Positions 1-64,000 of a DNA stretch of 64,000 nt are shown here, piece by piece; the first letter of the stretch is position 1; the number at the start of each line of letters is the position of its first letter. The position numbers were made by a program, and so were the translations under genes. Source of the stretch: Heyndrickxia acidiproducens DSM 23148 (GTDB lineage: Bacteria; Bacillota; Bacilli; Bacillales; Bacillaceae_C); NCBI RefSeq assembly GCF_000374345.1, contig NZ_KB893977.1, positions 62,001-126,000 of the forward strand, given 5' to 3'. Under the pieces are notes generated by a model. It had not been told where the DNA came from. It was given only the letters and a program-made list of their open reading frames with translations, and made no database searches.

Positions 1-86
1 GACAAACCGATTCCCCCTTCCGGCACCGAAAAAACAGGGCACACTGTAAACGCAATCATTTCTGTCGTCCAAAAATCTCTTGCTGC

Positions 87-115
87 ATTATACCATAAAA
101 GTAAAACATATTCAA
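87..115 (-). promoter_or_regulatory. sigma-A type promoter reading off the left edge
   Basis: On the minus strand a -35 TTGAAT (110-115) and a perfect -10 TATAAT (87-92) are separated by 17 bases. A ribosome-binding-like AAGGGGG follows at 13-19, with a TTG at 3-5. The gene it serves therefore starts at or just beyond the left edge. By synteny with B. subtilis it would be in the yphE/yphF/spoIVA neighbourhood, but nothing of the protein is visible. Confidence 0.6.
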
Positions 116-168
116 ATTTTCAGACCTGCTTTTTTTAGAGGGCTGTGCACAGCTCAAAAACATAGAAA

Positions 169-205
169 AAACTGAAGTAAAGGAGCGTCAGCTTTACTTC
201 AGTTT
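169..205 (-). terminator. gpsA terminator
   Basis: Perfect 14-bp inverted repeat (169-182 with 192-205) around a 9-base loop. Read on the minus strand it runs into a T6 tract, so it is an intrinsic terminator for the der-gpsA transcript. It lies about 140 bases after the gpsA stop. Confidence 0.9.
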
Positions 206-343
206 AATCGTTCGACAAATACCCAGCCTTTTAGTTTAAAGCATTTTAACTTTCCATGCAGTGTATGCCGCAAGCTGCTACTTGGCATCATAAGAAAGCC
301 CATGTGCCCCGGGATTCAGGACGATATAAGGCAGTCCGCTAAA

Positions 344-1393
344 CTAATCCTGGAATTGTTCATCCAGCATCACGACCAAATCTTCCATTTCATGCTTCTT
401 CAGGCGGCCCATCAGGTTATCCACCGCTTCCTTTGGATTTAAGCCTTTGAACAAAACATGGAAAAGAGCATCCGTAATCGGCATCTTCACCTGGTATTTA
501 GAGGCGAGCTGGTAGGCTGCTTTCGTCGTTCGCACACCTTCAACAACCATCCCCATGCTATCCAGAACATCTGCAAGCTCTTTGCCTTTGCCAAGCATAT
601 TGCCGGCTCTCCAGTTGCGTGAATGAACGCTTGTACACGTCACGATTAAATCGCCGATGCCGGCAAGCCCTAAAAAGGTGAGCGGATTGGCGCCCATCTT
701 CGTGCCGAGACGCGCAATCTCCGCCAGGCCCCTGGTCATCAGCGCCGCTTTTGCATTATCGCCGTAGCCAAGTCCATCAGAGATCCCTGCAGCCAGCGCA
801 ATAATATTTTTTAAAGAACCACCCAATTCAACTCCGATAATATCCGGATTAGTATACACGCGGAAATGTGAATTCATAAAGATATCCTGCGCTTTTTTGG
901 CGGCCTGCATATTTTTTGAGGAGACGGTTACAGTCGTCGGGTGCCGTAAGCTGACCTCCTCGGCATGGCTCGGCCCGGACAGCACAACCACGTCTTTCAA
1001 CAGCGTTTCCGGCATTTCTTCCTCCACCATTTCGGAAATACGAAGCAGCGTATCCGGTTCAATCCCTTTGCTGACATGAATAATTGAAAGCGGCGCCTGC
1101 CTGATGCCGGCAATTTGCCTGCAAACATCGCGGACTGCTTTTGTCGGCACGGCAAGCACGACTGTATCCAGCCCGGCAAGCGCTTCTGCCAGCGAAAGGG
1201 TACCGGAAATTTCCGGCTGGAGCGCAATGTCAGGCAGATAATGTTTGTTTGAATGTTGTTCATTAATTTCGTCTATTTGCTTTTTTTTATTGCCCCACAA
1301 ACGGACATGGTAACCATTGTCGGCTAATACCATCGATAGCGCAGTTCCCCAACTGCCTGCCCCCAGCACTGCTATATTCTTTTGATTGGACAA
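344..1393 (-). CDS. gpsA: NAD(P)-dependent glycerol-3-phosphate dehydrogenase
   Basis: Cytosolic enzyme reducing dihydroxyacetone phosphate to sn-glycerol 3-phosphate, the backbone for membrane phospholipids. The N-terminal Rossmann motif GAGSWG lies near residue 10. The family signature with the catalytic lysine ([13 protein letters not shown]) lies near residue 190, and the C-terminal half carries [11 protein letters not shown] and [12 protein letters not shown] as in Bacillus GpsA. I chose the TTG at 1393 (349 codons) because AAGAAGGTG sits six bases upstream; the longer GTG start at 1402 has no well-placed site. It lies 18 bases after der and the two are probably cotranscribed, as in B. 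subtilis. The terminator is at 169-205. Confidence 0.96.
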
Positions 1394-1411
1394 TACAAGC
1401 ACCTTCTTTTC

Positions 1412-2722
1412 TTATTTTCTTGCACGCGCGATGATCCTGATCGGTGTTCCCGAAAATTCAAACGCATCCCGGATACGATTCTCCAGGAAACGTTCATAGG
1501 AAAAATGGAGAAGCTCAGGGTCGTTCACAAAAATAACAAATGTCGGCGGTTTGACTGCCACTTGTGTTGCATAAAAAATTTTCAGTCTTCTGCCTTTATC
1601 GGTCGGTGTCGGATTCATGGCTACTGCATCTGCTATAACTTCGTTTAAAATGCTCGACTGGACGCGCATCGCATGGCTTTCACTGACAGCCTGGATCAGC
1701 GGCAGCAGATTTTGCAGCCTTTTTTTCGTTTTCGCCGATACAAAGATCACCGGCGCATAACTCAAAAATTGAAAATGGTCGCGGATTTTTTCTGTAAATT
1801 CTTTCATCGTTTTTTCGTCTTTTTCAACGGCATCCCATTTATTCACAACAATAATCACGGCTCTGCCTGCCTCATGGGCATATCCGGCAATACGCTTGTC
1901 CTGTTCACGAATGCCCTCTTCCCCATTCAAAACAACGCAGACTACATCCGACCGTTCAATTGCCCTTAAGGCCCTGAGCACACTGTATTTTTCCGTATTC
2001 TCATAAACCTTTCCTTTTTTCCTCATCCCTGCTGTATCAATCATAACATAGGTTTCGCCCTGGTAAGTATATACGGTATCCACTGCGTCCCTTGTTGTGC
2101 CTTCGATATCGCTGACAATCACGCGTTCTTCACCGAGAATGGCATTGAACAATGAGGATTTTCCGACATTTGGACGGCCGATAAAGCAAAATTTAATCAC
2201 ATCTTCTCCGTAGTCTTCATCACTTTTATCCGGGAAATGCCTGGCCGCTTCATCCAGCAGATCCCCAAGGCCGATGCCGTGCGCTCCGGAAACCGGAAAC
2301 GGCTCGCCGAAACCCAATGTATAGAAATCATATATTTGCGTTCTCATTTCCGGATTATCAATTTTATTTACTGCAAGCACAATCGGCTTTCCGGAGCGGT
2401 ATAAAATTTTGGCAACCATTTCATCAGCCGAGGTTACGCCTTCTCTTCCGCTTACAATAAAAATAATCACATCAGCTTCGTCAATAGCGATTTCTGCCTG
2501 TTGCCTGATCTGTTCCAAAAATGGTTCATCCCCGATATCAATCCCGCCTGTATCAATCAGATTAAACTCATGGGTTAACCATTCAGCAGAACTATAGATA
2601 CGGTCTCTTGTTACCCCCGGGACATCTTCCACAATCGATACTCTTTCTCCGACAATACGATTAAAAATTGTCGATTTTCCAACATTTGGGCGTCCAACAA
2701 TTGCAACAACCGGTTTTGTCAC
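1412..2722 (-). CDS. der: Ribosome biogenesis GTPase Der (EngA)
   Basis: Essential GTPase with two tandem G domains and a C-terminal KH-like domain, acting in late 50S subunit assembly. Both P-loops read GRPNVGKS (near residues 10 and 185). Both G3 motifs (DTGG and DTAG) and both NKxD motifs (NKID, NKWD) are present, and the basic tail RARK matches the family. The GTG at 2722 gives 436 codons, exactly the B. subtilis length, with AAGGGTGA five bases upstream. An upstream in-frame GTG at 2731 lies inside that ribosome-binding site and is less likely. It heads the der-gpsA pair. Confidence 0.97.
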
Positions 2723-2849
2723 ATGATTCACCCTTTCTATTCCAACTACGGCCCTTAAAAAGCTGCAGGTGCCAACCTTAGTAGTTTAACAATAATTACC
2801 TATGTAATCAATATCCAGCTGCGTTTTAAGTTTCACCGCAGATGGCGAT

Positions 2850-3449
2850 TTAAACCCCTTTTTCTTTTTTCAGCGCATATTTTTCTGATAGTGCGGTTAT
2901 CAAATGGTTCAGCACACCCCAGCCGCACTGCAGGCACAAAAAGAGTGCAATGATATCCAAATAGGAATAGCTCCCGGCCGTCTGGTGAAACCCCCATTTC
3001 ATGATGGCCAGTGCATACCCTATTTCACCCTGCGCTGTCCCCAGCACTACAAACATGGTCCCTGTAAAAAAAGATGATGACGCCAATTGTGCGATAATAA
3101 ATATAAAAATGCTGTAGAATATCATACGGTTTGCCATTATCCAAACAGGATCATACAGTTCAAACAGCAGCATGCCCGTGTATCCCGTCATGGCAATCCA
3201 TACATATACCAGCTGGTAAGCCAGTCTCATTCCCCTGAACCGTGCAAAGTAAAGATACCCGGCAGCAATCAAAAAGACTGCAGTCCATTGTACGCTGAAC
3301 CCGCCAATTTTCAGCTGGTAAGGAAATACAATGATAAAAAGTAAAGAAGCAAAGGCCATTCGCCGCCGCAGCGGATCCGATTTGTCCATGAAAAAGGTAG
3401 CAATGACCCAAACCGCCCACATAACTCCTAAAAATAACACTCCTTGCAT
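2850..3449 (-). CDS. yphA: YphA family membrane protein
   Basis: A 199-residue integral membrane protein with about six hydrophobic segments and a short basic tail (KKEKGV). Size, position between der and ypzI/ypfD and the motif LYDPVWIM match B. subtilis YphA. The molecular function of that family is not established. It is divergent from ypzI across about 100 bases. About 120 bases separate its stop from der, so it may or may not share a transcript with der. Confidence 0.8.
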   Translation of the reverse strand: MQGVLFLGVMWAVWVIATFFMDKSDPLRRRMAFASLLFIIVFPYQLKIGGFSVQWTAVFLIAAGYLYFARFRGMRLAYQLVYVWIAMTGYTGMLLFELYDPVWIMANRMIFYSIFIFIIAQLASSSFFTGTMFVVLGTAQGEIGYALAIMKWGFHQTAGSYSYLDIIALFLCLQCGWGVLNHLITALSEKYALKKEKGV

Positions 3450-3550
3450 ATCACGCCCTCCCTATTCCCCATTATGGGAAATATTCCAGCGTGCTAATCG
3501 CGTTTGAACTGAATTTTTTAGCCATAATAAGAATGGAGGTGAAATGGACG

Positions 3551-3679
3551 ATGGGAAAAGACCGGCAGGAGAAAAAGCTGCGCAAAAGCGGAAGAGTGGA
3601 AAGCGACCGTGACCAGGCCCTCCATTATCAGGGGGCAACGCGTCTTGAAAGCCCTGAAGAAGTACGTAAAAGACAATAA
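3551..3679 (+). CDS. ypzI: YpzI family small protein
   Basis: A 42-codon, very hydrophilic protein opening MGKDRQEKKLRKSGRVESDR, closely matching the short YpzI family found in Bacillaceae at this locus. I chose the ATG at 3551 because GGAGGTGA ends eight bases before it. The longer frame reaching back to 3491 has no such site and adds an unrelated hydrophobic stretch. No function is known. The gene faces ypfD and shares a bidirectional terminator with it. Confidence 0.85.
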   Translation: MGKDRQEKKLRKSGRVESDRDQALHYQGATRLESPEEVRKRQ

Positions 3680-3703
3680 AGAAAGCGGTATCTTATCACG
3701 GAC

Positions 3704-3735
3704 AAAAAAAGAGTGCAATACGCACTCTTTTTTTT
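3704..3735. terminator. Bidirectional terminator between ypzI and ypfD
   Basis: A run of seven A, then GAGTGC, a 5-base loop, GCACTC and T9. The hairpin has a T tract on both strands, so it can end both ypzI (+) and ypfD (-). It overlaps the ypfD stop codon by two bases. Confidence 0.88.
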
Positions 3736-4867
3736 AAGACCTGAATTTTTTCAACTGGTCTCCGATCATATCTCCAAGCTGGAAGCCTGTATTTTCTTCC
3801 GGCAGATTATAGTCCTCATGGGAATCTGCTTCTTCAAGTTCTTTCATGCTTAAAGACAGGCGGTGATTTTTTTCGTTTACTTCAAGGACCTTAACCTTAA
3901 CTTCCTGTCCTTCTTTCAGCACTTCATTCGGTGTTGAAATGTGTTTATGCGAGATTTGCGAAATATGGACAAGCCCTTCTACACCCGGGAACACTTCAAC
4001 AAAAGCACCGAATGAAACAAGACGCTTTACAACACCATTCAAAACGGTGCCTTTCGCAGCTTTTTGTTCAATGCCTTCCCAAGGGCCCGGCAGTGTTTCT
4101 TTAATGGATAACGAAATCCGCCCGCTATCCCGGTCAACTGACAATACCTTAACATTTACTTTTTCGCCTTCTTTTACAACATCTGCAGGGGATTCCACCC
4201 TTTCATAGGAAAGCTGCGAAATATGGACAAGGCCGTCAATCCCTCCAATATCAACGAAAGCGCCAAAACTCGTCAGCCTTTGGACGGTTCCTTCCAAAAC
4301 CTGTCCGGCTTCAAGGTGATCGAGAATTTCCTGTCTCTTTTCTTCTTTTTCTTTTTCAATGACTGCGCGGTGCGATAAAATCAAACGGTTTTGATCCTGA
4401 TCGAATTCAACGATCAGAAAAGCCATCTTTTTGCCTTTATAATCCGAGAAATCCTCGACAAAGTGATCCTCAACCAATGAGGCAGGGACAAATCCGCGCA
4501 CGCCGAGATCAACAACAAGGCCGCCTTTTACAACTTCATTTACAACGGCTTCAATGATTTCGTGATTTTCGTATTTTTCCTTCAAGTCATCCCATGCTTT
4601 TTCAGCATCGAATTTGCGTTTTGAAAGGATAACGGCTTCTTCTTCCACTTTCGTCACAATCAGATTCAGCTCGTCTCCTTCCTTGACAGCATCCGCTGCC
4701 TGTTCAATATGGAGATTCGAAAGCTCGCTGATCGGAATAATCCCGTCCACTTTGCTTCCCTCAATTGAAACGAGGACTTGTTTTTCCTCGACCTTTATGA
4801 CAGTCGCTTTTACTTGATCCCCTACAGAAAGGGACTTTACTTCTATTTCATTCATTTCGTCTGACAT
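3734..4867 (-). CDS. ypfD: 30S ribosomal protein S1 homologue
   Basis: A 377-residue protein made of four S1 RNA-binding repeats, the short Gram-positive form of S1. The repeats begin near residues 16, 100, 185 and 270. The last two carry the classic GAFV-(D/E)-x-G(I/V)-(D/E)GLVHISQ motifs. I chose the ATG at 4867, eight bases after AAGGAGG; the frame upstream is unlikely to be translated. The gene follows cmk, as in most bacteria. In B. subtilis the orthologue is not essential and its ribosomal role is debated, so the S1 name is by homology. Confidence 0.93.
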
Positions 4868-5015
4868 ATGTACATCCTCCTTATCCGGCTGCTTCAACTA
4901 TAATTGAATATACCTGTTCTCTGGTTAAATTCGTATTATTCAAAAAGAAACTCTTTTATACTAACTTCTAACAAATTTTGCATTTTGTCAAGCAAAGGAA
5001 ATCCAAACCTGCATT

Positions 5016-5696
5016 TTACTGCTTCTGCGCCAGTTTTTCCTGTGCCAGTTCCAGCATCCGGCTGACTACTTCATCGATACCCATGCTTGTCGTATCGAGT
5101 GCTATAGCGTCGGCTGCCTTGCAAAGCGGCGAAACTTCCCTTTCTGAATCCAGCTTGTCACGCCGTTCGATTTCGCTTTTTAGCTCGCTTAAATCTGAAG
5201 GATAGCCTTTTGCAAGATTTTCAGCATGGCGCCTTTGCGCACGCTCATCGGCACTTGCAAGCAGAAAAATTTTCAGTTCGGCATCCGGCAAAACCTGCGT
5301 GCCGATATCCCTTCCATCCATCACGACACCGCCGCCTGATGCAAGGGCCTGCTGCCGTTTCACCATTTCTTCGCGGACAACCCGGTGTTTTGAAACGATG
5401 GACACGGAATTGGTGACATCGCGTTCCCTGATTTTTGCCGTAACATCTTTGCCGTCAACAAAAACCAGCTGCCCTTTTTCGCCAGGCTGCAGTTCGATTG
5501 ACGTCTGGTACAGTAAATCCGCAAGTGCCTGGCCATCCTCAAGGTTTTCGCGCCGTTGCAGTGCTTTGTATGTCAGCGACCGGTACATGGCGCCGGTGTC
5601 GATATAAATATAATTCAATTTCTCGGCAACTTTTTTTGCAGCTGTACTTTTTCCTGCCGCCGCAGGGCCGTCAATCGCAATATTGATTTTTTTCAT
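5016..5696 (-). CDS. cmk: Cytidylate kinase
   Basis: Phosphorylates CMP and dCMP with ATP in pyrimidine nucleotide recycling. The P-loop [11 protein letters not shown] opens the protein. IDTGAMYR and the catalytic-lid arginines ([18 protein letters not shown] and RAQRR) follow in family order. I chose the ATG at 5696 (226 codons; the B. subtilis enzyme has 224), just after GGGTGG. The longer open frame adds residues with no homology. The gene lies upstream of ypfD, and the 148-base gap between them may hold a ypfD promoter. Confidence 0.96.
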
Positions 5697-5829
5697 ACAC
5701 ATTTTCCACCCAATCTGCACATCTTACTATTATCATACCCACTTATCGTCTTTTAATGGATACTTGTTTTATATTCCCTTTCTAGTTTAACATAAAACTG
5801 CACTTGATCCTATGTAAGAAGTTCTTATG

Positions 5830-6474
5830 CTAATCTGCAAGGCCCTTTTTACGCAGCAGGATCTGCTGTTCGAAACAGTACCGCATGATCTTCTGTCTTT
5901 CAAGCGCGCTTGTATGAAAAAACTGAAACGAGGCACAGGCTTTTCCGTTGTTTTCAAAAAGCCTTACAACGGAAAACATCAGACGGAGGTATTGGTGTCC
6001 TTCTTTCATCGGCAGTACGATTCTGGCATGCCCCTCATCATTTACTTTCACAGGGCAGTCTTCAGGCAGAAAAACCGCGCATCCCCCTGAACTGATATCT
6101 TTTGTGATCGTGATAATTTTCAGGTCTGATTTTGGGAAGCGGATTGCAATATCAAGGGCTGTTTCGACTCTTACATACTGGCGGCGCTGGATTTTGCGGA
6201 TTTGGCTTTCTTCCGGGTACAGCATGACCAAAAGCGGAATACTGCCATACTCCCTGCCGATGATTTTTCCCGTGAACCGCCAGGCAATATTTTCGTCCGA
6301 GACAAATTCTACATCCATTACCTCCTGGTTTAATAAAAATTGGGTCCGGTTCGTTTCAATATCAATCGGATCATCAATAAAAAGACGGCCATCCCGGATA
6401 TCGGCGACTTTACATTTATACTTTTTTCCGCTGTCTTTTGCTTCAAGCATGAGCGGCATGCCAATCTTCAACAT
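5830..6474 (-). CDS. ypfA: PilZ-domain cyclic-di-GMP receptor YpfA (DgrA)
   Basis: A 214-residue protein with an N-terminal YcgR-like beta domain (about 1-90) and a C-terminal PilZ domain. The c-di-GMP-binding RxxxR motif is RQYVR near residue 100. The second motif (D/N)xSxxG is DISSGG near residue 127. In B. subtilis, YpfA inhibits motility when c-di-GMP is high by acting on the flagellar motor. Here that role is inferred from the conserved motifs. AAGGGA precedes the start. It sits between cmk and ypeB, as in B. subtilis. Confidence 0.9.
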   Translation of the reverse strand: MLKIGMPLMLEAKDSGKKYKCKVADIRDGRLFIDDPIDIETNRTQFLLNQEVMDVEFVSDENIAWRFTGKIIGREYGSIPLLVMLYPEESQIRKIQRRQYVRVETALDIAIRFPKSDLKIITITKDISSGGCAVFLPEDCPVKVNDEGHARIVLPMKEGHQYLRLMFSVVRLFENNGKACASFQFFHTSALERQKIMRYCFEQQILLRKKGLAD

Positions 6475-6583
6475 GTTCCAAAATCCCTTCTAACGTTTGC
6501 CAAATTTTATCCCAACATAACGGACCATGATGGAAGTTTCACTTTATTATGACATATCCGCTATTGATCTGTACCGGAATTTG

Positions 6584-6612
6584 CAAAAAAACCCGGCTTA
6601 TATCCGCCGGGC
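6584..6612 (-). terminator. sleB-ypeB terminator
   Basis: CCCGGC (6592-6597) pairs with GCCGGG (6606-6611). On the minus strand the hairpin is followed by T7, shortly after the ypeB stop. Confidence 0.88.
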
Positions 6613-6639
6613 CACATTTATTTCATCTATCCGTATTGT

Positions 6640-7989
6640 TTAAATGGATTTTCCGTAGATCCGTTCTGTATCTTTTAGTTTTTCCACTTTTTCTTCATTC
6701 CCGTTTTGTGCATTAATGTAAATCCGGTACGTATCTTCGTTCATAGTACCTAAAAACTCATAACACAACACTTCTTTGTTTAAATCACTGCGGATGATGG
6801 CCAAACGGCTCTCCATAACTTGAAGTTTCGGGTTTACCCGGCTTCTCGCTTCCTTCTCTGCCAGCTTTGCTTTCGGGATCGACCGTTTCTGATGGCTGCT
6901 TAGAAAATCATTGGCTGCAAATCCCACTATCTGCCCATTATCAAGTGCCACTTTCATATTGACAGTTTCCGGATAGATGCGCACATTTCCCTGGGTTGCC
7001 ACGAAAGAAAAGACACCGATGTTATCATATTGGGAACTCTCGAATATTTCCATTTTCTCAAAATGGTGCTTGTTTAAAAAAGCGGAGGCTTTTTGTGCCG
7101 CCTCATTTAAACTAATGGACTGTTTACCGATGCTGCGCTTTTGGAAAAGCCAGATCGGATAGCCGCCCCGTTTTGTAATATCGGCAGTGACTTCATTCCC
7201 GTTATTGTCCACAAGATTGACGCTGTAAAAACTGAAATTGGCGCCATTCCCGTTTTTTGAAACTTTCTGTGATTTGGCATGTTTTATTCCGGCATATTCT
7301 TTTGCAATTCGAATCGCATCCTGTTTTGAGATGGTTTTGCCTTCTAAATGGTCATAGTTTTCGTCGCGGTTTTGAAAACTTGTAAAGGATGGTTCATTCA
7401 GATTTGCATTTTCGTACCCTTTTACCGTTTTCTCCACTGTTTTAAATCCGTCGATTATGGTATTATCCGAAGCTTCTTTTCCAGATGCAAGCGCCATTTC
7501 GACATCCATCCAGCGCAGATTATTTTTCAGTACCTTTTTCTGTACATCGCGCAGTTCATCCTGGATATCACTGCTTTGTGAATATAATCTTTTTAATGAC
7601 GCATATTCTTTGTCGGATAGCGGCTCCTTATCCAGGTCCCGTACCGCTGTCCGGTAACTGAAATTCCCGATATTTGATAGAAATTCCTCTGTTTTATTGA
7701 AAGGAAGCAGTGTTAAAGGCAGCTGCCCGACATCTGCATTGGCTTCCGATGTCAAGCGCCATACTTCCGCCAATGCCGGGGAAAGCGACTTTCTTGAATT
7801 CATCGCAAGCGTATTCCCGATTTCGTCATGAAGCAGGTCCATTTTATAAGTGAGATCATGAAAGGCCCTTTGGTACGTATTTTCAGCATGGATTAAAACC
7901 GCCTTTTTTTCGCGGTGCTCCTGATATCCCCATATGGCCGTACCTGCTATCCCCAGCGCCAATACTGCAATGAGTATCCCTCTTAACAT
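6640..7989 (-). CDS. ypeB: Germination protein YpeB
   Basis: Spore protein needed for stability and correct placement of the cortex-lytic enzyme SleB. It has 449 residues: an N-terminal membrane anchor (about 4-20), a long helical region, then C-terminal PepSY-type repeats that regulate SleB in the dormant spore. It lies 15 bases after sleB on the same strand, the universal Bacillus pairing. In B. subtilis the pair is made in the forespore under sigma-G, and the promoter-like sequence at 8855-8885 fits that. No truncation is visible. Confidence 0.95.
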   Translation of the reverse strand: MLRGILIAVLALGIAGTAIWGYQEHREKKAVLIHAENTYQRAFHDLTYKMDLLHDEIGNTLAMNSRKSLSPALAEVWRLTSEANADVGQLPLTLLPFNKTEEFLSNIGNFSYRTAVRDLDKEPLSDKEYASLKRLYSQSSDIQDELRDVQKKVLKNNLRWMDVEMALASGKEASDNTIIDGFKTVEKTVKGYENANLNEPSFTSFQNRDENYDHLEGKTISKQDAIRIAKEYAGIKHAKSQKVSKNGNGANFSFYSVNLVDNNGNEVTADITKRGGYPIWLFQKRSIGKQSISLNEAAQKASAFLNKHHFEKMEIFESSQYDNIGVFSFVATQGNVRIYPETVNMKVALDNGQIVGFAANDFLSSHQKRSIPKAKLAEKEARSRVNPKLQVMESRLAIIRSDLNKEVLCYEFLGTMNEDTYRIYINAQNGNEEKVEKLKDTERIYGKSI

Positions 7990-8004
7990 ATTGTTTCCAC
8001 CCCT

Positions 8005-8820
8005 TTATTTACAAAAAATATGTTTTCCAATCTGTTTGATTTGCGGCCGTGTCCAAATCCATTTACTTGTCGCCGTCTCAGGATTAAAGTAATAAAGCGC
8101 ATTGCCTGAAGGATCCCAGCCGTTGATGGCATCCAGAACAGCTTTTTTAGCCGTGTCATTCGGCGTCAACCAGATCTGCCCGTCCGATACTGCTGTAAAA
8201 GCGCCCGGCTCAAAAATGACGCCTGAAACCGTCCTTGGGAATGAAGGGCTCTCGGTACGGTTCAAAATCACGGCTGCAACAGCCACCTGCCCTTCATATG
8301 GCTCCCCGCGTGCCTCCCCGTATACAGCATTGGCAAGCAGGCGGATATCATTCTGTGAAAAACCGTTTGGAACATTTACTGTGGTTGCACCCGTTTTCTT
8401 TGTACTATTTTTTGCCTTTGCATTCGATGTTTGTTTCTTCAAATCGACGCCGCCGTAATAGGTGAACTTTCTGCCCTTGTTGATTTGGCCTTTCACATAG
8501 GCGGCGTCATATTTGGAAGCCTTCACAAGTTTTGCCTTTGTGGTTCCTCCTGCCAGCCCGTCAATCGGCAGCCCGTACGCTTCCTGGAAGTTTCTCAGCG
8601 CCCAGTATGTACTCCAACCAAAGACGCCGTCAATTGTTCCTTTATAATAGCCGGTATACTGCAGCCTTGCCTGCAATTCTATAACATCGTCCCCAACCGC
8701 GCCTCTTTGGATGACCTGCCCGCTGAAGGCATAGGCGTTTTGTTTTTCGAATCCGGACAGCATGGCGGCAAAACAAATACAGGTTAAGAACAGAAACTTG
8801 ATTAAGATACTGCGCTTCAT
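8005..8820 (-). CDS. sleB: Spore cortex-lytic enzyme SleB
   Basis: Lytic transglycosylase-type hydrolase that degrades muramic-lactam cortex peptidoglycan at germination. A signal peptide (about 1-31, KR then a hydrophobic core, ending near NAYA) is followed by a peptidoglycan-binding domain (about 37-98, with GVFGWSTYWALRNFQ). A linker and the C-terminal hydrolase domain come next, with AVYGEARGEPYEGQVAVAAVILNR containing the catalytic glutamate. The 271-residue length is normal for full-length SleB with signal peptide. It is the first gene of sleB-ypeB. Confidence 0.95.
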   Translation of the reverse strand: MKRSILIKFLFLTCICFAAMLSGFEKQNAYAFSGQVIQRGAVGDDVIELQARLQYTGYYKGTIDGVFGWSTYWALRNFQEAYGLPIDGLAGGTTKAKLVKASKYDAAYVKGQINKGRKFTYYGGVDLKKQTSNAKAKNSTKKTGATTVNVPNGFSQNDIRLLANAVYGEARGEPYEGQVAVAAVILNRTESPSFPRTVSGVIFEPGAFTAVSDGQIWLTPNDTAKKAVLDAINGWDPSGNALYYFNPETATSKWIWTRPQIKQIGKHIFCK

Positions 8821-8854
8821 TCCAGATAACCCCCAAAATGATAAGAATTAACGA

Positions 8855-8885
8855 TAGTTTCTGGAGAAAGCAGGGATTTTATTCA
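8855..8885 (-). promoter_or_regulatory. Candidate sigma-G promoter for sleB-ypeB
   Basis: On the minus strand TGAATA (8880-8885) and GAAACTA (8855-8861) are 18 bases apart, resembling the sigma-G pattern TGMATA / CATAMTA with mismatches in the -10. The known forespore expression of sleB supports it. The -35 sits in the T tract of the upstream ypdA terminator. Confidence 0.45.
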
Positions 8886-8920
8886 AAAAAAGCAGCCGGT
8901 ACCGTTCCGGCTGCTTTATC
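8884..8920 (-). terminator. Strong terminator downstream of ypdA
   Basis: AGCAGCCGG (8891-8899) pairs with CCGGCTGCT (8907-8915). On the minus strand it is followed by seven T. It insulates sleB from ypdA transcription. Confidence 0.85.
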
Positions 8921-9010
8921 AAAATACTGGTTCGTTTTAAAGTATACGTCTCGTTCCTTGTTCAGACTGCTGCGCAATATCCGGCATAAAAACAGCCGGA
9001 TGATTTCCGC

Positions 9011-9046
9011 AAAAAAAGCAGGCGCCGCTTTTCCCCCGGGGCCTGC
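9011..9046 (-). terminator. First terminator-like hairpin after ypdA
   Basis: GCAGGC (9018-9023) pairs with GCCTGC (9041-9046) around a GC-rich loop, followed by T7 on the minus strand. It begins about 25 bases after the ypdA stop. The stronger hairpin at 8884-8920 may be a backup. Confidence 0.6.
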
Positions 9047-9071
9047 CCGGATTCATTCGCTGCCTTTTGCC

Positions 9072-10037
9072 TCATTCTCTGGCTTGGATGGCGCGGGCGA
9101 TCAGTTCCCCGTGGAAACGCCCGTTTTCAATAAATATTTCATTTGCATTATTCCCTGCCGCAATGACGCCGGCAATAAAAAGCCCTTTGATATTGGTCTC
9201 CATCGTATCTTCCGCATATACCGGCCGGCCTGTGTCACTGTGGATCTCAATGCCTGTCTTGTGCAGAAAATCCTGGTCGGGATGATAGCCAACCATGGCA
9301 AAAACAAAATCATTTGGAATCTCTTTTTCGCGCCCATTGACTGCATAGCGGACACTTTTTTCAGTAATTTCCCTGACTTCAGCATGAAATTCCAGCTTTA
9401 TTTTTTCATGGCGGACAAGCGAGTCAAATTCCGGAAGAATCCATGGCTTCACACTCTCGGAATACCTCGAGCCGCGGTAAAGCACCGTTACACGCGCCCC
9501 CGCCTTATTCAATTCGATCGCAGCATCAACAGCTGAATTCTTTCCGCCGATCACAACGACATCGGTATCAAAAAACGGATGTGCTTCTTTAAAGTAGTGA
9601 TAAACCTTGCTTAACCCTTCGCCAGGCACACCCATCCAGTTTGGCTGATCATAATAACCGGTTGCGATGATGACATACGGCGTTTCATATTCGGCTTTTT
9701 CAGTCTTGACGATAAAATGCCCGTCTGCTTTTTTTTCAACGTGGCGTGCAGTTTCAAAACGGTTGATCCGCAGTTGTTTTCTTTTCACCACTTCCCGGTA
9801 GTATGTAAGCGCCTGATTACGCTTCGGTTTCAGGTTCTCTGTAATAAACGGGACACCGCCGATTTCAAGGCGGTCGCTTGAGCTGAAAAATGTCTGGTGG
9901 GTTGGATAGTGATAAATGGCATTCACCACATTTCCCTTTTCAATCACGAGCGGGTTTTTTCCAATTTCCTGCAAAGAAATGGCTGCTGAAAGCCCGCACG
10001 GCCCGCCGCCAATTACGATACAATCCTCTTTGAACAT
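9072..10037 (-). CDS. ypdA: Bacillithiol disulfide reductase YpdA (Bdr)
   Basis: FAD- and NADPH-dependent reductase that regenerates bacillithiol from its disulfide in the low-molecular-weight thiol redox system. The FAD-binding motif GGGPCGLSAA carries the conserved cysteine next to the dinucleotide fold. The NADPH fold VVIGGKNSAVDAA lies near residue 158, and the C-terminal IAGVIAAGNNANEIFIENGR is family-typical. Four ATG codons overlap after AAAGG; I took the last (10037), which aligns with the B. subtilis start and leaves nine bases of spacing. The two terminators at 9011-9046 and 8884-8920 follow. Confidence 0.93.
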   Translation of the reverse strand: MFKEDCIVIGGGPCGLSAAISLQEIGKNPLVIEKGNVVNAIYHYPTHQTFFSSSDRLEIGGVPFITENLKPKRNQALTYYREVVKRKQLRINRFETARHVEKKADGHFIVKTEKAEYETPYVIIATGYYDQPNWMGVPGEGLSKVYHYFKEAHPFFDTDVVVIGGKNSAVDAAIELNKAGARVTVLYRGSRYSESVKPWILPEFDSLVRHEKIKLEFHAEVREITEKSVRYAVNGREKEIPNDFVFAMVGYHPDQDFLHKTGIEIHSDTGRPVYAEDTMETNIKGLFIAGVIAAGNNANEIFIENGRFHGELIARAIQARE

Positions 10038-10131
10038 CATCATCATCCTTTATTTCTTATTTTTCAATGTATGTACTTGCTGCTTGCTCCACGGGGGATG
10101 GACAGGACCCGCAGAGCAAAAGATGTCATTT

Positions 10132-10162
10132 AAAAATCTCCCACCAAGGATGATAGGAGATT
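10132..10162 (-). terminator. gudB terminator
   Basis: AATCTCC pairs with GGAGATT around a 14-base loop. On the minus strand it is followed by T5. It starts 45 bases after the gudB stop. Confidence 0.75.
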
Positions 10163-10206
10163 ATTTTTGCGCCTGTCCGCGTGTTCTTGCTTAAAAGCAC
10201 AAATCC

Positions 10207-11484
10207 TTAAATCCAGCCCCTGAACCTGGATGCCTCTGCAACCCTTCTGACGCCGACCATATAGGCAGCAAGGCGCATGTTGATCCGGCGGGATTCAGCG
10301 GTCCGGTAGACCGTCTGAAACGATTGAACCAACACCTTTTCCAGTTTCTCATCCACTTCTTCTTCCGTCCAGTAATAGCCCTGGTTATTCTGCACCCATT
10401 CAAAATAGGAAACGGTGACGCCGCCTGAAGACGCCAGCACATCCGGGACAAGCAATATGCCGCGTTTTGTCAGAATATCGGTAGCTTCTAAAGTAGTCGG
10501 CCCATTCGCTGCTTCCACGACAATTTTTGCCTGTATTTGATTCGCATTTTCTTCCGTAATTTGATTTTCAATTGCAGCCGGAACCAATATATCGCAATCC
10601 AGTTCAAGCAGCTCTTTATTGGAGATTGTATTTTTAAACAAAGTTGTCACCGTGCCGAAACTGTCGCGGCGGTCCAGCAAATAATCGATATCAAGGCCCT
10701 TCGGATCATAAAGGCCTCCGTATGCATCCGAAATCCCGATGACTTTTGCGCCGGCATCATGCATAAATTTTGCCAGAAAACTGCCGGCATTGCCGAAGCC
10801 CTGGATAACGACCCTTGCGCCTTCCAGACTGATGCCGCGCTTTTTTGCCGCCTCGCGGATACAAATCGTTACGCCTTTGGCTGTTGCCGATTCACGCCCG
10901 TGCGAACCGCCAAGAACAAGCGGCTTACCGGTGATAAAACCCGGGGAATTGAATTCATCTATCCTGCTGTACTCATCCATCATCCAGGCCATGATTTGCG
11001 AGTTTGTAAAGACATCCGGAGCCGGAATGTCTTTTGTCGGGCCGACGACTTGGCTGATGGCTCTTACATAGCCGCGGCTTAAGCTTTCCAGTTCCCGGAA
11101 AGACATCTTCCGCGGATCACAGATAATACCGCCTTTTCCACCGCCATAAGGGAGGTTGACAATCCCGCATTTCAGCGTCATCCAAATGGACAATGCCTTC
11201 ACTTCATTTTCTGTTACATCAGGGTGGAATCTGACTCCGCCCTTTGTCGGGCCAACTGCATCATTATGCTGGGCCCTGTAGCCGGTAAAAATTTTAACCG
11301 TGCCGTCATCCATTCTGACCGGGATTTTAACTGTTAACATACGAATCGGCTCTTTCAAAAGTTCGTATACTTCTTCAGGGTATCCTAATTTTTCAAGAGC
11401 TTCATGGATTATCGTTTGTGTTGAATGTAATACATCTCTGCTTGCTTCCATTGTTTGGTGATCTGCACCCTTTTCGGCTGCCAT
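10207..11484 (-). CDS. gudB: NAD-specific glutamate dehydrogenase
   Basis: Oxidatively deaminates glutamate to 2-oxoglutarate and ammonia. The substrate-binding PTKGGVRFHP and catalytic lysine region LPYGGGKGG lie near residues 88-127. The NAD fold VIQGFGNAGS lies near 225, and the C-terminus ends RFRGWI. It is closest to Bacillus GudB/RocG. The repeated codons that inactivate GudB in B. subtilis 168 (three duplicated residues near VKAVKA) are absent: this protein reads ENEVKALSIW once, so an active enzyme is expected. A good ribosome-binding site (GGAGGT) precedes the ATG. The gudB versus rocG name rests on position next to ypdA and mecB. Confidence 0.94.
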   Translation of the reverse strand: MAAEKGADHQTMEASRDVLHSTQTIIHEALEKLGYPEEVYELLKEPIRMLTVKIPVRMDDGTVKIFTGYRAQHNDAVGPTKGGVRFHPDVTENEVKALSIWMTLKCGIVNLPYGGGKGGIICDPRKMSFRELESLSRGYVRAISQVVGPTKDIPAPDVFTNSQIMAWMMDEYSRIDEFNSPGFITGKPLVLGGSHGRESATAKGVTICIREAAKKRGISLEGARVVIQGFGNAGSFLAKFMHDAGAKVIGISDAYGGLYDPKGLDIDYLLDRRDSFGTVTTLFKNTISNKELLELDCDILVPAAIENQITEENANQIQAKIVVEAANGPTTLEATDILTKRGILLVPDVLASSGGVTVSYFEWVQNNQGYYWTEEEVDEKLEKVLVQSFQTVYRTAESRRINMRLAAYMVGVRRVAEASRFRGWI

Positions 11485-11593
11485 TATCGCAAACCTCCTA
11501 GATACGAAAGAAATTTCTGCTTTTAAAATTAGTATACATCTTTAACCCATATATGCAATATGAAAAGAAACGTTTTCATTCAGGCAAAAACAG

Positions 11594-12142
11594 TCAGTGA
11601 AAATAGGACAGCAAGTTTTCCAATGCATGGCCTTCAAAGATGGCTGTGCCGTACTCCCGTATCATATAAGGCGACAGGGCCGAGCGATCGCCATACTCAA
11701 GAAAAAGCGGCAGACAGTGTTCTGCTTCTTCCGCCAGCAGCAGTAAAAACTGCTGTTCAAACTGGTACAGGCAACTGTCCGGAAGCCGGCCGGTATTTTT
11801 CAAAAAGGCGGCCAGCGAGATCACATCTTCAATGGATTGGAAACTGTAAACCGTATCTGTTGACACCCGGCTTTCTTCCAAAGCTTCAGGCGCAAGTCCA
11901 TCTTCCGCATCCCCAAGTGTCAGGATTAAAATAATTTCATGGGAGTTGAAAGAATATATTTCAATTGAAAGCGTGTCGCTTCCTTCTACATTATATGTTT
12001 GATTTGCAAGTTCCAACATTTCATCAAATAAAAGGTTCCAGATAGAGGAGTCTAAATTTTCTTCTCCAATGCCACGTTCTGTTAACTCATCAAATGAGAT
12101 GGAATATTTGATTTTATTTGACGAAAGACGTTCTAATTTCAT
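11594..12142 (-). CDS. mecB: MecA-type adaptor protein MecB (YpbH)
   Basis: Adaptor delivering substrates to the ClpCP protease. The 182-residue protein has the acidic N-terminal MecA substrate-binding part (MKLERLSSNKIKYSISFDEL) and the C-terminal ClpC-interacting domain (SIEDVISLAAFLKNTGRLPDSCLY). Position between gudB and ypbG identifies the YpbH paralogue rather than MecA itself, which in B. subtilis lies elsewhere. It appears monocistronic, and I saw no clear terminator in the 110 bases before gudB. Confidence 0.88.
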   Translation of the reverse strand: MKLERLSSNKIKYSISFDELTERGIGEENLDSSIWNLLFDEMLELANQTYNVEGSDTLSIEIYSFNSHEIILILTLGDAEDGLAPEALEESRVSTDTVYSFQSIEDVISLAAFLKNTGRLPDSCLYQFEQQFLLLLAEEAEHCLPLFLEYGDRSALSPYMIREYGTAIFEGHALENLLSYFH

Positions 12143-12210
12143 TTACTTCGCCCCCTGCATATGGCTCTTACCAATATCATATGTAGGGGAAAAAAGATGG
12201 TTCTTCACAC

Positions 12211-12990
12211 TCATCCACAATTCCGGACATTTTTGATGGTAATCAAATGGGTTTCCGGTTTTGCTCCGAGCCTCATCGGAACCACGGTCGTGCCGTAACC
12301 ATTACTAATCAGGTGGATCATACTTCCGGTTTTTTTCACGCCGCCGTGCTTAAACGGGCTGTATCCCGGCAGATGAATCTGGCCCCCGTGCGTATGTCCG
12401 CTTAACATAAGATGGATATGATCCATTTCATTGAGCTGATGGACCATCTTTGGGTTGTGGCTCACTAATATGCGGAAATCATCAGCATGGACGCTTTCAA
12501 GGGCTTCATCCAGATTTTCCTGTTCTTTAGATAAGTCATCCACACCGATCAGCGCAATTCGCCCTTTCCCTTTTAAGCTGAAAAAATATGTGGAGTTGCG
12601 CAGCGTATGGATACCAAGGTGGGAAAAAAGGCTTTCCAATTTTTGTTCATCCATTTCATAATCATTGTTGCCCCAGACAAAAAAGACAGGGCCGATTTTT
12701 TTTAACAGCTTGAGGTTGGCTTCAATTCTCCCGGCGGGCACGCCCCTTTCCAGTAAATCACCGCCGATCACAACAAACTGTGCAGCCCCGGCAGCCGCGT
12801 CGACCAATGCGGGTTTTATTTTTCTTCTGTGAATATCCGAGATAAAAAAGAAAGTACATGCATCCACGCCGGCCGGATAAGCTTCAAGGCAAAACCGGTG
12901 CTCAATAATCCTGTTTTGAAAAGCCTCGTTTACCATATAAATCAGCAATGCGATTGCAAATAAAAGCACAAACCATATCATCCCGTGCAT
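12211..12990 (-). CDS. ypbG: Membrane-anchored metallophosphoesterase YpbG
   Basis: An N-terminal membrane segment (about 4-22) anchors a calcineurin-like phosphoesterase. Metal-binding motifs are visible in order: ISDIHR (D and H), GGDLLERG, WGNNDYE, SHNP and SGHTHGGQI. The family resembles YkuE-type phosphoesterases; the substrate is not known. I placed the start at the ATG at 12990 because AGGAG is seven bases upstream. The neighbouring ATG at 12993 is also possible, and the GTG at 13008 is less so. Confidence 0.85.
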   Translation of the reverse strand: MHGMIWFVLLFAIALLIYMVNEAFQNRIIEHRFCLEAYPAGVDACTFFFISDIHRRKIKPALVDAAAGAAQFVVIGGDLLERGVPAGRIEANLKLLKKIGPVFFVWGNNDYEMDEQKLESLFSHLGIHTLRNSTYFFSLKGKGRIALIGVDDLSKEQENLDEALESVHADDFRILVSHNPKMVHQLNEMDHIHLMLSGHTHGGQIHLPGYSPFKHGGVKKTGSMIHLISNGYGTTVVPMRLGAKPETHLITIKNVRNCG

Positions 12991-13313
12991 CATTAAACTC
13001 CTATTCACATCCTAATAAGCCGACCCCCCGTACGGCCAGCATCTGAATTCGTGTTCATTTTTGTGTACAATCATGCCTGAAAGCCTGCACTTTTTTAGTG
13101 TTGCTAAAAATTTTTCCGATTCGTATCTTCCCGGCCCGGCTCACCAGATACAAATCTTTAAAACCAAACGCAAATTTTTCGCAAACATTGTTCACCACCT
13201 CTATTTGTATTATAGCTTAATTCCAACAGATGAAAAGAATTCCGGCAACTTTTGCATGATCAAAAGAACTCGCACATAAAATGGAATGATTCTATATGTC
13301 AGGAGGATTTGAA

Positions 13314-13532
13314 ATGAACACACCATTTAAAACCTATTATCCTTTTATAAGCCCGTTTGACCCCTGCCCTCCAATGAAAGAAAAAGTGTACTCCACACCG
13401 CCAAACGTGTATATGGGTTTCCAGCCGCCGAATTTACCGCAGTTTCCGCCCAAGGAAGCGCTGGCAAGAGGGACGCTCTGGTTGCCGCTTTATGATCCGT
13501 ATTACAGCCCCTACGAACGGGCAAAGGAGTGA
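13314..13532 (+). CDS. cotJA: Spore coat-associated protein CotJA
   Basis: A 72-residue, proline- and tyrosine-rich coat component (FDPCPP, FQPPNLPQF, GTLWLPLYDPYYSPY) matching CotJA. AGGAGG seven bases before the ATG at 13314 fixes the start; the longer frame from 13296 runs through that site. It is the first gene of cotJABC, which B. subtilis makes in the mother cell under sigma-E. The 305-base region before it (13009-13313) also holds the ypbG leader and shows no other convincing gene. Confidence 0.93.
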   Translation: MNTPFKTYYPFISPFDPCPPMKEKVYSTPPNVYMGFQPPNLPQFPPKEALARGTLWLPLYDPYYSPYERAKE

Positions 13533-13538
13533 GCCAGC

Positions 13539-13799
13539 ATGAAAAAGCTGCCGAAAGAATATTACACACTGCTGGAAGAGCTGCAATCGCTTGATTTTGT
13601 CATCGTTGAGCTGAATCTTTATTTGGATACCCATCCGGACGACCAGGCTGCCGTTGAACAGTATAATGCCACAGTAAGGAGCCGAAAAAAAGTCAAACGG
13701 GAATTTGAAAAACAATTTGGCCCGCTTACAAGCTTCGGTTACAGTTATTCCCCTTATCCTTTCCATTGGAAGGAAGCACCATGGCCGTGGCAGGTTTAA
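13539..13799 (+). CDS. cotJB: Spore coat protein CotJB
   Basis: An 86-residue inner-coat component with the typical EYYTLLEELQSLDFVIVELNLYLDTHP core and an aromatic tail ending PWPWQV. It starts six bases after cotJA stops, with AAAGGAGTGA before the ATG. In B. subtilis CotJA, CotJB and CotJC are incorporated together into the spore coat. Confidence 0.93.
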   Translation: MKKLPKEYYTLLEELQSLDFVIVELNLYLDTHPDDQAAVEQYNATVRSRKKVKREFEKQFGPLTSFGYSYSPYPFHWKEAPWPWQV

Positions 13800-13834
13800 C
13801 ATACAGACAATTTTGGAAGGAGTGAGCATTCAGT

Positions 13835-14404
13835 ATGTGGGTTTATGAAAAAAAGCTCCAATATCCGGTCAGAGTCAGTTCCTGCAATCCAAAACTGGCA
13901 AGATTTTTAATCGAGCAATACGGGGGCGCGGACGGAGAACTTTCTGCAGCGCTCAGGTATTTAAACCAGCGCTACACCATACCGGATAAAGTGGTGGGCC
14001 TGTTAAACGATATCGGCACTGAAGAATTTGCCCATTTGGAAATGATTGCAACAATGGTCTATAAACTCACAAAAGACGCCACGCCGGCGCAGTTGGAAGC
14101 AGCCGGGCTGGACCAGCATTATGTTGACCACGACAAGGCGCTTCATTATCATAATGCGGCCGGGGCACCGTGGACAGCAACATATATCCAGGCAAAAGGC
14201 GACCCGATTGCGGATATTTATGAAGATATTGCAGCCGAGGAAAAGGCAAGGGCCACTTACCAGTGGATCATCAATCTGAGCGATGATCCGGATTTAAATG
14301 ACGGATTGCGTTTTCTGCGGGAGCGTGAGATCGTCCATTCCCAAAGATTCCGTGAAGCCGCACAAATATTAATAGAAGAAAAAGATAAGAAACACTTTTT
14401 TTAA
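13835..14404 (+). CDS. cotJC: Spore coat protein CotJC (manganese catalase family)
   Basis: A 189-residue member of the dimanganese catalase fold, found in spore coats. Candidate metal ligands are visible: a Glu in ADGELSAALRYL, the E-x-x-H pair EEFAHLEM near residue 69, and a second pair in the C-terminal half (AEEKARATYQ then EIVHSQRF near 170). GGAAGGAGTGAG precedes the ATG. Catalytic activity in the spore is plausible but not shown for most members. It is followed directly by the operon terminator. Confidence 0.94.
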   Translation: MWVYEKKLQYPVRVSSCNPKLARFLIEQYGGADGELSAALRYLNQRYTIPDKVVGLLNDIGTEEFAHLEMIATMVYKLTKDATPAQLEAAGLDQHYVDHDKALHYHNAAGAPWTATYIQAKGDPIADIYEDIAAEEKARATYQWIINLSDDPDLNDGLRFLREREIVHSQRFREAAQILIEEKDKKHFF

Positions 14405-14416
14405 AGAAGATGGCTT

Positions 14417-14444
14417 GAAGATGGCTTGCCATCTTCCTTTTTTT
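14417..14444 (+). terminator. cotJ operon terminator
   Basis: GAAGATGGC (14417-14425) pairs with GCCATCTTC (14428-14436) and is followed by CT7. It lies just after the cotJC stop. Confidence 0.88.
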
Positions 14445-14482
14445 GTGGCTTGGCGCCGGTCAGTAAACACGAAGGCACTTTG

Positions 14483-14938
14483 CTATTTGTTTTCATGGTA
14501 TAAGTTGATGTCAAATTCTTTTTGCATCATTTCGAACACTTTATGGCGGGACTGCCAGCTTTCGCCTTTCCACAAGTCTTTGCTTCTATCGACAATTTCA
14601 CAGCGTAAAGCGTGGTATTCTTTCTCAGCTTTTTCTCTTTTGTCAAACCATATTTTGCTCATGCCCCACAAAGCAGCTGTTACGAGCAGCAGGCCTAACT
14701 GGACCTGGTGGGCGGCAATGATGGAAAAGATTTTAAACAATGAATAGGAAAATGGTTCAATAAAGGCGGCATAAAGATAATAAGCCCATCCAAAAGTGTA
14801 AAAAATGCTCGTCCACATGATCAAAAGATGGCGTTTCCGGTAACGTTCAAATTCTCGTTTCCGTTTCACCACATTTTGAAGCATCTGTTTGGTTGCCTCA
14901 TCCGTCCCTTCGCCTAACCGGACAATCGATGGTTCCAT
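14483..14938 (-). CDS. ypbF: YpbF-like membrane protein
   Basis: A 151-residue protein with a charged N-terminal helix (KRKREFERYRKRH), two hydrophobic segments (about residues 40-60 and 75-95) and a charged C-terminus. Size and place between cotJ/ypbE and recS match B. subtilis YpbF, whose function is unknown. The ATG at 14938 follows TAGGGGTGA by five bases, so the extra N-terminal residues of the longer frame are not expected. Confidence 0.75.
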   Translation of the reverse strand: MEPSIVRLGEGTDEATKQMLQNVVKRKREFERYRKRHLLIMWTSIFYTFGWAYYLYAAFIEPFSYSLFKIFSIIAAHQVQLGLLLVTAALWGMSKIWFDKREKAEKEYHALRCEIVDRSKDLWKGESWQSRHKVFEMMQKEFDINLYHENK

Positions 14939-15029
14939 TTGCATCACCCCTACCACTATATGCAACAGTCTGTCCCCCTAGACCCTTGTCCGGGCGGGAA
15001 ACGAAAATATGAAGCAACCGCAGTTCTTG

Positions 15030-15272
15030 CTACCTATGTATTAAATAAGAATAAAGAAAAAATACGGCCACTGGTAAAAAGATAAAAAAAGCAAGCAGAA
15101 GATTCACCAGCGGGATATGAATTTTTTTCTCTTGGCGCGCTTTACGGTGCCGTTCAACCCGCGAAGTGAACTGCTCTGTTTCCAAACCGGGCGGCTGTCC
15201 GGTTTCGGTTTTCACTTTTTCAAGCTTCTGCCTTTTTTTCTCAACCTGCTCCTGAAATGTTTCAATGGACAT
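15030..15272 (-). CDS. Small single-pass protein resembling the N-terminal part of YpbE
   Basis: An 80-residue protein: a charged coiled-coil-like stretch (EQVEKKRQKLEKVKTE), a basic patch (RVERHRKARQEKK) and one C-terminal membrane segment. Position between ypbF and ypbD is that of B. subtilis ypbE. As I recall it, that protein is about three times longer and has an extracytoplasmic LysM domain. Here the protein ends right after the membrane segment, and no LysM coding is seen in the 90 bases before ypbF. AAGGGG precedes the ATG at 15272. Function unknown. Confidence 0.6.
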   Translation of the reverse strand: MSIETFQEQVEKKRQKLEKVKTETGQPPGLETEQFTSRVERHRKARQEKKIHIPLVNLLLAFFIFLPVAVFFLYSYLIHR

Positions 15273-15300
15273 TGATAACCCCTTCTTCAAACGATATCGC

Positions 15301-15879
15301 TTAAGTACCCCATTTTTTTATACGGATACCCAGTAAAAAATCAATTGTAAAATGCATCACCATCGTTGATAACAGATTTTCATTTGAAAGCTCATACACC
15401 AGCCCGAGCCAAAAGCTTAACAATACAACATTTACAATCAGGTACCAATGCTTCCAGTAGCGGATGTGTACGGCTGCAAAAATGAAACTGGCCGCAATCA
15501 GCCCGAAACAGGACTGGATGACCCCGCGAAAAAGCAATTCTTCAGCGCAGGCAACCAGCATGGTAATGAAAAAGATGTTCGGCACAGTAAGACGGCGGAA
15601 AATCCGTTCATTTACACCGCCATCATCATAATATGCTTTGGGCAGGACTTTCATTAGAATGGAATCCAGCATTACCACCAAAATGCCGCTTACCAGACCA
15701 TATGCCCATATGGACGAATCTATTCGAAAATGCTTTAAAAAAGAGACTGCATCCCGAAATAAAACCCAGCCTGCGACGGCTGAAATAAGGAGCAGGATAA
15801 ACTGGGTCAGGAGCAGATGGAAAACCAGCTCGCGGTCTGTTAATTCCTGTATAATGTCCGCCTGTTTTCGTCTAGCCAT
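15301..15879 (-). CDS. ypbD: CPBP family intramembrane metalloprotease YpbD
   Basis: Multi-pass membrane protein of the CAAX-protease/bacteriocin-processing family. The active-site motifs are EELLFRG near residue 120, a histidine in FAAVH and a histidine in the last membrane segment (MVMHFTIDF). The substrate is unknown. Its start overlaps the last codons of recS by eight bases, so it is translationally linked to recS. The ATG at 15879 is favoured (192 residues); a GTG at 15891 is also possible. Confidence 0.85.
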   Translation of the reverse strand: MARRKQADIIQELTDRELVFHLLLTQFILLLISAVAGWVLFRDAVSFLKHFRIDSSIWAYGLVSGILVVMLDSILMKVLPKAYYDDGGVNERIFRRLTVPNIFFITMLVACAEELLFRGVIQSCFGLIAASFIFAAVHIRYWKHWYLIVNVVLLSFWLGLVYELSNENLLSTMVMHFTIDFLLGIRIKKWGT

Positions 15880-17338
15880 CGGTTGGTTCACTTCTTATCA
15901 ATAAACTTTTGAGCAGCAGCTCCCATTTCAGGACAGGCCCGGGATGTGGATGTTCCGCCTTGCTTCCATAATATTTACCCATATCCATTCCGCAGCGATC
16001 GCAGCAATCTGCAGGCTTCGTTGACAGAGATTCATCAAAGTAATGCAAAACAGTTTGTCTCCGGCATTGTTCCGACTGAATCCAGCGCTCAATTTCCAGT
16101 AATTTTTCACGCTTATGTACGAGCCTTTCATCACGCAGGCGGGTAACTTCCTGAATCCATTCATTTCTCGGCCTGTCACGGAGACGGCAATGATGCAAAA
16201 AACGGATTTGCTGTTCTGAACACTTTAAAACGGCCTGGGCATCTTTAAGATCCCCTTTCCAGTCATAATAGGCTGCAATCTGCGCAGGGCTTGGAAGTTC
16301 CGATTCGATGAGCTGGAGCGGCAGTAATTCATCACCGGCCATATACAAAAGGATCGCAATGCTGGGCAATCCGTCACGGCCGGCCCTGCCGATTTCCTGC
16401 AAATAGGACTCGATTTGCAATGGACAATGGAAGTGGATGACAAAACGGATATCTGCTTTATTGATGCCCATGCCAAACGCGCTTGTTGCACAAATGATGC
16501 CGATCTGTCCGTATAAAAACTGCTGCTGGATCAATATCCTTTGTTCCTGGTCGATTCCGCTGTGATAGGCAGCTGTTTCCGCAATTCCTTCCTCTGCAAG
16601 GCGGGCTGCTACTTCTTCTGCCGCCTTTTTACTGGAAAAATAAATAATGCCCGGCTTTTGCAAATTCCGCGTATAGGCCAAAAGCTTCTCTTCTTTTTCC
16701 CTGTAACTTTCGGACTTGTCCACTACCATCGCAATATTGGGGCGGTTCACGGAATAAATATATTGATCCGGCTGCTTTAGCTGAAGGGAATCACAAATAT
16801 CCGCGCGTACCTGTTCGGTTGCGGTTGCTGTCAGCGCCAGGGTGAGCGGCATGCCCAATTCTTTTCTGGCCGCTCCCAGGCTTAAATATTCCGGCCTGAA
16901 ATCATAGCCCCATTGCGAAATACAATGGGCTTCGTCAACAACAAATAAGCCAATTACAAGTTTTTTTAAACATTGCAGGATATAAGGCTGGTGCAGCATT
17001 TCCGGCGAGATAAAGATAAATCGGTACGCATGCAGCCGGGACAGGGCTTCTCTCCGCTCCTGCCCGCTTAAAAATGAATTCAGCGCAATAACACTTTTTT
17101 CGCCCCTCCCTTTCAATTGCTCCACCTGGTCCTGCATTAAAGACAACAGTGGCGATACAACCAGCACCGCCCCGCTTACCAAATAAGCGGGCAACTGGTA
17201 GCACAGAGATTTGCCTGTTCCGGTCGGAAGCATCGCGAGGGTATCTTTGCCGCCCAGAACAGACCGGATCACTTCCTCCTGTCCTTCACGGAATGAATCA
17301 AAGCCGAATTTTTCTTTTAACAGGTCATGAAGTTTCAT
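15872..17338 (-). CDS. recS: RecQ-family DNA helicase RecS
   Basis: ATP-dependent 3'-5' DNA helicase for recombination and repair. SF2 motifs appear in order: the RecQ motif 0 (FGFDSFREGQEEVI), Walker A (LPTGTGKS), DEAH (VVDEAHC), TATAT and the motif VI region (QEIGRAGRDG). A zinc-binding cysteine cluster follows (QC near residue 436, then CCDRCG). At 488 residues it lacks the C-terminal HRDC domain of full RecQ. That and its place beside ypbB/ypbD identify the shorter RecS type. It overlaps ypbB by 14 bases upstream. Confidence 0.92.
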   Translation of the reverse strand: MKLHDLLKEKFGFDSFREGQEEVIRSVLGGKDTLAMLPTGTGKSLCYQLPAYLVSGAVLVVSPLLSLMQDQVEQLKGRGEKSVIALNSFLSGQERREALSRLHAYRFIFISPEMLHQPYILQCLKKLVIGLFVVDEAHCISQWGYDFRPEYLSLGAARKELGMPLTLALTATATEQVRADICDSLQLKQPDQYIYSVNRPNIAMVVDKSESYREKEEKLLAYTRNLQKPGIIYFSSKKAAEEVAARLAEEGIAETAAYHSGIDQEQRILIQQQFLYGQIGIICATSAFGMGINKADIRFVIHFHCPLQIESYLQEIGRAGRDGLPSIAILLYMAGDELLPLQLIESELPSPAQIAAYYDWKGDLKDAQAVLKCSEQQIRFLHHCRLRDRPRNEWIQEVTRLRDERLVHKREKLLEIERWIQSEQCRRQTVLHYFDESLSTKPADCCDRCGMDMGKYYGSKAEHPHPGPVLKWELLLKSLLIRSEPTDG

Positions 17339-18383
17339 GCCGGACCATCCTTCCCGCCATTACCAGCCGGATCTGAAAATAGGAAATATCGCCGATGCTT
17401 TCTTTGATTGGCTTTAATTTTCTCGTTTTCAGCTTACCGGCTGCTTTTAGGATCTTTTCTTCAATTTCTTTCGAAACATAATCGTTCAGCGGAAAATGGG
17501 CATCATTTAAGGCGGCTTCAACAAGATGGTCTTCGATTGTACTTTGTTTCAGCTGCCTGGCTGCTGCAATTTCCGAAACCGTTTTGCCTTTCTTGAGCAT
17601 TTCGTATGTCCTGAATGCGGAGCGGGTCAGCGGTATTTCCTGGTATACATCTTTTACCATTGTATATAAAAGCGGGCATTCCCCGGGGTGCTTCATCATG
17701 TACTGCACCATAAAATGCAGCAAATGCAAAAAACGGTACCAGTACTCTGTTGTTTCGATTTGTAAAAGTGACGCCGCCTGTCCGATTGTTTTTCCGATCC
17801 GGTTTGCGCCTGTCAGCCTTAAAACAAGAATTTCCGGCTGTTCTGCAGGATGATTGGAAAAGAGGCGGTACAGGTCTGCGTAAAGCATTTCCGCCAGCAT
17901 GCCGCGCTCCCTTCCAAACTGCCGCAGCCAGCTTTTTACCCACGCTTGCAGGCGGGGATCTCTTTGTACAGGATAATAAAAGCGGTTTTGATAGACAAAA
18001 TGGGAAGCAACTTGCGTAATTAAACTGAGCCGTTTCCAAAAGATGGCGGCGGTTTCCTGATATTTCAATCCGTTCAAATAAGGGAAGTTCTGCGCAAGCT
18101 TATACCCGCGGGCAAATGTCCTTCCTTTTCCGGTGGCGATGTACGCACCGCCCGTTGTCTGCCGGAGATATCCCGAAGAAAGCAGCAGATTGACGAATTG
18201 CTCATAGTTATCCCTTGTGAAGGCTTGATAGGTTTGAAAGATGTTCTCCACATGAAAAAGATGGGCATCCTGGATCGTTTGTGCGGATTTTTTCCCTTTT
18301 AATAAATGGTAGATTGAAAACGGCGTGCGCTCGCCGTTCAGTTTATCAAAGCAATCGAGCACGACGGCCTGTAAAAAAGACAT
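17325..18383 (-). CDS. ypbB: YpbB, helix-turn-helix protein linked to RecS
   Basis: A 352-residue protein with a C-terminal HTH_40-type domain (about 260-330, MLKKGKTVSEIAAARQLKQSTIEDHL). Domains of this kind are fused to or paired with RecQ helicases. The N-terminal two-thirds has no motif I recognise. It overlaps recS, implying cotranscription and a joint role in DNA processing; that role is inference from context. The ATG at 18383 sits eight bases after GGAG and is preferred to the ATG six bases upstream. Confidence 0.85.
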   Translation of the reverse strand: MSFLQAVVLDCFDKLNGERTPFSIYHLLKGKKSAQTIQDAHLFHVENIFQTYQAFTRDNYEQFVNLLLSSGYLRQTTGGAYIATGKGRTFARGYKLAQNFPYLNGLKYQETAAIFWKRLSLITQVASHFVYQNRFYYPVQRDPRLQAWVKSWLRQFGRERGMLAEMLYADLYRLFSNHPAEQPEILVLRLTGANRIGKTIGQAASLLQIETTEYWYRFLHLLHFMVQYMMKHPGECPLLYTMVKDVYQEIPLTRSAFRTYEMLKKGKTVSEIAAARQLKQSTIEDHLVEAALNDAHFPLNDYVSKEIEEKILKAAGKLKTRKLKPIKESIGDISYFQIRLVMAGRMVRHETS

Positions 18384-18543
18384 CAGCATCTCTCCGTTCC
18401 GTTTTCTTTTTCATCCGTTTTAGGGGCCTTTCAATAAGAGGTTCTAAGGGGGGAATATGTTCTATTTTATCATGAATCCGCCTGTTTTGTTTACAAATTT
18501 CCACTTTTCGACAACCCCGCTTGTCCGGAAGACCTGTAAACTA

Positions 18544-18572
18544 TTGAAATGTGAAAAAAATAGATTTACAAT
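18544..18572 (+). promoter_or_regulatory. sigma-A promoter of fer
   Basis: TTGAAA (18544-18549) and TACAAT (18567-18572) are separated by exactly 17 bases, about 115 bases upstream of the fer ATG. The distance leaves a leader of roughly 105 bases with no structure I recognise. Confidence 0.7.
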
Positions 18573-18574
18573 AA

Positions 18575-18934
<360 letters not shown>

Positions 18935-18947
18935 TCCCGGTTTAATG

Positions 18948-18981
18948 AAAAGGCAGGCATCCCATAAGATGCCTGCCTTTT
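18948..18981. terminator. Bidirectional terminator between fer and ribU
   Basis: AAAAGGCAGGCATC (18948-18961) pairs with GATGCCTGCCTTTT (18968-18981) around a six-base loop, a perfect 14-bp stem serving both convergent genes. Confidence 0.88.
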
Positions 18982-18983
18982 CA

Positions 18984-19562
18984 TTATATCTTTTTAAGAT
19001 GGGCTGCTGATTGCTTTTCAATCCATGTTTGCATTTTTGTAAACATAGCCATAAACAATGCCGTTACAAGGATGCCTTTTATCATATTGAAAGGCAATAC
19101 ACCTGCCACAATATATTTTTTAGCATTTCCGACAGAAAAGTTCATGAAATAAAGATATGCCGGCAAAATGACAAAATAATTTAAGATGCTCATAAAAACG
19201 GACATCGATAAAGTACCGCCAATTAAAGCAAACGTCATGCCTTTTTTCGTTTTGATCTTCCGGTATATAAAATAAGTGGGGAGCACGAACAGCATGCCGG
19301 CAAAAAAGTTGGCCAATTGCCCGATTGGTACACCTGCTTCACTGCCAAGCGACAAGTAGTTTAAAATATTTTTAAGCAATTCTGTAAGAACCGCGGCAGC
19401 AGGCCCGTAAAGAAGCGCAGCCACCAGTACCGGAATGTCGCTGAAATCCACCGTTAAAAATGAAGGAAACGGTGGAATTGGAAATTTAATAAACATTAAA
19501 ATGAAAGCCAGACTGCTAAGCAGTGCAATGGAAACAAAAGACTTTAATCTCCATTTTTTCAT
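18984..19562 (-). CDS. ribU: Riboflavin transporter RibU (ECF S component)
   Basis: Substrate-binding membrane subunit for riboflavin uptake, working with the shared EcfAA'T module encoded elsewhere. The 192-residue protein has about six membrane segments. It carries the family motif VDFSDIPVLVAALLYGPAAAVLTELLKN near residues 37-65. It lies immediately downstream of an FMN riboswitch with a terminator, so expression should fall when FMN is plentiful. Because the riboflavin synthesis operon is missing from its usual place at 31.6 kb, uptake through this protein may be important here. Confidence 0.94.
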   Translation of the reverse strand: MKKWRLKSFVSIALLSSLAFILMFIKFPIPPFPSFLTVDFSDIPVLVAALLYGPAAAVLTELLKNILNYLSLGSEAGVPIGQLANFFAGMLFVLPTYFIYRKIKTKKGMTFALIGGTLSMSVFMSILNYFVILPAYLYFMNFSVGNAKKYIVAGVLPFNMIKGILVTALFMAMFTKMQTWIEKQSAAHLKKI

Positions 19563-19630
19563 GGTAAACCCTCTCTCCTTTTGATCGATTCATCATCTAA
19601 AGGAAGAAAGGCGCCAAAGACCGGCCAAAT

Positions 19631-19659
19631 AAAAAACCCTCAAATCAATATTTGAGGGA
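19631..19659 (-). terminator. Riboswitch-controlled terminator before ribU
   Basis: CCCTCAAAT (19637-19645) pairs with ATTTGAGGG (19650-19658). On the minus strand T6 follows. It sits between the FMN aptamer and ribU, the position expected for ligand-induced termination. Confidence 0.88.
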
Positions 19660-19713
19660 GTAGATTTGGCGCAATCAAATAAGCGTTTAACGGTACCCAA
19701 TTAAACACCGGCA

Positions 19714-19848
19714 ACCTTCATCTTCTCCCATCCAGACTTTACTGTCGGTATTGGAATCTCACCAAATTCTGCCCCGAAAGGCTCGCGGACTTAAAAGCAT
19801 TTGCTTTATCACCGCCGGTCGGGAATTTCACCCAGCCCCGAAGATAAA
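19714..19848 (-). promoter_or_regulatory. FMN riboswitch (RFN element)
   Basis: Read on the minus strand, the conserved RFN segments appear in order: ATCTTCGGGGC-x-GGGTGAAATTCCC, then GACCGGCGGT, AGTCCGCGAGC, GGTGAGATTCC, CCGACAGT and the closing AGTCTGGATGGGAGAAGAT. The aptamer binds FMN. With the downstream hairpin at 19631-19659 it should stop transcription of ribU when FMN is abundant. Confidence 0.95.
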
Positions 19849-19874
19849 TCGTATTGAATTTTCATTACAACTTT

Positions 19875-19903
19875 ATTATACATAAATGCAACAAATTTGT
19901 GAA
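19875..19903 (-). promoter_or_regulatory. sigma-A promoter of the ribU riboswitch leader
   Basis: Minus-strand TTCACA (19898-19903), 17-base spacer, TATAAT (19875-19880), about 25 bases before the aptamer begins. Confidence 0.7.
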
Positions 19904-20007
19904 GTCATTTTGCCTGCTTTTCTATTTTCCCGCCCCTCCAGACGTATCCTGGTTGAGCGGCGGACATTTCGGCAAAAGCGTTACTCATGAAACAAGATTT
20001 TTCGCGG

Positions 20008-21798
20008 TCATTCTGCATGGATATCCGCTTTTTTCGGCAAGAAAAAGGAAAATGTCGTTCCCTGTCCCAGTTTGCTTTTGACAAAAATTCTGCCGTTATG
20101 CGCTTCGACAATATTCTTAGCAATCGCAAGCCCGAGACCTGTTCCTGATTTCCCGCGTGTCCTCGCTTTATCCGCCTTATAAAAGCGCTCAAATACAAAC
20201 GGCAGGTCTTCTTTTGGAATGCCGGAACCGTTGTCTTCTACATGGATATAGACGCCGTCTTCCACTTCCTCCTCTGCCACTTTCACATAGCCATTGGGCG
20301 CAGTATGGCGGATTGCATTATCAATTAGATTCGTCAAAACCTGTTCAATCCGGTCCGCATCCATATTAATTACAAGTGCGTGATCCGATGCCGCCGCACA
20401 TGACAGTGTTATGCCTTTTTCTTTTGCGATTCCGTTAAACTTATGGGTCACACGCTCTACAAAATTTTTAAACGGGACAGATTCCATATGGAACGAAAAA
20501 TGGCCCGCTTCCATTCTTGCCAAATCCAGCAGTTCATTGACAAGGCGGCCGATCCTTAACGTTTCATCATAAATAATTTTTGCGAATTCCTTCTTCTCTT
20601 CTTCGCTCGCCGCAATGTCATCAATAATCGCTTCACTGTATCCCTGCAGCATCGCGACCGGTGTCCTTAGTTCGTGTGAAACATTTGCAATAAAATCGTC
20701 ACGCAGTTTATCGAGCCGGCGTTCTTCTGTCATATCACGGATAACCGTTACCACACCTCTGATACGTGACTGGTTGTATAACGGACTGATAATGAGCACA
20801 TAATGCCTTCCGTTGATTTCAATTTCACCGGTTTGCTCTTTTTCCGTATCTACCACTTTTTGCATGAGTGCGGAAAGGCCTTCCGGCAATGGCGCCTCAT
20901 CCTCTTTTTCCTGTTCATGATACCAATGCTGCAGAAACATTTCCGCCGGCGGGTTCATAATTAATATCGTGCCATCCCGGTTGAACGTGAGCACGCCATC
21001 CGCCATACTGCTCATGATACTCCTAAGCTGCTCTTTTTCCTGTCTGAGGGCGTCCATATTAAAGGCCAGCTGCCGCCCCATTGTATTAAATGCGGTTGCG
21101 AGTTCTCCAATCTCATCATGGGTTAAAATCGGTACTTTTTTATCAAATCTGCCTTTGGCAACTTCAAAAGCCGCTTCCCTCATTTTGTGAAGTGGGCCGC
21201 CGATCCTGGTTGATAAGAAAAAGGCAAATCCGGTCGTTAAAATGATAGCGATGCCGGCTGCCAGCAGAATGAGTTTTGTTGTTTGCTCAGATGTCTCTTT
21301 TAAGACTTCCAGCGACTGGTAGACAAAAACGGCGCCGGGCTTTCCGTTATCGGTATGTAGCGGAACGGCTGTAACAATCACATGATTGTATTTGTTCCGG
21401 GGTGAACCATTGGGCGGGACCAATTCCTTTGTTACTTTTTTATTTTGCGTAAAAACTTTCGATAATTGCTTGTCCTTTAGAATAGACTGATAGGATATGC
21501 CTTTGTAGCTTTTTGATCCGGCCGGATAAGTGTACGCTTTATCGGGATAGAAGATCATTACCTTTTCATGCTTATCCAGTACGCCAAGGGCAATTTCTTT
21601 CCCCATGGCATCACCCGGGTGTTCTTCCATAATATTGGAGATCTTTTGTGCTGTATTTGACAAATCCTGTTCAATTTGATTGATATGGTAGTCTTCGAAA
21701 AACTTCAGCAGTAAAATCGTCAGAATCAGTAAAACAAAAGCCACCATAAACAGTATGGTCATCCAAAGTTTTCCGACGACCGTCCTCCAGATCCTCAT
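20008..21798 (-). CDS. resE: Sensor histidine kinase ResE
   Basis: Membrane kinase partner of ResD, controlling genes for anaerobic and aerobic respiration. It has 596 residues: two membrane segments (about 10-30 and 175-195) flanking an extracytoplasmic domain, then HAMP (about 197-250), PAS (about 260-370), the H box NVSHELRTP with the phosphorylated histidine near 378, and the ATPase boxes (NLIDNAIRH, VEDNGSGI, GTGLGLAIA). Its ATG overlaps the resD TGA in an ATGA junction, so the two are translationally coupled. Confidence 0.95.
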   Translation of the reverse strand: MRIWRTVVGKLWMTILFMVAFVLLILTILLLKFFEDYHINQIEQDLSNTAQKISNIMEEHPGDAMGKEIALGVLDKHEKVMIFYPDKAYTYPAGSKSYKGISYQSILKDKQLSKVFTQNKKVTKELVPPNGSPRNKYNHVIVTAVPLHTDNGKPGAVFVYQSLEVLKETSEQTTKLILLAAGIAIILTTGFAFFLSTRIGGPLHKMREAAFEVAKGRFDKKVPILTHDEIGELATAFNTMGRQLAFNMDALRQEKEQLRSIMSSMADGVLTFNRDGTILIMNPPAEMFLQHWYHEQEKEDEAPLPEGLSALMQKVVDTEKEQTGEIEINGRHYVLIISPLYNQSRIRGVVTVIRDMTEERRLDKLRDDFIANVSHELRTPVAMLQGYSEAIIDDIAASEEEKKEFAKIIYDETLRIGRLVNELLDLARMEAGHFSFHMESVPFKNFVERVTHKFNGIAKEKGITLSCAAASDHALVINMDADRIEQVLTNLIDNAIRHTAPNGYVKVAEEEVEDGVYIHVEDNGSGIPKEDLPFVFERFYKADKARTRGKSGTGLGLAIAKNIVEAHNGRIFVKSKLGQGTTFSFFLPKKADIHAE

Positions 21799-22511
21799 TC
21801 GGCCGTTACCTCGAATTTATAGCCCACTCCCCAAACGGTCACAATCATTTTTGCTGCGTTTTCGGATACTTTGTTCAGTTTTTCGCGGAGCCGCTTAACA
21901 TGGGTATCAACAGTGCGCAAATCACCGAAAAATTCATAATGCCAGACTTCCTTCAGCAATTGTTCACGGTCAAACACTTTATCCGGCGATTTGGCCAGAA
22001 AATATAATAATTCATACTCTTTCGGGGTTAAGTTGACTTCATTCCCGTCTGCGGTGACGCGATGCGCATCATTGTCAATTGTAATATGCGGGAATACAAC
22101 CAAATCCTTTGCCTTTGTATCGGTGCTTAAAAAGCTGGTTTGCAAAGACCGCCTCAGCAGCGCTTTGACCCGCAGCACTACTTCCCGCGGGCTGAAAGGC
22201 TTGACAATATAATCGTCTGCGCCTACTTCAAACCCTTCCACCCTGTTTGCTTCTTCACCTTTTGCTGTCAGCATAATCACCGGAGTGGCTTTTTTCTCAT
22301 GCAGCTCCTGGCAGACCTCAATACCGTCCTTACCGGGCATCATAATGTCGAGCAGAATGCAGCTGTAATCATTTTCCAGTGCCTTCTGTAATGCCGTGTC
22401 ACCATCTTCTGCCTCATCAATGAGATAATTTTCTCTCTCTAAATACATTTTAAGCAGCCGCCGGATTCTTTCTTCATCGTCAACGACTAAAATTTTTACA
22501 TCTTGATCCAT
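21795..22511 (-). CDS. resD: Response regulator ResD
   Basis: OmpR/PhoB-type DNA-binding regulator activated by ResE. The receiver domain has VVDDEERIRRLL and the phosphorylated aspartate in LLDIMMPG near residue 57. The conserved TAKG and KPFSPRE follow. The C-terminal winged helix carries LTPKEYELL and VDTHVKRLREKL. AGGAGG precedes the ATG at 22511 (238 residues, B. subtilis 240), so the longer frame is rejected. It targets respiratory genes including resABC. The 144-base gap after resC could hold its own promoter. Confidence 0.95.
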   Translation of the reverse strand: MDQDVKILVVDDEERIRRLLKMYLERENYLIDEAEDGDTALQKALENDYSCILLDIMMPGKDGIEVCQELHEKKATPVIMLTAKGEEANRVEGFEVGADDYIVKPFSPREVVLRVKALLRRSLQTSFLSTDTKAKDLVVFPHITIDNDAHRVTADGNEVNLTPKEYELLYFLAKSPDKVFDREQLLKEVWHYEFFGDLRTVDTHVKRLREKLNKVSENAAKMIVTVWGVGYKFEVTAE

Positions 22512-22655
22512 GGATATTCCTCCTAAAACATTGCCCGCCGGTTTTGCGGCCTTTTCCTTTCTGTTCCCGGCCGGCATATTTTTTGACAAATGCCTGCCAT
22601 ATGTTTAAATGCGGAGGCAACCTGCACCAAATGTGAAGGCTGCCCGCAATTGAAA

Positions 22656-23861
22656 TTACGCATACGAATGCAATCCCGCAATCACCAGGTTAACGGCAAT
22701 CAAATTAAATAAAATAATCGCAAAGCCAACTACTGCCAGCCACGCGGATTTTTCGCCGTGCCAGCCCTTTGACAGCCGCAGATGAAGAAATGCTGCATAA
22801 AACAGCCAGGTAATTAATGCCCACACTTCTTTCGGATCCCAGCCCCAGAACCTGCTCCAGGCCACCTGTGCCCATATCATCGCAAAAATCAATGCCCCCA
22901 GCGTAAAGACCGGAAAACCGATCAGGACAGAACGGTAACTGATTTCATCGATTAAATCCGCGTCCATATTTTTCGTGAGCGGCTTGAGCAGTGCACCGAT
23001 CCGTTTTCTGGCAATCAGGCGGATCAGAACATACAGGATAAGGCCGGATAAAACAGACCAGATGACCGTATTGAGCTTCACCGCATTTATATAGGCCGGA
23101 ACATAAAACAACGGTTCCATCCTTCCAGCGGTTGCAAGCTCGCCTTCATGCGGGCCGGCAAGGGCGGGCAAATGGTAAACGAGGGCGCTGGCACCTGTAT
23201 TCGCCGTCCCGCTTTTATCCACCCAGTTAAAGGCTGCCTCGTATTTTAAAGCGCTGAAAAGAGAAGATACGACGATAAAACCCAACATACAGATTAAACA
23301 AAGCATAACAAATTCGAGCCAAAAAGTCTGTTTACTTGATCGCTGCTGATCCACCATTTTAACGAGATAAATCAGGCCCGCCGCAAAGCTGACCGCCAAA
23401 ATCGCTTCCCCCGCTGCCGCTGTCGTGACGTGAATCTGCAGCCAATAACTTCTTAAAGACGGGACAAGCGGATTGATCTCAGTCGGGAACATGCTGGCAA
23501 AGGCAATGATCAGTAAGGCTACCGGCAAGGCAAACAGGCCGAGTACTGCCGTCCGGTAGATAAAATACAAAACCATAAACGCTCCAACAAGCATCATACC
23601 AAAAAAAGTAGTGAATTCAAACAAATTACTCACCGGGGCGTGCCCGGAAGCCACCCACCTTGTAACAAAGTAGCCCAATTGGCAAATAAATCCTGCCATC
23701 GTTATCGTGATGGCGAGATTCCCCCAGCGCCGGCTGCCTCCTGCTGCGCCGCCCGTTTTTCCCGGAGAACGGATGGCGCCGCCAAACAACAGCGTCCCGG
23801 CGAGATAAAGCATAAAAGCGGCAAATAACAATTGGCTGCTTACAGTAACCAGATTCTCCAT
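22656..23861 (-). CDS. resC: Cytochrome c biogenesis protein ResC (CcsB/CcsA type)
   Basis: Multi-pass membrane protein of the System II heme-delivery complex with ResB. The tryptophan-rich heme-handling motif is [14 protein letters not shown] near residue 330. Candidate histidine ligands flank it (for example in LQIHVTTA and HGEKSAW). It has 401 residues and a strong ribosome-binding site (AAGGAGGGGG). It lies 97 bases after resB, wider than in B. subtilis; that gap shows no gene. Confidence 0.93.
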
Positions 23862-23958
23862 TTTTCCCCCTCCTTAATCCTATTAGACTGGCAGTTTCCA
23901 TTCCGATGACATGACCGCTGCGACAGGGCCGCGATTTTCGGCCGGCAGGAATCAGTAG

Positions 23959-25587
23959 TCAGCCTCCGCGATTCTTTTTCTCCTGCTGGTCGGCGAGAGC
24001 CGGCATACCCGTACCGTCCAGTACCAGCTGCATTTCCTTTTTCAGGCCGTACCAGTTTTTATTGGTGTGGGCAGCCGCCAGAATGCCCGACTCGGAACGT
24101 TTCAGCCAAAAACGGCGGTGGTTCCAGTACGCTCCCTGAATGACGCCGATCATAAAAATAGCGCCGCCAATGGCAAGGATCCAGAGTGTCATGTCTTTGC
24201 GGACGGCAAGTGCTGAAACATTCCGCGTTTTAAGACCGGCAAAAGCCAGTTTATACTCGTTCTTTCCAAGCGGTTCCACCGTCTGTTTAATTGCGACAAA
24301 GCTTTTTTCGCCCTTTGGATGCTGCGGAGAAATTAAGCTGAACAGGAAGGCGGGATTATTTGGAATATAAGAGTCTGTCTGTGGTTCCCCACTTTTCGCA
24401 AAGCCTGTAAAAGAAGGGTAATAGCCTAATAGTTTCACCATATAACCGTGGCCGAGATGATATACGCTTTTTGGGTTGATTAAGTCTATTTTTACAGTCC
24501 CGTATACCTTTCCGGTTCTTTTGTGCTCAAATAAGAACGACATTTCCTGGAATTCGTCTAATTTATAGTCCATTTGATAGACGGCGTAATGGCCGAATTT
24601 CAGGGGGTTATTGACTTGGATGGAGTAGGATTGTATTTTTTTAAGCGGCCTTTCTTCCCCCAAGACGCGTTTTGGATTCTGTTTATACAGCACGACATCG
24701 GTCTGGAAATTTTTTGCGACTTTGCCGGCTGTGTTTAAGGCCTCCTTAAAATTTTGATTGTCCTTTTTGCCGTAAACCTGAAGCGTAAATTTTTTATTTT
24801 TGATCGCATACTGTTCGTTCGTGCCGGGAAGGACTTTTGTTTCACCTTCGCGTACCCAGACCAGTTCATCCACATACATGCCGGGGATAAACCGCAGCAT
24901 GCAGCCAAGCAGAAAAATGATTAACCCGATATGGTTGACATACGGGCCCCAGCGGGAAAAACGGTTCTTTTCCGCAAATAAATTCCCGTTTTCTTCGCGG
25001 ATTTTGTAATGCCTGGACGCAAGCTTCTCCTTGAGATGAAGATAGGTTTCTTTCGTCATCGCGGTATCCGTTTTCAGGTACAGGCGCTGCCGTTTCAAAA
25101 AGCCTTCATGGCGCGAAGCTTTTTGGTTGGACAAAGCCCGCCGCAGCGGTATAAAGCGGTCCAGGCTGCAGATCACAAGGGAAACGCCGATCAGCGCGAT
25201 CAGCAGCAAATACCACCATGAGCCGTATAAGTCTTCAAATCCGAGTTTGTACCACAGCCAGCCAAACCAGCCGTACTGCTCCTGGTAATAGGCGGCAGGG
25301 TCAACGTTGGATGGGATATAATCCTGCTGCGGCAGAATCGTCCCCAGTGATGAGGCAGCCAAAGTCAGGATGATCAGCCATACACCGGTCTTTACGGAAG
25401 AGAAAAAGTTCCAGGTCTTATCTACCACCGTTTTTTTGTACGTCTGTGACCGGCGTGCGCTCCCCTCATACCGCATATCATGCAGCTTTTCATTCATCGC
25501 TTTTTCCGTCAGCGCTTTGCCGCATGCTTCACACAGCACAGTGCCCGGCGGATTGACATGGCCGCATTCGCATTTGATCTCTTTCAT
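23959..25587 (-). CDS. resB: Cytochrome c biogenesis protein ResB
   Basis: Membrane partner of ResC in System II cytochrome c maturation. The protein opens with a CxC-x10-CxxC zinc-ribbon-like segment (residues 5-22). Four hydrophobic segments follow (near residues 70, 125, 215 and 485), with a large extracytoplasmic domain before the last. RFSRWGPYVNHIGLIIFLLG contains the conserved histidine of the family. It lies 15 bases downstream of resA. Expression is expected to be under ResD. Confidence 0.93.
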   Translation of the reverse strand: MKEIKCECGHVNPPGTVLCEACGKALTEKAMNEKLHDMRYEGSARRSQTYKKTVVDKTWNFFSSVKTGVWLIILTLAASSLGTILPQQDYIPSNVDPAAYYQEQYGWFGWLWYKLGFEDLYGSWWYLLLIALIGVSLVICSLDRFIPLRRALSNQKASRHEGFLKRQRLYLKTDTAMTKETYLHLKEKLASRHYKIREENGNLFAEKNRFSRWGPYVNHIGLIIFLLGCMLRFIPGMYVDELVWVREGETKVLPGTNEQYAIKNKKFTLQVYGKKDNQNFKEALNTAGKVAKNFQTDVVLYKQNPKRVLGEERPLKKIQSYSIQVNNPLKFGHYAVYQMDYKLDEFQEMSFLFEHKRTGKVYGTVKIDLINPKSVYHLGHGYMVKLLGYYPSFTGFAKSGEPQTDSYIPNNPAFLFSLISPQHPKGEKSFVAIKQTVEPLGKNEYKLAFAGLKTRNVSALAVRKDMTLWILAIGGAIFMIGVIQGAYWNHRRFWLKRSESGILAAAHTNKNWYGLKKEMQLVLDGTGMPALADQQEKKNRGG

Positions 25588-25602
25588 AAAATTTCTCCTC
25601 GG

Positions 25603-26142
25603 TTATGGTTTGATAAGTTCCATCATACCCTGAATGTCTGTTTTCGACAGCTGCTGGTTCCCGATGACGATTTTTTTTACAATCCCGTCCGGTCCGATTA
25701 AAACCGTCGTGGGAAGCGGATCGATATTGTAAGCCGTTTGGACATCACCGGTTTTATCGATCAGAACCGGAAAATTCAAACCGTACTGCTTCACGAAAGC
25801 ATCGACAAGAAATTTGGTATCCTTGACATGGACGGCGAGAATTTTCACGCCCTTTTTATCGTAGGTTTTGTATAGCTCATTCATATATGGCATTTCTTTT
25901 TTGCAGGGTTCGCACCATGTTCCCCAGAAATTCAATAAAACGCCCCGGCCTTTATAATCTGACAGCTGATGCTTTTTGCCTTTCATATCTTTCAGCACAA
26001 AATCAGGGGCCTGATCTCCAACCTGCAGCTTTCCGCGTGACTCCTTCGTCAGGTTTGCATACAGTGTATACGCAACTGCTGCCAGTAAAAGCGCAAGAAT
26101 AATCGTCCGGATCCACAGGCGTTTTTGTTTCGTTTGTGACAT
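25603..26142 (-). CDS. resA: Thiol-disulfide oxidoreductase ResA
   Basis: Membrane-anchored thioredoxin-like protein that reduces apocytochrome c cysteines before heme attachment. An N-terminal anchor (about 10-30) precedes a TlpA/AhpC-TSA domain with the active site WCEPC near residue 75. The ResA acidic residue follows in NELYKTYDKKGV. It has 179 residues, as in B. subtilis, and heads resA-resB-resC. Confidence 0.95.
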   Translation of the reverse strand: MSQTKQKRLWIRTIILALLLAAVAYTLYANLTKESRGKLQVGDQAPDFVLKDMKGKKHQLSDYKGRGVLLNFWGTWCEPCKKEMPYMNELYKTYDKKGVKILAVHVKDTKFLVDAFVKQYGLNFPVLIDKTGDVQTAYNIDPLPTTVLIGPDGIVKKIVIGNQQLSKTDIQGMMELIKP

Positions 26143-26282
26143 TTCTTATCCCCCTGTCTTCAAACTGTCACATAACTATCATACATTATAACATTTTCTC
26201 CCGTTTTTTCACTGATTTTTGAAAGTTTTGTAAATAGATATTGAAAAATGAAGGCGCCGTTTGCCGGACACCTCCCGCCTTA

Positions 26283-27023
26283 CTACTGCCGCAGTCCTTT
26301 TTCACCGTTTTGCGCAAGCGCCCGCAATTGTTTGACTTCGTGCGGCGTTAATTCTCTTTTTTCACCTGCGTTCATTCCCTTCAGTTTCAATGTGCCGAAC
26401 GATTCCCGCCTTAACTTCTGCACCTTGTACCCGATTGCCTCAAACATTCGCCGGACTTGGCGGTTTCTGCCTTCATGGATGGTGAGCTCGACAATCGATT
26501 TTTGCTTTCGTTTATCGAGGGAGAGCATTTTTGCGCTTGCCGGCGCTGTCATTCCGTCTTCCAGTTTGATCCCCTGTTCAAGCTTTCTTAATTCCTGTTT
26601 TGATGGGATGCCCGCAATTTTTGCCACATATGTTTTTTTAATTTCAAAACTTGGGTGCATCAGCAGATTGGCAAATTCGCCGTCATTTGTCACCAATAGA
26701 AGGCCGGATGTATCATAGTCAAGGCGCCCGACAGGATACACCCTTTCTGCGATTTCCTGAAAATAATCAGTGACCACTTTTCTGCCTTTATCATCGTCAA
26801 CAGCTGAAATCACCCCTCTTGGCTTATAAAATAAGTAATATACTTTTTCTTCCCGTTCGATTGGAATGCCTTCCACTTCGATCTTATCGGACGGTGAAAC
26901 TTTTGTGCCAAGCTCCGTTACCAGTTCTCCGTTCACTTTCACTTTTGCTTCTATAATTAATTGTTCTGCTTTTCTCCGGGAAGTAATGCCTGCCTGGGCG
27001 ATTACTTTTTGTAAACGTTCCAT
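26283..27023 (-). CDS. rluB: Ribosomal large subunit pseudouridine synthase B
   Basis: Modifies a uridine in 23S rRNA. An N-terminal S4 RNA-binding domain (about 1-60, MERLQKVIAQAGITSRRKAE) precedes the catalytic domain, whose motif PVGRLDYDTSGLLLVTNDGE holds the active aspartate near residue 103. HEGRNRQVRRM is also typical. GAGGTG precedes the ATG. It lies upstream of resA; a possible weak hairpin with T5 lies at about 26247-26282. Confidence 0.94.
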   Translation of the reverse strand: MERLQKVIAQAGITSRRKAEQLIIEAKVKVNGELVTELGTKVSPSDKIEVEGIPIEREEKVYYLFYKPRGVISAVDDDKGRKVVTDYFQEIAERVYPVGRLDYDTSGLLLVTNDGEFANLLMHPSFEIKKTYVAKIAGIPSKQELRKLEQGIKLEDGMTAPASAKMLSLDKRKQKSIVELTIHEGRNRQVRRMFEAIGYKVQKLRRESFGTLKLKGMNAGEKRELTPHEVKQLRALAQNGEKGLRQ

Positions 27024-27145
27024 CTGTTACACCTCAATATTCGTTTTTACAAAGCCTTCCTTTTAGCATTATTACATACCCGAAAGAAAAAGCAAAGAAA
27101 GTCTCATAAGTGCCTTATCAGGCCGGCGCCATTTTTCATATCGTT

Positions 27146-27673
27146 TCAAAATAATAAAAGCACCACCGCCATTGCAATCACCATCCCGACTAAATCAGCC
27201 AGCAGGCCGACTTTTAAAGCATCCCCCATTTTTCTAATGCCGACCGCCCCAAAATAAACGGTGATCACATACAGCGTTGTATCGGTGCTGCCCTGGATGA
27301 CGGAAGCCATTCTGCCGATTAATGAATCAGGGTGATGCGCTTCAAGCAGGCTGCTCAACATACCAAGCGCGGCATTGCCGGATATGGGGCGGATGAAGGC
27401 AAGCGGCACGACTTCCGGGGGGATCCCGAACACGCTTAAGACCGGCTTTAAAAAACCGACAAAAAACTCCAATGCGCCGGATGCCCTGAAAATCGTGATA
27501 GCCACCAGCATCCCGACTAAAAACGGAATGATGGAAAAAGCAATTTTAATTCCTTCTTTCCCGCCCTCCACAAAAACTTCGTAGGAAGGAATTCTTTTCC
27601 ACGTGCTGTATACTAAAATAAACCCGATCATAGCCGGAATCATCCAGATGGAAATCAGCGAAATCCACTGCAT
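27146..27673 (-). CDS. spmB: Spore maturation protein SpmB
   Basis: Nucleoside-recognition (Gate) domain membrane protein. With SpmA it is needed for normal spore core dehydration and heat resistance. It has 175 residues with several membrane segments, and the conserved stretches PSYEVFVEGGKEG and ASVIQGSTDTTLYV. AGGAGGTGA precedes the ATG at 27673. It is the last gene of dacB-spmA-spmB, which is mother-cell expressed in B. subtilis. Confidence 0.94.
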   Translation of the reverse strand: MQWISLISIWMIPAMIGFILVYSTWKRIPSYEVFVEGGKEGIKIAFSIIPFLVGMLVAITIFRASGALEFFVGFLKPVLSVFGIPPEVVPLAFIRPISGNAALGMLSSLLEAHHPDSLIGRMASVIQGSTDTTLYVITVYFGAVGIRKMGDALKVGLLADLVGMVIAMAVVLLLF

Positions 27674-27680
27674 ATCCGCT

Positions 27681-28271
27681 TCACCTCCTGCGTTTTGCCC
27701 TGCGGTAGTAAAAATATCTGTCAATCACGATCGCTGCGATGGTTGTGGCGAATGTGGCAATTAAAGTCGGCGCGACAATTTCCGTAGGGGACGCGGAATT
27801 GTAATTCATGCGGATGGCGATCACCGTTGTCGGGATCAGCGTCAGCCCTGAAGTATTTAAGGCAAGGAATGTAATCATTGAGCGGCTGGCCTCGCGTTTC
27901 CGCCCGTTCAATTCGTAGAGCTGCTCCATTGCTTTGATGCCGAGCGGGGTTGCCGCATTCCCGAGCCCGAACATATTGGCAATCATATTTGACAAAATAT
28001 AACCGATGGCCGGATGATTTTCCGGAACCTCGGGAAACAGTTTGGTAATAAGCGGGCGGAATAAATGCGAAAGCTTTTCAAGCAGCCCGGATGCTTCCGC
28101 GATTTTCATCATCCCCAGCCAGAATACAAGGACGCTGATGAGACCGATGCTGATGGTTACTGCTTCATTAGCGGCATGGAAAATCGCTTCATTTACCTCC
28201 TTCATTCTGCCGTTTACCGCCGCAAACACCAGCCCGATGATTGCCATACCGACCCAAATGTAGTTAACCAT
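27681..28271 (-). CDS. spmA: Spore maturation protein SpmA
   Basis: Membrane protein acting with SpmB in spore dehydration. It has 196 residues and the conserved NMFGLGNAATPLGIKAM and FLALNTSGLTLIPTTVIAIR. The start overlaps the dacB end by eight bases and spmB begins eight bases after its stop, so the three genes form one translational unit. Confidence 0.95.
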   Translation of the reverse strand: MVNYIWVGMAIIGLVFAAVNGRMKEVNEAIFHAANEAVTISIGLISVLVFWLGMMKIAEASGLLEKLSHLFRPLITKLFPEVPENHPAIGYILSNMIANMFGLGNAATPLGIKAMEQLYELNGRKREASRSMITFLALNTSGLTLIPTTVIAIRMNYNSASPTEIVAPTLIATFATTIAAIVIDRYFYYRRAKRRR

Positions 28272-29385
28272 GCTGTCTCATCCCCAGTTGGATAAACAGT
28301 GCTTTTTTATACAGTTGTATCCACGTTTTCTTTTCTGGAACCGGTTTCCGGCTATAATAAATCGGGGTGCTGCGGATAACCTGGCGATTCAGGTAGACCA
28401 CGGCTTTCCCGACAACAGGAGGGATATTTTCCTGTTTTTCCCAATTTTTCTCCGGTTTCACTACGCTATATTTGACTTTAACCGCATCTGTTTCGTCTTT
28501 TGACAGCGGATAGGTGATATCGTGTTTGAGGTAGACATGATTTTTTAAGTATGGATGGGTCACTGCATCAATTTTTCCTTTTTCAGCAATTAACTTTTTT
28601 CCGTAATGGCTGAACCCGTATTCAAACATGGCAATATGGTCATCCCAGTCATTTGCATCATTTAACGTGACAGCAATCAGATGTTCCCCGTTTTTTGCTG
28701 CCGTTGATACAAGTGTACGCCGCGCCGCTTTTGTAAACCCTGTTTTTCCGCCTGTACTATACTTGTATTTCTCGGTGAGAAGCCGGTTTTTGTTGCGCCA
28801 GCCTTTGTAAAATTTTGTGCCGGTAATTTTTTGATACGTTTTATTTTGCATGGCATAGCGGGTTAAAATGGCCATATCGTAAGCGGTGGAATAATGCTCC
28901 CCGTCCGGATCCTCGAGCCCGCTCGGATTGGCGAAATGCGTATTCACCATCCCCAGTTCCTTTGCTTTTTCATTCATCATAAAAACAAATCCTTCAATGC
29001 TGCCGCCAACGCTTTCGGCAATGACATTCGCGGCATCATTGCCGGATCTCAGCATTAATCCGTACACGAGATCTTTCAGTTTCCATTCATCTCCCGCCCT
29101 TAAATACAAGGACGAGCCTTCCGTACGAATCGCGCGGCTCGTCACGGCTACATTCTGATCCATTTTTCCGGATTCAATCGCGAGGATGGCCGTCATAATT
29201 TTGGTGATCGAAGCAATGCTGCGCGGTTCATACGCGTTTTTCTCGTATAAAATCCTCCCTGTATCCTGATCCATTAATATCGCGCTTCCGGCTTGCACCG
29301 ATAAATCCGCGGCCTTTGCCGGATAAGAGGGCAGGGCTGCAAAAAACACAAATCCCGCCACTGCATAAAGGAATAGTCGTTTCAT
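28264..29385 (-). CDS. dacB: D-alanyl-D-alanine carboxypeptidase DacB (PBP5*)
   Basis: Trims peptide side chains during spore cortex synthesis, limiting crosslinking. A signal peptide (about 1-25, cleavage near AKA) precedes the penicillin-binding domain: SITK (SxxK, nucleophile near residue 59), SGN near 118 and KTG (GGKTGFT) near 218. The C-terminal domain and tail anchor follow. It heads dacB-spmA-spmB, under sigma-E in B. subtilis. No convincing sigma-E match was seen in the 90 bases before it. Confidence 0.94.
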   Translation of the reverse strand: MKRLFLYAVAGFVFFAALPSYPAKAADLSVQAGSAILMDQDTGRILYEKNAYEPRSIASITKIMTAILAIESGKMDQNVAVTSRAIRTEGSSLYLRAGDEWKLKDLVYGLMLRSGNDAANVIAESVGGSIEGFVFMMNEKAKELGMVNTHFANPSGLEDPDGEHYSTAYDMAILTRYAMQNKTYQKITGTKFYKGWRNKNRLLTEKYKYSTGGKTGFTKAARRTLVSTAAKNGEHLIAVTLNDANDWDDHIAMFEYGFSHYGKKLIAEKGKIDAVTHPYLKNHVYLKHDITYPLSKDETDAVKVKYSVVKPEKNWEKQENIPPVVGKAVVYLNRQVIRSTPIYYSRKPVPEKKTWIQLYKKALFIQLGMRQHG

Positions 29386-29478
29386 AAAAAAGCTCCTTTT
29401 TCTTCAGCTTTGCTGGACAATTTTCTTTTGTACAAGTCTATGCATGAACCGGCAGCATAAGAATAAAAAAACACCATT

Positions 29479-29512
29479 AAAAAAGGCCTGCAGCCGGAAC
29501 GCTTGCAAACCT
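29479..29512 (-). terminator. scpA-scpB terminator
   Basis: Imperfect 11-bp stem (29484-29494 with 29501-29512, two G-U pairs and one bulge) followed by T6 on the minus strand, just after the scpB stop. Confidence 0.6.
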
Positions 29513-29534
29513 GTTGGCAGATTGAAACATGATT

Positions 29535-30119
29535 TCAATCCTTTTCTTCATTAAATTTTTCAAAAAACAAATCCGCTTCTTCTTCAGGAAAGTCATCTTC
29601 CAGCGGTTCGGGAAACGGCGGCAGTTCTTTTAAATCCTTTAAGCCGAAATGATCCAGAAATTCTTTTGTCGTTCCGTAAAGAATCGCCCGTCCCGCGCCG
29701 TTTTGCCTGCCGACTTCCCGGATCAGGCCCTTGGACATCAGCGTTTGCAGCGGGCGTTCGGTTTTAACGCCGCGGATTTCTTCTATTTCAATCCTCGTAA
29801 TCGGCTGTTTATAAGAAATAATGGCCAGCGTCTCCAGCGCGGCCTGTGACAGTGTATTTGTATTCGGCGATTCAACAAGTTTTTTTAGATAGGCCGCGTT
29901 TTCTTTTTTCGTTGCCAGCTGATAGGTGCCGGCAAGTTCAATCATCATAATTCCCCGATCAGGATCTTTTTCATAACTTTCCTTTAAACTTTCAATCATT
30001 TCAGCAGCCTCAGATTCTTCTATTTCCATCACATGTGTAATCTGCTTTAATGACAAGCCCTCATCGCCTGCGACAAACAACAGGCTCTCCAGGATCCCCT
30101 TCCCATTCATCATCTCCAC
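29535..30119 (-). CDS. scpB: Segregation and condensation protein B
   Basis: Winged-helix subunit of the SMC-ScpA-ScpB complex that compacts and separates chromosomes. It has 194 residues, with the conserved core [20 protein letters not shown] and the REVGR[13 protein letters not shown] segment. The C-terminus is acidic. The GTG start at 30119 overlaps the scpA TAG in TAGTG, with AAAGGAGAG upstream, so translation is coupled to scpA. Confidence 0.95.
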
Positions 30120-30865
30120 TAACGGTTCTCTCCTTTTCTTGCAACCATGATCTCGCCGAAATTTTTCTCCTGCTCTGCGATGATTTCATGCCTTTTGATC
30201 AATTCCAGGATCGCTAAAAAAGTGACGACGATATATTCTTTATCTTGAAAAGGAAATAAGTCGCTGAATCTTTTTCTATCCGGAGTTTCCGGCAGGGCAT
30301 TTAATACTTCTTCCATTCTCTCTTCGATGGAAAACTCCTGCCTAGTAATTTTCGTTGAGAGCGGTTTTTGCAATTTTTTTCTGCGCAGCAATTTATTTAA
30401 TGCGCCGATCATATCATAAATCGTCACATCGGCGGGTATTTTTTTTACATTCATATCGCTGGCAAATTCCGACAAATCACTTGGAGGTTTTGTGAACATG
30501 TCGCTGCGGTTGTTTTCCAGTTGTTTCAGTTCCCGGGCTGCTTCCTTGTATTTCTTATATTCCAGTAATTTTCCGACAAGGTCATCACGCGGATCTTCTT
30601 CATTATCCAGTTCATCCCCGGGCGGTTCTGTTTCCTGCTTTGGAAGCAGCATTTTACTTTTGATTGCCAGCAAAGTGGCGGCCATTACCAAATACTCACT
30701 GGCAACATTCAGTTCCAACGTTTTCATCATATGTATATAATCCAGGTACTGCTCTGTGATGTCAGCCATCGGGATATCATATATATCAATTTCCAGCTGA
30801 TTGATCAGATGCAGCAGAAGATCAAGCGGGCCTTCAAACGCATCTATTTTCACCTTATATTCCAT
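30119..30865 (-). CDS. scpA: Segregation and condensation protein A
   Basis: Kleisin subunit bridging SMC heads. The N-terminal [19 protein letters not shown] and a helical [21 protein letters not shown] core lead to a C-terminal winged helix ([13 protein letters not shown]). The ATG at 30865 gives 248 residues, with AAGGA just before it. The 11 extra residues of the longer frame are not family-like. It is the first gene of scpAB. Confidence 0.94.
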
Positions 30866-30957
30866 AAAATCCTTACACCGTTCCTTTTCCAGCAGCACTC
30901 ATTTTCCAATACAGGCATGCAAACAAAACGCATCCGCCGGGATAGGCACAGGCCCAT

Positions 30958-30985
30958 ACAACAGCGGGGGCGTCTACATAGTATA
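30958..30985 (+). promoter_or_regulatory. Candidate sigma-K promoter for the YjcZ-type gene
   Basis: ACA (30958-30960), 16 bases, then CATAGTATA (30977-30985), a full match to the sigma-K -10 pattern CATANNNTA with an AC-type -35 at the normal distance. It lies about 30 bases before the start of a known type of late-sporulation small protein. Confidence 0.6.
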
Positions 30986-31016
30986 CCATGAAATGAATGT
31001 TGAGGGAGGGTTTCTC

Positions 31017-31109
31017 ATGTCAGACGGATTTGCTTACGGCAGCGGCTTTGCTTTGATCGTTGTGCTTTTTATTTTGTTGATTATTGTCGGCAGTGCCTAT
31101 ATCTGGTAA
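31017..31109 (+). CDS. YjcZ-family sporulation protein
   Basis: A 30-residue peptide: MSDGFAYGSGFA then a hydrophobic helix (IVVLFILLIIVGSAYIW). The FAYGxGFALIVVLFILLIIVG pattern defines the YjcZ/YqfX-type tiny sporulation membrane proteins that are often present in many copies in Bacillaceae genomes. GAGGGAGG lies six bases before the ATG. A strong terminator follows, making this a single-gene transcript, probably mother-cell expressed under sigma-K. Function is unknown. Confidence 0.9.
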   Translation: MSDGFAYGSGFALIVVLFILLIIVGSAYIW

Positions 31110-31116
31110 CCACCGT

Positions 31117-31148
31117 AAAGGAACTCCGGAAAAAACCGGGGTTCCTTT
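31117..31148 (+). terminator. Terminator of the YjcZ-type gene
   Basis: AAAGGAACTCCGG (31117-31129) pairs with CCGGGGTTCCTTT (31136-31148), one G-U pair, eight bases after the stop codon. Confidence 0.8.
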
Positions 31149-31192
31149 ATATTGGCTGATGATTCCCGCTTTTTAAAGAAAATCATGTCTGC

Positions 31193-31579
<387 letters not shown>

Positions 31580-31704
31580 TCATGTTATCCGTTTTAATTC
31601 AAAACGCTTTACTTATTAGTATATTCTTATTTTAGAGAATGTAAACAGGAAAATACCCAACTTCATATTTACCATATGCATGGCAGAAAAACAAGCATGG
31701 CATC

Positions 31705-33042
31705 TTAAGTCAGGGATACACGGAGGCGGATATCATTTCGGATTAAGTCGGCATAAGTTTCCCGTTTGACGACAAGTTCTGCCCTGCCGCTTTCGACAAA
31801 AACCACCGGCGGGCGCGGGATCCGGTTATAATTGTTGGCCATCGAGTAGCCGTAAGCGCCGGTACAGAATACAGCAAGCAAATCATCACTTTCGGGCTTC
31901 GGGACAGGCAAATCCCATATCAGCATGTCCCCGGATTCGCAGCATTTCCCGGCAATTGACACGGTTTCTTCACATTTTTCCAGCGGGCGGTTGGCAAATA
32001 CAGCTTCATATTTGGCATCATAAAGCGCAGGGCGGATATTATCGCTCATGCCGCCGTCTACAGCCAGGTATTTTCTGACATTCGGCACTTCTTTGCTTGA
32101 TCCGACAGAATATAATGTCGTTCCGGCTTCTCCGACAAGTGAGCGTCCAGGCTCAATCCAGATTTCAGGTACCTTGAGGCCGTTGTCCCGGGCCTGTTTT
32201 TTTACTTCTTTTACAATCTCTTCAACATAATAACCGGGTGGAAGCGGATGGTCTTCGTTTGTATAGCGGATGCCAAACCCGCCCCCTAAATTCAGCACCT
32301 CAGGGAAGTAATGGTATTTATGATTCCATTCCACCAGTTTTGCCATAATTTTTTGCACCGCCAAAACGAAACCGGTCGTTTCGAAAATTTGTGACCCAAT
32401 ATGACAGTGCATACCGAGAAGTTCAAAAGAATTTGACTGCAAGGCTTGTTTGAGTGCGGCTTCAGCCTGCCCATTCTGGAGGCCAAAGCCGAATTTTGAA
32501 TCTTCCTGGCCCGTTAATATATAATCATGCGTGTGTGCCTCTATCCCGGGCGTTACCCGCAATAAAACCGGCACTTTGCACTTTCTGCTGCGGCACAGCC
32601 TTTCCAGCATGTCCAGTTCATAAAAATTATCGACAACGATACAGCCAATATTTGCATCCAAAGCCATTTCCAGTTCTTCGCGGCTTTTATTATTGCCATG
32701 AAAATGAATCTTTTCAACTGGAAATTCAGCAGCCAGGGCCGTATACAGTTCCCCGCCTGAAACCACATCGAGGGATAAACCTTCTTCATTCGCAATCTGC
32801 AGCATGGCAATGGACGAAAAAGCTTTGCTGGCATATGCCACCTGCGCCGTTACCCCAAGCGTTTGAAACGTTTCTTTAAATGCTCTGGCCCGCTGCCGTA
32901 TTAAAGCAATATCATATACATAAAGGGGCGTCCCAAACCGGGCAGCCAGGTCAACCGTATCGACGCCGCCGATTTCCAAATGCCCCTTGCCATTTACTTT
33001 CATCGTTCCGTATTCAATCATTGTTTCAACCCCACCGTTCAC
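31705..33042 (-). CDS. lysA: Diaminopimelate decarboxylase
   Basis: PLP enzyme making L-lysine from meso-diaminopimelate, the last step of lysine synthesis. The PLP lysine lies in VAYASKAFS near residue 70. HFHGNNKS, the glycine-rich LNLGGGFGIRY and EPGRSLVG follow, and CCESGDML with GAYGYSMANNYNR near the C-terminus forms the active site across the dimer. The start is either the GTG at 33042 (AAAGGA eight bases upstream) or the ATG at 33021. It lies between ribT and spoVAF, as in B. subtilis minus the genes lost between ribT and lysA. Confidence 0.95.
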   Translation of the reverse strand: MNGGVETMIEYGTMKVNGKGHLEIGGVDTVDLAARFGTPLYVYDIALIRQRARAFKETFQTLGVTAQVAYASKAFSSIAMLQIANEEGLSLDVVSGGELYTALAAEFPVEKIHFHGNNKSREELEMALDANIGCIVVDNFYELDMLERLCRSRKCKVPVLLRVTPGIEAHTHDYILTGQEDSKFGFGLQNGQAEAALKQALQSNSFELLGMHCHIGSQIFETTGFVLAVQKIMAKLVEWNHKYHYFPEVLNLGGGFGIRYTNEDHPLPPGYYVEEIVKEVKKQARDNGLKVPEIWIEPGRSLVGEAGTTLYSVGSSKEVPNVRKYLAVDGGMSDNIRPALYDAKYEAVFANRPLEKCEETVSIAGKCCESGDMLIWDLPVPKPESDDLLAVFCTGAYGYSMANNYNRIPRPPVVFVESGRAELVVKRETYADLIRNDIRLRVSLT

Positions 33043-33100
33043 AATAAATTCCTTTCGCTTTTCCCTGAATCAATAAGCCGTGCAGCAGCCGAAAAGAAGT

Positions 33101-33129
33101 ATAGACAGCCCGTGATTGAAACTGTCTAT
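33101..33129. terminator. Possible terminator between spoVAF and lysA
   Basis: ATAGACAG (33101-33108) pairs with CTGTCTAT (33122-33129) about 100 bases after the spoVAF stop. The T tract is good on the plus strand and broken on the minus strand, so its use for spoVAF is uncertain. Confidence 0.45.
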
Positions 33130-33226
33130 CTTTTTACCGGGCTGGCCATCTTTTCACCAGGGGCCGGCCTTAATCTTCTATCAAATTATGCTAAACTTAT
33201 CATAAAAATGCGATTTCCGCAATAGT

Positions 33227-34708
33227 TTATGCATCGGGCGGCTGCCTGAACCGGTCACCGGGATGAACGATGCTCGGCCGCAGTTTCGAACCCGGCACCG
33301 GCCTTCTGAAGATGATTTGCAAAAACGCCATTGGGTTGAACGGAATGAACGGCCAGAAATAGGGGGTATTTAATGAACGGATGGACACCAGAAATAAAAG
33401 GAACACCGTGCTGCCGATGACAAATCCCTTCACCTGAAAAAATCCGACGGCAATCAACAGCGTAACACGTGCGATCTTATTGGCAACGCTTAATTCATAG
33501 CTTGGCGTTACAAATGTGCCAATGGCTGCTGCTGATACGTAAAGAATCACTTCTGATACAAACAGCCCGACTTCGACGGCAATTTCCCCCACCATAACGG
33601 CCGCAATCAAGCCCATCGCAGTGGCCAGCGGCGTCGGTGTATGGATCGCGGCAATCCGCATAAATTCAACGCCGAGATCGGCAATCAAAAGCTGGAGAAT
33701 AAGCGGGATGTGGGATTCTTTATTGGGGCCGATATATTCCAGCTTGTCCGGCAGCAATGCTGTGTCAACCGAAACCAAATACCAGAGCGGCAGCAGAAAA
33801 ATGGATGTAAAAATCCCCAAAAATCGTACCCAGCGGATAAATGTCCCGACGGCTGCGGCCTGCCGGTATTCTTCCGCATGCTGCATATGGTGGAAAACAG
33901 TGGTCGGGGTGATCATCACGCTTGGCGATGTATCCACAAAAATCAATACATGGCCTTCAAGCAGGTGGGCGGCGCCGACATCTGCACGCTCAGTATAACG
34001 GATCAGCGGAAATGGATTAAACCCCTGTTTTTGCAGAAATTCTTCGACCGTTTTGTCCGCCATCGTAATGCCGTCAGTATCTATCGCTTTGATCTCCCGC
34101 CTGACCGTTTCGATTAATTCCGGATCAGCAACACCATCAATATAGGCAATGGATACATCTGTTTTCGAGCGTTCCCCCACCTTCATCATTTCAAACCGGA
34201 GGCGCTCGTCACGGATGCGCCTGCGTGTTAAAGCCGTGTTAAAGACAATATTTTCCACGTAGCCATCGCGTGATCCCCTTACCACTTTCTCTGTATCCGG
34301 CTCCATCGGCGTCCTTCCCGGATAATTGCGGACATCAATGATAATCGCTTCATTTTCCCCTTCCACAACGATGGCAATCAGCCCTGACAAAACCCGGTCC
34401 ACCATTTCATCAAGCGTTTTGGCAGTTTCGACCTGCATATGGGCAATTTGATTTTGGATCAGCTCATATGCTGCTTTATTGGAAGGATGGTCACCTTTGT
34501 TCAGCGCGAAGAGTGTTTTCAGAATTTGGATAATGGACATGGTATCCACCAGTCCGTTAAGATAGTAAAGTTGTAACTCCTTTTTTAGAATTTGGACCTT
34601 TCTTACCCCGATGTCATAGCTGACGCCTAAACCAACATGTTCTTTAAAAAAAGTTTCCAACACTTCCGGGTTGTCCGGAATCGGCCTTTTCTTGCCCGTA
34701 TTATCCAT
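33227..34708 (-). CDS. spoVAF: Stage V sporulation protein AF
   Basis: GerA-subunit-family membrane protein of the inner spore membrane. It has 493 residues, the B. subtilis length: a large hydrophilic N-terminal region (about 1-280), then several membrane segments (VRFLGIFTSIFLLPLWYLV onward). It has the GerA-type stretch EGHVLIFVDTSPSVMITPTT. AAGGGG precedes the ATG at 34708. Recent work links SpoVAF to DPA release as an accessory to the SpoVA channel. Here it directly follows spoVAB, without the spoVAC-AD-AEb-AEa genes that separate them in B. subtilis. Confidence 0.93.
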   Translation of the reverse strand: MDNTGKKRPIPDNPEVLETFFKEHVGLGVSYDIGVRKVQILKKELQLYYLNGLVDTMSIIQILKTLFALNKGDHPSNKAAYELIQNQIAHMQVETAKTLDEMVDRVLSGLIAIVVEGENEAIIIDVRNYPGRTPMEPDTEKVVRGSRDGYVENIVFNTALTRRRIRDERLRFEMMKVGERSKTDVSIAYIDGVADPELIETVRREIKAIDTDGITMADKTVEEFLQKQGFNPFPLIRYTERADVGAAHLLEGHVLIFVDTSPSVMITPTTVFHHMQHAEEYRQAAAVGTFIRWVRFLGIFTSIFLLPLWYLVSVDTALLPDKLEYIGPNKESHIPLILQLLIADLGVEFMRIAAIHTPTPLATAMGLIAAVMVGEIAVEVGLFVSEVILYVSAAAIGTFVTPSYELSVANKIARVTLLIAVGFFQVKGFVIGSTVFLLFLVSIRSLNTPYFWPFIPFNPMAFLQIIFRRPVPGSKLRPSIVHPGDRFRQPPDA

Positions 34709-34725
34709 GCTTATCCGCCCCTTTC

Positions 34726-35151
34726 TTAAAGATTTATAAAATAGAGCCACTGGAACAAGGATCCGATGATTTTCCCGAGGGCAATCGCCATCAGCGCGCT
34801 TGCCAGCTGGCCGTCGATTCCGATTCTTTTTGCAAAAATTGGAATCACATTAATGACTTCTGTTAAAGCCGCTGCAAGCATTCCGACAAAAACCCCGCAA
34901 AATAAGCCGGCAGGTACCGCAAGCAAGGGAGAAAACTGCCCGGCCGGGTTTCTCAGGCTGCCCCATGTTCCCGCCAGCGCTCCTAATACGACAGACCATT
35001 CATAGGATTGGATAAACCGGGCTGTTTTTGACAGCTGTACCAGCCTCGGTACAATGCCCAGTACCGTGAGAAAAGCTACAAATCCGCATCCTGCGACAAG
35101 CCCGCCGCCCAAGCCGAGCAGGACCACGAATAAATCTTTAACGATCATCAT
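34726..35151 (-). CDS. spoVAB: Stage V sporulation protein AB
   Basis: A 141-residue integral membrane protein with four or five hydrophobic segments and the family motifs GIVPRLVQLSKTARF and ALGKIIGSLFQWLYF. Its start lies inside the last codons of spoVAA (ATG repeats at 35143-35151), so translation is coupled. Its exact role in the spore membrane is unknown. The conserved spoVAA-spoVAB pair is intact. Confidence 0.9.
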   Translation of the reverse strand: MMIVKDLFVVLLGLGGGLVAGCGFVAFLTVLGIVPRLVQLSKTARFIQSYEWSVVLGALAGTWGSLRNPAGQFSPLLAVPAGLFCGVFVGMLAAALTEVINVIPIFAKRIGIDGQLASALMAIALGKIIGSLFQWLYFINL

Positions 35152-35761
35152 CAAAGTGTTTGATGTTCTCCTCGTTTTCGTTCAGCAAAATATAGCGGTC
35201 GATATCCTGCTGGTAATTAAAAATTTCCACTTCAAGCGGGCTTGGCTCTTCATTAAACCGTTTTTTAAATAAATGGTTAAAAAAAATGATCATCCCGGCC
35301 CCGAGCCCGAAAGAGTATGGAATTTGAAAAAGCAGCGGCGTGTCGTCATGAATACCGGTAATCATATAATAAATTTTCTCTTGGGCCGCCCGCATTCCCA
35401 CGTCCACATGAAAATTGATGATCGCAAGGGCTGACCCGAGAAAAAGCAGGATCCATATCAATGTAAATAACAGGAACGGCACTTTCCTTTTCCGCCCGGC
35501 AATTTCAATGATGGTTTGCGAAGGCCCGACCGGCGAAATTTCAGCTGCCGGAACTTGTTTTTTTATCGCCGTAATCATTTTCATTAAATCAATGACAACT
35601 GTTTCCCGGTCCGCTTTTGAAAGATGGTAAATAGGAATTTGCGGAAGGAGGCCTTGCAAATGGCCGGGGGCATTGATTTGTGCAATATGGGTTAGAAGGA
35701 TTAAACTATCAGGTTTTACGCGGATCCGGTGGCGCGGCCGCAAATATATCGTTTCATCCAT
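35138..35761 (-). CDS. spoVAA: Stage V sporulation protein AA
   Basis: A 207-residue protein: an N-terminal soluble domain (IYLRPRHRIRV) and two membrane segments near residues 98-115 and 150-168. The family motif IPYSFGLGAGMIIFFNHLFKKRFNEEPSPLE follows. GGGGTGA precedes the ATG at 35761. First gene of the spoVA operon, with a strong sigma-G-type promoter at 35794-35823. Confidence 0.92.
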   Translation of the reverse strand: MDETIYLRPRHRIRVKPDSLILLTHIAQINAPGHLQGLLPQIPIYHLSKADRETVVIDLMKMITAIKKQVPAAEISPVGPSQTIIEIAGRKRKVPFLLFTLIWILLFLGSALAIINFHVDVGMRAAQEKIYYMITGIHDDTPLLFQIPYSFGLGAGMIIFFNHLFKKRFNEEPSPLEVEIFNYQQDIDRYILLNENEENIKHFDDDR

Positions 35762-35793
35762 TTTAATCACCCCGCCGATATCTTAGTCGTTGT

Positions 35794-35823
35794 TAGTATG
35801 CGGTAATGTGGGCAATTCATGCA
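35794..35823 (-). promoter_or_regulatory. sigma-G (or sigma-F) promoter of the spoVA operon
   Basis: Minus-strand TGCATG (35818-35823), 17-base spacer, CATACTA (35794-35800). The -10 is a perfect match to the sigma-G pattern and the -35 differs at one base. The site lies 33 bases before spoVAA, known to be forespore expressed. Confidence 0.72.
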
Positions 35824-35900
35824 TACAGGGGAAATGATTTGAGGAACAAAGGGGATGAACCGCCCCTGTTATGGATCGTTCGGGGTGAATTTTTGCGCGC

Positions 35901-35937
35901 AAAAAAAGCGCATAGCTTTTTACATCTCCATGCGCTC
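35901..35937 (-). terminator. sigF operon terminator
   Basis: AGCGCAT (35907-35913) pairs with ATGCGCT (35930-35936), followed by T7 on the minus strand. It straddles the sigF stop codon. Confidence 0.8.
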
Positions 35938-36678
35938 TTTCATGACTTCCAATATTTTTTTCTCAAGCCGGGAAACCTGGACCTGGGAAATGCCAAGCCG
36001 GTCGGCGACTTCAGATTGGGTCTGGTCTTTGTAATATCTGAGGTAGACGATCAGGCGTTCCCTTTCTTCCAATCCCCTGATGGCTTCCTGCAAGGCGATT
36101 TTATCAAACCATTTCTGGTCATTCTGGTCAGAAATCTGGTCAAGCAAAGTAATGGGGTCGCCATCGTTTTCATAAACCGTCTCATGGATGGAAGAAGGGG
36201 ATTTTCCCGCTTCCTGCGCCATTACAACGTCTTCAACGGTAATCCCGAGCCATTCGGAAAGCTCAAGTACGGTGGGCGACCTGCCGTGCTTTTTCGTTAA
36301 CTCATCACGTGCTTTCCGGATGCGGTTGCCCGTTTCTTTTAAAGACCGGCTGACTTTTACGGTACCATCATCACGCAAAAAACGCTGAATCTCCCCGATG
36401 ATCATGGGAACCGCATAGGTTGAGAATTTTACATCGTAGGATAAGTCAAATTTATCCACCGATTTTAGGAGGCCGATACAGCCGATTTGGAATAAATCAT
36501 CCGGTTCGTATCCGCGGTTTAAAAAGCGCTGGACAACGCTCCAGACCAGCCGCATATTTTTTTCAACAATCAGATCGCGTGCCGCCTGCTCCCCGCTTTG
36601 GCTGCGCCTGATTAAGTCTTTGACCTCTTCATCCTTTAAATAGGTGTGTTTTTTGCCTTTTTTCAGTTCTACATCCAT
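35920..36678 (-). CDS. sigF: RNA polymerase sigma-F factor
   Basis: First forespore-specific sigma factor. It has 252 residues with region 2 (NMRLVWSVVQRFLNRGYEPDDLFQIGCIGLLKSVDKFD), region 3 and region 4 (QTQSEVADRLGISQVQVSRLEKKIL helix-turn-helix). AAGGAG lies eight bases before the ATG at 36678; a GTG two codons upstream is too close to that site. It follows spoIIAA and spoIIAB, which control its release. Confidence 0.97.
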   Translation of the reverse strand: MDVELKKGKKHTYLKDEEVKDLIRRSQSGEQAARDLIVEKNMRLVWSVVQRFLNRGYEPDDLFQIGCIGLLKSVDKFDLSYDVKFSTYAVPMIIGEIQRFLRDDGTVKVSRSLKETGNRIRKARDELTKKHGRSPTVLELSEWLGITVEDVVMAQEAGKSPSSIHETVYENDGDPITLLDQISDQNDQKWFDKIALQEAIRGLEERERLIVYLRYYKDQTQSEVADRLGISQVQVSRLEKKILEVMKERMEM

Positions 36679-36690
36679 CGGCACGACTCC

Positions 36691-37134
36691 TTAATTGCAT
36701 AAGGCATTTTTCAGGGCCAAATGCTTTTTTAGACGAACGACGGTGCCTGATTCTGGTTGTGACTGGATTTCCACATCGTCCATAAAGTTCTCCATAATGG
36801 TAAAGCCCATCCCGGATCTTTCGAGTTCAGGCTTTGTTGTAAACAAGGGCTGGCGGGCTTCTTCCACATCTTCAATGCCTTTGCCTTCGTCGCGGATCAC
36901 CAGTTCAACTGTCCCGTCTTCTTCAATAGCCGCCGACAAATAGACAGTCTCCTCCGGATTTCCTTCATAACCGTGGATGATCGCATTTGTTACCGCTTCT
37001 GAGACAACGGTTTTAATTTCAGTCAATTCGTCAAGTGTCGGATCAAGCTGTGCAATAAAAGCCGCAACGGTTATACGGGCAAAGGATTCATTTTGGCTGA
37101 GCGCTGTGAATTGCAGGTGCATTTCATTTTTCAT
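36691..37134 (-). CDS. spoIIAB: Anti-sigma-F factor and serine kinase SpoIIAB
   Basis: Binds and holds sigma-F inactive, and phosphorylates SpoIIAA. The GHKL ATPase motifs are [13 protein letters not shown] near residue 43, DEGKGIED near 80 and [11 protein letters not shown] near 107. The 147 residues match the family. Its ATG abuts the spoIIAA stop and sigF starts 12 bases after its end, so the three proteins should be made in fixed ratio. Confidence 0.97.
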
Positions 37135-37485
37135 TCAGGCAACCCCCAATCTGTGGAGCGCATATTGTTCGGATTTATCTAAGCGGATAATTTTAAACAG
37201 GCCGGATAATTCAAACAATCTCTTCACGGCCGGAGAAATCGCGCAAACGACCATTTCCCCGTTTTTCTGTTTAATTTGCTTATATCTTCCCAAAATGACG
37301 CCCAAACCGGAGCTGTCCATAAAGGAAAGCTGTTCCAGGTTCAGGACAAGATGGTGGATGCCGTTCTGGTCAATTGCCTTTGTCACGCTCTCGCGCAGCG
37401 CTTCAGCCGTGTGGTGGTCCAATTCCCCCTGAAGCCTGATACATAAAACATCTTTTTTCACTTCCAAGTCAATCGCTAGACTCAC
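37135..37485 (-). CDS. spoIIAA: Anti-sigma-F factor antagonist SpoIIAA
   Basis: STAS-domain protein whose unphosphorylated form displaces sigma-F from SpoIIAB. The phosphorylated serine lies in [15 protein letters not shown] near residue 57. 116 residues. GGAGGC precedes the start. A sigma-H-like promoter lies just upstream, and no terminator is visible after dacF, so late read-through from dacF is likely as in B. subtilis. Confidence 0.97.
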
Positions 37486-37517
37486 AATTAATAGCCTCCT
37501 TCGCTTTTAATAGTGAG

Positions 37518-37547
37518 TCATTCGACTTTGGTTCCCGATTTTCCTTC
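37518..37547 (-). promoter_or_regulatory. sigma-H promoter of the spoIIA operon
   Basis: Minus-strand GAAGGAAAA (37539-37547) fits the sigma-H -35 (RnAGGAwWW). After 12 bases GTCGAATGA (37518-37526) fits the -10 (RnnGAATww) apart from one base. The site is 33 bases before spoIIAA, an operon known to use sigma-H with Spo0A. Confidence 0.72.
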
Positions 37548-37596
37548 CTGTTGACAAAAGAAGTAGGAAATCAACAAAAATAGGTCCCATTCGACA

Positions 37597-38760
37597 TTAG
37601 TTTGAGCGGGCAAACATGCCGATTGTCCGTTTGAACAGCTGCCACCAGCCGGCCTCCTTCACGGATTGGTTGGAAACAAGTGTTGTTTTTGCCAATTGTT
37701 TTCCGTCTTCCGTGATGGTCAGCGTCCCGATCGGATCCCCTTTTTTTACAGGCGCTTTTATATGTTCCTTCAGTTTTACTGTTTTCTTAATGCGCGATAA
37801 TTTTTCGCCTTTTTTGGTTAAGACGGAAACCGGCTCAGTTGTCACGGCACGGATCCGTTTTGCGCTGCCTTTGCTGACTTTTACTTCAGCAAGTACGGCC
37901 CCTTTTTTATAAAGCGAATGTGTCATGTACTGGCTGAAGGCAAAGTCGAGCATTTTCGTTACCTGGGCATTCCGGTCTTTTGTCGACGGTGCGCCAAATA
38001 CAACAGCAATCACCCGCATCCCGTCTTTTTTGGCCGTGGCAGTCAGGCAAAACTTCGCATCATTGGTAAAGCCGGTTTTTAAGCCGTCCACGCCCGGATA
38101 ATAGCGGACAAGCTTATTGGTGTTCACAAGCCAGAACTTTTTATCCGTATCTTCCCGTAAGTAGTCTTCATATTTGCCCGTAAATTTCGTGACTTCCTCG
38201 TGTTTTAAAAGTTCTTTCGCCATCATGGCCATATCGTAGGACGAACTGTAGTGGCCTTTTACAGGAAGCCCTGTGACATTTGCAAATTTGGTGTCTTTCA
38301 GCCCGAGTTCCCTTGCTCTTTCATTCATGCGGTCGACAAATGCTTCTTCGCTGCCGGAGATCCTTTCCGCCATCGCGACCGCCGCATCGTTCGCCGATCC
38401 GATTGCGATCCCTTTCAGCATTTGTTCAACCGTCATTTCTTCACCCGGTTCAAGGAAGATTTGCGATCCGCCCATTGATGCCGCATACTCACTGGTCCGC
38501 ACTTTTTCGTCCATTTTAATGCTGCCTTTATCAAGTGCTTCCATGATTAACAGCATCGTCATAATTTTCGTCATGGAGGCAGGCGGCAGTTCTTCATGGC
38601 TGTTTTTACTGTATAATACCGTGCCAGTGTCCCGTTCAATCAAAATGGCTGAACGGGCATTCGAAGCCAGTTCATTCTTTTTCCCGGCGGCATCCGCACG
38701 GGGCTGGAAAACTGCGGCCGCAAAGATCAGACAAATAAGGAGACTTCCGATTTTCTTCAT
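37597..38760 (-). CDS. dacF: D-alanyl-D-alanine carboxypeptidase DacF
   Basis: Forespore penicillin-binding protein that adjusts cortex crosslinking together with DacB. A signal peptide (about 1-24, ending near DAA) is followed by SMTK (SxxK near residue 62), SAN near 125 and KTG (GLKTGFT) near 229. The C-terminal beta domain and an amphipathic tail close the protein. GGAGGG precedes the ATG. It lies 111 bases upstream of spoIIAA. The pupG and drm genes that precede dacF in B. subtilis are not here. Confidence 0.94.
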   Translation of the reverse strand: MKKIGSLLICLIFAAAVFQPRADAAGKKNELASNARSAILIERDTGTVLYSKNSHEELPPASMTKIMTMLLIMEALDKGSIKMDEKVRTSEYAASMGGSQIFLEPGEEMTVEQMLKGIAIGSANDAAVAMAERISGSEEAFVDRMNERARELGLKDTKFANVTGLPVKGHYSSSYDMAMMAKELLKHEEVTKFTGKYEDYLREDTDKKFWLVNTNKLVRYYPGVDGLKTGFTNDAKFCLTATAKKDGMRVIAVVFGAPSTKDRNAQVTKMLDFAFSQYMTHSLYKKGAVLAEVKVSKGSAKRIRAVTTEPVSVLTKKGEKLSRIKKTVKLKEHIKAPVKKGDPIGTLTITEDGKQLAKTTLVSNQSVKEAGWWQLFKRTIGMFARSN

Positions 38761-38777
38761 GATGACCCTCCATCTTG

Positions 38778-38807
38778 TAGAATAGTAAAACCTTCATGCA
38801 ACATCCA
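38778..38807 (-). promoter_or_regulatory. Weak candidate forespore promoter for dacF
   Basis: Minus-strand TGGATG (38802-38807), 17 bases, TATTCTA (38778-38784) loosely fits the sigma-F/sigma-G pattern. It is placed here mainly because dacF is forespore-specific. Upstream of it, 38808-39107 shows no gene on either strand. Confidence 0.3.
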
Positions 38808-38949
38808 CGAATCAAAAGGTGATTCAATTCCTGCATATACAGAACCAGTTTTTCCAACATCATGATTTTTATACAGCGTTTTCCTTTAGAAAAATAAGAA
38901 CAGCAACTGGAGGCATATTACCGAAACAAGCAGGAAAGCAAAAAACAAA

Positions 38950-38974
38950 AAAACCGGAGCAACAACACTCCTGG
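38950..38974 (-). terminator. Orphan terminator-like hairpin upstream of dacF
   Basis: On the minus strand GGAG pairs with CTCC (extended by outer C-G pairs) and a GG-T7 run follows. No gene lies between it and the xerD terminator 130 bases upstream. It may mark a transcription unit lost from this spot. Confidence 0.4.
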
Positions 38975-39107
38975 GAGAGGGATCATGCAGGCCGCTATCG
39001 GTGCAAAACCATTGTAATCCGCTAAAAAGCAAGATCCGTATTCAGGCAATGCGGCACCGAATTGACTTTGCGCCTATCTCTTCATTATTCTCGTCTCTTT
39101 CAAAAAG

Positions 39108-39179
39108 AAAAAAAAGGCCGGGCACCGGTTTTCATCGGGACGGAAATTTCCGTCCACTTTAAGAAAGCGGTGCTAGGCC
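39108..39179 (-). terminator. xerD terminator, compound hairpin
   Basis: GGCC-x-x-GCACCG at the end of xerD pairs with CGGTGC-x-x-GGCC (39116-39127), enclosing a second perfect hairpin (GGACGGAAATTTCCGTCC) and followed by T8 on the minus strand. The upstream arm includes the xerD stop. Confidence 0.75.
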
Positions 39180-40066
39180 CTCGGGTGGAACTTTGCGTAT
39201 ACATCTTTTAATCTCGTTTTTGAAACATGGGTGTAGATCTGGGTGGTGGAAATATCGGCATGGCCGAGCATTTCCTGGACCGCCCTTAAATCGGCGCCGT
39301 TTTCGATCAGGTGGGTCGCAAAAGAATGCCTGAGCGTATGCGGCGTAATATCTTTTTCAATGTTTGCCTTTTTCGCGAGCCCTTTTAAAATCTTCCAAAA
39401 CCCCTGTCTCGTCAAACGGCGGCCGTGGTGGTTCAAAAACAGCGCATCCGTCCTGTGCTGCGCGGATATCAGTTTTGGGCGCCCGTCTTTTATGTAGCGT
39501 TCAACCGAGCTGGCGGCTGTCCTGCCGATCGGGATAATCCTTTCTTTGTCGCCTTTGCCGATGCACTGGATAAATCCCATAGTCAAGTGAAGGCTATCTA
39601 AATTCAGCTGGATCAATTCACTAACCCGCATCCCGGTCGCATACAGCATTTCGAGCATCGCCTGGTCACGCATATGGAGAGGTGTGTCCCCTTTCGGCGC
39701 GGCAAGCAACGCTTCGACTTCCTGGATCGTTAAAACTTTCGGCAGGCTTCTTTCCGGGCGCGGCGTTTCAATATGGACGGTCGGATCCTGGTCCGTTGCC
39801 TTATCCCTCAGAAGAAACTGGTGAAAAGAACGGATGGAAGCAATATGGCGTGCGATCGTTTTCGATGATTTACCTTGTGTCTTTAAAAAATTCAAAAAGT
39901 GGAGGATATGGACACGCGTCACATCATTTAAAGAACCGAGCTGCTCCACTTTCTGCATGTACCGGATATAACTGTGCAGGTCACGCTCATACGATTTGAC
40001 CGTATTGTCCGCCAGCCCTTTTTCAACAACCATAAAATGCATAAAGTCTTTCAATTGATCTTCCAT
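39173..40066 (-). CDS. xerD: Site-specific tyrosine recombinase XerD
   Basis: Resolves chromosome dimers at dif with XerC (CodV in Bacillus). It has 297 residues with an N-terminal SAM-like core-binding domain and a C-terminal catalytic domain. The catalytic residues are Arg in [12 protein letters not shown], Lys in [11 protein letters not shown]-x-x-R in [11 protein letters not shown], His in [10 protein letters not shown] and the nucleophile Tyr in IYTHV. GGGGAG lies eight bases before the ATG at 40066, so the longer frame is rejected. It lies five bases after yqzK. Confidence 0.96.
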
Positions 40067-40071
40067 TTTCA

Positions 40072-40293
40072 TTACTCCCCGTCCAAATAAAAGAGCAGCA
40101 GGCGCTGTACCCATGCCGGCTGTTCCGGCGACTCTGCACTCACTTTCACTGCAGCCCCCTTTGGTTTTTGATAGCGGTGGTAGCTTTCATATTCCTGATT
40201 CACCCACATAATAGCAAAGTAAAAAAGCAGTGTGAAACCCGAAAACAGAATAAAGATTTTAAGTGCATGCAGCATCATTTTAAACCACGGCAT
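40072..40293 (-). CDS. yqzK: YqzK family (DUF4227) membrane protein
   Basis: A 73-residue protein with one membrane segment (about 10-30) and a soluble tail with the conserved [12 protein letters not shown] and [12 protein letters not shown]. Located between fur and xerD, the usual place of yqzK. Function unknown. Five bases separate it from xerD, so the two are very likely cotranscribed. Confidence 0.88.
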
Positions 40294-40435
40294 TGTCCGC
40301 CCGTCCTTTCCCGTATTGTCCTAATACAAGCTATGACAGACTTTTGCCGTTTTATACATTTTTTCCGAAATCAAGTAAAATTTCCATCCTGCCCGTCTGA
40401 GATTAGAATAACCTTCAGGCAGGTTTGCGAATAAT

Positions 40436-40460
40436 AAAAACCTTTTCCTGATTGAAAAGG
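40436..40460 (-). terminator. fur terminator
   Basis: CCTTTTC (40441-40447) pairs with GAAAAGG (40454-40460) and is followed by T5 on the minus strand, a few bases after the fur stop. Confidence 0.75.
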
Positions 40461-40465
40461 CTTGT

Positions 40466-40948
40466 TTATTTTTCATCCGTATTTTCTTTTTTCCGGGCTT
40501 CTTTTTCCTTTGCCTGGCACCTGTGGCAGATCCCGTGAAAAGTCAGGCGATGATCCTTTATCATAAAATTCCAGCGGGTCTCGACAATTTTCTCAACGTT
40601 CTCCAGTAAATCTTCCTGAATTTCATCCACAGCGCCGCATTCAATACAGACAAGATGATGATGGAAATGCGCAGCGCCCTCTTGCCTGAGATCATAACGG
40701 TATACTCCATCGCCAAAATTGATTTTATCGACAACTTTAAGTTCCGTTAATAATTCCAGTGTGCGGTAGACGGTGGCAAGCCCGATCTCCGGAGACTTTT
40801 CTTTTACAAGGAGGTAAACATCTTCCGCACTCAAGTGGTCTGTCTCATGCTCCAGCAAAACACGCACTGTCGCTTCCCGTTGTGGTGTCAACTTGTAGCT
40901 GGCCGAGTGTAATTGTTTTTTTATTCTCTCTATGCGAGCTTCTTCCAT
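40466..40948 (-). CDS. fur: Ferric uptake regulator Fur
   Basis: Iron-dependent repressor. The winged-helix DNA-binding domain (LTPQREATVRVLLEH, EIGLATVYRTLELL) is followed by the dimerization domain with metal ligands HFHHHLVC near residue 92, and two CxxC zinc sites (CIEC near 99 and CHRC near 140). It has 160 residues. The promoter region 40978-41058 is AT-rich with repeated ATGATTA blocks that could be a Fur or PerR site. Confidence 0.95.
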   Translation of the reverse strand: MEEARIERIKKQLHSASYKLTPQREATVRVLLEHETDHLSAEDVYLLVKEKSPEIGLATVYRTLELLTELKVVDKINFGDGVYRYDLRQEGAAHFHHHLVCIECGAVDEIQEDLLENVEKIVETRWNFMIKDHRLTFHGICHRCQAKEKEARKKENTDEK

Positions 40949-40977
40949 TTTTTCTCCCCCTTGCCGCTGTCTATGAC

Positions 40978-41058
40978 ATTATAGCAGATTAAGGGAAATA
41001 ATCAAAATGAAATGATTATAAACTATTAAATATAATGATTACTATTAAGGAATGATTA
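40978..41058 (-). promoter_or_regulatory. fur promoter with AT-rich repeats
   Basis: Minus-strand TTGATT (41000-41005), 16 bases, TATAAT (40978-40983). Three ATGATTA blocks occur on the plus strand at 41012, 41035 and 41052. The middle one lies in a 15-base segment resembling the PerR box with three mismatches. In B. subtilis fur is PerR-controlled. Operator identity is inferred. Confidence 0.45.
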
Positions 41059-41706
41059 TTCATTTATGATTTTCATCACAGTTTGCATTAATTCAGGAGA
41101 AATATACGCTTCGATGCCTGCAGCCATAAGGGCGATCAGAAAGGCAGCAACAAGGGCCATGCAGTACTTCATGAACAGCTGGAAAAACGCAAAATGAACG
41201 TTTTGCTTCATAAAAATTTTACGGATTAAATTTAAGGAAAACATCACCGCCATGACGGAAGTAAAGATGAATACGGGAATAATCAGCAGGTTTTGCGGCA
41301 GGACGGTGGCAAATGACAGCAAAAATCCGTTCCAGCCCATCTGGTTGACCAAAAACCCAATTGAAAATCCGACAACCAGCCCCTTTAAAAATAGCAGGAT
41401 CAAAATCAGCGGCAGGCCGATAATGGAAATGCCAAGCACCCAGATCAGCCCGAGAAATTTCATATTGTGAAAAAAGCTGGACCGGAACAAATCTTCAGCG
41501 GCAGCAACTTTACCGGCCGACACTTGTCCGAAAAACTGTTTCAAGTAAAAGAATAAATCTTCTTTTTGGGCAATGGACAAGCTGTTCACAATAATTGCCC
41601 CAAATATGACGCCCATCAAAAAGAGTACAATAATAAAAGAATAGATAGAGGAGTTTTCTTGGATATGGCGACTGATTGGATTAGCTGGCTCGTTTAATTT
41701 CCGCAT
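41056..41706 (-). CDS. spoIIM: Stage II sporulation protein M
   Basis: Membrane component of the SpoIID-SpoIIM-SpoIIP machine that drives engulfment and septal peptidoglycan thinning. It has 216 residues with about five membrane segments and the typical LIWVLGISIIGLPLILILLFLKG and ATVLPQNLLIIPVFIF. A GGGGGG-type site precedes the ATG at 41706. The 184 bases upstream (41707-41890) hold no gene, only a GC-rich hairpin near 41866-41884. Confidence 0.94.
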   Translation of the reverse strand: MRKLNEPANPISRHIQENSSIYSFIIVLFLMGVIFGAIIVNSLSIAQKEDLFFYLKQFFGQVSAGKVAAAEDLFRSSFFHNMKFLGLIWVLGISIIGLPLILILLFLKGLVVGFSIGFLVNQMGWNGFLLSFATVLPQNLLIIPVFIFTSVMAVMFSLNLIRKIFMKQNVHFAFFQLFMKYCMALVAAFLIALMAAGIEAYISPELMQTVMKIINE

Positions 41707-41890
41707 GGATTTCCCCCCTGGATCATAAATCATCTCTATGGACAATTTATGGCGCAGGGAAGCTTTTTATGCTTTTAATATTTTTGCGAAAAACAGGGTT
41801 TCTGCCGGAAATCACTTGCAGGCGATAAGTTTTTCAGTTTAAACGTTTTTTCTTATCACTGCAGCCAGGGGGCGGTCCCCCGGCCGCATA

Positions 41891-43066
41891 TTAGCCCATC
41901 TGCCCATTTTTTACCCTGCCGTATTTCCCGCCTCCGCCTGATTCAAGCTGAAGTGTGCCTTCCCGCGCTTTCACGATCATATCAGCCAGTTCCGGTTTCA
42001 CGACTTCTGCAAGCGCAGCCGCCGGTACCCGGTGCAAAATATCCATTTCCGTTCCGAAATGGTCGAGAAGTCCGGCCATGGTTTTCGGCCCGAGCCCCGG
42101 CAAAAATTCAAGCGGCACCTGGTGGATATAAGGCGGACGCGTTGCAAGCGGCACAGCATCGGCCAGTTCCGTTATTCTTTCTGAAACACCTTTTACCTTT
42201 TGCGTTGAACCGCAGTGCAGGCATCTTTCCTCACCGGCAGGCATCCGGCACTTTGCGCAGGTCGTGGTGTAGTACTTGCCAAGCAAAGGATTTAACCCGT
42301 AATTGGCGAGGACTTTTTGATCCCCGCAGCCATGGAACGCTTGTAACACAGAATCGAAATCGGGGGCTTTAAGCTGCAGTGCCTGGTACTCCCTTGCGAT
42401 TTTTGCGAGCGAATGCGCATCCGAATTGGTGGTGAAAGTATAGCGGTGCAGTTCTCCGATCCGGTCTGCCATCGAGGTGTCTGAGCTTAAGCCTAATTCA
42501 ACGGCATCGATCAGGTCCGGATCAAGTACTTCTGTGAGCGAACGATGGACGCCTTTTCCGTAAAGACTTTTAAAAGGCGTAAAGACATGGGCGGGAATAA
42601 ACATCCCGGACAGTGCTTTTACTTTTTCCTGCAGTTCGGAAGCAGATGCCCGGATCCGCTGCGTGCTCAAATGCAGATTCGACACTTTTGCGGCATACCA
42701 CCGGGAAAATGCCACAAGCGCTTCCAGCGTTGGAAAATAGCCAAGCACATGGATCGGGCCAAGGCAATGTGCATCGTTGACTTCCACCTCTACCCCCGGA
42801 ATCAGCGTCACTTTATCCTGATACCGGAAACCGCCCGCCGTAAGCGGCACCAAATCCCCTGTATCAACCAGCGTTTTCAATTCCAAAATGACTTCGGGTG
42901 AGTGGCAGTCAATAACGCCGACAATATCCAATCCCTTCGGCTGTTTGGCAGCCTGTAAAATATTTGACAAAGTTAACGTGCGAGACCCCGTAATTTTCAC
43001 TGCCTTGCCTGTACGGGTACGGCCGATGTGGATATGAAGATCCGCAAAAAATCGCTGCAAACTCAT
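41891..43066 (-). CDS. yqxK: EndoQ-like PHP-domain nuclease YqxK
   Basis: A 391-residue protein of the TIGR00375/endonuclease Q family, which nicks DNA at deaminated bases. The N-terminal PHP motif is FADLHIHIG, with GVIDCHSPE, EVEVND and TNSDAH following as metal ligands. A CxxC-x8-CxxC zinc cluster lies near residue 290, and a helix-hairpin-helix-like segment is LPGLGPKTMAGLL. Its ATG overlaps the nudF TGA (ATGA). The enzymatic activity is assigned by family. Confidence 0.87.
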   Translation of the reverse strand: MSLQRFFADLHIHIGRTRTGKAVKITGSRTLTLSNILQAAKQPKGLDIVGVIDCHSPEVILELKTLVDTGDLVPLTAGGFRYQDKVTLIPGVEVEVNDAHCLGPIHVLGYFPTLEALVAFSRWYAAKVSNLHLSTQRIRASASELQEKVKALSGMFIPAHVFTPFKSLYGKGVHRSLTEVLDPDLIDAVELGLSSDTSMADRIGELHRYTFTTNSDAHSLAKIAREYQALQLKAPDFDSVLQAFHGCGDQKVLANYGLNPLLGKYYTTTCAKCRMPAGEERCLHCGSTQKVKGVSERITELADAVPLATRPPYIHQVPLEFLPGLGPKTMAGLLDHFGTEMDILHRVPAAALAEVVKPELADMIVKAREGTLQLESGGGGKYGRVKNGQMG

Positions 43067-43611
43067 TTTTGCGCCTCTGTCATGAGCCAGTGCTGGATCG
43101 CAATCAGTGTTTTGGCATCGCATATTTTTCCGGACGCCAATAACTGCCTCGTTTCTTCCCTTGTGAATTCCGTAATTTCAACAAATTCATCGTCATCCGT
43201 TGCTTTCGGGTTCGCCAATTTTTCAAGGCCTGTAGCCAGGTACAGATGGATCCACTCATCGGCGAAGCCGGGCGATGTATAAAAAGCGGTAACAGGTTCC
43301 AGTTTTTCGCACGCATACCCCGTCTCTTCCTCCAGTTCGCGGAGCGCTGCTTTTACCGGCTCTTCCCCCGGTTCCAGTTTTCCCGCCGGTATCTCAATCA
43401 AGGCACGTTCCGCCGCTTTCCGGTACTGCTCGACAAGCACAATTTTATTTTCCTTAGTAACAGCAAGCACCGCAACTGCACCGGGATGGTAAATAACTTC
43501 GCGCTTGGACGTTTTTCCGTCCGGCAGTTTGACATCCAGCACCTTGAGATGCACAATCTTGCCGTTAAAAATTTCTTCTGTCTTTAAAGTCTTTTCTTCA
43601 AATTTATGCAT
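43063..43611 (-). CDS. nudF: ADP-ribose pyrophosphatase (Nudix)
   Basis: Hydrolyses ADP-ribose to AMP and ribose 5-phosphate. The Nudix box G-x5-E-x7-REUxEExGU is complete (AGKLEPGEEPVKAALRELEEETGY, near residue 76). The N-terminus FEEKTLKTEEIFNGKIVHLKVL is family-typical. It has 182 residues. It is divergent from mciZ, as in B. subtilis, and translationally coupled to yqxK. Confidence 0.94.
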   Translation of the reverse strand: MHKFEEKTLKTEEIFNGKIVHLKVLDVKLPDGKTSKREVIYHPGAVAVLAVTKENKIVLVEQYRKAAERALIEIPAGKLEPGEEPVKAALRELEEETGYACEKLEPVTAFYTSPGFADEWIHLYLATGLEKLANPKATDDDEFVEITEFTREETRQLLASGKICDAKTLIAIQHWLMTEAQK

Positions 43612-43705
43612 GTCCTAATCTCCTTGTTCTTAATCGAAATCTCTCTCATATATATTAGCACAAACAGACTTCGTTATCGGTATGCCGAAACCGGGAGGGA
43701 ATCAT

Positions 43706-43834
43706 TTGACGATTATTGTCCATCAAAAAGGCATCATCATGAAAGGGAAAGCCTGGGAAATCCGTGAACAGCTGAAAAAATACAGCCGCGAGTTTACGAC
43801 TGTAGCCGAATGGATTAAAAAAGCCGGTGCATAA
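43706..43834 (+). CDS. mciZ: Z-ring formation inhibitor MciZ
   Basis: A 42-codon gene starting with TTG at 43706, seven bases after GGGAGG. The peptide contains GKAWEIREQLKKYSREF near residues 14-30, closely matching B. subtilis MciZ (40 residues, GKAWEIRAKLKEYGRTF). It occupies the same place between nudF and yqkF. MciZ caps FtsZ filaments in the mother cell so that no new division septum forms during sporulation. In B. subtilis it is under sigma-E; I could not confirm such a promoter here. The gene is easily missed because of its size and TTG start. Confidence 0.88.
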   Translation: MTIIVHQKGIIMKGKAWEIREQLKKYSREFTTVAEWIKKAGA

Positions 43835-43894
43835 CTTCTTTTTTGTTTTCTTCCCCTCTTCCCGTTACAATAGAAGAAAAAAGGGGAGTTGAAT

Positions 43895-44809
43895 ATGGAA
43901 AAAAACCGCTTAGGCACTTCCGATCTTTATGTATCAAAACTCGGCCTCGGCTGTATGTCAATCGGAACAGATGAAAAAAACGCAAGGGCGATCATCGAAA
44001 CGGCCCTTGAAGAAGGCATCAATTATTTTGATACCGCCGATCTTTACGATCACGGGGTAAATGAAGAAATAGTCGGGAAGGCCCTGCAGCCGGTGCGAGA
44101 AAAAGTCATCATCGCATCAAAAGCCGGGAACCGCTGGGATGATGACGGCCAAGGGTGGCATTGGGACGCATCGAAAGCCTATATGAAAGAGGCTGCAAAA
44201 CAAAGTTTAAAGCGGCTGGGTACCGATTATATCGATCTTTACCAATTGCACGGCGGCACTTTGGATGATCCAATTGATGAAACAATTGAAGCTTTTGAAG
44301 AATTAAAATCAGAAGGCATCATCCGCCACTACGGGATTTCATCGATCCGCCCGAATGTGATCCGGGCGTATGTAAAGCGATCCCATATCACAAGCGTCAT
44401 GATGCAGTATAGTTTATTGGACCGCCGCCCGGAAGAGTCGGTGATGGACCTGCTGGCAGATAACCAGATCAGTATGGTCACAAGAGGGCCTGTTGCCAAA
44501 GGAATTTTAAGCGAAAAAATGCTGGCGAAAGTGCCGGGCAGCGGTTTTCTTGACTATTCCTATGAAGAACTTGAAAAACTTTTAGGAGAAATAAAAGACA
44601 TGACATCAGGCGGAGCCCGGACAATTCTGGAACTCGCTCTCCAGTTTAATCTTGCACATGCCCCTGTTGCCGCCGTGGTTGCCGGCGCCAGCTCGCCCGC
44701 GCAGGTCCGCGCCAATGCAAAAGCGGTTCAGGCCAGGCCGTTAAGCAGCCGTGAACTCACGCGGTTGTCTTCTATCACGAAACAAAATACCTACCAGTCA
44801 CATCGTTGA
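43895..44809 (+). CDS. yqkF: Aldo/keto reductase YqkF
   Basis: NADPH-dependent oxidoreductase of the AKR superfamily, 304 residues. The catalytic tetrad is visible: Asp and Tyr in FDTADLYDHG near residue 46, Lys in IASKAG near 75 and His in LYQLHGG near 117. AGGGGAG precedes the ATG at 43895. The substrate is unknown. It follows mciZ by 60 bases and ends at the hairpin at 44823-44857. Confidence 0.92.
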   Translation: MEKNRLGTSDLYVSKLGLGCMSIGTDEKNARAIIETALEEGINYFDTADLYDHGVNEEIVGKALQPVREKVIIASKAGNRWDDDGQGWHWDASKAYMKEAAKQSLKRLGTDYIDLYQLHGGTLDDPIDETIEAFEELKSEGIIRHYGISSIRPNVIRAYVKRSHITSVMMQYSLLDRRPEESVMDLLADNQISMVTRGPVAKGILSEKMLAKVPGSGFLDYSYEELEKLLGEIKDMTSGGARTILELALQFNLAHAPVAAVVAGASSPAQVRANAKAVQARPLSSRELTRLSSITKQNTYQSHR

Positions 44810-44822
44810 CCTTTCCCCGCTG

Positions 44823-44857
44823 CAAAGCAAAGAACGGACATGCCGTTCTTTGCTTTG
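44823..44857 (+). terminator. Long perfect hairpin after yqkF
   Basis: CAAAGCAAAGAACGG (44823-44837) pairs perfectly with CCGTTCTTTGCTTTG (44843-44857) around a five-base loop. The following T tract is short, so termination is likely but not certain. Confidence 0.6.
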
Positions 44858-44951
44858 TACGATATCCGGACGTTTATGACTCCCCCAGCCCGGAAGAAAA
44901 ACTTTTACGCCCGTATTTTCTACAATTTTCTTTTACAACCGACACCTCTGT

Positions 44952-45063
44952 CTGTCGAAATCCCAAATAAAGGAAAGAAATAATGAAATCCTGATACCCT
45001 TTTCATTTTTCGGAAAAGAAAAGAGATCATTTTGTCGGAATAAAGTTCAAGAACACTCGACAA
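44952..45063 (+). promoter_or_regulatory. Candidate Spo0A boxes upstream of sinI
   Basis: Three near matches to the 0A box TTGTCGAA occur in 112 bases: CTGTCGAA at 44952, TTGTCGGA at 45032, and TTGTCGAG on the minus strand at 45056-45063. A -10-like TATACT follows at 45094. In B. subtilis sinI is activated by phosphorylated Spo0A, which fits. The rest of 44858-45236 shows no other gene. Confidence 0.55.
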
Positions 45064-45236
45064 GTTTCACCACCCCTACTAGGAAAAAATATCTATACTC
45101 ATGATAGGCCTTCAGGTATTCAGGGAGAAATACAGGTACAGGCAGACCTTTTGAAAAAGAGGGCAAAAAAAAGCTGCAGGCCGAAAGTATGAGCGCATAC
45201 GGCTGGATGGAATAAGATATATGTAGGGGGATGTTA

Positions 45237-45380
45237 ATGGGGGAAAATATCCATCATTCAAATAAACCACTGGACAAAGAATGGGTCGATTTGATCAGTT
45301 TGGCAAAAGAGAAAGGGCTTACGGTTTCTGAGGTCCAATCGTTTTTAAGAAAAAAAGATTCAGCAAATTACAGGGCTTAA
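45237..45380 (+). CDS. sinI: Anti-repressor SinI
   Basis: A 47-codon gene preceded by TAGGGGG. The core LDKEWVDLISLAKEKGLTVSEVQSFL (residues 12-37) matches the SinI dimerization helices (LDQEWVELMVEAKEANISPEEI in B. subtilis). The gene lies directly upstream of sinR. SinI binds SinR and relieves repression of matrix and other genes. In B. subtilis it is switched on by Spo0A~P, and 0A-box-like sites lie upstream here. It is not close to tapA-sipW-tasA, unlike in B. subtilis. Confidence 0.9.
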   Translation: MGENIHHSNKPLDKEWVDLISLAKEKGLTVSEVQSFLRKKDSANYRA

Positions 45381-45382
45381 CA

Positions 45383-45420
45383 GGGCACGGAACAAGCTTC
45401 TGATTCTTTGTGCCCCTTTT
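45383..45420 (+). terminator. Partial terminator between sinI and sinR
   Basis: GGGCAC (45383-45388) pairs with GTGCCC (45410-45415) around a 21-base loop and is followed by CTTTTG. It begins three bases after the sinI stop and may reduce read-through into sinR. Confidence 0.5.
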
Positions 45421-45441
45421 GTTCTGTATATCAAACACACG

Positions 45442-45469
45442 CTCCGTTATATGTTATAATATAACGGAG
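45442..45469 (+). promoter_or_regulatory. Palindrome spanning the sinR -10 and ribosome-binding site
   Basis: CTCCGTTATAT (45442-45452) and ATATAACGGAG (45459-45469) form a perfect 11-bp inverted repeat with a six-base loop. It contains a -10-like TATAAT (45455-45460), and its right arm is the GGAG of the sinR ribosome-binding site. It could be an operator on DNA or a hairpin hiding the site in sinIR read-through mRNA. Confidence 0.6.
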
Positions 45470-45482
45470 GTAGGTGAACTGC

Positions 45483-45809
45483 ATGATTGGAGATCGAATT
45501 AAAAGCTACCGCCTGCAGAAGGAATTGTCTTTATCTGAATTAGCCGAAAAGGCAGGAGTGGCAAAATCTTATCTGAGCTCGATTGAACGCAATATCCAAT
45601 CTAATCCATCTATTCAGTTTCTCGAAAAAATTTCGCAAGTACTCGGAGTGCCGGTGAATACTTTACTCCATGATAAAATAGATGAAACAACGGCTGAACT
45701 GGATGCCGAATGGGAGCAGCTTGTAATAGAAGCCATGAATTCCGGCGTGTCTAAAGAAGAGTTTCGCGAGTTTCTTGAATTTAACAAATGGAAATTGCAC
45801 AGAAAATAA
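45483..45809 (+). CDS. sinR: Master biofilm repressor SinR
   Basis: A 108-residue repressor: an N-terminal helix-turn-helix (LSLSELAEKAGVAKSYLSSIERNIQSNPSIQFLEKIS, about residues 15-52) nearly identical to B. subtilis SinR. The C-terminal SinI/SinR dimerization hooks follow (LDAEWEQLVIEAMNSGVSKEEFREFL). It represses matrix genes in B. subtilis until titrated by SinI. The start is the ATG at 45483, after AGGTGA. It ends at a strong terminator shared with yqkE. Confidence 0.95.
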   Translation: MIGDRIKSYRLQKELSLSELAEKAGVAKSYLSSIERNIQSNPSIQFLEKISQVLGVPVNTLLHDKIDETTAELDAEWEQLVIEAMNSGVSKEEFREFLEFNKWKLHRK

Positions 45810-45850
45810 AAGCACGGGCAGCTGCTCTTTCGCAGGCTGCCCGTGCTTTT
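45808..45850. terminator. Bidirectional terminator between sinR and yqkE
   Basis: AAAAGCACGGGCAGC (45808-45822) pairs perfectly with GCTGCCCGTGCTTTT (45836-45850). It serves sinR (+) and yqkE (-). Confidence 0.88.
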
Positions 45851-45872
45851 ATATCTGCGCCCGGCCGGGACA

Positions 45873-46121
45873 TTATTTGTATTTATGCCAATCCATTGGC
45901 GACTCATCCAGCAGTTCAGCAAACGATTTATTTTTGTCCCGCTGCCTTCTTTCTTCCCTTTTCTTTTCTGCTTCCGCTTTTTTCTTCTTCTCCTCGGCCG
46001 TGGCCAATTCCTGTTTGGCCTGTTTCAGTTTCGCCAAAACATCAGACCCGAGTGCATCCTGCAAACGTAATTTTTCTTCACGTTTCCCGCTTTTAGACCG
46101 CACCTGTTTCTTTTTCGCCAT
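45873..46121 (-). CDS. yqkE: YqkE family (DUF3886) protein
   Basis: An 82-residue, extremely charged protein: a basic start MAKKKQVRSKSGKREEKL, then a predicted long helix rich in Glu and Lys (ATAEEKKKKAEAEKKREERR), and a C-terminal SFAELLDESPMDWHKYK. This pattern matches YqkE, of unknown function. I chose the ATG at 46121, before which lies GGCAGG; the longer frame adds residues unlike the family. The 307 bases upstream (46122-46428) hold no further gene I can support. Confidence 0.85.
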   Translation of the reverse strand: MAKKKQVRSKSGKREEKLRLQDALGSDVLAKLKQAKQELATAEEKKKKAEAEKKREERRQRDKNKSFAELLDESPMDWHKYK

Positions 46122-46428
46122 TTTTTCCTGCCTGCAAAGCCTGCGCGCGGCTGCTTTCATAGACGCCGCCCTGCTGTTGTGTACACGGATTTACAGGCAG
46201 ATCCGCCACCTTTCTTCACTTAAATTCATTCGTTTCTATCATTATACACTGGAGATGGTTTAAAAAAAATGATGATTGACAGAACTCGCCTTTAAAAACT
46301 GATGCAAACTTTGGTATAGTATCAGTAAAGGTATCGTTTATGCCTGCCCTTTTTGAATCCTTTCCGCCTTATCTTTTCGTCAAGTAACAGATGTCTCACT
46401 TTCGATTGACAGACAGGAGTGTCCATGT

Positions 46429-47079
46429 ATGAAATCTTTTTTTGACACATTCATCCGTACCACAATCACAATTCCCTGCATGGTCTTGCTATGGGCCCTG
46501 GTTTATTTCAGTTTCCACCAATTGTTTTGGTTGTCACTTTTTGTATCGCTTGCAGGCGGATTTTTGATCAACCGTTTCATCAAATGGCGGATGCTGAGAA
46601 GTTTCCTGAAAGAGCAGCAGCTGTCCAAACAGGATTATGCCTATATCCGTAAAAACTTGAAGGAAGCGGAACCAAAAATCAAACGCCTGCAAAAAACGTT
46701 TTTTTCCGTCCGCAAAATTGGAACTTTCAAGCTCTTTTATGATATGAATAAAGTAATCAAAAAAATTCATGCCCTTGTGAAGAAGGAGCCAAAACGCTTT
46801 TACCAGGCAGAATCTTTTTATTTCTACCATTTGGATTCGATGGTGGAACTCGCGGAAAAATTTGCGCTCCTGAATACGCAGCCGGTTAAAAATAAAGAAA
46901 TCGAGGACAGCATCGAGGCTACCACTGAAACATTAAAACAATTGAGCCATGAAACGGAGAAAGATTTATACCATATGCTCTCCACTGACATCGATGAACT
47001 TGACTTTGAACTGGCTTATGCAAAACATTCGCTAAAGCGCAACCCCCCTCTCCAAAATGAAAGGAGTGTTAAGAAATGA
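46429..47079 (+). CDS. xpaC: XpaC-like protein
   Basis: A 216-residue protein with two adjacent N-terminal membrane segments (about 12-48) and a long helical cytoplasmic part. It matches the XpaC family, named for hydrolysis of 5-bromo-4-chloroindolyl phosphate in B. subtilis; the true role is unclear. AGGAG precedes the ATG. It overlaps yaaN by four bases (ATGA), reproducing the B. subtilis xpaC-yaaN pair, which there lies near the replication origin. Confidence 0.88.
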
Positions 47080-48257
47080 CAGAAGCAAAAGAACCGCTGT
47101 GGCAGGAAACAAGCGGTGAACTTGACGATTTGCTTGCCGACCCTTTTGGCGGCCGGGAACTTGCAGAAGAGCAGGCAAACAGCAGCGTGCAGAATGCCGG
47201 CAGCCGGAAACCAGCCCGGCTGGTGGACATGCTTCCGGAAGAAAACCGCCAGAAAGCGTATGAACTCGCTAAACAAATTGACCCGGCCAACCATCAGGCT
47301 GTGATTCTATACGGCACGCAGGCACAATCCAAGCTGCTCAACTTTTCGCACACGATGCTCGATCAGGTGCAAAAGAAGGATATTGGTGAAATTGGCGATA
47401 TTTTAAATGATTTGATGCGCAAGCTGGATCAGGTTAACCCGGAAGAACTGGCGCCCGAAAAGAAAAACTTTTTCTCGCGCATGTTCGGGAAAATCTCCAA
47501 TTCGGTCCAGGAAATACTATCCAAATACCAGAAAACAAGTGCACAGATTGACCGTATCAGTGTCAAACTCGACCTATCCAAAAAAACGCTGCTGAAAGAC
47601 ATCCAAATGCTTGAGCAGCTTTATGAAAAGAATAAGGATTACTTCCATGCTCTCAACATTTATATTGCGGCCGGGGAATTAAAAGTTGAGGAACTGCAGA
47701 CCAGGACGATTCCCGAACTGAAAAAGAAGGCGGAAGAAACCGGGGATCAGATGGCATTTCAGGAAGTCAATGATATGATCCAGTTTACCGACCGCCTTGA
47801 AAAACGGCTGCATGATTTGAAATTAAGCCGCCAGATCACAATCCAAAGCGCGCCGCAAATCCGCCTGATTCAAAATACAAACCAGACATTAGCGGAAAAA
47901 ATCCAGTCATCGATTATGACCGCGATCCCGCTGTGGAAAAACCAGATCGCAATTGCCTTGACGCTCATCCGTCAGCGCCATGCAGTTGAAGCGCAAAAGC
48001 AGGTCTCGAAAACGACAAATGAATTGCTTTTACGAAATGCGGAAATGCTGAAGGCCAATACAGTCGAAACTGCACAGGAAAACGAACGCGGCCTTGTCGA
48101 TATTGAAACGTTGAAAAAAACGCAGGAAAGCCTCGTTTCCACTTTAGAAGAAACGCTGCGCATCCAGCAGGAAGGCCGTGCGAAACGCCACCAGGCTGAA
48201 CAGGAACTGGTCACGATGGAAAACGAGTTGAAACAAAAATTACTAGATTTAAAATAA
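47076..48257 (+). CDS. yaaN: TelA/KlaA family protein YaaN
   Basis: A 393-residue cytoplasmic, mostly helical protein of the toxic-anion-resistance (TelA) family. Typical stretches are [22 protein letters not shown] and [24 protein letters not shown]. Long coiled-coil segments are likely between 130 and 300. Family members are linked to tellurite resistance and cell-envelope stress, with unknown mechanism. It is translationally coupled to xpaC. Confidence 0.9.
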
Positions 48258-48309
48258 TGCAGGCAGCCTGGAAGTTTCACTTTAGTTAAGCTTTTGGAGG
48301 GATTTTCAT

Positions 48310-49233
48310 TTGAAAACAGTTTTATCGTGGCTGGGCAGTGCGGCAGTGCTCGCTTCCGGGCTCGGCTTTTACATGTCGGAACGGGTCATGCATATGCGGA
48401 AAAAAAATGAACAATTGATTATCAGCCGCGAAGTTTCAGCAAAACGCCTGAATCTGAATGATTACAAGTTACTGCCGAAAGAAGAAGTATGGATTCAATC
48501 CCCTTTTGGCTATATGCTTAAATCCATATGGGTCAAACCCCATGTATCTTCTAAAAAGTTTATGATTTTCTGCCACGGGGTCACTGAAAATAAAATGAAC
48601 TCCATTAAATATATGAATCTCTTTCTCGAAAGGGGATTCAATGCCATTATTTACGACCACAGGCGCCACGGCGAATCCGGGGGGAAGACAACCAGTTACG
48701 GCTATTACGAAAAATTTGATTTAAAAGCAGTCGTGGATGAATTGGTTGCCCGCGAAGGCGCGGATGTCTTTTTCGGCATCCACGGCGAATCAATGGGCGC
48801 GGCGACGCTTTTACTGTATGCCGGGATGGTGGAAGACCGGGCAGACTTCTATATTGCTGACTGCCCCTTCTCCAGCTTCCGTACGCAATTGATCCAGGAG
48901 TTCACCCACGAATTAAAACTGCCGGGAAAATGGTTCTTTCCGCTCGCCGATTTGTTTATCCGGATCCGTGACGGCTACTCTCTTCGCCATGTTTCGCCCC
49001 TCGATGTGGTGGATCGCATCCAAAAACCGGTCTTATTTATCCACAGTGAGCAGGATGACTACATCCTTCCGGAAATGACGAAGGCTTTGTACGAAAAGAA
49101 AAAAGGGGCAAAACAACTGTTTATTGCCAAAAACGGCGCCCACGCGCAGTCTTTTAATTTAAACCGGGAAATGTACGAAAAGGCAATTGATGCATTTCTT
49201 GAACATATTGTCCGTGCTCACAATCACTCTTAA
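48310..49233 (+). CDS. yqkD: Alpha/beta hydrolase YqkD
   Basis: A 307-residue hydrolase with an N-terminal hydrophobic anchor (about 5-22). The oxyanion region is FCHGVTENK. The nucleophile elbow GESMG lies near residue 160, and the acid and base are suggested by SEQDDYILP and NGAHAQSF. It resembles the dienelactone-hydrolase/acyl-transferase-like group; the substrate is unknown. The start is TTG, after TTTTGGAGGG. In B. subtilis yqkD neighbours yqkE, as here. Confidence 0.88.
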   Translation: MKTVLSWLGSAAVLASGLGFYMSERVMHMRKKNEQLIISREVSAKRLNLNDYKLLPKEEVWIQSPFGYMLKSIWVKPHVSSKKFMIFCHGVTENKMNSIKYMNLFLERGFNAIIYDHRRHGESGGKTTSYGYYEKFDLKAVVDELVAREGADVFFGIHGESMGAATLLLYAGMVEDRADFYIADCPFSSFRTQLIQEFTHELKLPGKWFFPLADLFIRIRDGYSLRHVSPLDVVDRIQKPVLFIHSEQDDYILPEMTKALYEKKKGAKQLFIAKNGAHAQSFNLNREMYEKAIDAFLEHIVRAHNHS

Positions 49234-49360
49234 CAAGGCAGGCGGGACCGCTTCCCCCTGTTTTTTTTGCCGGTTCTTCGCTATCCCGCCGTTTTCCATA
49301 ACATTCGCCCATGATTTTGAATAAAGTAATAAGAATATGTTAAATGGGGAGTGTTTTCAG

Positions 49361-50773
49361 ATGGAAGTTTATGTGGTGCAGCAAGGCGATTCACTTTGGC
49401 GGATCGCAAACCGGCTGAACGTAGATCTCGCACAACTGCTTTCGGCCAACGGGTTAACTGCTACATCAAGGCTTGTGCCCGGCCAGGCTTTGGCAGTGCC
49501 GAACCCGGTATGGCAATATATCGTCCAGCCCGGCGACCAGCTCGGCACAATTGCCGCACGCTATGGCGTAACAGTACAGGCGCTTGCACAGGCCAATCAG
49601 ATTAGAAATCCGGCTGCGATTTCTCCCGGGCGGATGTTAACCATGCCTTACCGCGATCACACGGTGAAAGCGGGTGAAACTTTATACAGTATCGCCCAAA
49701 CCTACGGGGTAAGCCTGCAAAGAATCATCCGGGCCAACCAGCTTGGGAGCGCAGACACCCTCATGGTAAACCGGATGCTGCGGATTCCGCCCCCCCTGCG
49801 GCCGGTAAAAGAAATCAATACTTATACAACCGGTTTTGGCGCCGGGGGAATCAGCGAAGTCAGCCGCTTAGGGCCTTATCTTACTTACCTGTCCCCTTTC
49901 CGCTACGCTTTTCGGGCAGACGGCAGCCTGACCTCTTTGAATGACCGCCCGGTTCTGGAAGCAGCCCGGGCGCATGGCGTCCTGCCGCTGTTGATTCTTG
50001 CCAATTTTGCAGAAAACGGCTTTAGTTCCGACCTGGCGGCACAGCTTTTGCGGAATGAAGCGATTCAAAACACGCTGATAAACAATCTTTTAACAGTGAT
50101 GAGGCAAAAAGGATACGGTGGTGTAAATTTCGATTTTGAATATGTCTACCCGGAAGACCGCGACCGTTATACCGCTTTTTTAAGACGGGTTACCGAGCGT
50201 CTTCACCCGGAAGGCTTTCTCGTTTCGACTGCGCTCGCCCCGAAAACTTCCGGAACCCAAACAGGCCTGCTTTATGAAGCCCATGATTATGGAGCGCACG
50301 CTGCGATTGTTGATTTTATCATCCTGATGACATACGAATGGGGCTGGGCCGGCGGCAGGCCGCTGGCGATCGCGCCGTTAAACGAAGTAAAGCGCGTTCT
50401 CGATTATGCCATCACCGTTATCCCGCCTGAAAAAATTATGATGGGTGCGCCGCTGTACGGCCGTGACTGGAAAATCCCGTGGCAGCAGGGCACGCTCGCA
50501 CGGACCGTAAGCCCGCAGGAAGCCGTTGCTTTAGCGGTGAAATACGGCGCTTCTATCCGTTACCATCCAACATCCCAATCGCCGTATTTCAATTACACCG
50601 ACGAAAGCGGCCAGCAGCATGAAGTGTGGTTTGAAGACGCGCGCAGCATGCGGGCAAAAATCAATCTGCTGAACCAGTACGGCCTGCGCGGCATCAGCTA
50701 CTGGGTGCTTGGCAACCCGTTTCCGCAAAATTGGATTGTGCAGGAAGACCTCGTGCGGGCAAGAAAACTTTAA
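49361..50773 (+). CDS. yaaH: Spore germination glycoside hydrolase YaaH (SleL type)
   Basis: Cortical-fragment lytic enzyme with three LysM repeats (residues about 2-46, 51-94 and 98-142) followed by a GH18 domain (about 155-460). The GH18 active-site motif is FDFEYV near residue 265, with the catalytic glutamate, and WGWAGG and MGAPLYGRDW are also typical. B. subtilis YaaH has two LysM repeats; this one has an extra copy. The ATG at 49361 follows GGGGAG and there is no signal peptide, as expected for a spore-targeted protein. Confidence 0.92.
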   Translation: MEVYVVQQGDSLWRIANRLNVDLAQLLSANGLTATSRLVPGQALAVPNPVWQYIVQPGDQLGTIAARYGVTVQALAQANQIRNPAAISPGRMLTMPYRDHTVKAGETLYSIAQTYGVSLQRIIRANQLGSADTLMVNRMLRIPPPLRPVKEINTYTTGFGAGGISEVSRLGPYLTYLSPFRYAFRADGSLTSLNDRPVLEAARAHGVLPLLILANFAENGFSSDLAAQLLRNEAIQNTLINNLLTVMRQKGYGGVNFDFEYVYPEDRDRYTAFLRRVTERLHPEGFLVSTALAPKTSGTQTGLLYEAHDYGAHAAIVDFIILMTYEWGWAGGRPLAIAPLNEVKRVLDYAITVIPPEKIMMGAPLYGRDWKIPWQQGTLARTVSPQEAVALAVKYGASIRYHPTSQSPYFNYTDESGQQHEVWFEDARSMRAKINLLNQYGLRGISYWVLGNPFPQNWIVQEDLVRARKL

Positions 50774-50848
50774 TTGCAAGAAACCGGCATTTTTTTCAGG
50801 CCTGCCCCTCCTGAGGAAAAGGATGCCGGATTTTTTTGCTGTACGGCG

Positions 50849-51190
50849 CTAAACACGGCTGACATCGATGATGCCGGCTGTTTTTAAAAGGATGTGCCCC
50901 CCTGTTTCATCCAGCATTCTCACCTCCTGCTCAAACGGGCGGAAATCCAAAACGATGCCTGTTACTTTACGGAAGGCACCCGCTTCGAAACAGCGGACCG
51001 AAACGGGCAGCTTTTTCTGTCTCGACAGCTGGATCATTTCATTCATCTTTTCGAGCTGCTGCTCATCCAATTCGGGTTTTTCCCGTTTCTGCTGGCGCCT
51101 TTTCCGTTCCAAAATCGCCTGCTTGTGTTCCGGCAAAAACATGCGTGATCCCTCCCAAAGCTTGTTTCCGCGGTGCAAATACTCACTCAT
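50849..51190 (-). CDS. YolD-like protein partnered with a Y-family polymerase
   Basis: A 113-residue YolD-like family protein (RGNKLWEGSRMFLPEHKQAI near the start, beta-rich C-terminal half). Its start overlaps the polymerase stop by four bases, the same pairing as B. subtilis yqjX-yqjW and yolD-uvrX. The function is unknown, but the conserved coupling and the shared SOS-box promoter suggest a role in translesion synthesis or its control. Confidence 0.88.
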   Translation of the reverse strand: MSEYLHRGNKLWEGSRMFLPEHKQAILERKRRQQKREKPELDEQQLEKMNEMIQLSRQKKLPVSVRCFEAGAFRKVTGIVLDFRPFEQEVRMLDETGGHILLKTAGIIDVSRV

Positions 51191-52422
51191 TTATAATGCC
51201 CTCCTATCTTTTTGGCGCGGTCCAGCGCCTGCCCGGCGTCAAGCAGCGACACCGCCCGGATAATCGAGCCGGGCCCGTACTTTTGCTTGATGCGGTCCAT
51301 TGTATAGCCGAGCTGCCGCCGGGCGCAACTGCTTTCAAATAATGTCAGCTGCTCAACCTTATCGCTGCATAAGCGCGACAGCTGGACGCTGATGCGGCGC
51401 ACCGGATTCCCATCCCAAAACTGCAGAAATATTTCGCCCGCCGCCCTGTAGACGTCCATCGTCCCATTTGTCGGCGCCTGTAATGTTGTCTGCCTGTGGA
51501 ATCCTGCCGGGTGCGTGTAATCGGCTCCCTGGCAGCCGACCGATACGCATGCCCCCATGACGCCTGCCGTGCGCGCCCGCGAGCAGACTTCTTCGCTCAG
51601 CTCAAGCAGAATCACTTTAATTTCACGCTCAAAATTGGCATAGTCGCGCGGCAGCGTCATCGCATGGCCGATCGCCTTCTGCCCGGTGTGTGACTCCCTC
51701 GAGACGGGCGAATAATCGATCCCGTTTGCCGTCTCCCAGAGTACCTGGCCGTTTATGCCCCACCGTTTTTTTAAAACAGCTAATGGAAATTTGGCCAGCG
51801 CACCGATCGTATAAATGCCGAGCCGGCGCAAATGCCGCTCCATCCGGCTCCCGACGCCAAACATCGCGCCGACCGGAAGCGGCCAAAGCTGTTCTTGGAT
51901 ATTGTGGTGGCCCAGTTCAAAAATGCCGGTGCGGTTTTTTTTCGCAAAATGGTCGCACGCCATTTTCGCCAGCACTTTGTTAGGGCCAATGCCGCAGCGG
52001 GCGTAGACGCCGGTTTCATTCATGATATCCTGTTTGATTTGTGCAGCGATCTTGGCCGGTTCTCCGAATAACCGGATGCTTCCCGTCACATCCATAAACT
52101 GTTCATCAATTGAAAACGGCTCAACTTTGTCCGTGTAGCGTTCAAGGATAGCCGTAATCTGCATGGAGACCTCAAGATAACGCTGCATGCGCGGCCTTAC
52201 AACCACAGCGTCCGGGCAAAGCTGCTGCGCTTCCCACAGGCGGATGGCATTTTTCACACCGCGCTTTTTCGCAAGCGGGCAGGCCGCCAGCACTACCCCC
52301 GACCGGCGTTCCGGGTCCCCTGATACAATTAGGGGCTTGTCTCTGTATTCCGGATGGTCGGCTTTTTCAACACTCGCATAAAAAGATTGCATATCGACAA
52401 GAAAAATGACACGTTGACCCAT
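51187..52422 (-). CDS. polYB: Y-family DNA polymerase (PolY2/YqjW, UmuC-like)
   Basis: Error-prone translesion polymerase, 411 residues, close to B. subtilis YqjW. The palm motif is FLVDMQSFYASVE, with catalytic acids in SIDEQFMD near residue 105. Helix-hairpin-helix and little-finger domains follow. A clamp-binding-type motif (EQLTLF) lies near 364. GAGGAAGGG precedes the ATG at 52422. Two LexA-box-like sites upstream point to SOS induction. Confidence 0.92.
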   Translation of the reverse strand: MGQRVIFLVDMQSFYASVEKADHPEYRDKPLIVSGDPERRSGVVLAACPLAKKRGVKNAIRLWEAQQLCPDAVVVRPRMQRYLEVSMQITAILERYTDKVEPFSIDEQFMDVTGSIRLFGEPAKIAAQIKQDIMNETGVYARCGIGPNKVLAKMACDHFAKKNRTGIFELGHHNIQEQLWPLPVGAMFGVGSRMERHLRRLGIYTIGALAKFPLAVLKKRWGINGQVLWETANGIDYSPVSRESHTGQKAIGHAMTLPRDYANFEREIKVILLELSEEVCSRARTAGVMGACVSVGCQGADYTHPAGFHRQTTLQAPTNGTMDVYRAAGEIFLQFWDGNPVRRISVQLSRLCSDKVEQLTLFESSCARRQLGYTMDRIKQKYGPGSIIRAVSLLDAGQALDRAKKIGGHYK

Positions 52423-52460
52423 TTTGAACCCTTCCTCACTTAGTAAATTAGCAAGCAATA

Positions 52461-52516
52461 CGAACCTTCGTTCTTATTCTATTCCCATTATAAACGAATA
52501 TACGTTCGTTATCCAA
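52461..52516 (-). promoter_or_regulatory. SOS-type promoter of polYB
   Basis: Minus-strand TTGGAT (52511-52516), 18 bases, TATAAT (52487-52492). Two LexA-box-like palindromes, CGAATATACGTTCG (52495-52508) in the spacer and CGAACCTTCGTTCT (52461-52474) downstream, each differ by one base from CGAAC-N4-GTTCG in their half-sites. Confidence 0.78.
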
Positions 52517-52551
52517 TTATTTTTTTAGCAAAGGCGCTATTTTTTTCCACT

Positions 52552-52584
52552 AAAAAATCCACGGGCAGGCAGCACCCATGGATT
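52552..52584 (-). terminator. yqjQ terminator
   Basis: AATCCATGGG pairs with CCCGTGGATT (one G-U pair) on the minus strand, followed by a T6 run. It begins 13 bases after the yqjQ stop. Confidence 0.82.
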
Positions 52585-52596
52585 CCGGATTCTTAT

Positions 52597-53394
52597 TCAT
52601 TTTTTAAAAAATGCGTTTCTCCCCAGCCTTTCGACCAGCCCCGGGAAAAGCGTGTGCAGGACACTGCCGGCATTCATCCATTGCGGCGCATTGATTTCGC
52701 GGCGGCTGGTGAACATCACATCCGTAATTTTTTCCGCAAGCTTTTCAGGATTCAGCATCAGTTTCTCGATATTTTTCATGTATGTACCCGACTTATCGGC
52801 AATGGTAAAAAAATTGGTGGCAATCGGGCCGGGATTTACAGCAGTGACATACACACCAAACCGCGACATTTCCATACGCAGGCTGTTTGTAAATCCGAGC
52901 ACGGCAAATTTGCTTGCGGCATAAACACTCGATTTCGGCGTCGCCATTTTTGCAGCCTGCGAAGCAATGTTGATGATATGCCCGGCACGCATTTTCTGCA
53001 TATGGGGCACAACTGCTTTTGTGCAGGCAATCAGGCCGAGGACATTGACATCAAACATGCCCCTGACATCCTCCATCCGGATATCCCGGACTTCGTCAAA
53101 CACACCGAAACCGGCATTGTTGACAAGCACGTCAATATTTCCGTGTTCACGGTAAATCTCTTCAAATACACCCGGTATCTTCTCGTGCCCGGATACGTCG
53201 AAAGCCCGGACATCGCAGTGAACCGGCCAGGCGGCTTCGATCCCCGTTTTGATTTTTTCCAGCTTGCTGATGCTGCGGGCAAGCAAAACAAGATTGGCGC
53301 CGTTTTTAGCGCAAGCATAGGCAATTTTTTCCCCGAGCCCGCCTGATGCCCCTGTAATCACAATCGTCTTCTGTTGAATACGCTGGTTGGTCAT
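52597..53394 (-). CDS. yqjQ: Short-chain dehydrogenase YqjQ
   Basis: NAD(P)-dependent oxidoreductase of the classical SDR type, 265 residues. The cofactor motif TGASGGLG lies near residue 14, NNAG near 91, and the catalytic Ser-Tyr-Lys in NIASQAAKM and SVYAASK near 144-163. The substrate is unknown. AAAGGAG precedes the start. A GC-rich hairpin lies 57 bases upstream (53451-53483). Confidence 0.9.
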   Translation of the reverse strand: MTNQRIQQKTIVITGASGGLGEKIAYACAKNGANLVLLARSISKLEKIKTGIEAAWPVHCDVRAFDVSGHEKIPGVFEEIYREHGNIDVLVNNAGFGVFDEVRDIRMEDVRGMFDVNVLGLIACTKAVVPHMQKMRAGHIINIASQAAKMATPKSSVYAASKFAVLGFTNSLRMEMSRFGVYVTAVNPGPIATNFFTIADKSGTYMKNIEKLMLNPEKLAEKITDVMFTSRREINAPQWMNAGSVLHTLFPGLVERLGRNAFFKK

Positions 53395-53589
53395 AAAGGT
53401 AACTCCTTTTGTATCATTTTTAAAGGAATAGACATATCATGGTATTCTTTCCGGCCGGCATGCCGATCCGGCGGCACGGCCGGATGCATTGTATTTTTTC
53501 CTGCTCTCATACTAAATTGTAGCGGATACGAATTGAACTGTCATTTTTGAAAAACACATTCAACTTCAGAAAATTTCCGCAATGCCGCC

Positions 53590-53618
53590 TTGACATTTCT
53601 CCTGATTTTCTTCATAAT
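53590..53618 (+). promoter_or_regulatory. sigma-A promoter of the proI T-box leader
   Basis: TTGACA (53590-53595), 17 bases, CATAAT (53613-53618), directly before the T-box leader. Confidence 0.78.
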
Positions 53619-53639
53619 CAAGGGTAATATTTATAATAT

Positions 53640-53880
53640 CGAAATCGGCTGTGACCAGGATCAGTAGGCGAAGCATGGTGCAAGAGAGTGAAGTTCTTTA
53701 GGCTGGAAAACTTCACCATCCGCTGCTTGGCTGAACCTGCCTTGCGAGCCGTTTGGCAAAACCAAACCGGGATGGCCCGTTATGGCAAAATGAGATGCAG
53801 GAAGCTTGTGTATCCTGCAATAAAGGTGGTACCGCGGAAAAACGCCCTTTCGTCCTTGAATGGATGAGAGGGCGTTTTTA
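53640..53880 (+). promoter_or_regulatory. Proline-specific T-box leader
   Basis: The conserved T-box AAAGGTGGTACCGCGG lies at 53822-53837. A terminator follows (AAAACGCCCT pairing with AGGGCGTTTT, to 53880), and the Stem I AGAGAG motif is near 53683. The presumed specifier is CCT (53736-53738), set in GAA-CCT-GC, a proline codon, which fits the downstream proI. Uncharged tRNA-Pro should allow read-through. Confidence 0.92.
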
Positions 53881-53902
53881 TGTTGGCAAAGGAGGAAAAT
53901 AA

Positions 53903-54733
53903 ATGAAGGTTTCTTTTATCGGCGCCGGATCGATGGCCGAGGCAATGATCGGCGGCATACTTGAACATCGTGTTGTGAAACGCGGGGACATGACAGTGCA
54001 TAACCGTTCCAACCAAAAACGGCTCACTGCCCTTGAAAAAAAATACGGGGTGAAAAGTGCGCAAACATTGGAGGAACTTTTAAAAAACCCTGATGTTGTC
54101 ATTTTGGCGGTGAAACCAAAAGATGTATTAGAAGTACTGGAGTCCATTCAGCCATTGATCACAAAAGATATGCTGTTCATCTCGGTTGCTGCCGGCATTA
54201 CGATTTCATTGATCGAAAACCGGTTAGGCCGAAAGATCCCGATTGTCCGGGCCATGCCGAATACATCGGCCAGAATCGGGCAGTCGGCAACCGGAATGGC
54301 TTTCAACGAGGCCGTAACAAAAGTGCATCAAAAAAAGGCGCTTGACATTTTTCAGGCGATCGGCCTTACAATCAGTGTGGAAGAAAAACAGCTCGATGCG
54401 GTCACAGGCTTATCCGGAAGCGGGCCGGCCTATATTTATTATATTGCTGAAGCCCTGCAGCAGTCGGCAGAAGAAATCGGGCTTGAGGGGCATGCTGCAA
54501 AAAATCTGGTGATCCAAACGATCATCGGTGCGGCTGAAATGCTCAAACAATCGAGTGAAACGCCGGAAGCCTTGCGGAAAGCTGTCACAAGCCCGAATGG
54601 CACAACGGAAGCAGGCATCCGAATATTAGATAAAAGCGGGGTAAAACAAGCTTTTATTGATTGTGTGAAAGAAGCGGCAAAACGGTCGAAGGAATTGTCC
54701 CGGATTCAGGATGAAATTTCAGTCGCTGAGTGA
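53903..54733 (+). CDS. proI: Pyrroline-5-carboxylate reductase
   Basis: NADPH-dependent last step of proline synthesis. The N-terminal Rossmann motif is FIGAGSMAEA. Conserved MPNTSARIGQSATGM lies near residue 118, and the C-terminal GLSGSGPAYIYYIAEAL and VTSPNGTTEAGI regions carry the active site. It has 276 residues. It is controlled by the proline T-box just upstream and ends at a strong terminator. B. subtilis has several paralogues; proI is chosen by synteny with rnz and yqjQ. Confidence 0.94.
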   Translation: MKVSFIGAGSMAEAMIGGILEHRVVKRGDMTVHNRSNQKRLTALEKKYGVKSAQTLEELLKNPDVVILAVKPKDVLEVLESIQPLITKDMLFISVAAGITISLIENRLGRKIPIVRAMPNTSARIGQSATGMAFNEAVTKVHQKKALDIFQAIGLTISVEEKQLDAVTGLSGSGPAYIYYIAEALQQSAEEIGLEGHAAKNLVIQTIIGAAEMLKQSSETPEALRKAVTSPNGTTEAGIRILDKSGVKQAFIDCVKEAAKRSKELSRIQDEISVAE

Positions 54734-54777
54734 TTTATAAGAAAGTGGCCACAATAGAAGGTTTTACGGTATTTTAG

Positions 54778-54826
54778 CTGCGAACAGTCCTTTACAGCCG
54801 TGATGAAGGACCTTCGCAGTTTTTTT
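54778..54826 (+). terminator. proI terminator
   Basis: CTGCGAA (54778-54784) pairs with TTCGCAG (54813-54819), with an inner TCCTT/AAGGA stem, followed by T7. Confidence 0.85.
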
Positions 54827-54872
54827 AGAATCTGTCCTGATTATTTTGCAAGTTAATCGAATTCAGAACCAT

Positions 54873-55790
54873 TCACGATACCGGCACTTCCATCAAATCA
54901 TGGGCAATTGCACTGTTCCGGAATACATTTTTTGCTTCCCGTTCAAGCAGCGGCCATTCTTCTTTTCCGTACCGGGAACTGATATGCGTGAGCAGCAGTA
55001 ATTTTGCGCCTGCATCCCTGGCCGTTTTGGCTGCCTGCAGCGTGGTCGAATGGAAATAATTATGGGCCATTTTCGCGCTCTCCTGATTGAATGTCGCCTC
55101 ATGCACAAGCAGGTCGGCATCGCGCGCAAGCCGGACTGCTGCTGCACACGGCCGTGTATCCCCCAGAATCGTGACCACTTTTCCCTTCTTATCCGGGCCC
55201 AGATAGTCTTTTCCCGACACCACACGCCCGTCTTCCAGTACAACGGTCCCGCCTTTTTTCAGCAGTGCATAAACAGGACCGGGGCGGATGCCCTCATTCC
55301 TTAATCTGTCCGCATCAAGCGCGCCTGGCTTATCTTTTTCAGTAATCCGGTAGCCCCAACTTTCAATCCCGTGATCTAAAGCGGCGGCTTCGACAATAAA
55401 ACGGCTGTCTTCAAAAACGACCCCCTCTCCAATTTCGAAAATGGACAACGGGTACTGCAAATGGGTGGCGCTCACTTTCAGCGAAACTTCAATAAAATCC
55501 TTTATCCCTTTTGGCCCGTATACTGCCAGCTCATCAACACCGCCCTGGAACGAACGGCTGCCCAAAAGCCCGGGCATACCGTAAATATGGTCGCCGTGCA
55601 AGTGGGTGATAAAAATTTTCTCGATTTTCCGGGGTTTCAGCGCTGTATGAAGAATCTGGTGCTGGGTCGCCTCGCCGCAGTCAAACAGCCAAACCGCATT
55701 TCTTTCTTCCAATAATTTAAGTGCCACGGATGTTACATTTCTTGCTTTTGCAGGCATCCCTGCACCTGTTCCCAAAAATAAAATATCCAA
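54873..55790 (-). CDS. rnz: Ribonuclease Z (tRNA 3' endonuclease)
   Basis: Metallo-beta-lactamase-fold nuclease that trims tRNA precursors lacking an encoded CCA end. It has 305 residues with the motif [15 protein letters not shown] near residue 61, further metal ligands in [14 protein letters not shown] and HEATF, and HISSRY near 270. The flexible-arm region ([19 protein letters not shown]) is present. The gene faces proI and is divergent from zwf, as in B. subtilis. Confidence 0.95.
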
Positions 55791-55990
55791 TCCAACTCCC
55801 CCTATGCATGTAATTTCCGGCCGCAGATAAAACTATCTTATCATAATTTAGTGGAAAGGAAACAATTGCATATTATTTGCGTATTCGGTGGTGACAGTCT
55901 AGAATAAAGTGAAACTAAATCTTAATTTTGACCTTTTTGTGGCAAACTTATAGAAGAAAACCATCTTTTCCCTGTTTTTCATGAAATGGG

Positions 55991-56019
55991 TTCAGAATGC
56001 CACACTATAACCGTATAAT
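55991..56019 (+). promoter_or_regulatory. Candidate zwf promoter
   Basis: TTCAGA (55991-55996), 17 bases, TATAAT (56014-56019), 70 bases before the zwf ATG. The remainder of the rnz-zwf gap is AT-rich and shows no gene. Confidence 0.6.
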
Positions 56020-56088
56020 ATAGTCAGTCACAGCCGCGATGCCTGACTGATGTATCATGTGATTGATTAATAAAGAGAGGTAGAAAAC

Positions 56089-57588
56089 ATGCAAACAACC
56101 GAAACACCCAGATCTTTGATTATGCTTTTTGGCGCAACAGGTGATTTAGCGAAACGCAAGCTGTTTCCTTCCTTATATAACTTGTACCGCAAAGGCAAGT
56201 TATCCGGGAACTTTGCCGTGATCGGAACTGCAAGAAGAGGATGGACACATGAGGTATTCCGCGACCATATTAAAGACGCTGTATTGAGTACGAAAAAGCA
56301 CGCCGATAATGTGGACGAGTTTGCCGCCCATTTTTATTATCAGCCTCATGATGTCACAAATGCCGAATCATACATACAATTAAAAGAATTGGCAGATGAG
56401 CTTGACCGCCAATATCAATTAGAAGGCAACCGCATATTCTATTTAGCAATGGCACCGGAATACTTCGGCACGATTTCCGACCATCTAAAAAGCGAAGGGC
56501 TCACAGACACAAAAGGCTTTAAACGGCTTGTGATCGAGAAACCGTTCGGGCACAACCTGGAATCCGCAAAAGCGTTGAATAAGCAGATCCGCAAGTCTTT
56601 TTCAGAAAGCCAGATTTACCGGATCGACCATTATTTAGGCAAAACCATGGTGCAGAATATTGAAGTAATCCGTTTTGCGAACGCCTTATTTGAGCCGCTT
56701 TGGAACAACCGCTATATTTCCAATATCCAAATTACATCAAGTGAAAAACTCGGTGTGGAAGAACGTGCGCGCTATTACGAAACGAGCGGTGCGCTCCGCG
56801 ATATGTTCCAGAACCATATGCTGCAGATGGTCGCGCTCCTAGCGATGGAACCGCCGATCAACCTGACCACGAATGAAATCCGCAGTGAAAAGGTAAGGGT
56901 GCTGCGCGCATTGCGGCCCGTTGGTGGAGAAGAAGTGCCGGATTATTTTGTGCGCGGGCAGTACGGGGCAGGGGAAATCAACGGCGCACGCGTTGCCGGT
57001 TACCGTGAAGAAACCAATGTGGATCCGGCTTCCAATACAGAAACCTATGTTGCCGGGAAATTGTTGATCGACAATTTCAGATGGGCGGGCGTTCCGTTTT
57101 ATATCCGGACAGGAAAGCGGATGGCCGCGAAAACAACAAAGATTGTCGTGCAGTTTAAAGATATCCCGATGAATTTATATTACAATACCGGGCAGGATTT
57201 AAGCCCGAATCTGCTTGTCATCCATATCCAGCCGGAAGAAGGCATTACGGTTCACTTGAACGCCAAAAAACCGGGCCAGCATATGGAAACGACTCCGGTG
57301 CAGCTTAGTTTTGCAAGCAGCAGCAAAAGCGGCATCAACACACCGGAAGCCTATGAAAAGCTGATCCACGACTGCCTGATGGGTGATGCCACCAACTTTA
57401 CACACTGGGATGAAGTGGCCCTCTCCTGGAACTTCGTCGATAAAATTTCGAAAGTGTGGGAAAATAAACAGATCGCCTTTCCAAATTACGAGGCCGGTAC
57501 AATGGGGCCAAAAGCAGCCGACGAACTGCTCGCAAAAGACGGCTTCTTCTGGTGGCCGGTAGAAGACCTCGAAGTAAAACCATGCTAA
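56089..57588 (+). CDS. zwf: Glucose-6-phosphate 1-dehydrogenase
   Basis: First enzyme of the oxidative pentose phosphate pathway, making NADPH and 6-phosphogluconolactone. It has 499 residues with the cofactor motif FGATGDLAKRKL near residue 14 and the active-site signature RIDHYLGK near 178. EKPFGHNLESA and the substrate-binding GKRMAAKTT near 340 are present. GAGAGG precedes the ATG. No gnd gene is in the window. Confidence 0.96.
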   Translation: MQTTETPRSLIMLFGATGDLAKRKLFPSLYNLYRKGKLSGNFAVIGTARRGWTHEVFRDHIKDAVLSTKKHADNVDEFAAHFYYQPHDVTNAESYIQLKELADELDRQYQLEGNRIFYLAMAPEYFGTISDHLKSEGLTDTKGFKRLVIEKPFGHNLESAKALNKQIRKSFSESQIYRIDHYLGKTMVQNIEVIRFANALFEPLWNNRYISNIQITSSEKLGVEERARYYETSGALRDMFQNHMLQMVALLAMEPPINLTTNEIRSEKVRVLRALRPVGGEEVPDYFVRGQYGAGEINGARVAGYREETNVDPASNTETYVAGKLLIDNFRWAGVPFYIRTGKRMAAKTTKIVVQFKDIPMNLYYNTGQDLSPNLLVIHIQPEEGITVHLNAKKPGQHMETTPVQLSFASSSKSGINTPEAYEKLIHDCLMGDATNFTHWDEVALSWNFVDKISKVWENKQIAFPNYEAGTMGPKAADELLAKDGFFWWPVEDLEVKPC

Positions 57589-57589
57589 C

Positions 57590-57774
57590 AAGAAAAGCGG
57601 AGGCGACTGTTTATCGGCGTACGGATTTCGCAGTCTTTGACTGAGATATAGGAAACACGATGAGCCTGTAAGGCGAATCGATGTTGACTTATCGCAGGGA
57701 AAAGACGTAGAAATCCGCTAGCCGATAGGAGCTGCAGCTGGATCAAGAAAAGCGGAGGCGGCTGTTTATCGGCG
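57590..57774 (+). repeat. Short repeat element with tandem partial copy
   Basis: A 30-base block beginning AAGAAAAGCGGAGGCG occurs at 57590-57619 and again at 57745-57774 with one difference. The unit between them can fold: TATCGGC-x3-CGGATTTC (57612-57629) pairs with GAAATCCG-x3-GCCGATA (57710-57727). This looks like a non-coding dispersed element of about 155 bp of the kind scattered in Bacillaceae genomes; its copy number cannot be judged from one window. Confidence 0.65.
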
Positions 57775-57827
57775 GCAGGTTTATCATGATGACGCCAAGG
57801 TTATACTTAAATATGCCATTGACAAAC

Positions 57828-57874
57828 AAAAAAGGAACACGCCACCAGGGTGATGGACAGCGTGTTCCTTTTTT
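57828..57874. terminator. Strong terminator between zwf and yueI
   Basis: AAAAAAGGAACACGC (57828-57842) pairs perfectly with GCGTGTTCCTTTTTT (57860-57874). It ends only 23 bases before yueI, so it either stops zwf transcription or attenuates yueI. Confidence 0.85.
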
Positions 57875-57897
57875 AAACAGATGTGAGGTGAACGTGG

Positions 57898-58335
57898 ATG
57901 AGCAAAGACAAAAATGTGGATGATTACTTAAAGCAGGGCATATATGGAGAAAAAGAAACGCTGCCGGCAGAACGGCGGAAATTTTTAGGAACGCTGCGGG
58001 AACGTATTGTCGTCGCCCTGACAACCGACCAGGTGAAAGAAGCGGAGGTCTATCCGGAAGTCATCGATCTTTTCAGCCGGCACAAAGACGCCAAACTGTT
58101 ATTAAACGGGGCACTGGAATACAGCTACCTATCCAAATATATCAAGGCTGCCCACAAAAACGACCTCCCCTTCTCCATTGTTGAAAAAAAAGGCATCACA
58201 ACAGATATCGGGCTTGTTCTGGCGTACGACCATGCCATTGACCAAAAAGAAATCTATATTACAAAACAAAAACCAGCCCCCCAGAAAACAAAAAAGAAGG
58301 GCTTATCTTCTTTCTTTCAATTTTTGAAAGATTAG
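57898..58335 (+). CDS. yueI: YueI family (DUF1694) protein
   Basis: A 145-residue protein with the family features YLKQGIYGEKETLPAERRKFLGTLRERIV near the start, KLLLNGALEYSYLSKYI in the middle, and a lysine-rich tail. Function unknown; the fold is reported for the family as an L7Ae-like or related small domain, which I cannot check here. GAGGTGA precedes the ATG. It overlaps the convergent dinB by four bases. Confidence 0.82.
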   Translation: MSKDKNVDDYLKQGIYGEKETLPAERRKFLGTLRERIVVALTTDQVKEAEVYPEVIDLFSRHKDAKLLLNGALEYSYLSKYIKAAHKNDLPFSIVEKKGITTDIGLVLAYDHAIDQKEIYITKQKPAPQKTKKKGLSSFFQFLKD

Positions 58336-59549
58336 GGGCGGCGCTTATTGAAAGAGGAACGGGACGCTTTTCTCCCCGTTTGAATAATATCCCTTCCAAA
58401 TTTCTCACGGAGCTGCTCGATCGTTTGATACAGCGGCTCTTTTTTTGCGGCATCTTCGTACGAAAACAAGCTCAGCTGTTCACCGGCTGCCTGCCGTGCC
58501 GCCAAATCTGATCCGGTTATCCCAAGCAGGCGGACCGGATTACCATTCCAGTGGCGGATAAACAAGGCTCGCGCGCATTCAAACAGCTGCTGCCCGGTAT
58601 AAATGGGCTGCATGCATTTTTTACTCCTTGTAACCGTTTTTCTGTCCCGGTAGCGGATCACAAGACTGATATTGGCCGCCGCATATCCTTTGTAGTGGAG
58701 CCTGGCAGCCGTTTCATCGGCAAGTTTTTTCAGCACGGCATCAATCTGATGTTCATCATCCAGATCCTGCGGCAGTGTCAGTGAGCGCCCGATACTTTTT
58801 ACAATATGAACAGCATCAGGGTCCACTGCCCGCGCATCCACCCCGTTGGCACGTTCTTTTAGTACAGGCCCCCGTTTCCCAAGCAGCTGTTTCAGCAGGA
58901 AACGATCCGCATGCGCCAGATCCCCGATTGTATACAGGCCTGCTTTCGCCAGCTTTTCCGCGGTTTTCTTTCCAACCCCATGCATGTCAATCAGTTGCAT
59001 CGGCCATAATACAGAAGGCACATCCCGTTTCCGGAGCACGGTAATCCCCATCGGTTTTTTCATATCTGAGGCCATTTTTGCGAGAAATTTTCCAGGGGCG
59101 ATGCCGATACTTGAAGGCAGGCCCAGTTCAGCGTATATTTGCTGCTGAATTGATCCGGCAATCTCCAAAGGGCTTCCCAGTTCATGCCGGCTTGTAATAT
59201 CAAGATATCCTTCATCAATCGAGACCGGTTCGACCAGCGGCGTATAGGTGCGCAAAATGGAAAACATTGCGTTTGATGCCCGTTTATAGCGGTCAAAATG
59301 GGGTGGGATGATCAACAGCTCCGGACAGCGCTTTTTCGCCTCCCAAACCGTCATCGTCGTTTTTACCCCGTATTTTCTCGCTTCGTAACTGCATGTCACA
59401 ATAATCCCTTTGCGTTCTTTCGGGTTCCCGGCAATGGCAACCGGTTTCCCTTTCAGTTCGGGATTTTCCGCAATTTCAACGGAAGCAAAAAAACTGTTCA
59501 TATCCACATGAAGAATCACACGGCCGTTTTTTGGATAATATTCTTTCAT
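58332..59549 (-). CDS. dinB: DNA polymerase IV (DinB/PolY1, YqjH)
   Basis: Translesion DNA polymerase, 405 residues, close to B. subtilis YqjH. Catalytic acids lie in HVDMNSFFASVE near residue 15 and SIDEGYLD near 110. The thumb has two hairpin motifs (DMHGVGKKTAEKL, GLYTIGDLA). The beta-clamp-binding motif is EQLSLF near 370. TGAGGAG precedes the ATG. Unlike polYB it has no LexA box in the short region before it. Confidence 0.93.
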   Translation of the reverse strand: MKEYYPKNGRVILHVDMNSFFASVEIAENPELKGKPVAIAGNPKERKGIIVTCSYEARKYGVKTTMTVWEAKKRCPELLIIPPHFDRYKRASNAMFSILRTYTPLVEPVSIDEGYLDITSRHELGSPLEIAGSIQQQIYAELGLPSSIGIAPGKFLAKMASDMKKPMGITVLRKRDVPSVLWPMQLIDMHGVGKKTAEKLAKAGLYTIGDLAHADRFLLKQLLGKRGPVLKERANGVDARAVDPDAVHIVKSIGRSLTLPQDLDDEHQIDAVLKKLADETAARLHYKGYAAANISLVIRYRDRKTVTRSKKCMQPIYTGQQLFECARALFIRHWNGNPVRLLGITGSDLAARQAAGEQLSLFSYEDAAKKEPLYQTIEQLREKFGRDIIQTGRKASRSSFNKRRP

Positions 59550-59591
59550 GGCTCCTCACCAACCCCGGTTTTTGTTCATTACGTATGCCTT

Positions 59592-60083
59592 TTACGACCC
59601 CAGCGCTGTACGCTTCGTTCTCTCGCCATTTATATAGGCAATGATGTCTTTTATCCCTTCCAATGAAGCTATAAGTATATCAGGATCAACAAGCGTGATC
59701 AAACGGCCGTCCAAATTCGCAACACTTGAAAAATACTTTGTGCGTTCATAACCGATTAAACCGACCTGTTTCTTTGCCCCGTCCCGGATTTCTAAAATAT
59801 CATTGGCTTCTTTTACAAGCAGGCCTACAAAAAGCGCCGGGGTTTGCAGCACAATCAGGCGGGCACTGTCTGCCAATTCTAATTGGGTTTGATAAAAGAC
59901 GGCTTCTATATCAATGACCGGCACCAGCTCATCCCTGACCTTGACGACGCCTCTTACAAAATCAGGCAATTTTGGAATGGGGTTCATTTTTTCTGCCTTT
60001 TCAATTGAACTGACAGACCGGATGCTGATGCCGTATTCCTCATCCCGCACTTTGAAGATCATATATTTATCCTGTATCTCCAT
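59592..60083 (-). CDS. CheW-domain chemotaxis adaptor
   Basis: A 163-residue protein made of a single CheW-like domain (KYMIFKVRDEEYGISIRSVSSIEK, then PDFVRGVVKVRDELVPVIDI and a C-terminal LVDPDILI). CheW links chemoreceptors to the CheA kinase. It stands alone, outside a che operon, between dinB and yqjE, and has no receiver domain, so it is not CheV. A role in chemotaxis is inferred. AAAGGA lies upstream of the ATG. Confidence 0.85.
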   Translation of the reverse strand: MEIQDKYMIFKVRDEEYGISIRSVSSIEKAEKMNPIPKLPDFVRGVVKVRDELVPVIDIEAVFYQTQLELADSARLIVLQTPALFVGLLVKEANDILEIRDGAKKQVGLIGYERTKYFSSVANLDGRLITLVDPDILIASLEGIKDIIAYINGERTKRTALGS

Positions 60084-60152
60084 CCATTTACGTTCCTTTC
60101 CCTATTGGAAGGCCAAAAGCAGTTTTAGCCTTCCGTTTTCTGCCTTAAGTCC

Positions 60153-61277
60153 TTATTTTTCGGAAGCGGCAACTTCCACAATTGCAATCGCCATTTCAGT
60201 GAGTTTGATCAATTCTTTGACCGGAATGCGTTCGTTTGTTGTATGGATTTCTTCATATCCTGTCCCAAGGTTTACAGTTGGAATATTGAATCCGGCAATG
60301 ACATTGGCATCACTGCCGCCGCCGCTTTGCTCGAGCTTGCTTTCACGTCCGATTTTTGCAGCTGCTTTTTTGGCCACTTCTACAACCTGGTCACCGTCCT
60401 GGAATTTAAAGCCCGGATACATGACTTTCACTTCAACTTCCGCTTTTCCGCCCATTTCCTGTGCGGCTGTTTCGAATGCTTCCTTCATTTTCGCCACTTG
60501 TGCCTGCATTTTTTCCGGTACAAGCGAACGGGCTTCAGCGAGGATATCGACGCGGTCGCACACAATATTTGTGGCCTGGCCCCCTTCGAAGCGGCCGATA
60601 TTTGCCGTTGTTTCTTTGTCAATGCGGCCAAGCGGCATTTTTGAAATGGCTTTGGCGGCAATGGTGATGGCAGAGACGCCTTTTTCCGGCGCGACACCGG
60701 CATGGGCCGTTTTTCCGAGGATCGTTGCTTTGACTTTTGCCTGTGTCGGCGCAGCAACCACAATCGTCCCGACAGCACCGTCACTGTCAAGCGCAAAGCC
60801 GTACTTTGCTTTTAATAAAGATGAATCCAGTGCTTTTGCGCCAACCAGGCCGGATTCTTCCCCGACTGTAATCACAAACTGGATATCCCCGTGCGGAATA
60901 TTGTCTTCTTTCAGGACACGGATCATTTCGAACAGGGCGGATAGGCCGGCTTTGTCATCCGAACCTAAAATCGTGGTGCCATCAGAGACGATCCATCCGT
61001 CTTTAATCGAAGGCTTTATCCCTTTTCCAGGCACAACGGTATCCATATGTGAAGTAAAGTAAATCGGTGCAGCTTCCGGAACATTCCCTTTTAATGTGCA
61101 GATCAGGTTGCCTGAGCCGTGGCCTGTCTGCCCTTTTGTATCATCCTCGAATACTTCTGCACCCAGGCTTTCAAATTTTTGTTTTAACAGCCTGCCGATT
61201 TTCTCTTCGTGGCCGGTTTCGGAATCCGTTTGGACCAATTCAAAAAACTCTTTTAATAAACGTTCTTCATTAACCAT
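60153..61277 (-). CDS. yqjE: M20-family peptidase YqjE (tripeptidase-like)
   Basis: Zinc-dependent aminopeptidase of the M20/M25/M40 group, 374 residues. Metal ligands are suggested by TSHMDTVVPG near residue 77, GSDDKAGLSA near 103, TVGEESGLVGAKAL near 136, and a C-terminal His in YEEIHTTNE. It resembles tripeptidase T and acetylornithine deacetylase relatives; the natural substrate is unknown. GGAGG precedes the ATG at 61277. It is divergent from the tiny prli42 gene. Confidence 0.9.
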   Translation of the reverse strand: MVNEERLLKEFFELVQTDSETGHEEKIGRLLKQKFESLGAEVFEDDTKGQTGHGSGNLICTLKGNVPEAAPIYFTSHMDTVVPGKGIKPSIKDGWIVSDGTTILGSDDKAGLSALFEMIRVLKEDNIPHGDIQFVITVGEESGLVGAKALDSSLLKAKYGFALDSDGAVGTIVVAAPTQAKVKATILGKTAHAGVAPEKGVSAITIAAKAISKMPLGRIDKETTANIGRFEGGQATNIVCDRVDILAEARSLVPEKMQAQVAKMKEAFETAAQEMGGKAEVEVKVMYPGFKFQDGDQVVEVAKKAAAKIGRESKLEQSGGGSDANVIAGFNIPTVNLGTGYEEIHTTNERIPVKELIKLTEMAIAIVEVAASEK

Positions 61278-61465
61278 GGAAAAAACCTCCAACATTATGT
61301 ATTGACTTTATCAGTATATCGCTAATTTATGCGTGCGACAATTTTTCTCCCTTGCAGAAAAGTTGTTGGATAAGGGGGGAGAAGCTTCCCCACAATTTTG
61401 CTTGCCGACAGAGCTTGAACAAGCTAGAATAAGTGTAATGATGAGAAACGAGGGGTGAAAAAGGC

Positions 61466-61558
61466 TTGTCTAAAAGAACCCAAAAAATTGTTGTTTATTT
61501 AATGCTTTTTGCCATGCTGGCCACCACGATTCTGTCGGGCCTGTCCATGCTGTTTTAA
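61466..61558 (+). CDS. prli42: Stressosome-associated protein Prli42
   Basis: A 30-codon gene starting with TTG at 61466, seven bases after GAGGGGTGA. The peptide is a basic start MSKRTQKIVVYLML followed by one membrane helix ending SGLSMLF, matching the Prli42 family, conserved in Firmicutes and usually next to yqjE. In Listeria Prli42 anchors the stressosome to the membrane and helps sense oxidative stress. It ends at a terminator shared with the convergent L,D-transpeptidase. It is too short and starts too unusually for routine gene callers. Confidence 0.87.
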   Translation: MSKRTQKIVVYLMLFAMLATTILSGLSMLF

Positions 61559-61572
61559 ACATCATACCACAA

Positions 61573-61610
61573 AATAAAAGGAGGAATGGCGGGCCCATTC
61601 TTCCTTATTT
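61573..61610. terminator. Bidirectional terminator between prli42 and the L,D-transpeptidase
   Basis: AATAAAAGGAGGAATGG (61573-61589) pairs with CCATTCTTCCTTATT (about 61594-61610) with one G-U pair and small bulges. A-rich and T-rich flanks suit termination on both strands. Confidence 0.72.
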
Positions 61611-62117
61611 TATCGCGCCTTTTTCTTTTGCAAGCTGAATCATGGATTTTGGCGAGCGGGTAATGTAAACTTTTGCTCCGACCGGCACTTCCTCATACAG
61701 CCGCTCAAGTGCTTGTTTTGGAAGCCGGATGCAGCCGTTTGAGATATAACGGCCGATTGATGACGGTTGATTTGTGCCGTGAAGCCCGTAAATTCTCCCG
61801 TCTGTCCCGCGCGCATTAAACCCGATCCACCTCGACCCGAGCGGATTCCTTGGGTCGCCGCCGGGGATATTTTTCTTCCGGTAATACGGGTTTTTTGCTT
61901 TGACCGTAACCGTAAACAGCCCTTCAGGTGTCAAATCATCCGTCCTGCCGGTTGCTACCGGCGTCTCCATTACGATTTTCCCGTAACGAATCCAGGCCAG
62001 CCGGTTCGTTGCTTTGTTTACGATAATATACGGGTTGCCAGCTGTATTCCGTGCATCCGCTGGCGTAAACGTCAGTCCGACTGCCAAAAGCAAAGCTAAA
62101 AACAGTTGCAAGGCCAT
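61605..62117 (-). CDS. Secreted L,D-transpeptidase (YkuD domain)
   Basis: Peptidoglycan crosslinking enzyme. A signal peptide (about 1-22, MALQLFLALLLAVGLTFTPADA) precedes the YkuD catalytic domain. Its active-site motif HGTN-x8-SNGCIRLP lies near residue 125, with the nucleophilic cysteine. At about 170 residues it has only one domain and no LysM. The start is uncertain: ATG at 62117, GTG at 62120, or TTG at 62108 (five bases after GGGTGA). A perfect 11-bp hairpin lies right upstream. Confidence 0.88.
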   Translation of the reverse strand: MALQLFLALLLAVGLTFTPADARNTAGNPYIIVNKATNRLAWIRYGKIVMETPVATGRTDDLTPEGLFTVTVKAKNPYYRKKNIPGGDPRNPLGSRWIGFNARGTDGRIYGLHGTNQPSSIGRYISNGCIRLPKQALERLYEEVPVGAKVYITRSPKSMIQLAKEKGAIK

Positions 62118-62127
62118 CACCCAATTT

Positions 62128-62160
62128 CCACATTTTCCTTAGTTTGCTTGGAAAATGTGG
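62128..62160. repeat. Perfect hairpin upstream of the L,D-transpeptidase
   Basis: CCACATTTTCC (62128-62138) and GGAAAATGTGG (62150-62160), an 11-bp inverted repeat with an 11-base loop. It lies 11 bases before the start codon on the minus strand and could be a regulatory hairpin or operator. Confidence 0.6.
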
Positions 62161-62361
62161 TTTTCATACCAAAAACCTGACCCCCTTTTAAAATGGAAAA
62201 TCAGGCTCTCAAAAAAATGTGAACGCCCGGACTATACTTCATCACAGATTATTGCAAATATTCCGCTTTGTTTTTGCATTCATACGTTTAGCTTTAAGGT
62301 ATTTTCATCTATCATTTTATGGTGGGCGGTTTATTTCTTCATAAAGCGGGTATACTAATCC

Positions 62362-62432
62362 TACATCTAGATCCATACCCCTAAACTCCCTAGATGCTTT
62401 GGATAGCGGATGTTGCGCTATCCACTTTTTTA
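62362..62432 (+). ncRNA. Candidate small RNA with intrinsic terminator
   Basis: A plus-strand -10-like TATACT (62351-62356) is followed by CATCTAG pairing with CTAGATG (62364-62370 with 62390-62396). Then comes a second hairpin, TGGATAGCG pairing with CGCTATCCA (62400-62408 with 62416-62424), and a CT6 tract. No plus-strand protein gene lies upstream after the prli42 terminator. The -35 is weak. The rest of 62121-62436 shows no gene. Confidence 0.35.
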
Positions 62433-62438
62433 TGTGCA

Positions 62439-62473
62439 AAAAACCGGGCATGATGTTTGCCCGGAATTTTTTT
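62439..62473. terminator. fruK terminator
   Basis: CCGGGCA (62444-62450) pairs with TGCCCGG (62458-62464), with A-rich and T-rich flanks on both strands. It lies 26 bases after the fruK stop. Confidence 0.82.
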
Positions 62474-62498
62474 GCCATTTTGTCCGCGTCCATTCTTC

Positions 62499-63410
62499 TT
62501 ACAATTTTTCTACTTTTACTTGCGGCAGCAGTGCTTCCACTTCTTCTTTTGTGCACAATTCCACTGAGAATGCGGTTGCGCTTCCGCAGGCCACCCCCAT
62601 TGGGAATGCTGCTTCGTAAGATTTACCCTTCGAAATCTGGCTGATAAACCCGGCAACAACGGAATCACCGGCACCCGCTGAATTTTTTACCGTACCTTTT
62701 GGCGCAGTTGCATAATAAGAAACATCTTTGTTAAGAAAGAGCGCACCTTTTTCCGCCATCGAAATGATCACATTTTGGACGCCCATGTCCAGAAGCCTCG
62801 AACCATATTGGCGCGCTTCTTCAGGTGTCTCCACTTTTACGCCGAAAATCTCGCCAATTTCATGGTGGTTTGGCTTGATTAAAAACGGACCGGCTTTGAT
62901 GACATGGTTAAGCGATTCACCGGAAACGTCGGCAATCACTTTAATCTTTTTCTCCTGGCATCTTTTGATCAGATCAACATAAACCGTGGAAGGCAGTGAA
63001 CTTGGAATGCTTCCCGAAAACAAAATCATGTCATCAGCAGTAAGACGGTCAATCTGTGCAAGGAGCTGATCAAATTCCTGACCTGAAATCTTCGGGCCTT
63101 TTCCGTTAATTTCTGTTTCCACACCGGATTTTAATTTGATATTAATTCTTGTATCTTCTGAAACTTGGATGAAGTCTGTTTTGATGCCTTCCTCTTTCAG
63201 GTATTGTTCAATATAACCGCCGGTGAAGCCCCCGATAAAACCGAGTGCAGCGGAATCAACGCCGAGCCTTTTCAACACACGGGAAACATTGATGCCTTTG
63301 CCGCCGGGAAATTTTGTATCCATTTTAGAACGGTTTAATCCCCCCAGTTCAAATGAATCCACTTGTACGATGTAATCGACAGACGGGTTTAACGTGACAG
63401 TATAGATCAT
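62499..63410 (-). CDS. fruK: 1-phosphofructokinase
   Basis: PfkB-family kinase converting fructose 1-phosphate to fructose 1,6-bisphosphate. It has 303 residues with the family motifs TLNPSVDYIV at the start, GGKGINVSRVLKRLG near residue 37, and the C-terminal signature SAGAGDSVVAGFI near 247 with the catalytic aspartate. In most Bacillaceae fruK lies in fruR-fruK-fruA. Here no DeoR regulator or PTS gene is adjacent. AAAGG precedes the ATG. Tagatose-6-phosphate kinase is a possible alternative. Confidence 0.87.
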   Translation of the reverse strand: MIYTVTLNPSVDYIVQVDSFELGGLNRSKMDTKFPGGKGINVSRVLKRLGVDSAALGFIGGFTGGYIEQYLKEEGIKTDFIQVSEDTRINIKLKSGVETEINGKGPKISGQEFDQLLAQIDRLTADDMILFSGSIPSSLPSTVYVDLIKRCQEKKIKVIADVSGESLNHVIKAGPFLIKPNHHEIGEIFGVKVETPEEARQYGSRLLDMGVQNVIISMAEKGALFLNKDVSYYATAPKGTVKNSAGAGDSVVAGFISQISKGKSYEAAFPMGVACGSATAFSVELCTKEEVEALLPQVKVEKL

Positions 63411-63625
63411 TTTTCACACAACCTTTGCTACTTTTATTTCAGAATGCCAAAACTTATCCAATAGCCGGAAGACGGTGTTCCGATCATAATCATAACAATC
63501 GTATTATTCCCCGGAATGAAAGATTGAATCATTTCAGACAGACATAACAGCCGTTTTTTGCATCCCGGTTTATCCCTTTCCGCTTTTGAAACTGCATTCA
63601 TTCCTTACTGTGGCTATTTTACATT

Positions 63626-63703
63626 CAAAAACAGCAAAAATCAACGACTTTCATTCAAAAACGGTCATATTCGATTAATCATGATTCATTTTTGCTGTTT
63701 TTG
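63626..63703. repeat. Perfect 16-bp inverted repeat upstream of fruK
   Basis: CAAAAACAGCAAAAAT (63626-63641) and its exact reverse complement (63688-63703), 46 bases apart. CATTCAAAAAC also occurs twice as a direct repeat (starting 63623 and 63652). Possibly an operator region for fruK. The remaining bases of 63411-63750 show no gene. Confidence 0.6.
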
Positions 63704-63750
63704 CCATAATTTTCATGATCTGAGATGCACCAGGCAAATCTGCGGCCGTT

Positions 63751-63779
63751 AAAAACCCCCGCCGGAGCATGGCGGGGGC
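63751..63779 (-). terminator. bkd operon terminator
   Basis: CCCCCGCC pairs with GGCGGGGG around a seven-base loop and is followed by T5 on the minus strand, 24 bases after the bkdB stop. Confidence 0.88.
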
Positions 63780-63802
63780 TGATCAGCAACACCTTTTACT
63801 TA

Positions 63803-64000
63803 TTAATAGATGGGCGTTGTTTCCGGGCTGATGGCTTCTAAAATTTCTTTCACGCGTTTTAAGAAGCGGCCGCAAATCAGCCCGTCTAAAATCCGGTGGT
63901 CAAGTGACATACACAAATTAACCATATCACGGACGGCAATCATGCCATTGTTCATCACCACGGGGCGCTTAACGATTGACTCGACCTGCAAAATTGCAGC
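63803..64000 (-). CDS. bkdB: Branched-chain 2-oxo acid dehydrogenase E2, C-terminal end
   Basis: The last 65 codons of a dihydrolipoyl acyltransferase; the gene continues past the right edge. The catalytic motif DHRILDG is visible in MSLDHRILDGLICGRFLKRVKEILE, preceded by VKRPVVMNNGMIAVRDMVNLC. The tail and its place next to yqj genes fit BkdB (BfmBB) of the branched-chain 2-oxo acid dehydrogenase, which supplies primers for branched fatty acids. PdhC or OdhB are less likely. It is the last gene of its operon. Confidence 0.82.
   Translation of the reverse strand, partial: AAILQVESIVKRPVVMNNGMIAVRDMVNLCMSLDHRILDGLICGRFLKRVKEILEAISPETTPIY

Follow-up and report, generated by a model that had tools for sequence, protein, structure and literature searches.

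Why should a spoVA operon persist without the genes of the DPA channel that it normally encodes? The stretch of Heyndrickxia acidiproducens DSM 23148 DNA analysed here (the window, 64,000 nucleotides) carries on its minus strand, in this order, dacF, spoIIAA, spoIIAB, sigF, spoVAA, spoVAB, spoVAF and lysA, where dacF, spoIIAA and spoIIAB are names that we assume from the conserved gene order. The spoVA1 operon of B. subtilis (spoVAA-AB-AC-AD-AEb-AEa-AF) likewise lies between sigF and lysA, with a promoter of the same type and related AA, AB and AF genes, but the window locus is without C, D, Eb and Ea; this comparison was made with B. mojavensis (L039) and further full loci. Indeed, none of SpoVAC, SpoVAD, SpoVAEb and SpoVAEa was found between sigF and lysA in the window, as the initial annotation had stated. 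The features of the locus are the following.

31705..33042, minus strand: lysA, downstream neighbour (TIGR01048, 514.3 bits)
33227..34708, minus strand: spoVAF, GerA family, orthologue of the ion-channel subunit SpoVAF (PF03323, 516.5 bits; ATG at 34708)
34709..34725, minus strand: AB-AF linker of 17 bases, from the SpoVAB stop to the SpoVAF ATG
34726..35154, minus strand: spoVAB (PF13782, 123.4 bits)
35138..35770, minus strand: spoVAA (PF12164, 68.3 bits; likely ATG at 35761)
35794..35822, minus strand: sigma-G-type promoter GCATG-N17-CATACTA, 5' of spoVAA (consensus match)
35920..36684, minus strand: sigF, upstream neighbour (TIGR02885 spore_sigF, 375.4 bits, above its cut-off)
36691..37485, minus strand: spoIIAB and spoIIAA, upstream neighbours (open reading frames 36691-37134 and 37135-37485)

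The 17-base distance between spoVAB and spoVAF had also been claimed, together with the retention of the accessory genes and of a good sigma-G-type promoter, and these points were confirmed. The spoVAA, spoVAB and spoVAF genes were recognized by family, and all three reading frames are open. The promoter matches exactly the motif that we take to be the sigma-G consensus, and no other exact match occurs in the 64 kb window. Shuffled versions of the window gave a mean of 0.27 exact matches, with at least one in 24 of 100 shuffles, so that the weight lies on the position of the site and on its recurrence upstream of spoVAA rather than on its rarity. It is exact in four of six relatives' loci (spacers of 16-19 allowed); the other two have one mismatch (L011) and two at best (L014). 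Expression of the remnant in the forespore would be consistent with such a promoter. In 13 relatives, the best SpoVAF match of each genome reaches 64-81% identity and adjoins lysA; the other matches in these genomes are nearly all at 22-34%, apart from one copy in G054 (49%) and a piece of 46 residues (39%). Only two GerA-family proteins are encoded in the genome, the SpoVAF of the window and one on contig C8.

We then asked where the core channel is encoded. The initial annotation had reasoned that it must lie elsewhere, or that DPA transport differs. In the genome assembly (3.32 Mb, 103 contigs, 99.91% complete), one SpoVAC-SpoVAD-SpoVAEb set was found, on contig C34, in the order CotO, CotZ (opposite strand), DUF1360, lipoprotein, SpoVAC, SpoVAD, SpoVAEb, SpoVIF. 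It holds the only SpoVAD and the only two SpoVAC/SpoVAEb-family genes of the genome, and SpoVAEa (PF14097) had no match across the genome. The first part of the reasoning was thus right; the second stands in a limited sense only, in that phylogeny and neighbours, a lipoprotein gene among them, mark this core as SpoVA2 and not as a relocated native SpoVA1 core. The type of the C34 SpoVAD was assigned from bit scores and a tree of 147 sequences. Used as a query (708 bits against itself), it scored 324 bits with the SpoVA1-type SpoVAD of B. mojavensis; the relatives' off-locus SpoVADs gave 405-622 bits with this query, and 273-339 when the SpoVA1 query was used. In the FastTree phylogeny of 147 distinct SpoVADs, built without a B. 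cereus group reference, one branch (support 98) divides the 53 encoded at the sigF locus, next to spoVAB, from the 94 encoded elsewhere, and the C34 SpoVAD falls among the latter, outside the SpoVA1 clan.

When 15 more SpoVADs from distant Bacilli were added, the match between place and type was broken, with two changes for the at-locus group. Six distant genomes (G094, G115, G132, G162, G175 and G186) have a SpoVA1-type SpoVAD off the sigF locus, adjacent to SpoVAC1 in five of the six, with SpoVAEb and/or SpoVAEa left behind at the locus; the location of SpoVAD by itself therefore does not define its type. Relocation of the core is thus real in more distant Bacilli, and the native SpoVA1 core might likewise have moved within the chromosome of our strain instead of being lost. 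However, its sole SpoVAD is of the SpoVA2 type by score, tree and neighbours, and the SpoVAD examined was of this type in all 34 family genomes. Barring a SpoVA1 core in an assembly gap, the SpoVAD type rules out a moved native core for this genome, and we leave that explanation only a slim chance.

The open reading frame directly upstream of the C34 SpoVAC carries a lipobox. Taken alone, this lipoprotein had no match to PF09580 at E up to 1, and its best Pfam match was to ribosomal S7e, below the cut-off; its profile matches, with a probability of 99.9, the profile of lipoproteins from four relatives, proteins that do pass PF09580 (YhcN/YlaJ). Within the family, SpoVIF adjoins the SpoVA2 genes in 30 of 34 genomes and a similar lipoprotein lies upstream in 34 of 34, within the fetched flanks (G077 being read as L121, the same genome). 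The initial annotation had suggested a search for mobile spoVA2mob-type operons. An off-locus SpoVA2 set was indeed found, but the flanks of the C34 set are common to relatives and tend to speak against a mobile copy. According to part of PMC5133452, spoVA2mob on Tn1546 has C-D-Eb with operon partners foreign to spoVA1, as in our genome, which differs from it in the shared chromosomal site. As for the core-operon promoter, also to be checked, the sigma-G scan upstream of the SpoVA2 operon gave two mismatches at best in the window genome and four relatives, and no plainly conserved sigma-G site was seen in an alignment of five upstream regions. Additional SpoVADs were present in L091, L095, L193 and L194, where no flanks of the DUF1360/SpoVIF type were sighted; larger stretches around several such extra copies were used for the lipoprotein open reading frames and the tree.

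What would the SpoVA2 set do? PMC13059800 shows that SpoVA2 drives DPA import in Bacillus anthracis: a normal DPA content requires the SpoVA2 locus but not the SpoVA1 locus, whose loss leaves that content normal and slows DPA release. The same paper gives C2, D2, Eb2 and NJ2 as the SpoVA2 complex. As in the spoVA2 operon of B. anthracis and the B. cereus group, the core of our genome comes with a YhcN/YlaJ-like lipoprotein gene and is distinct from SpoVA1, a likeness drawn from the published composition and not from B. cereus group sequence; unlike B. anthracis, our genome has no SpoVA1 core. By this analogy, DPA import by the C34 set is most likely.

Is the split peculiar to this strain? The initial annotation had remarked that the same arrangement in all close relatives would make it a lineage trait rather than a novelty, and this largely proved to be so. 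In the best 80 of 372 loci, nearest by SpoVAB (the named relatives), 46 are AA-AB-AEa-AF, 10 are AA-AB-AF and 24 have the core (three of them cut by a contig end, and L063 counted as core-bearing on SpoVAC alone, where its contig ends); the core is thus missing from the locus in 56 of the 80. In the family, a set that overlaps with the named one (for example, G074 and L007), so that the counts are not additive, no genome of 34 has the core at the sigF locus. SpoVAB is present in 25 of these, 10 with AA-AB-AEa-AF and 15, including ours, with AA-AB-AF. The other nine are reduced to sigF-AF-lysA: SpoVAF was the only spoVA gene found between the two flanking genes, SpoVAA having disappeared from there, and SpoVAB has no match genome-wide. 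Erosion of the operon is graded, through seven, four, three and one genes, and all 34 family genomes retain SpoVAF at the locus. The loss of the core from the sigF locus is a lineage trait, and its spread among relatives reduces the novelty of the split. A fragmented assembly such as this one, with its 103 contigs, might be suspected of having produced the split. However, the AB-AF junction is internal to a contig, core-less loci occur in other genomes of the genus and family, and the core is likewise missing from the locus in each of the four other genus members examined, so that an artefact is very unlikely, its probability being practically nil. Within the literature searched (titles, abstract openings and parts of texts, with subscription papers mostly outside), we found no description of the spoVA split, and we make no claim that it is unpublished.

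The loss of the core may be tolerated because the genome holds the second channel. Whole-genome counts were made in 45 genomes, our own and 44 of the 80 named relatives, with all 10 AA-AB-AF genomes included. Of these, 33 are without the core at the locus (ours included), and all 33 carry a SpoVA2-type SpoVAD; six of the 12 core-bearing genomes carry one too, as does every family genome (34/34). In Sutcliffiella halmapala, a full spoVA1 operon coexists with a SpoVA2 set flanked by DUF1360 and SpoVIF, which is the intermediate state to be expected. Given these counts and this intermediate, the simplest order is the gain of SpoVA2 before the loss of the SpoVA1 core. On a tree of SigF and LysA (76 of 81 rows, five being dropped with SigF or LysA too incomplete), the core changes state at least four times and SpoVAEa at least six times, change counts that give no direction, so that we infer the order from the redundancy.

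Altogether, we consider it likely that the window locus is a spoVA1 remnant that followed the loss of the core, with SpoVA2 performing DPA transport and the SpoVAF/FigP germination module being kept. According to this scenario, an ancestral seven-gene spoVA1 operon would have lost SpoVAC-SpoVAD-SpoVAEb and, more recently and in the window species, SpoVAEa. The second channel, SpoVA2 (C2-D2-Eb2 with an NJ2-type lipoprotein), at its site between the DUF1360 gene and spoVIF, would most likely import DPA during sporulation and release it during germination. SpoVAF, together with FigP encoded elsewhere, would form an ion channel amplifying the germinant signal, and this role would be the reason why the remnant is kept under its old promoter. 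SpoVAA and SpoVAB may be retained as accessories of germinant signalling or of SpoVA2.

Alternatively, the remnant could be a decaying operon whose SpoVAA, SpoVAB and SpoVAF are now dispensable. The graded erosion fits such a view, with nine of 34 family genomes devoid of SpoVAB and with no SpoVAA at the locus, as does the faster evolution of reduced loci relative to lysA. Indeed, measured against lysA, the evolutionary rates of SpoVAF, SpoVAA and SpoVAB are somewhat higher in reduced than in full loci; for SpoVAF, the median ratio to lysA is 1.22 in 27 reduced pairs and 0.75 in 10 full pairs, the all-pairs slopes being 1.29 and 1.12, and constraint may therefore be partly relaxed. However, three open frames and an intact promoter speak against decay, and pN is far below pS. 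Between the window and W. acidilactici, pN/pS values are 0.11/0.68 for SpoVAF, 0.16/0.71 for SpoVAB, 0.14/0.74 for SpoVAA and 0.10/0.68 for LysA, with pS near saturation; the SpoVAF row for the window and L008 (pN 0.70), which conflicts with a protein distance of 0.32, was taken for an alignment failure and dropped. Moreover, SpoVAF holds its place throughout the family and FigP matches occur in all 45 genomes. Decay is thus rather improbable.

SpoVAF and FigP are said to form an ion channel, as reportedly shown by Gao in 2024. This channel is described in parts of PMC13059800 and of the review PMC11841064, and by analogy ion release could be assigned to the pair in our organism. FigP (YqhR, PF11085) had matches in 45 of 45 genomes, that of G036 containing an internal stop. 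In our genome it lies outside the window (G000:C2:154416-154892), so that both partners are present; the operon partners of spoVAF are limited here to spoVAA and spoVAB, with no DPA-channel genes, a difference from the known arrangement. A class-wide sample of 111 genomes contained 55 with SpoVAB, ours among them, and the other 54 were analysed. In 24 of them (one, G158, represented by a short contig) SpoVAC and SpoVAD were not seen at the locus, and each of these 24 genomes encodes a SpoVAD elsewhere. In the 47 usable genomes, with SpoVAF scored at the locus, FigP was found in 33 of 34 with SpoVAF (the exception being G120) and in none of 13 without it, whereas SpoVAF occurs equally with and without SpoVAC-SpoVAD at the locus (17 vs 17). 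Those set aside were six with neither SpoVAF nor lysA within reach (G089, G094, G095, G116 and G175, without FigP, and G156, with FigP) and G158, where only spoVAB and lysA were seen on a short contig. The FigP match has an internal stop in four of the 34 class-wide FigP-bearing genomes (G099, G126, G156 and G164). Fisher's test gave p 1e-10 with kinship ignored; phylogenetic pairs numbered two independent ones on well-supported branches and four on all branches, too few for significance, with FigP agreeing with SpoVAF in nearly all pairings and none opposing. With only four SpoVAF changes on the tree, the association is suggestive rather than proof, and it suggests that SpoVAF at the locus tracks FigP and not the spoVA core.

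These counts bear on another possibility, namely that SpoVAA, SpoVAB and SpoVAF are direct-contact accessories of the SpoVA2 channel instead of a separate ion-channel module. The three genes do persist where SpoVA2 is the only DPA channel found, and part of the review PMC11841064 suggests that SpoVAA and SpoVAB assist the C-D-Eb channel. Yet SpoVAF follows FigP rather than the core, and the SpoVA2 genes persist in the nine relatives that have neither SpoVAB nor, at the locus, SpoVAA. We regard this possibility as unlikely, although it weighs more than decay. In the parts of PMC13059800 that concern germination, D1 and Eb1 insertions germinate like the wild type, and F1 and figP insertions behave like the deletion of the whole locus; for B. 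subtilis, PMC11841064 mentions in part that deletion of spoVAA or spoVAB leads to premature germination, suppressed by the loss of gerA. A separate germination module under the old promoter thus remains the preferred reading. It might be extended as follows, with about even chances of being right: SpoVAF and FigP would form an evolutionarily separate germination module, joined with the DPA channel in B. subtilis by no more than a common operon, the SpoVA1 core would drop out repeatedly where SpoVA2 takes over, the module would stay, and SpoVAA and SpoVAB would serve the module or SpoVA2 and not the SpoVA1 channel from which they have their names.

In B. subtilis genetics, spoVA has been handled as a single unit, and the helpers of DPA transport and of germination signalling are hard to separate. 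Species without the SpoVA1 core but with SpoVAA, SpoVAB and SpoVAF separate them naturally, and, if the extended view is true, they are natural separation-of-function strains. The counts also suggest that SpoVA2 is the sole DPA channel of many Bacillaceae, which bears on how germination genes and spore heat resistance are interpreted in food and probiotic species. The core-less locus is a known operon in a natural and widespread variant form, for which the known second channel is the best explanation; what remains of interest is how cleanly the SpoVAF/FigP module is set apart from DPA transport.

The loss of SpoVAEa would be a distinct event. The genus includes W. acidilactici and H. ginsengihumi, and its four other members examined keep SpoVAEa, so that this deletion alone is particular to the window species within its genus. 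On the SigF and LysA tree, SpoVAEa is lost only after the core; class-wide exceptions are G098, G118, G134 and G149, whose loci retain the core but neither SpoVAEa nor SpoVAF. PMC3533761 counts SpoVAC, SpoVAD and SpoVAEb among the genes of every spore-former, and it has SpoVAEa throughout the Bacillaceae of its 2012 set; the repeated SpoVAEa loss found here goes beyond that set. The AB-AF linker, GAAAGGGGCGGATAAGC, resembles the sequence obtained by joining the AB-AEa and AEa-AF sites. Compared with the join of the two GAAAGGA sites in the sister species L007 and L160, its edit distance is 4 (0 of 2000 shuffles as close), and it is 6 for L161 (24 of 2000 shuffles as close), the test having covered these three of the four other genus members (all but L146). 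The last part of spoVAEa and the start of spoVAF overlap in W. acidilactici, where the tail codons of spoVAEa (ILERSGF, by eye) hold the spoVAF ribosome site. The linker thus resembles a residual SpoVAEa tail that may act as the spoVAF ribosome-binding site. The stretch GAAAGGAG is also plain ribosome-site sequence and therefore counts for little as a scar; followed by TGG or CGG, it precedes spoVAF in four of the 10 other SpoVAEa-less loci (L041, L056, L069 and L075), as it does in the sister species.

In four distant Bacilli the spoVA locus carries spoVAA-spoVAB-spoVAEb-spoVAEa, and spoVAC, spoVAD and spoVAF are absent from it:

L339 (genome G132), spoVAA-spoVAB-spoVAEb-spoVAEa
L252 (G162), the same four genes
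L258 (G186), the same four genes
L265 (G115), the same four genes

This arrangement is the same operon split in another way. In all four genomes SpoVA1-type spoVAC-spoVAD is located away from the locus.

The reverse of core loss is found at four further loci, where the SpoVAC-SpoVAD-SpoVAEb core is retained and neither SpoVAEa nor SpoVAF was seen:

L251 (G149), core retained
L263 (G134), core retained
L266 (G118), core retained
L271 (G098), core retained

FigP, the partner of SpoVAF in the germination ion channel, had no genome-wide match in these four genomes, two of which are less than 90% complete. Only one genome, G120 (L340; 280 contigs, 96% complete), combined a SpoVAF at the locus with no match for FigP. 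As for the window genome, its sole GerA-family protein other than SpoVAF is encoded outside the window (G000:C8:51030-52427), and it therefore apparently has one germinant receptor of this type.

In Anoxybacillus flavithermus (L015, L134), the SpoVA1 core has diverged (42% for SpoVAC and 30% for SpoVAEb, against B. mojavensis) and SpoVA2 is also present; the SpoVA1 core is perhaps being lost. Extra copies were observed elsewhere. An additional SpoVA2 copy in the genome of L194 (G058:C138), with no lipoprotein match upstream of SpoVAC, has an ORF judged by eye to be transposase-like immediately 5' of SpoVAC. In Neobacillus mesonae (L133), a third SpoVAD copy (G013:C146) consists of two overlapping pieces with one stop, and the two further copies, both SpoVA2-type, are intact.
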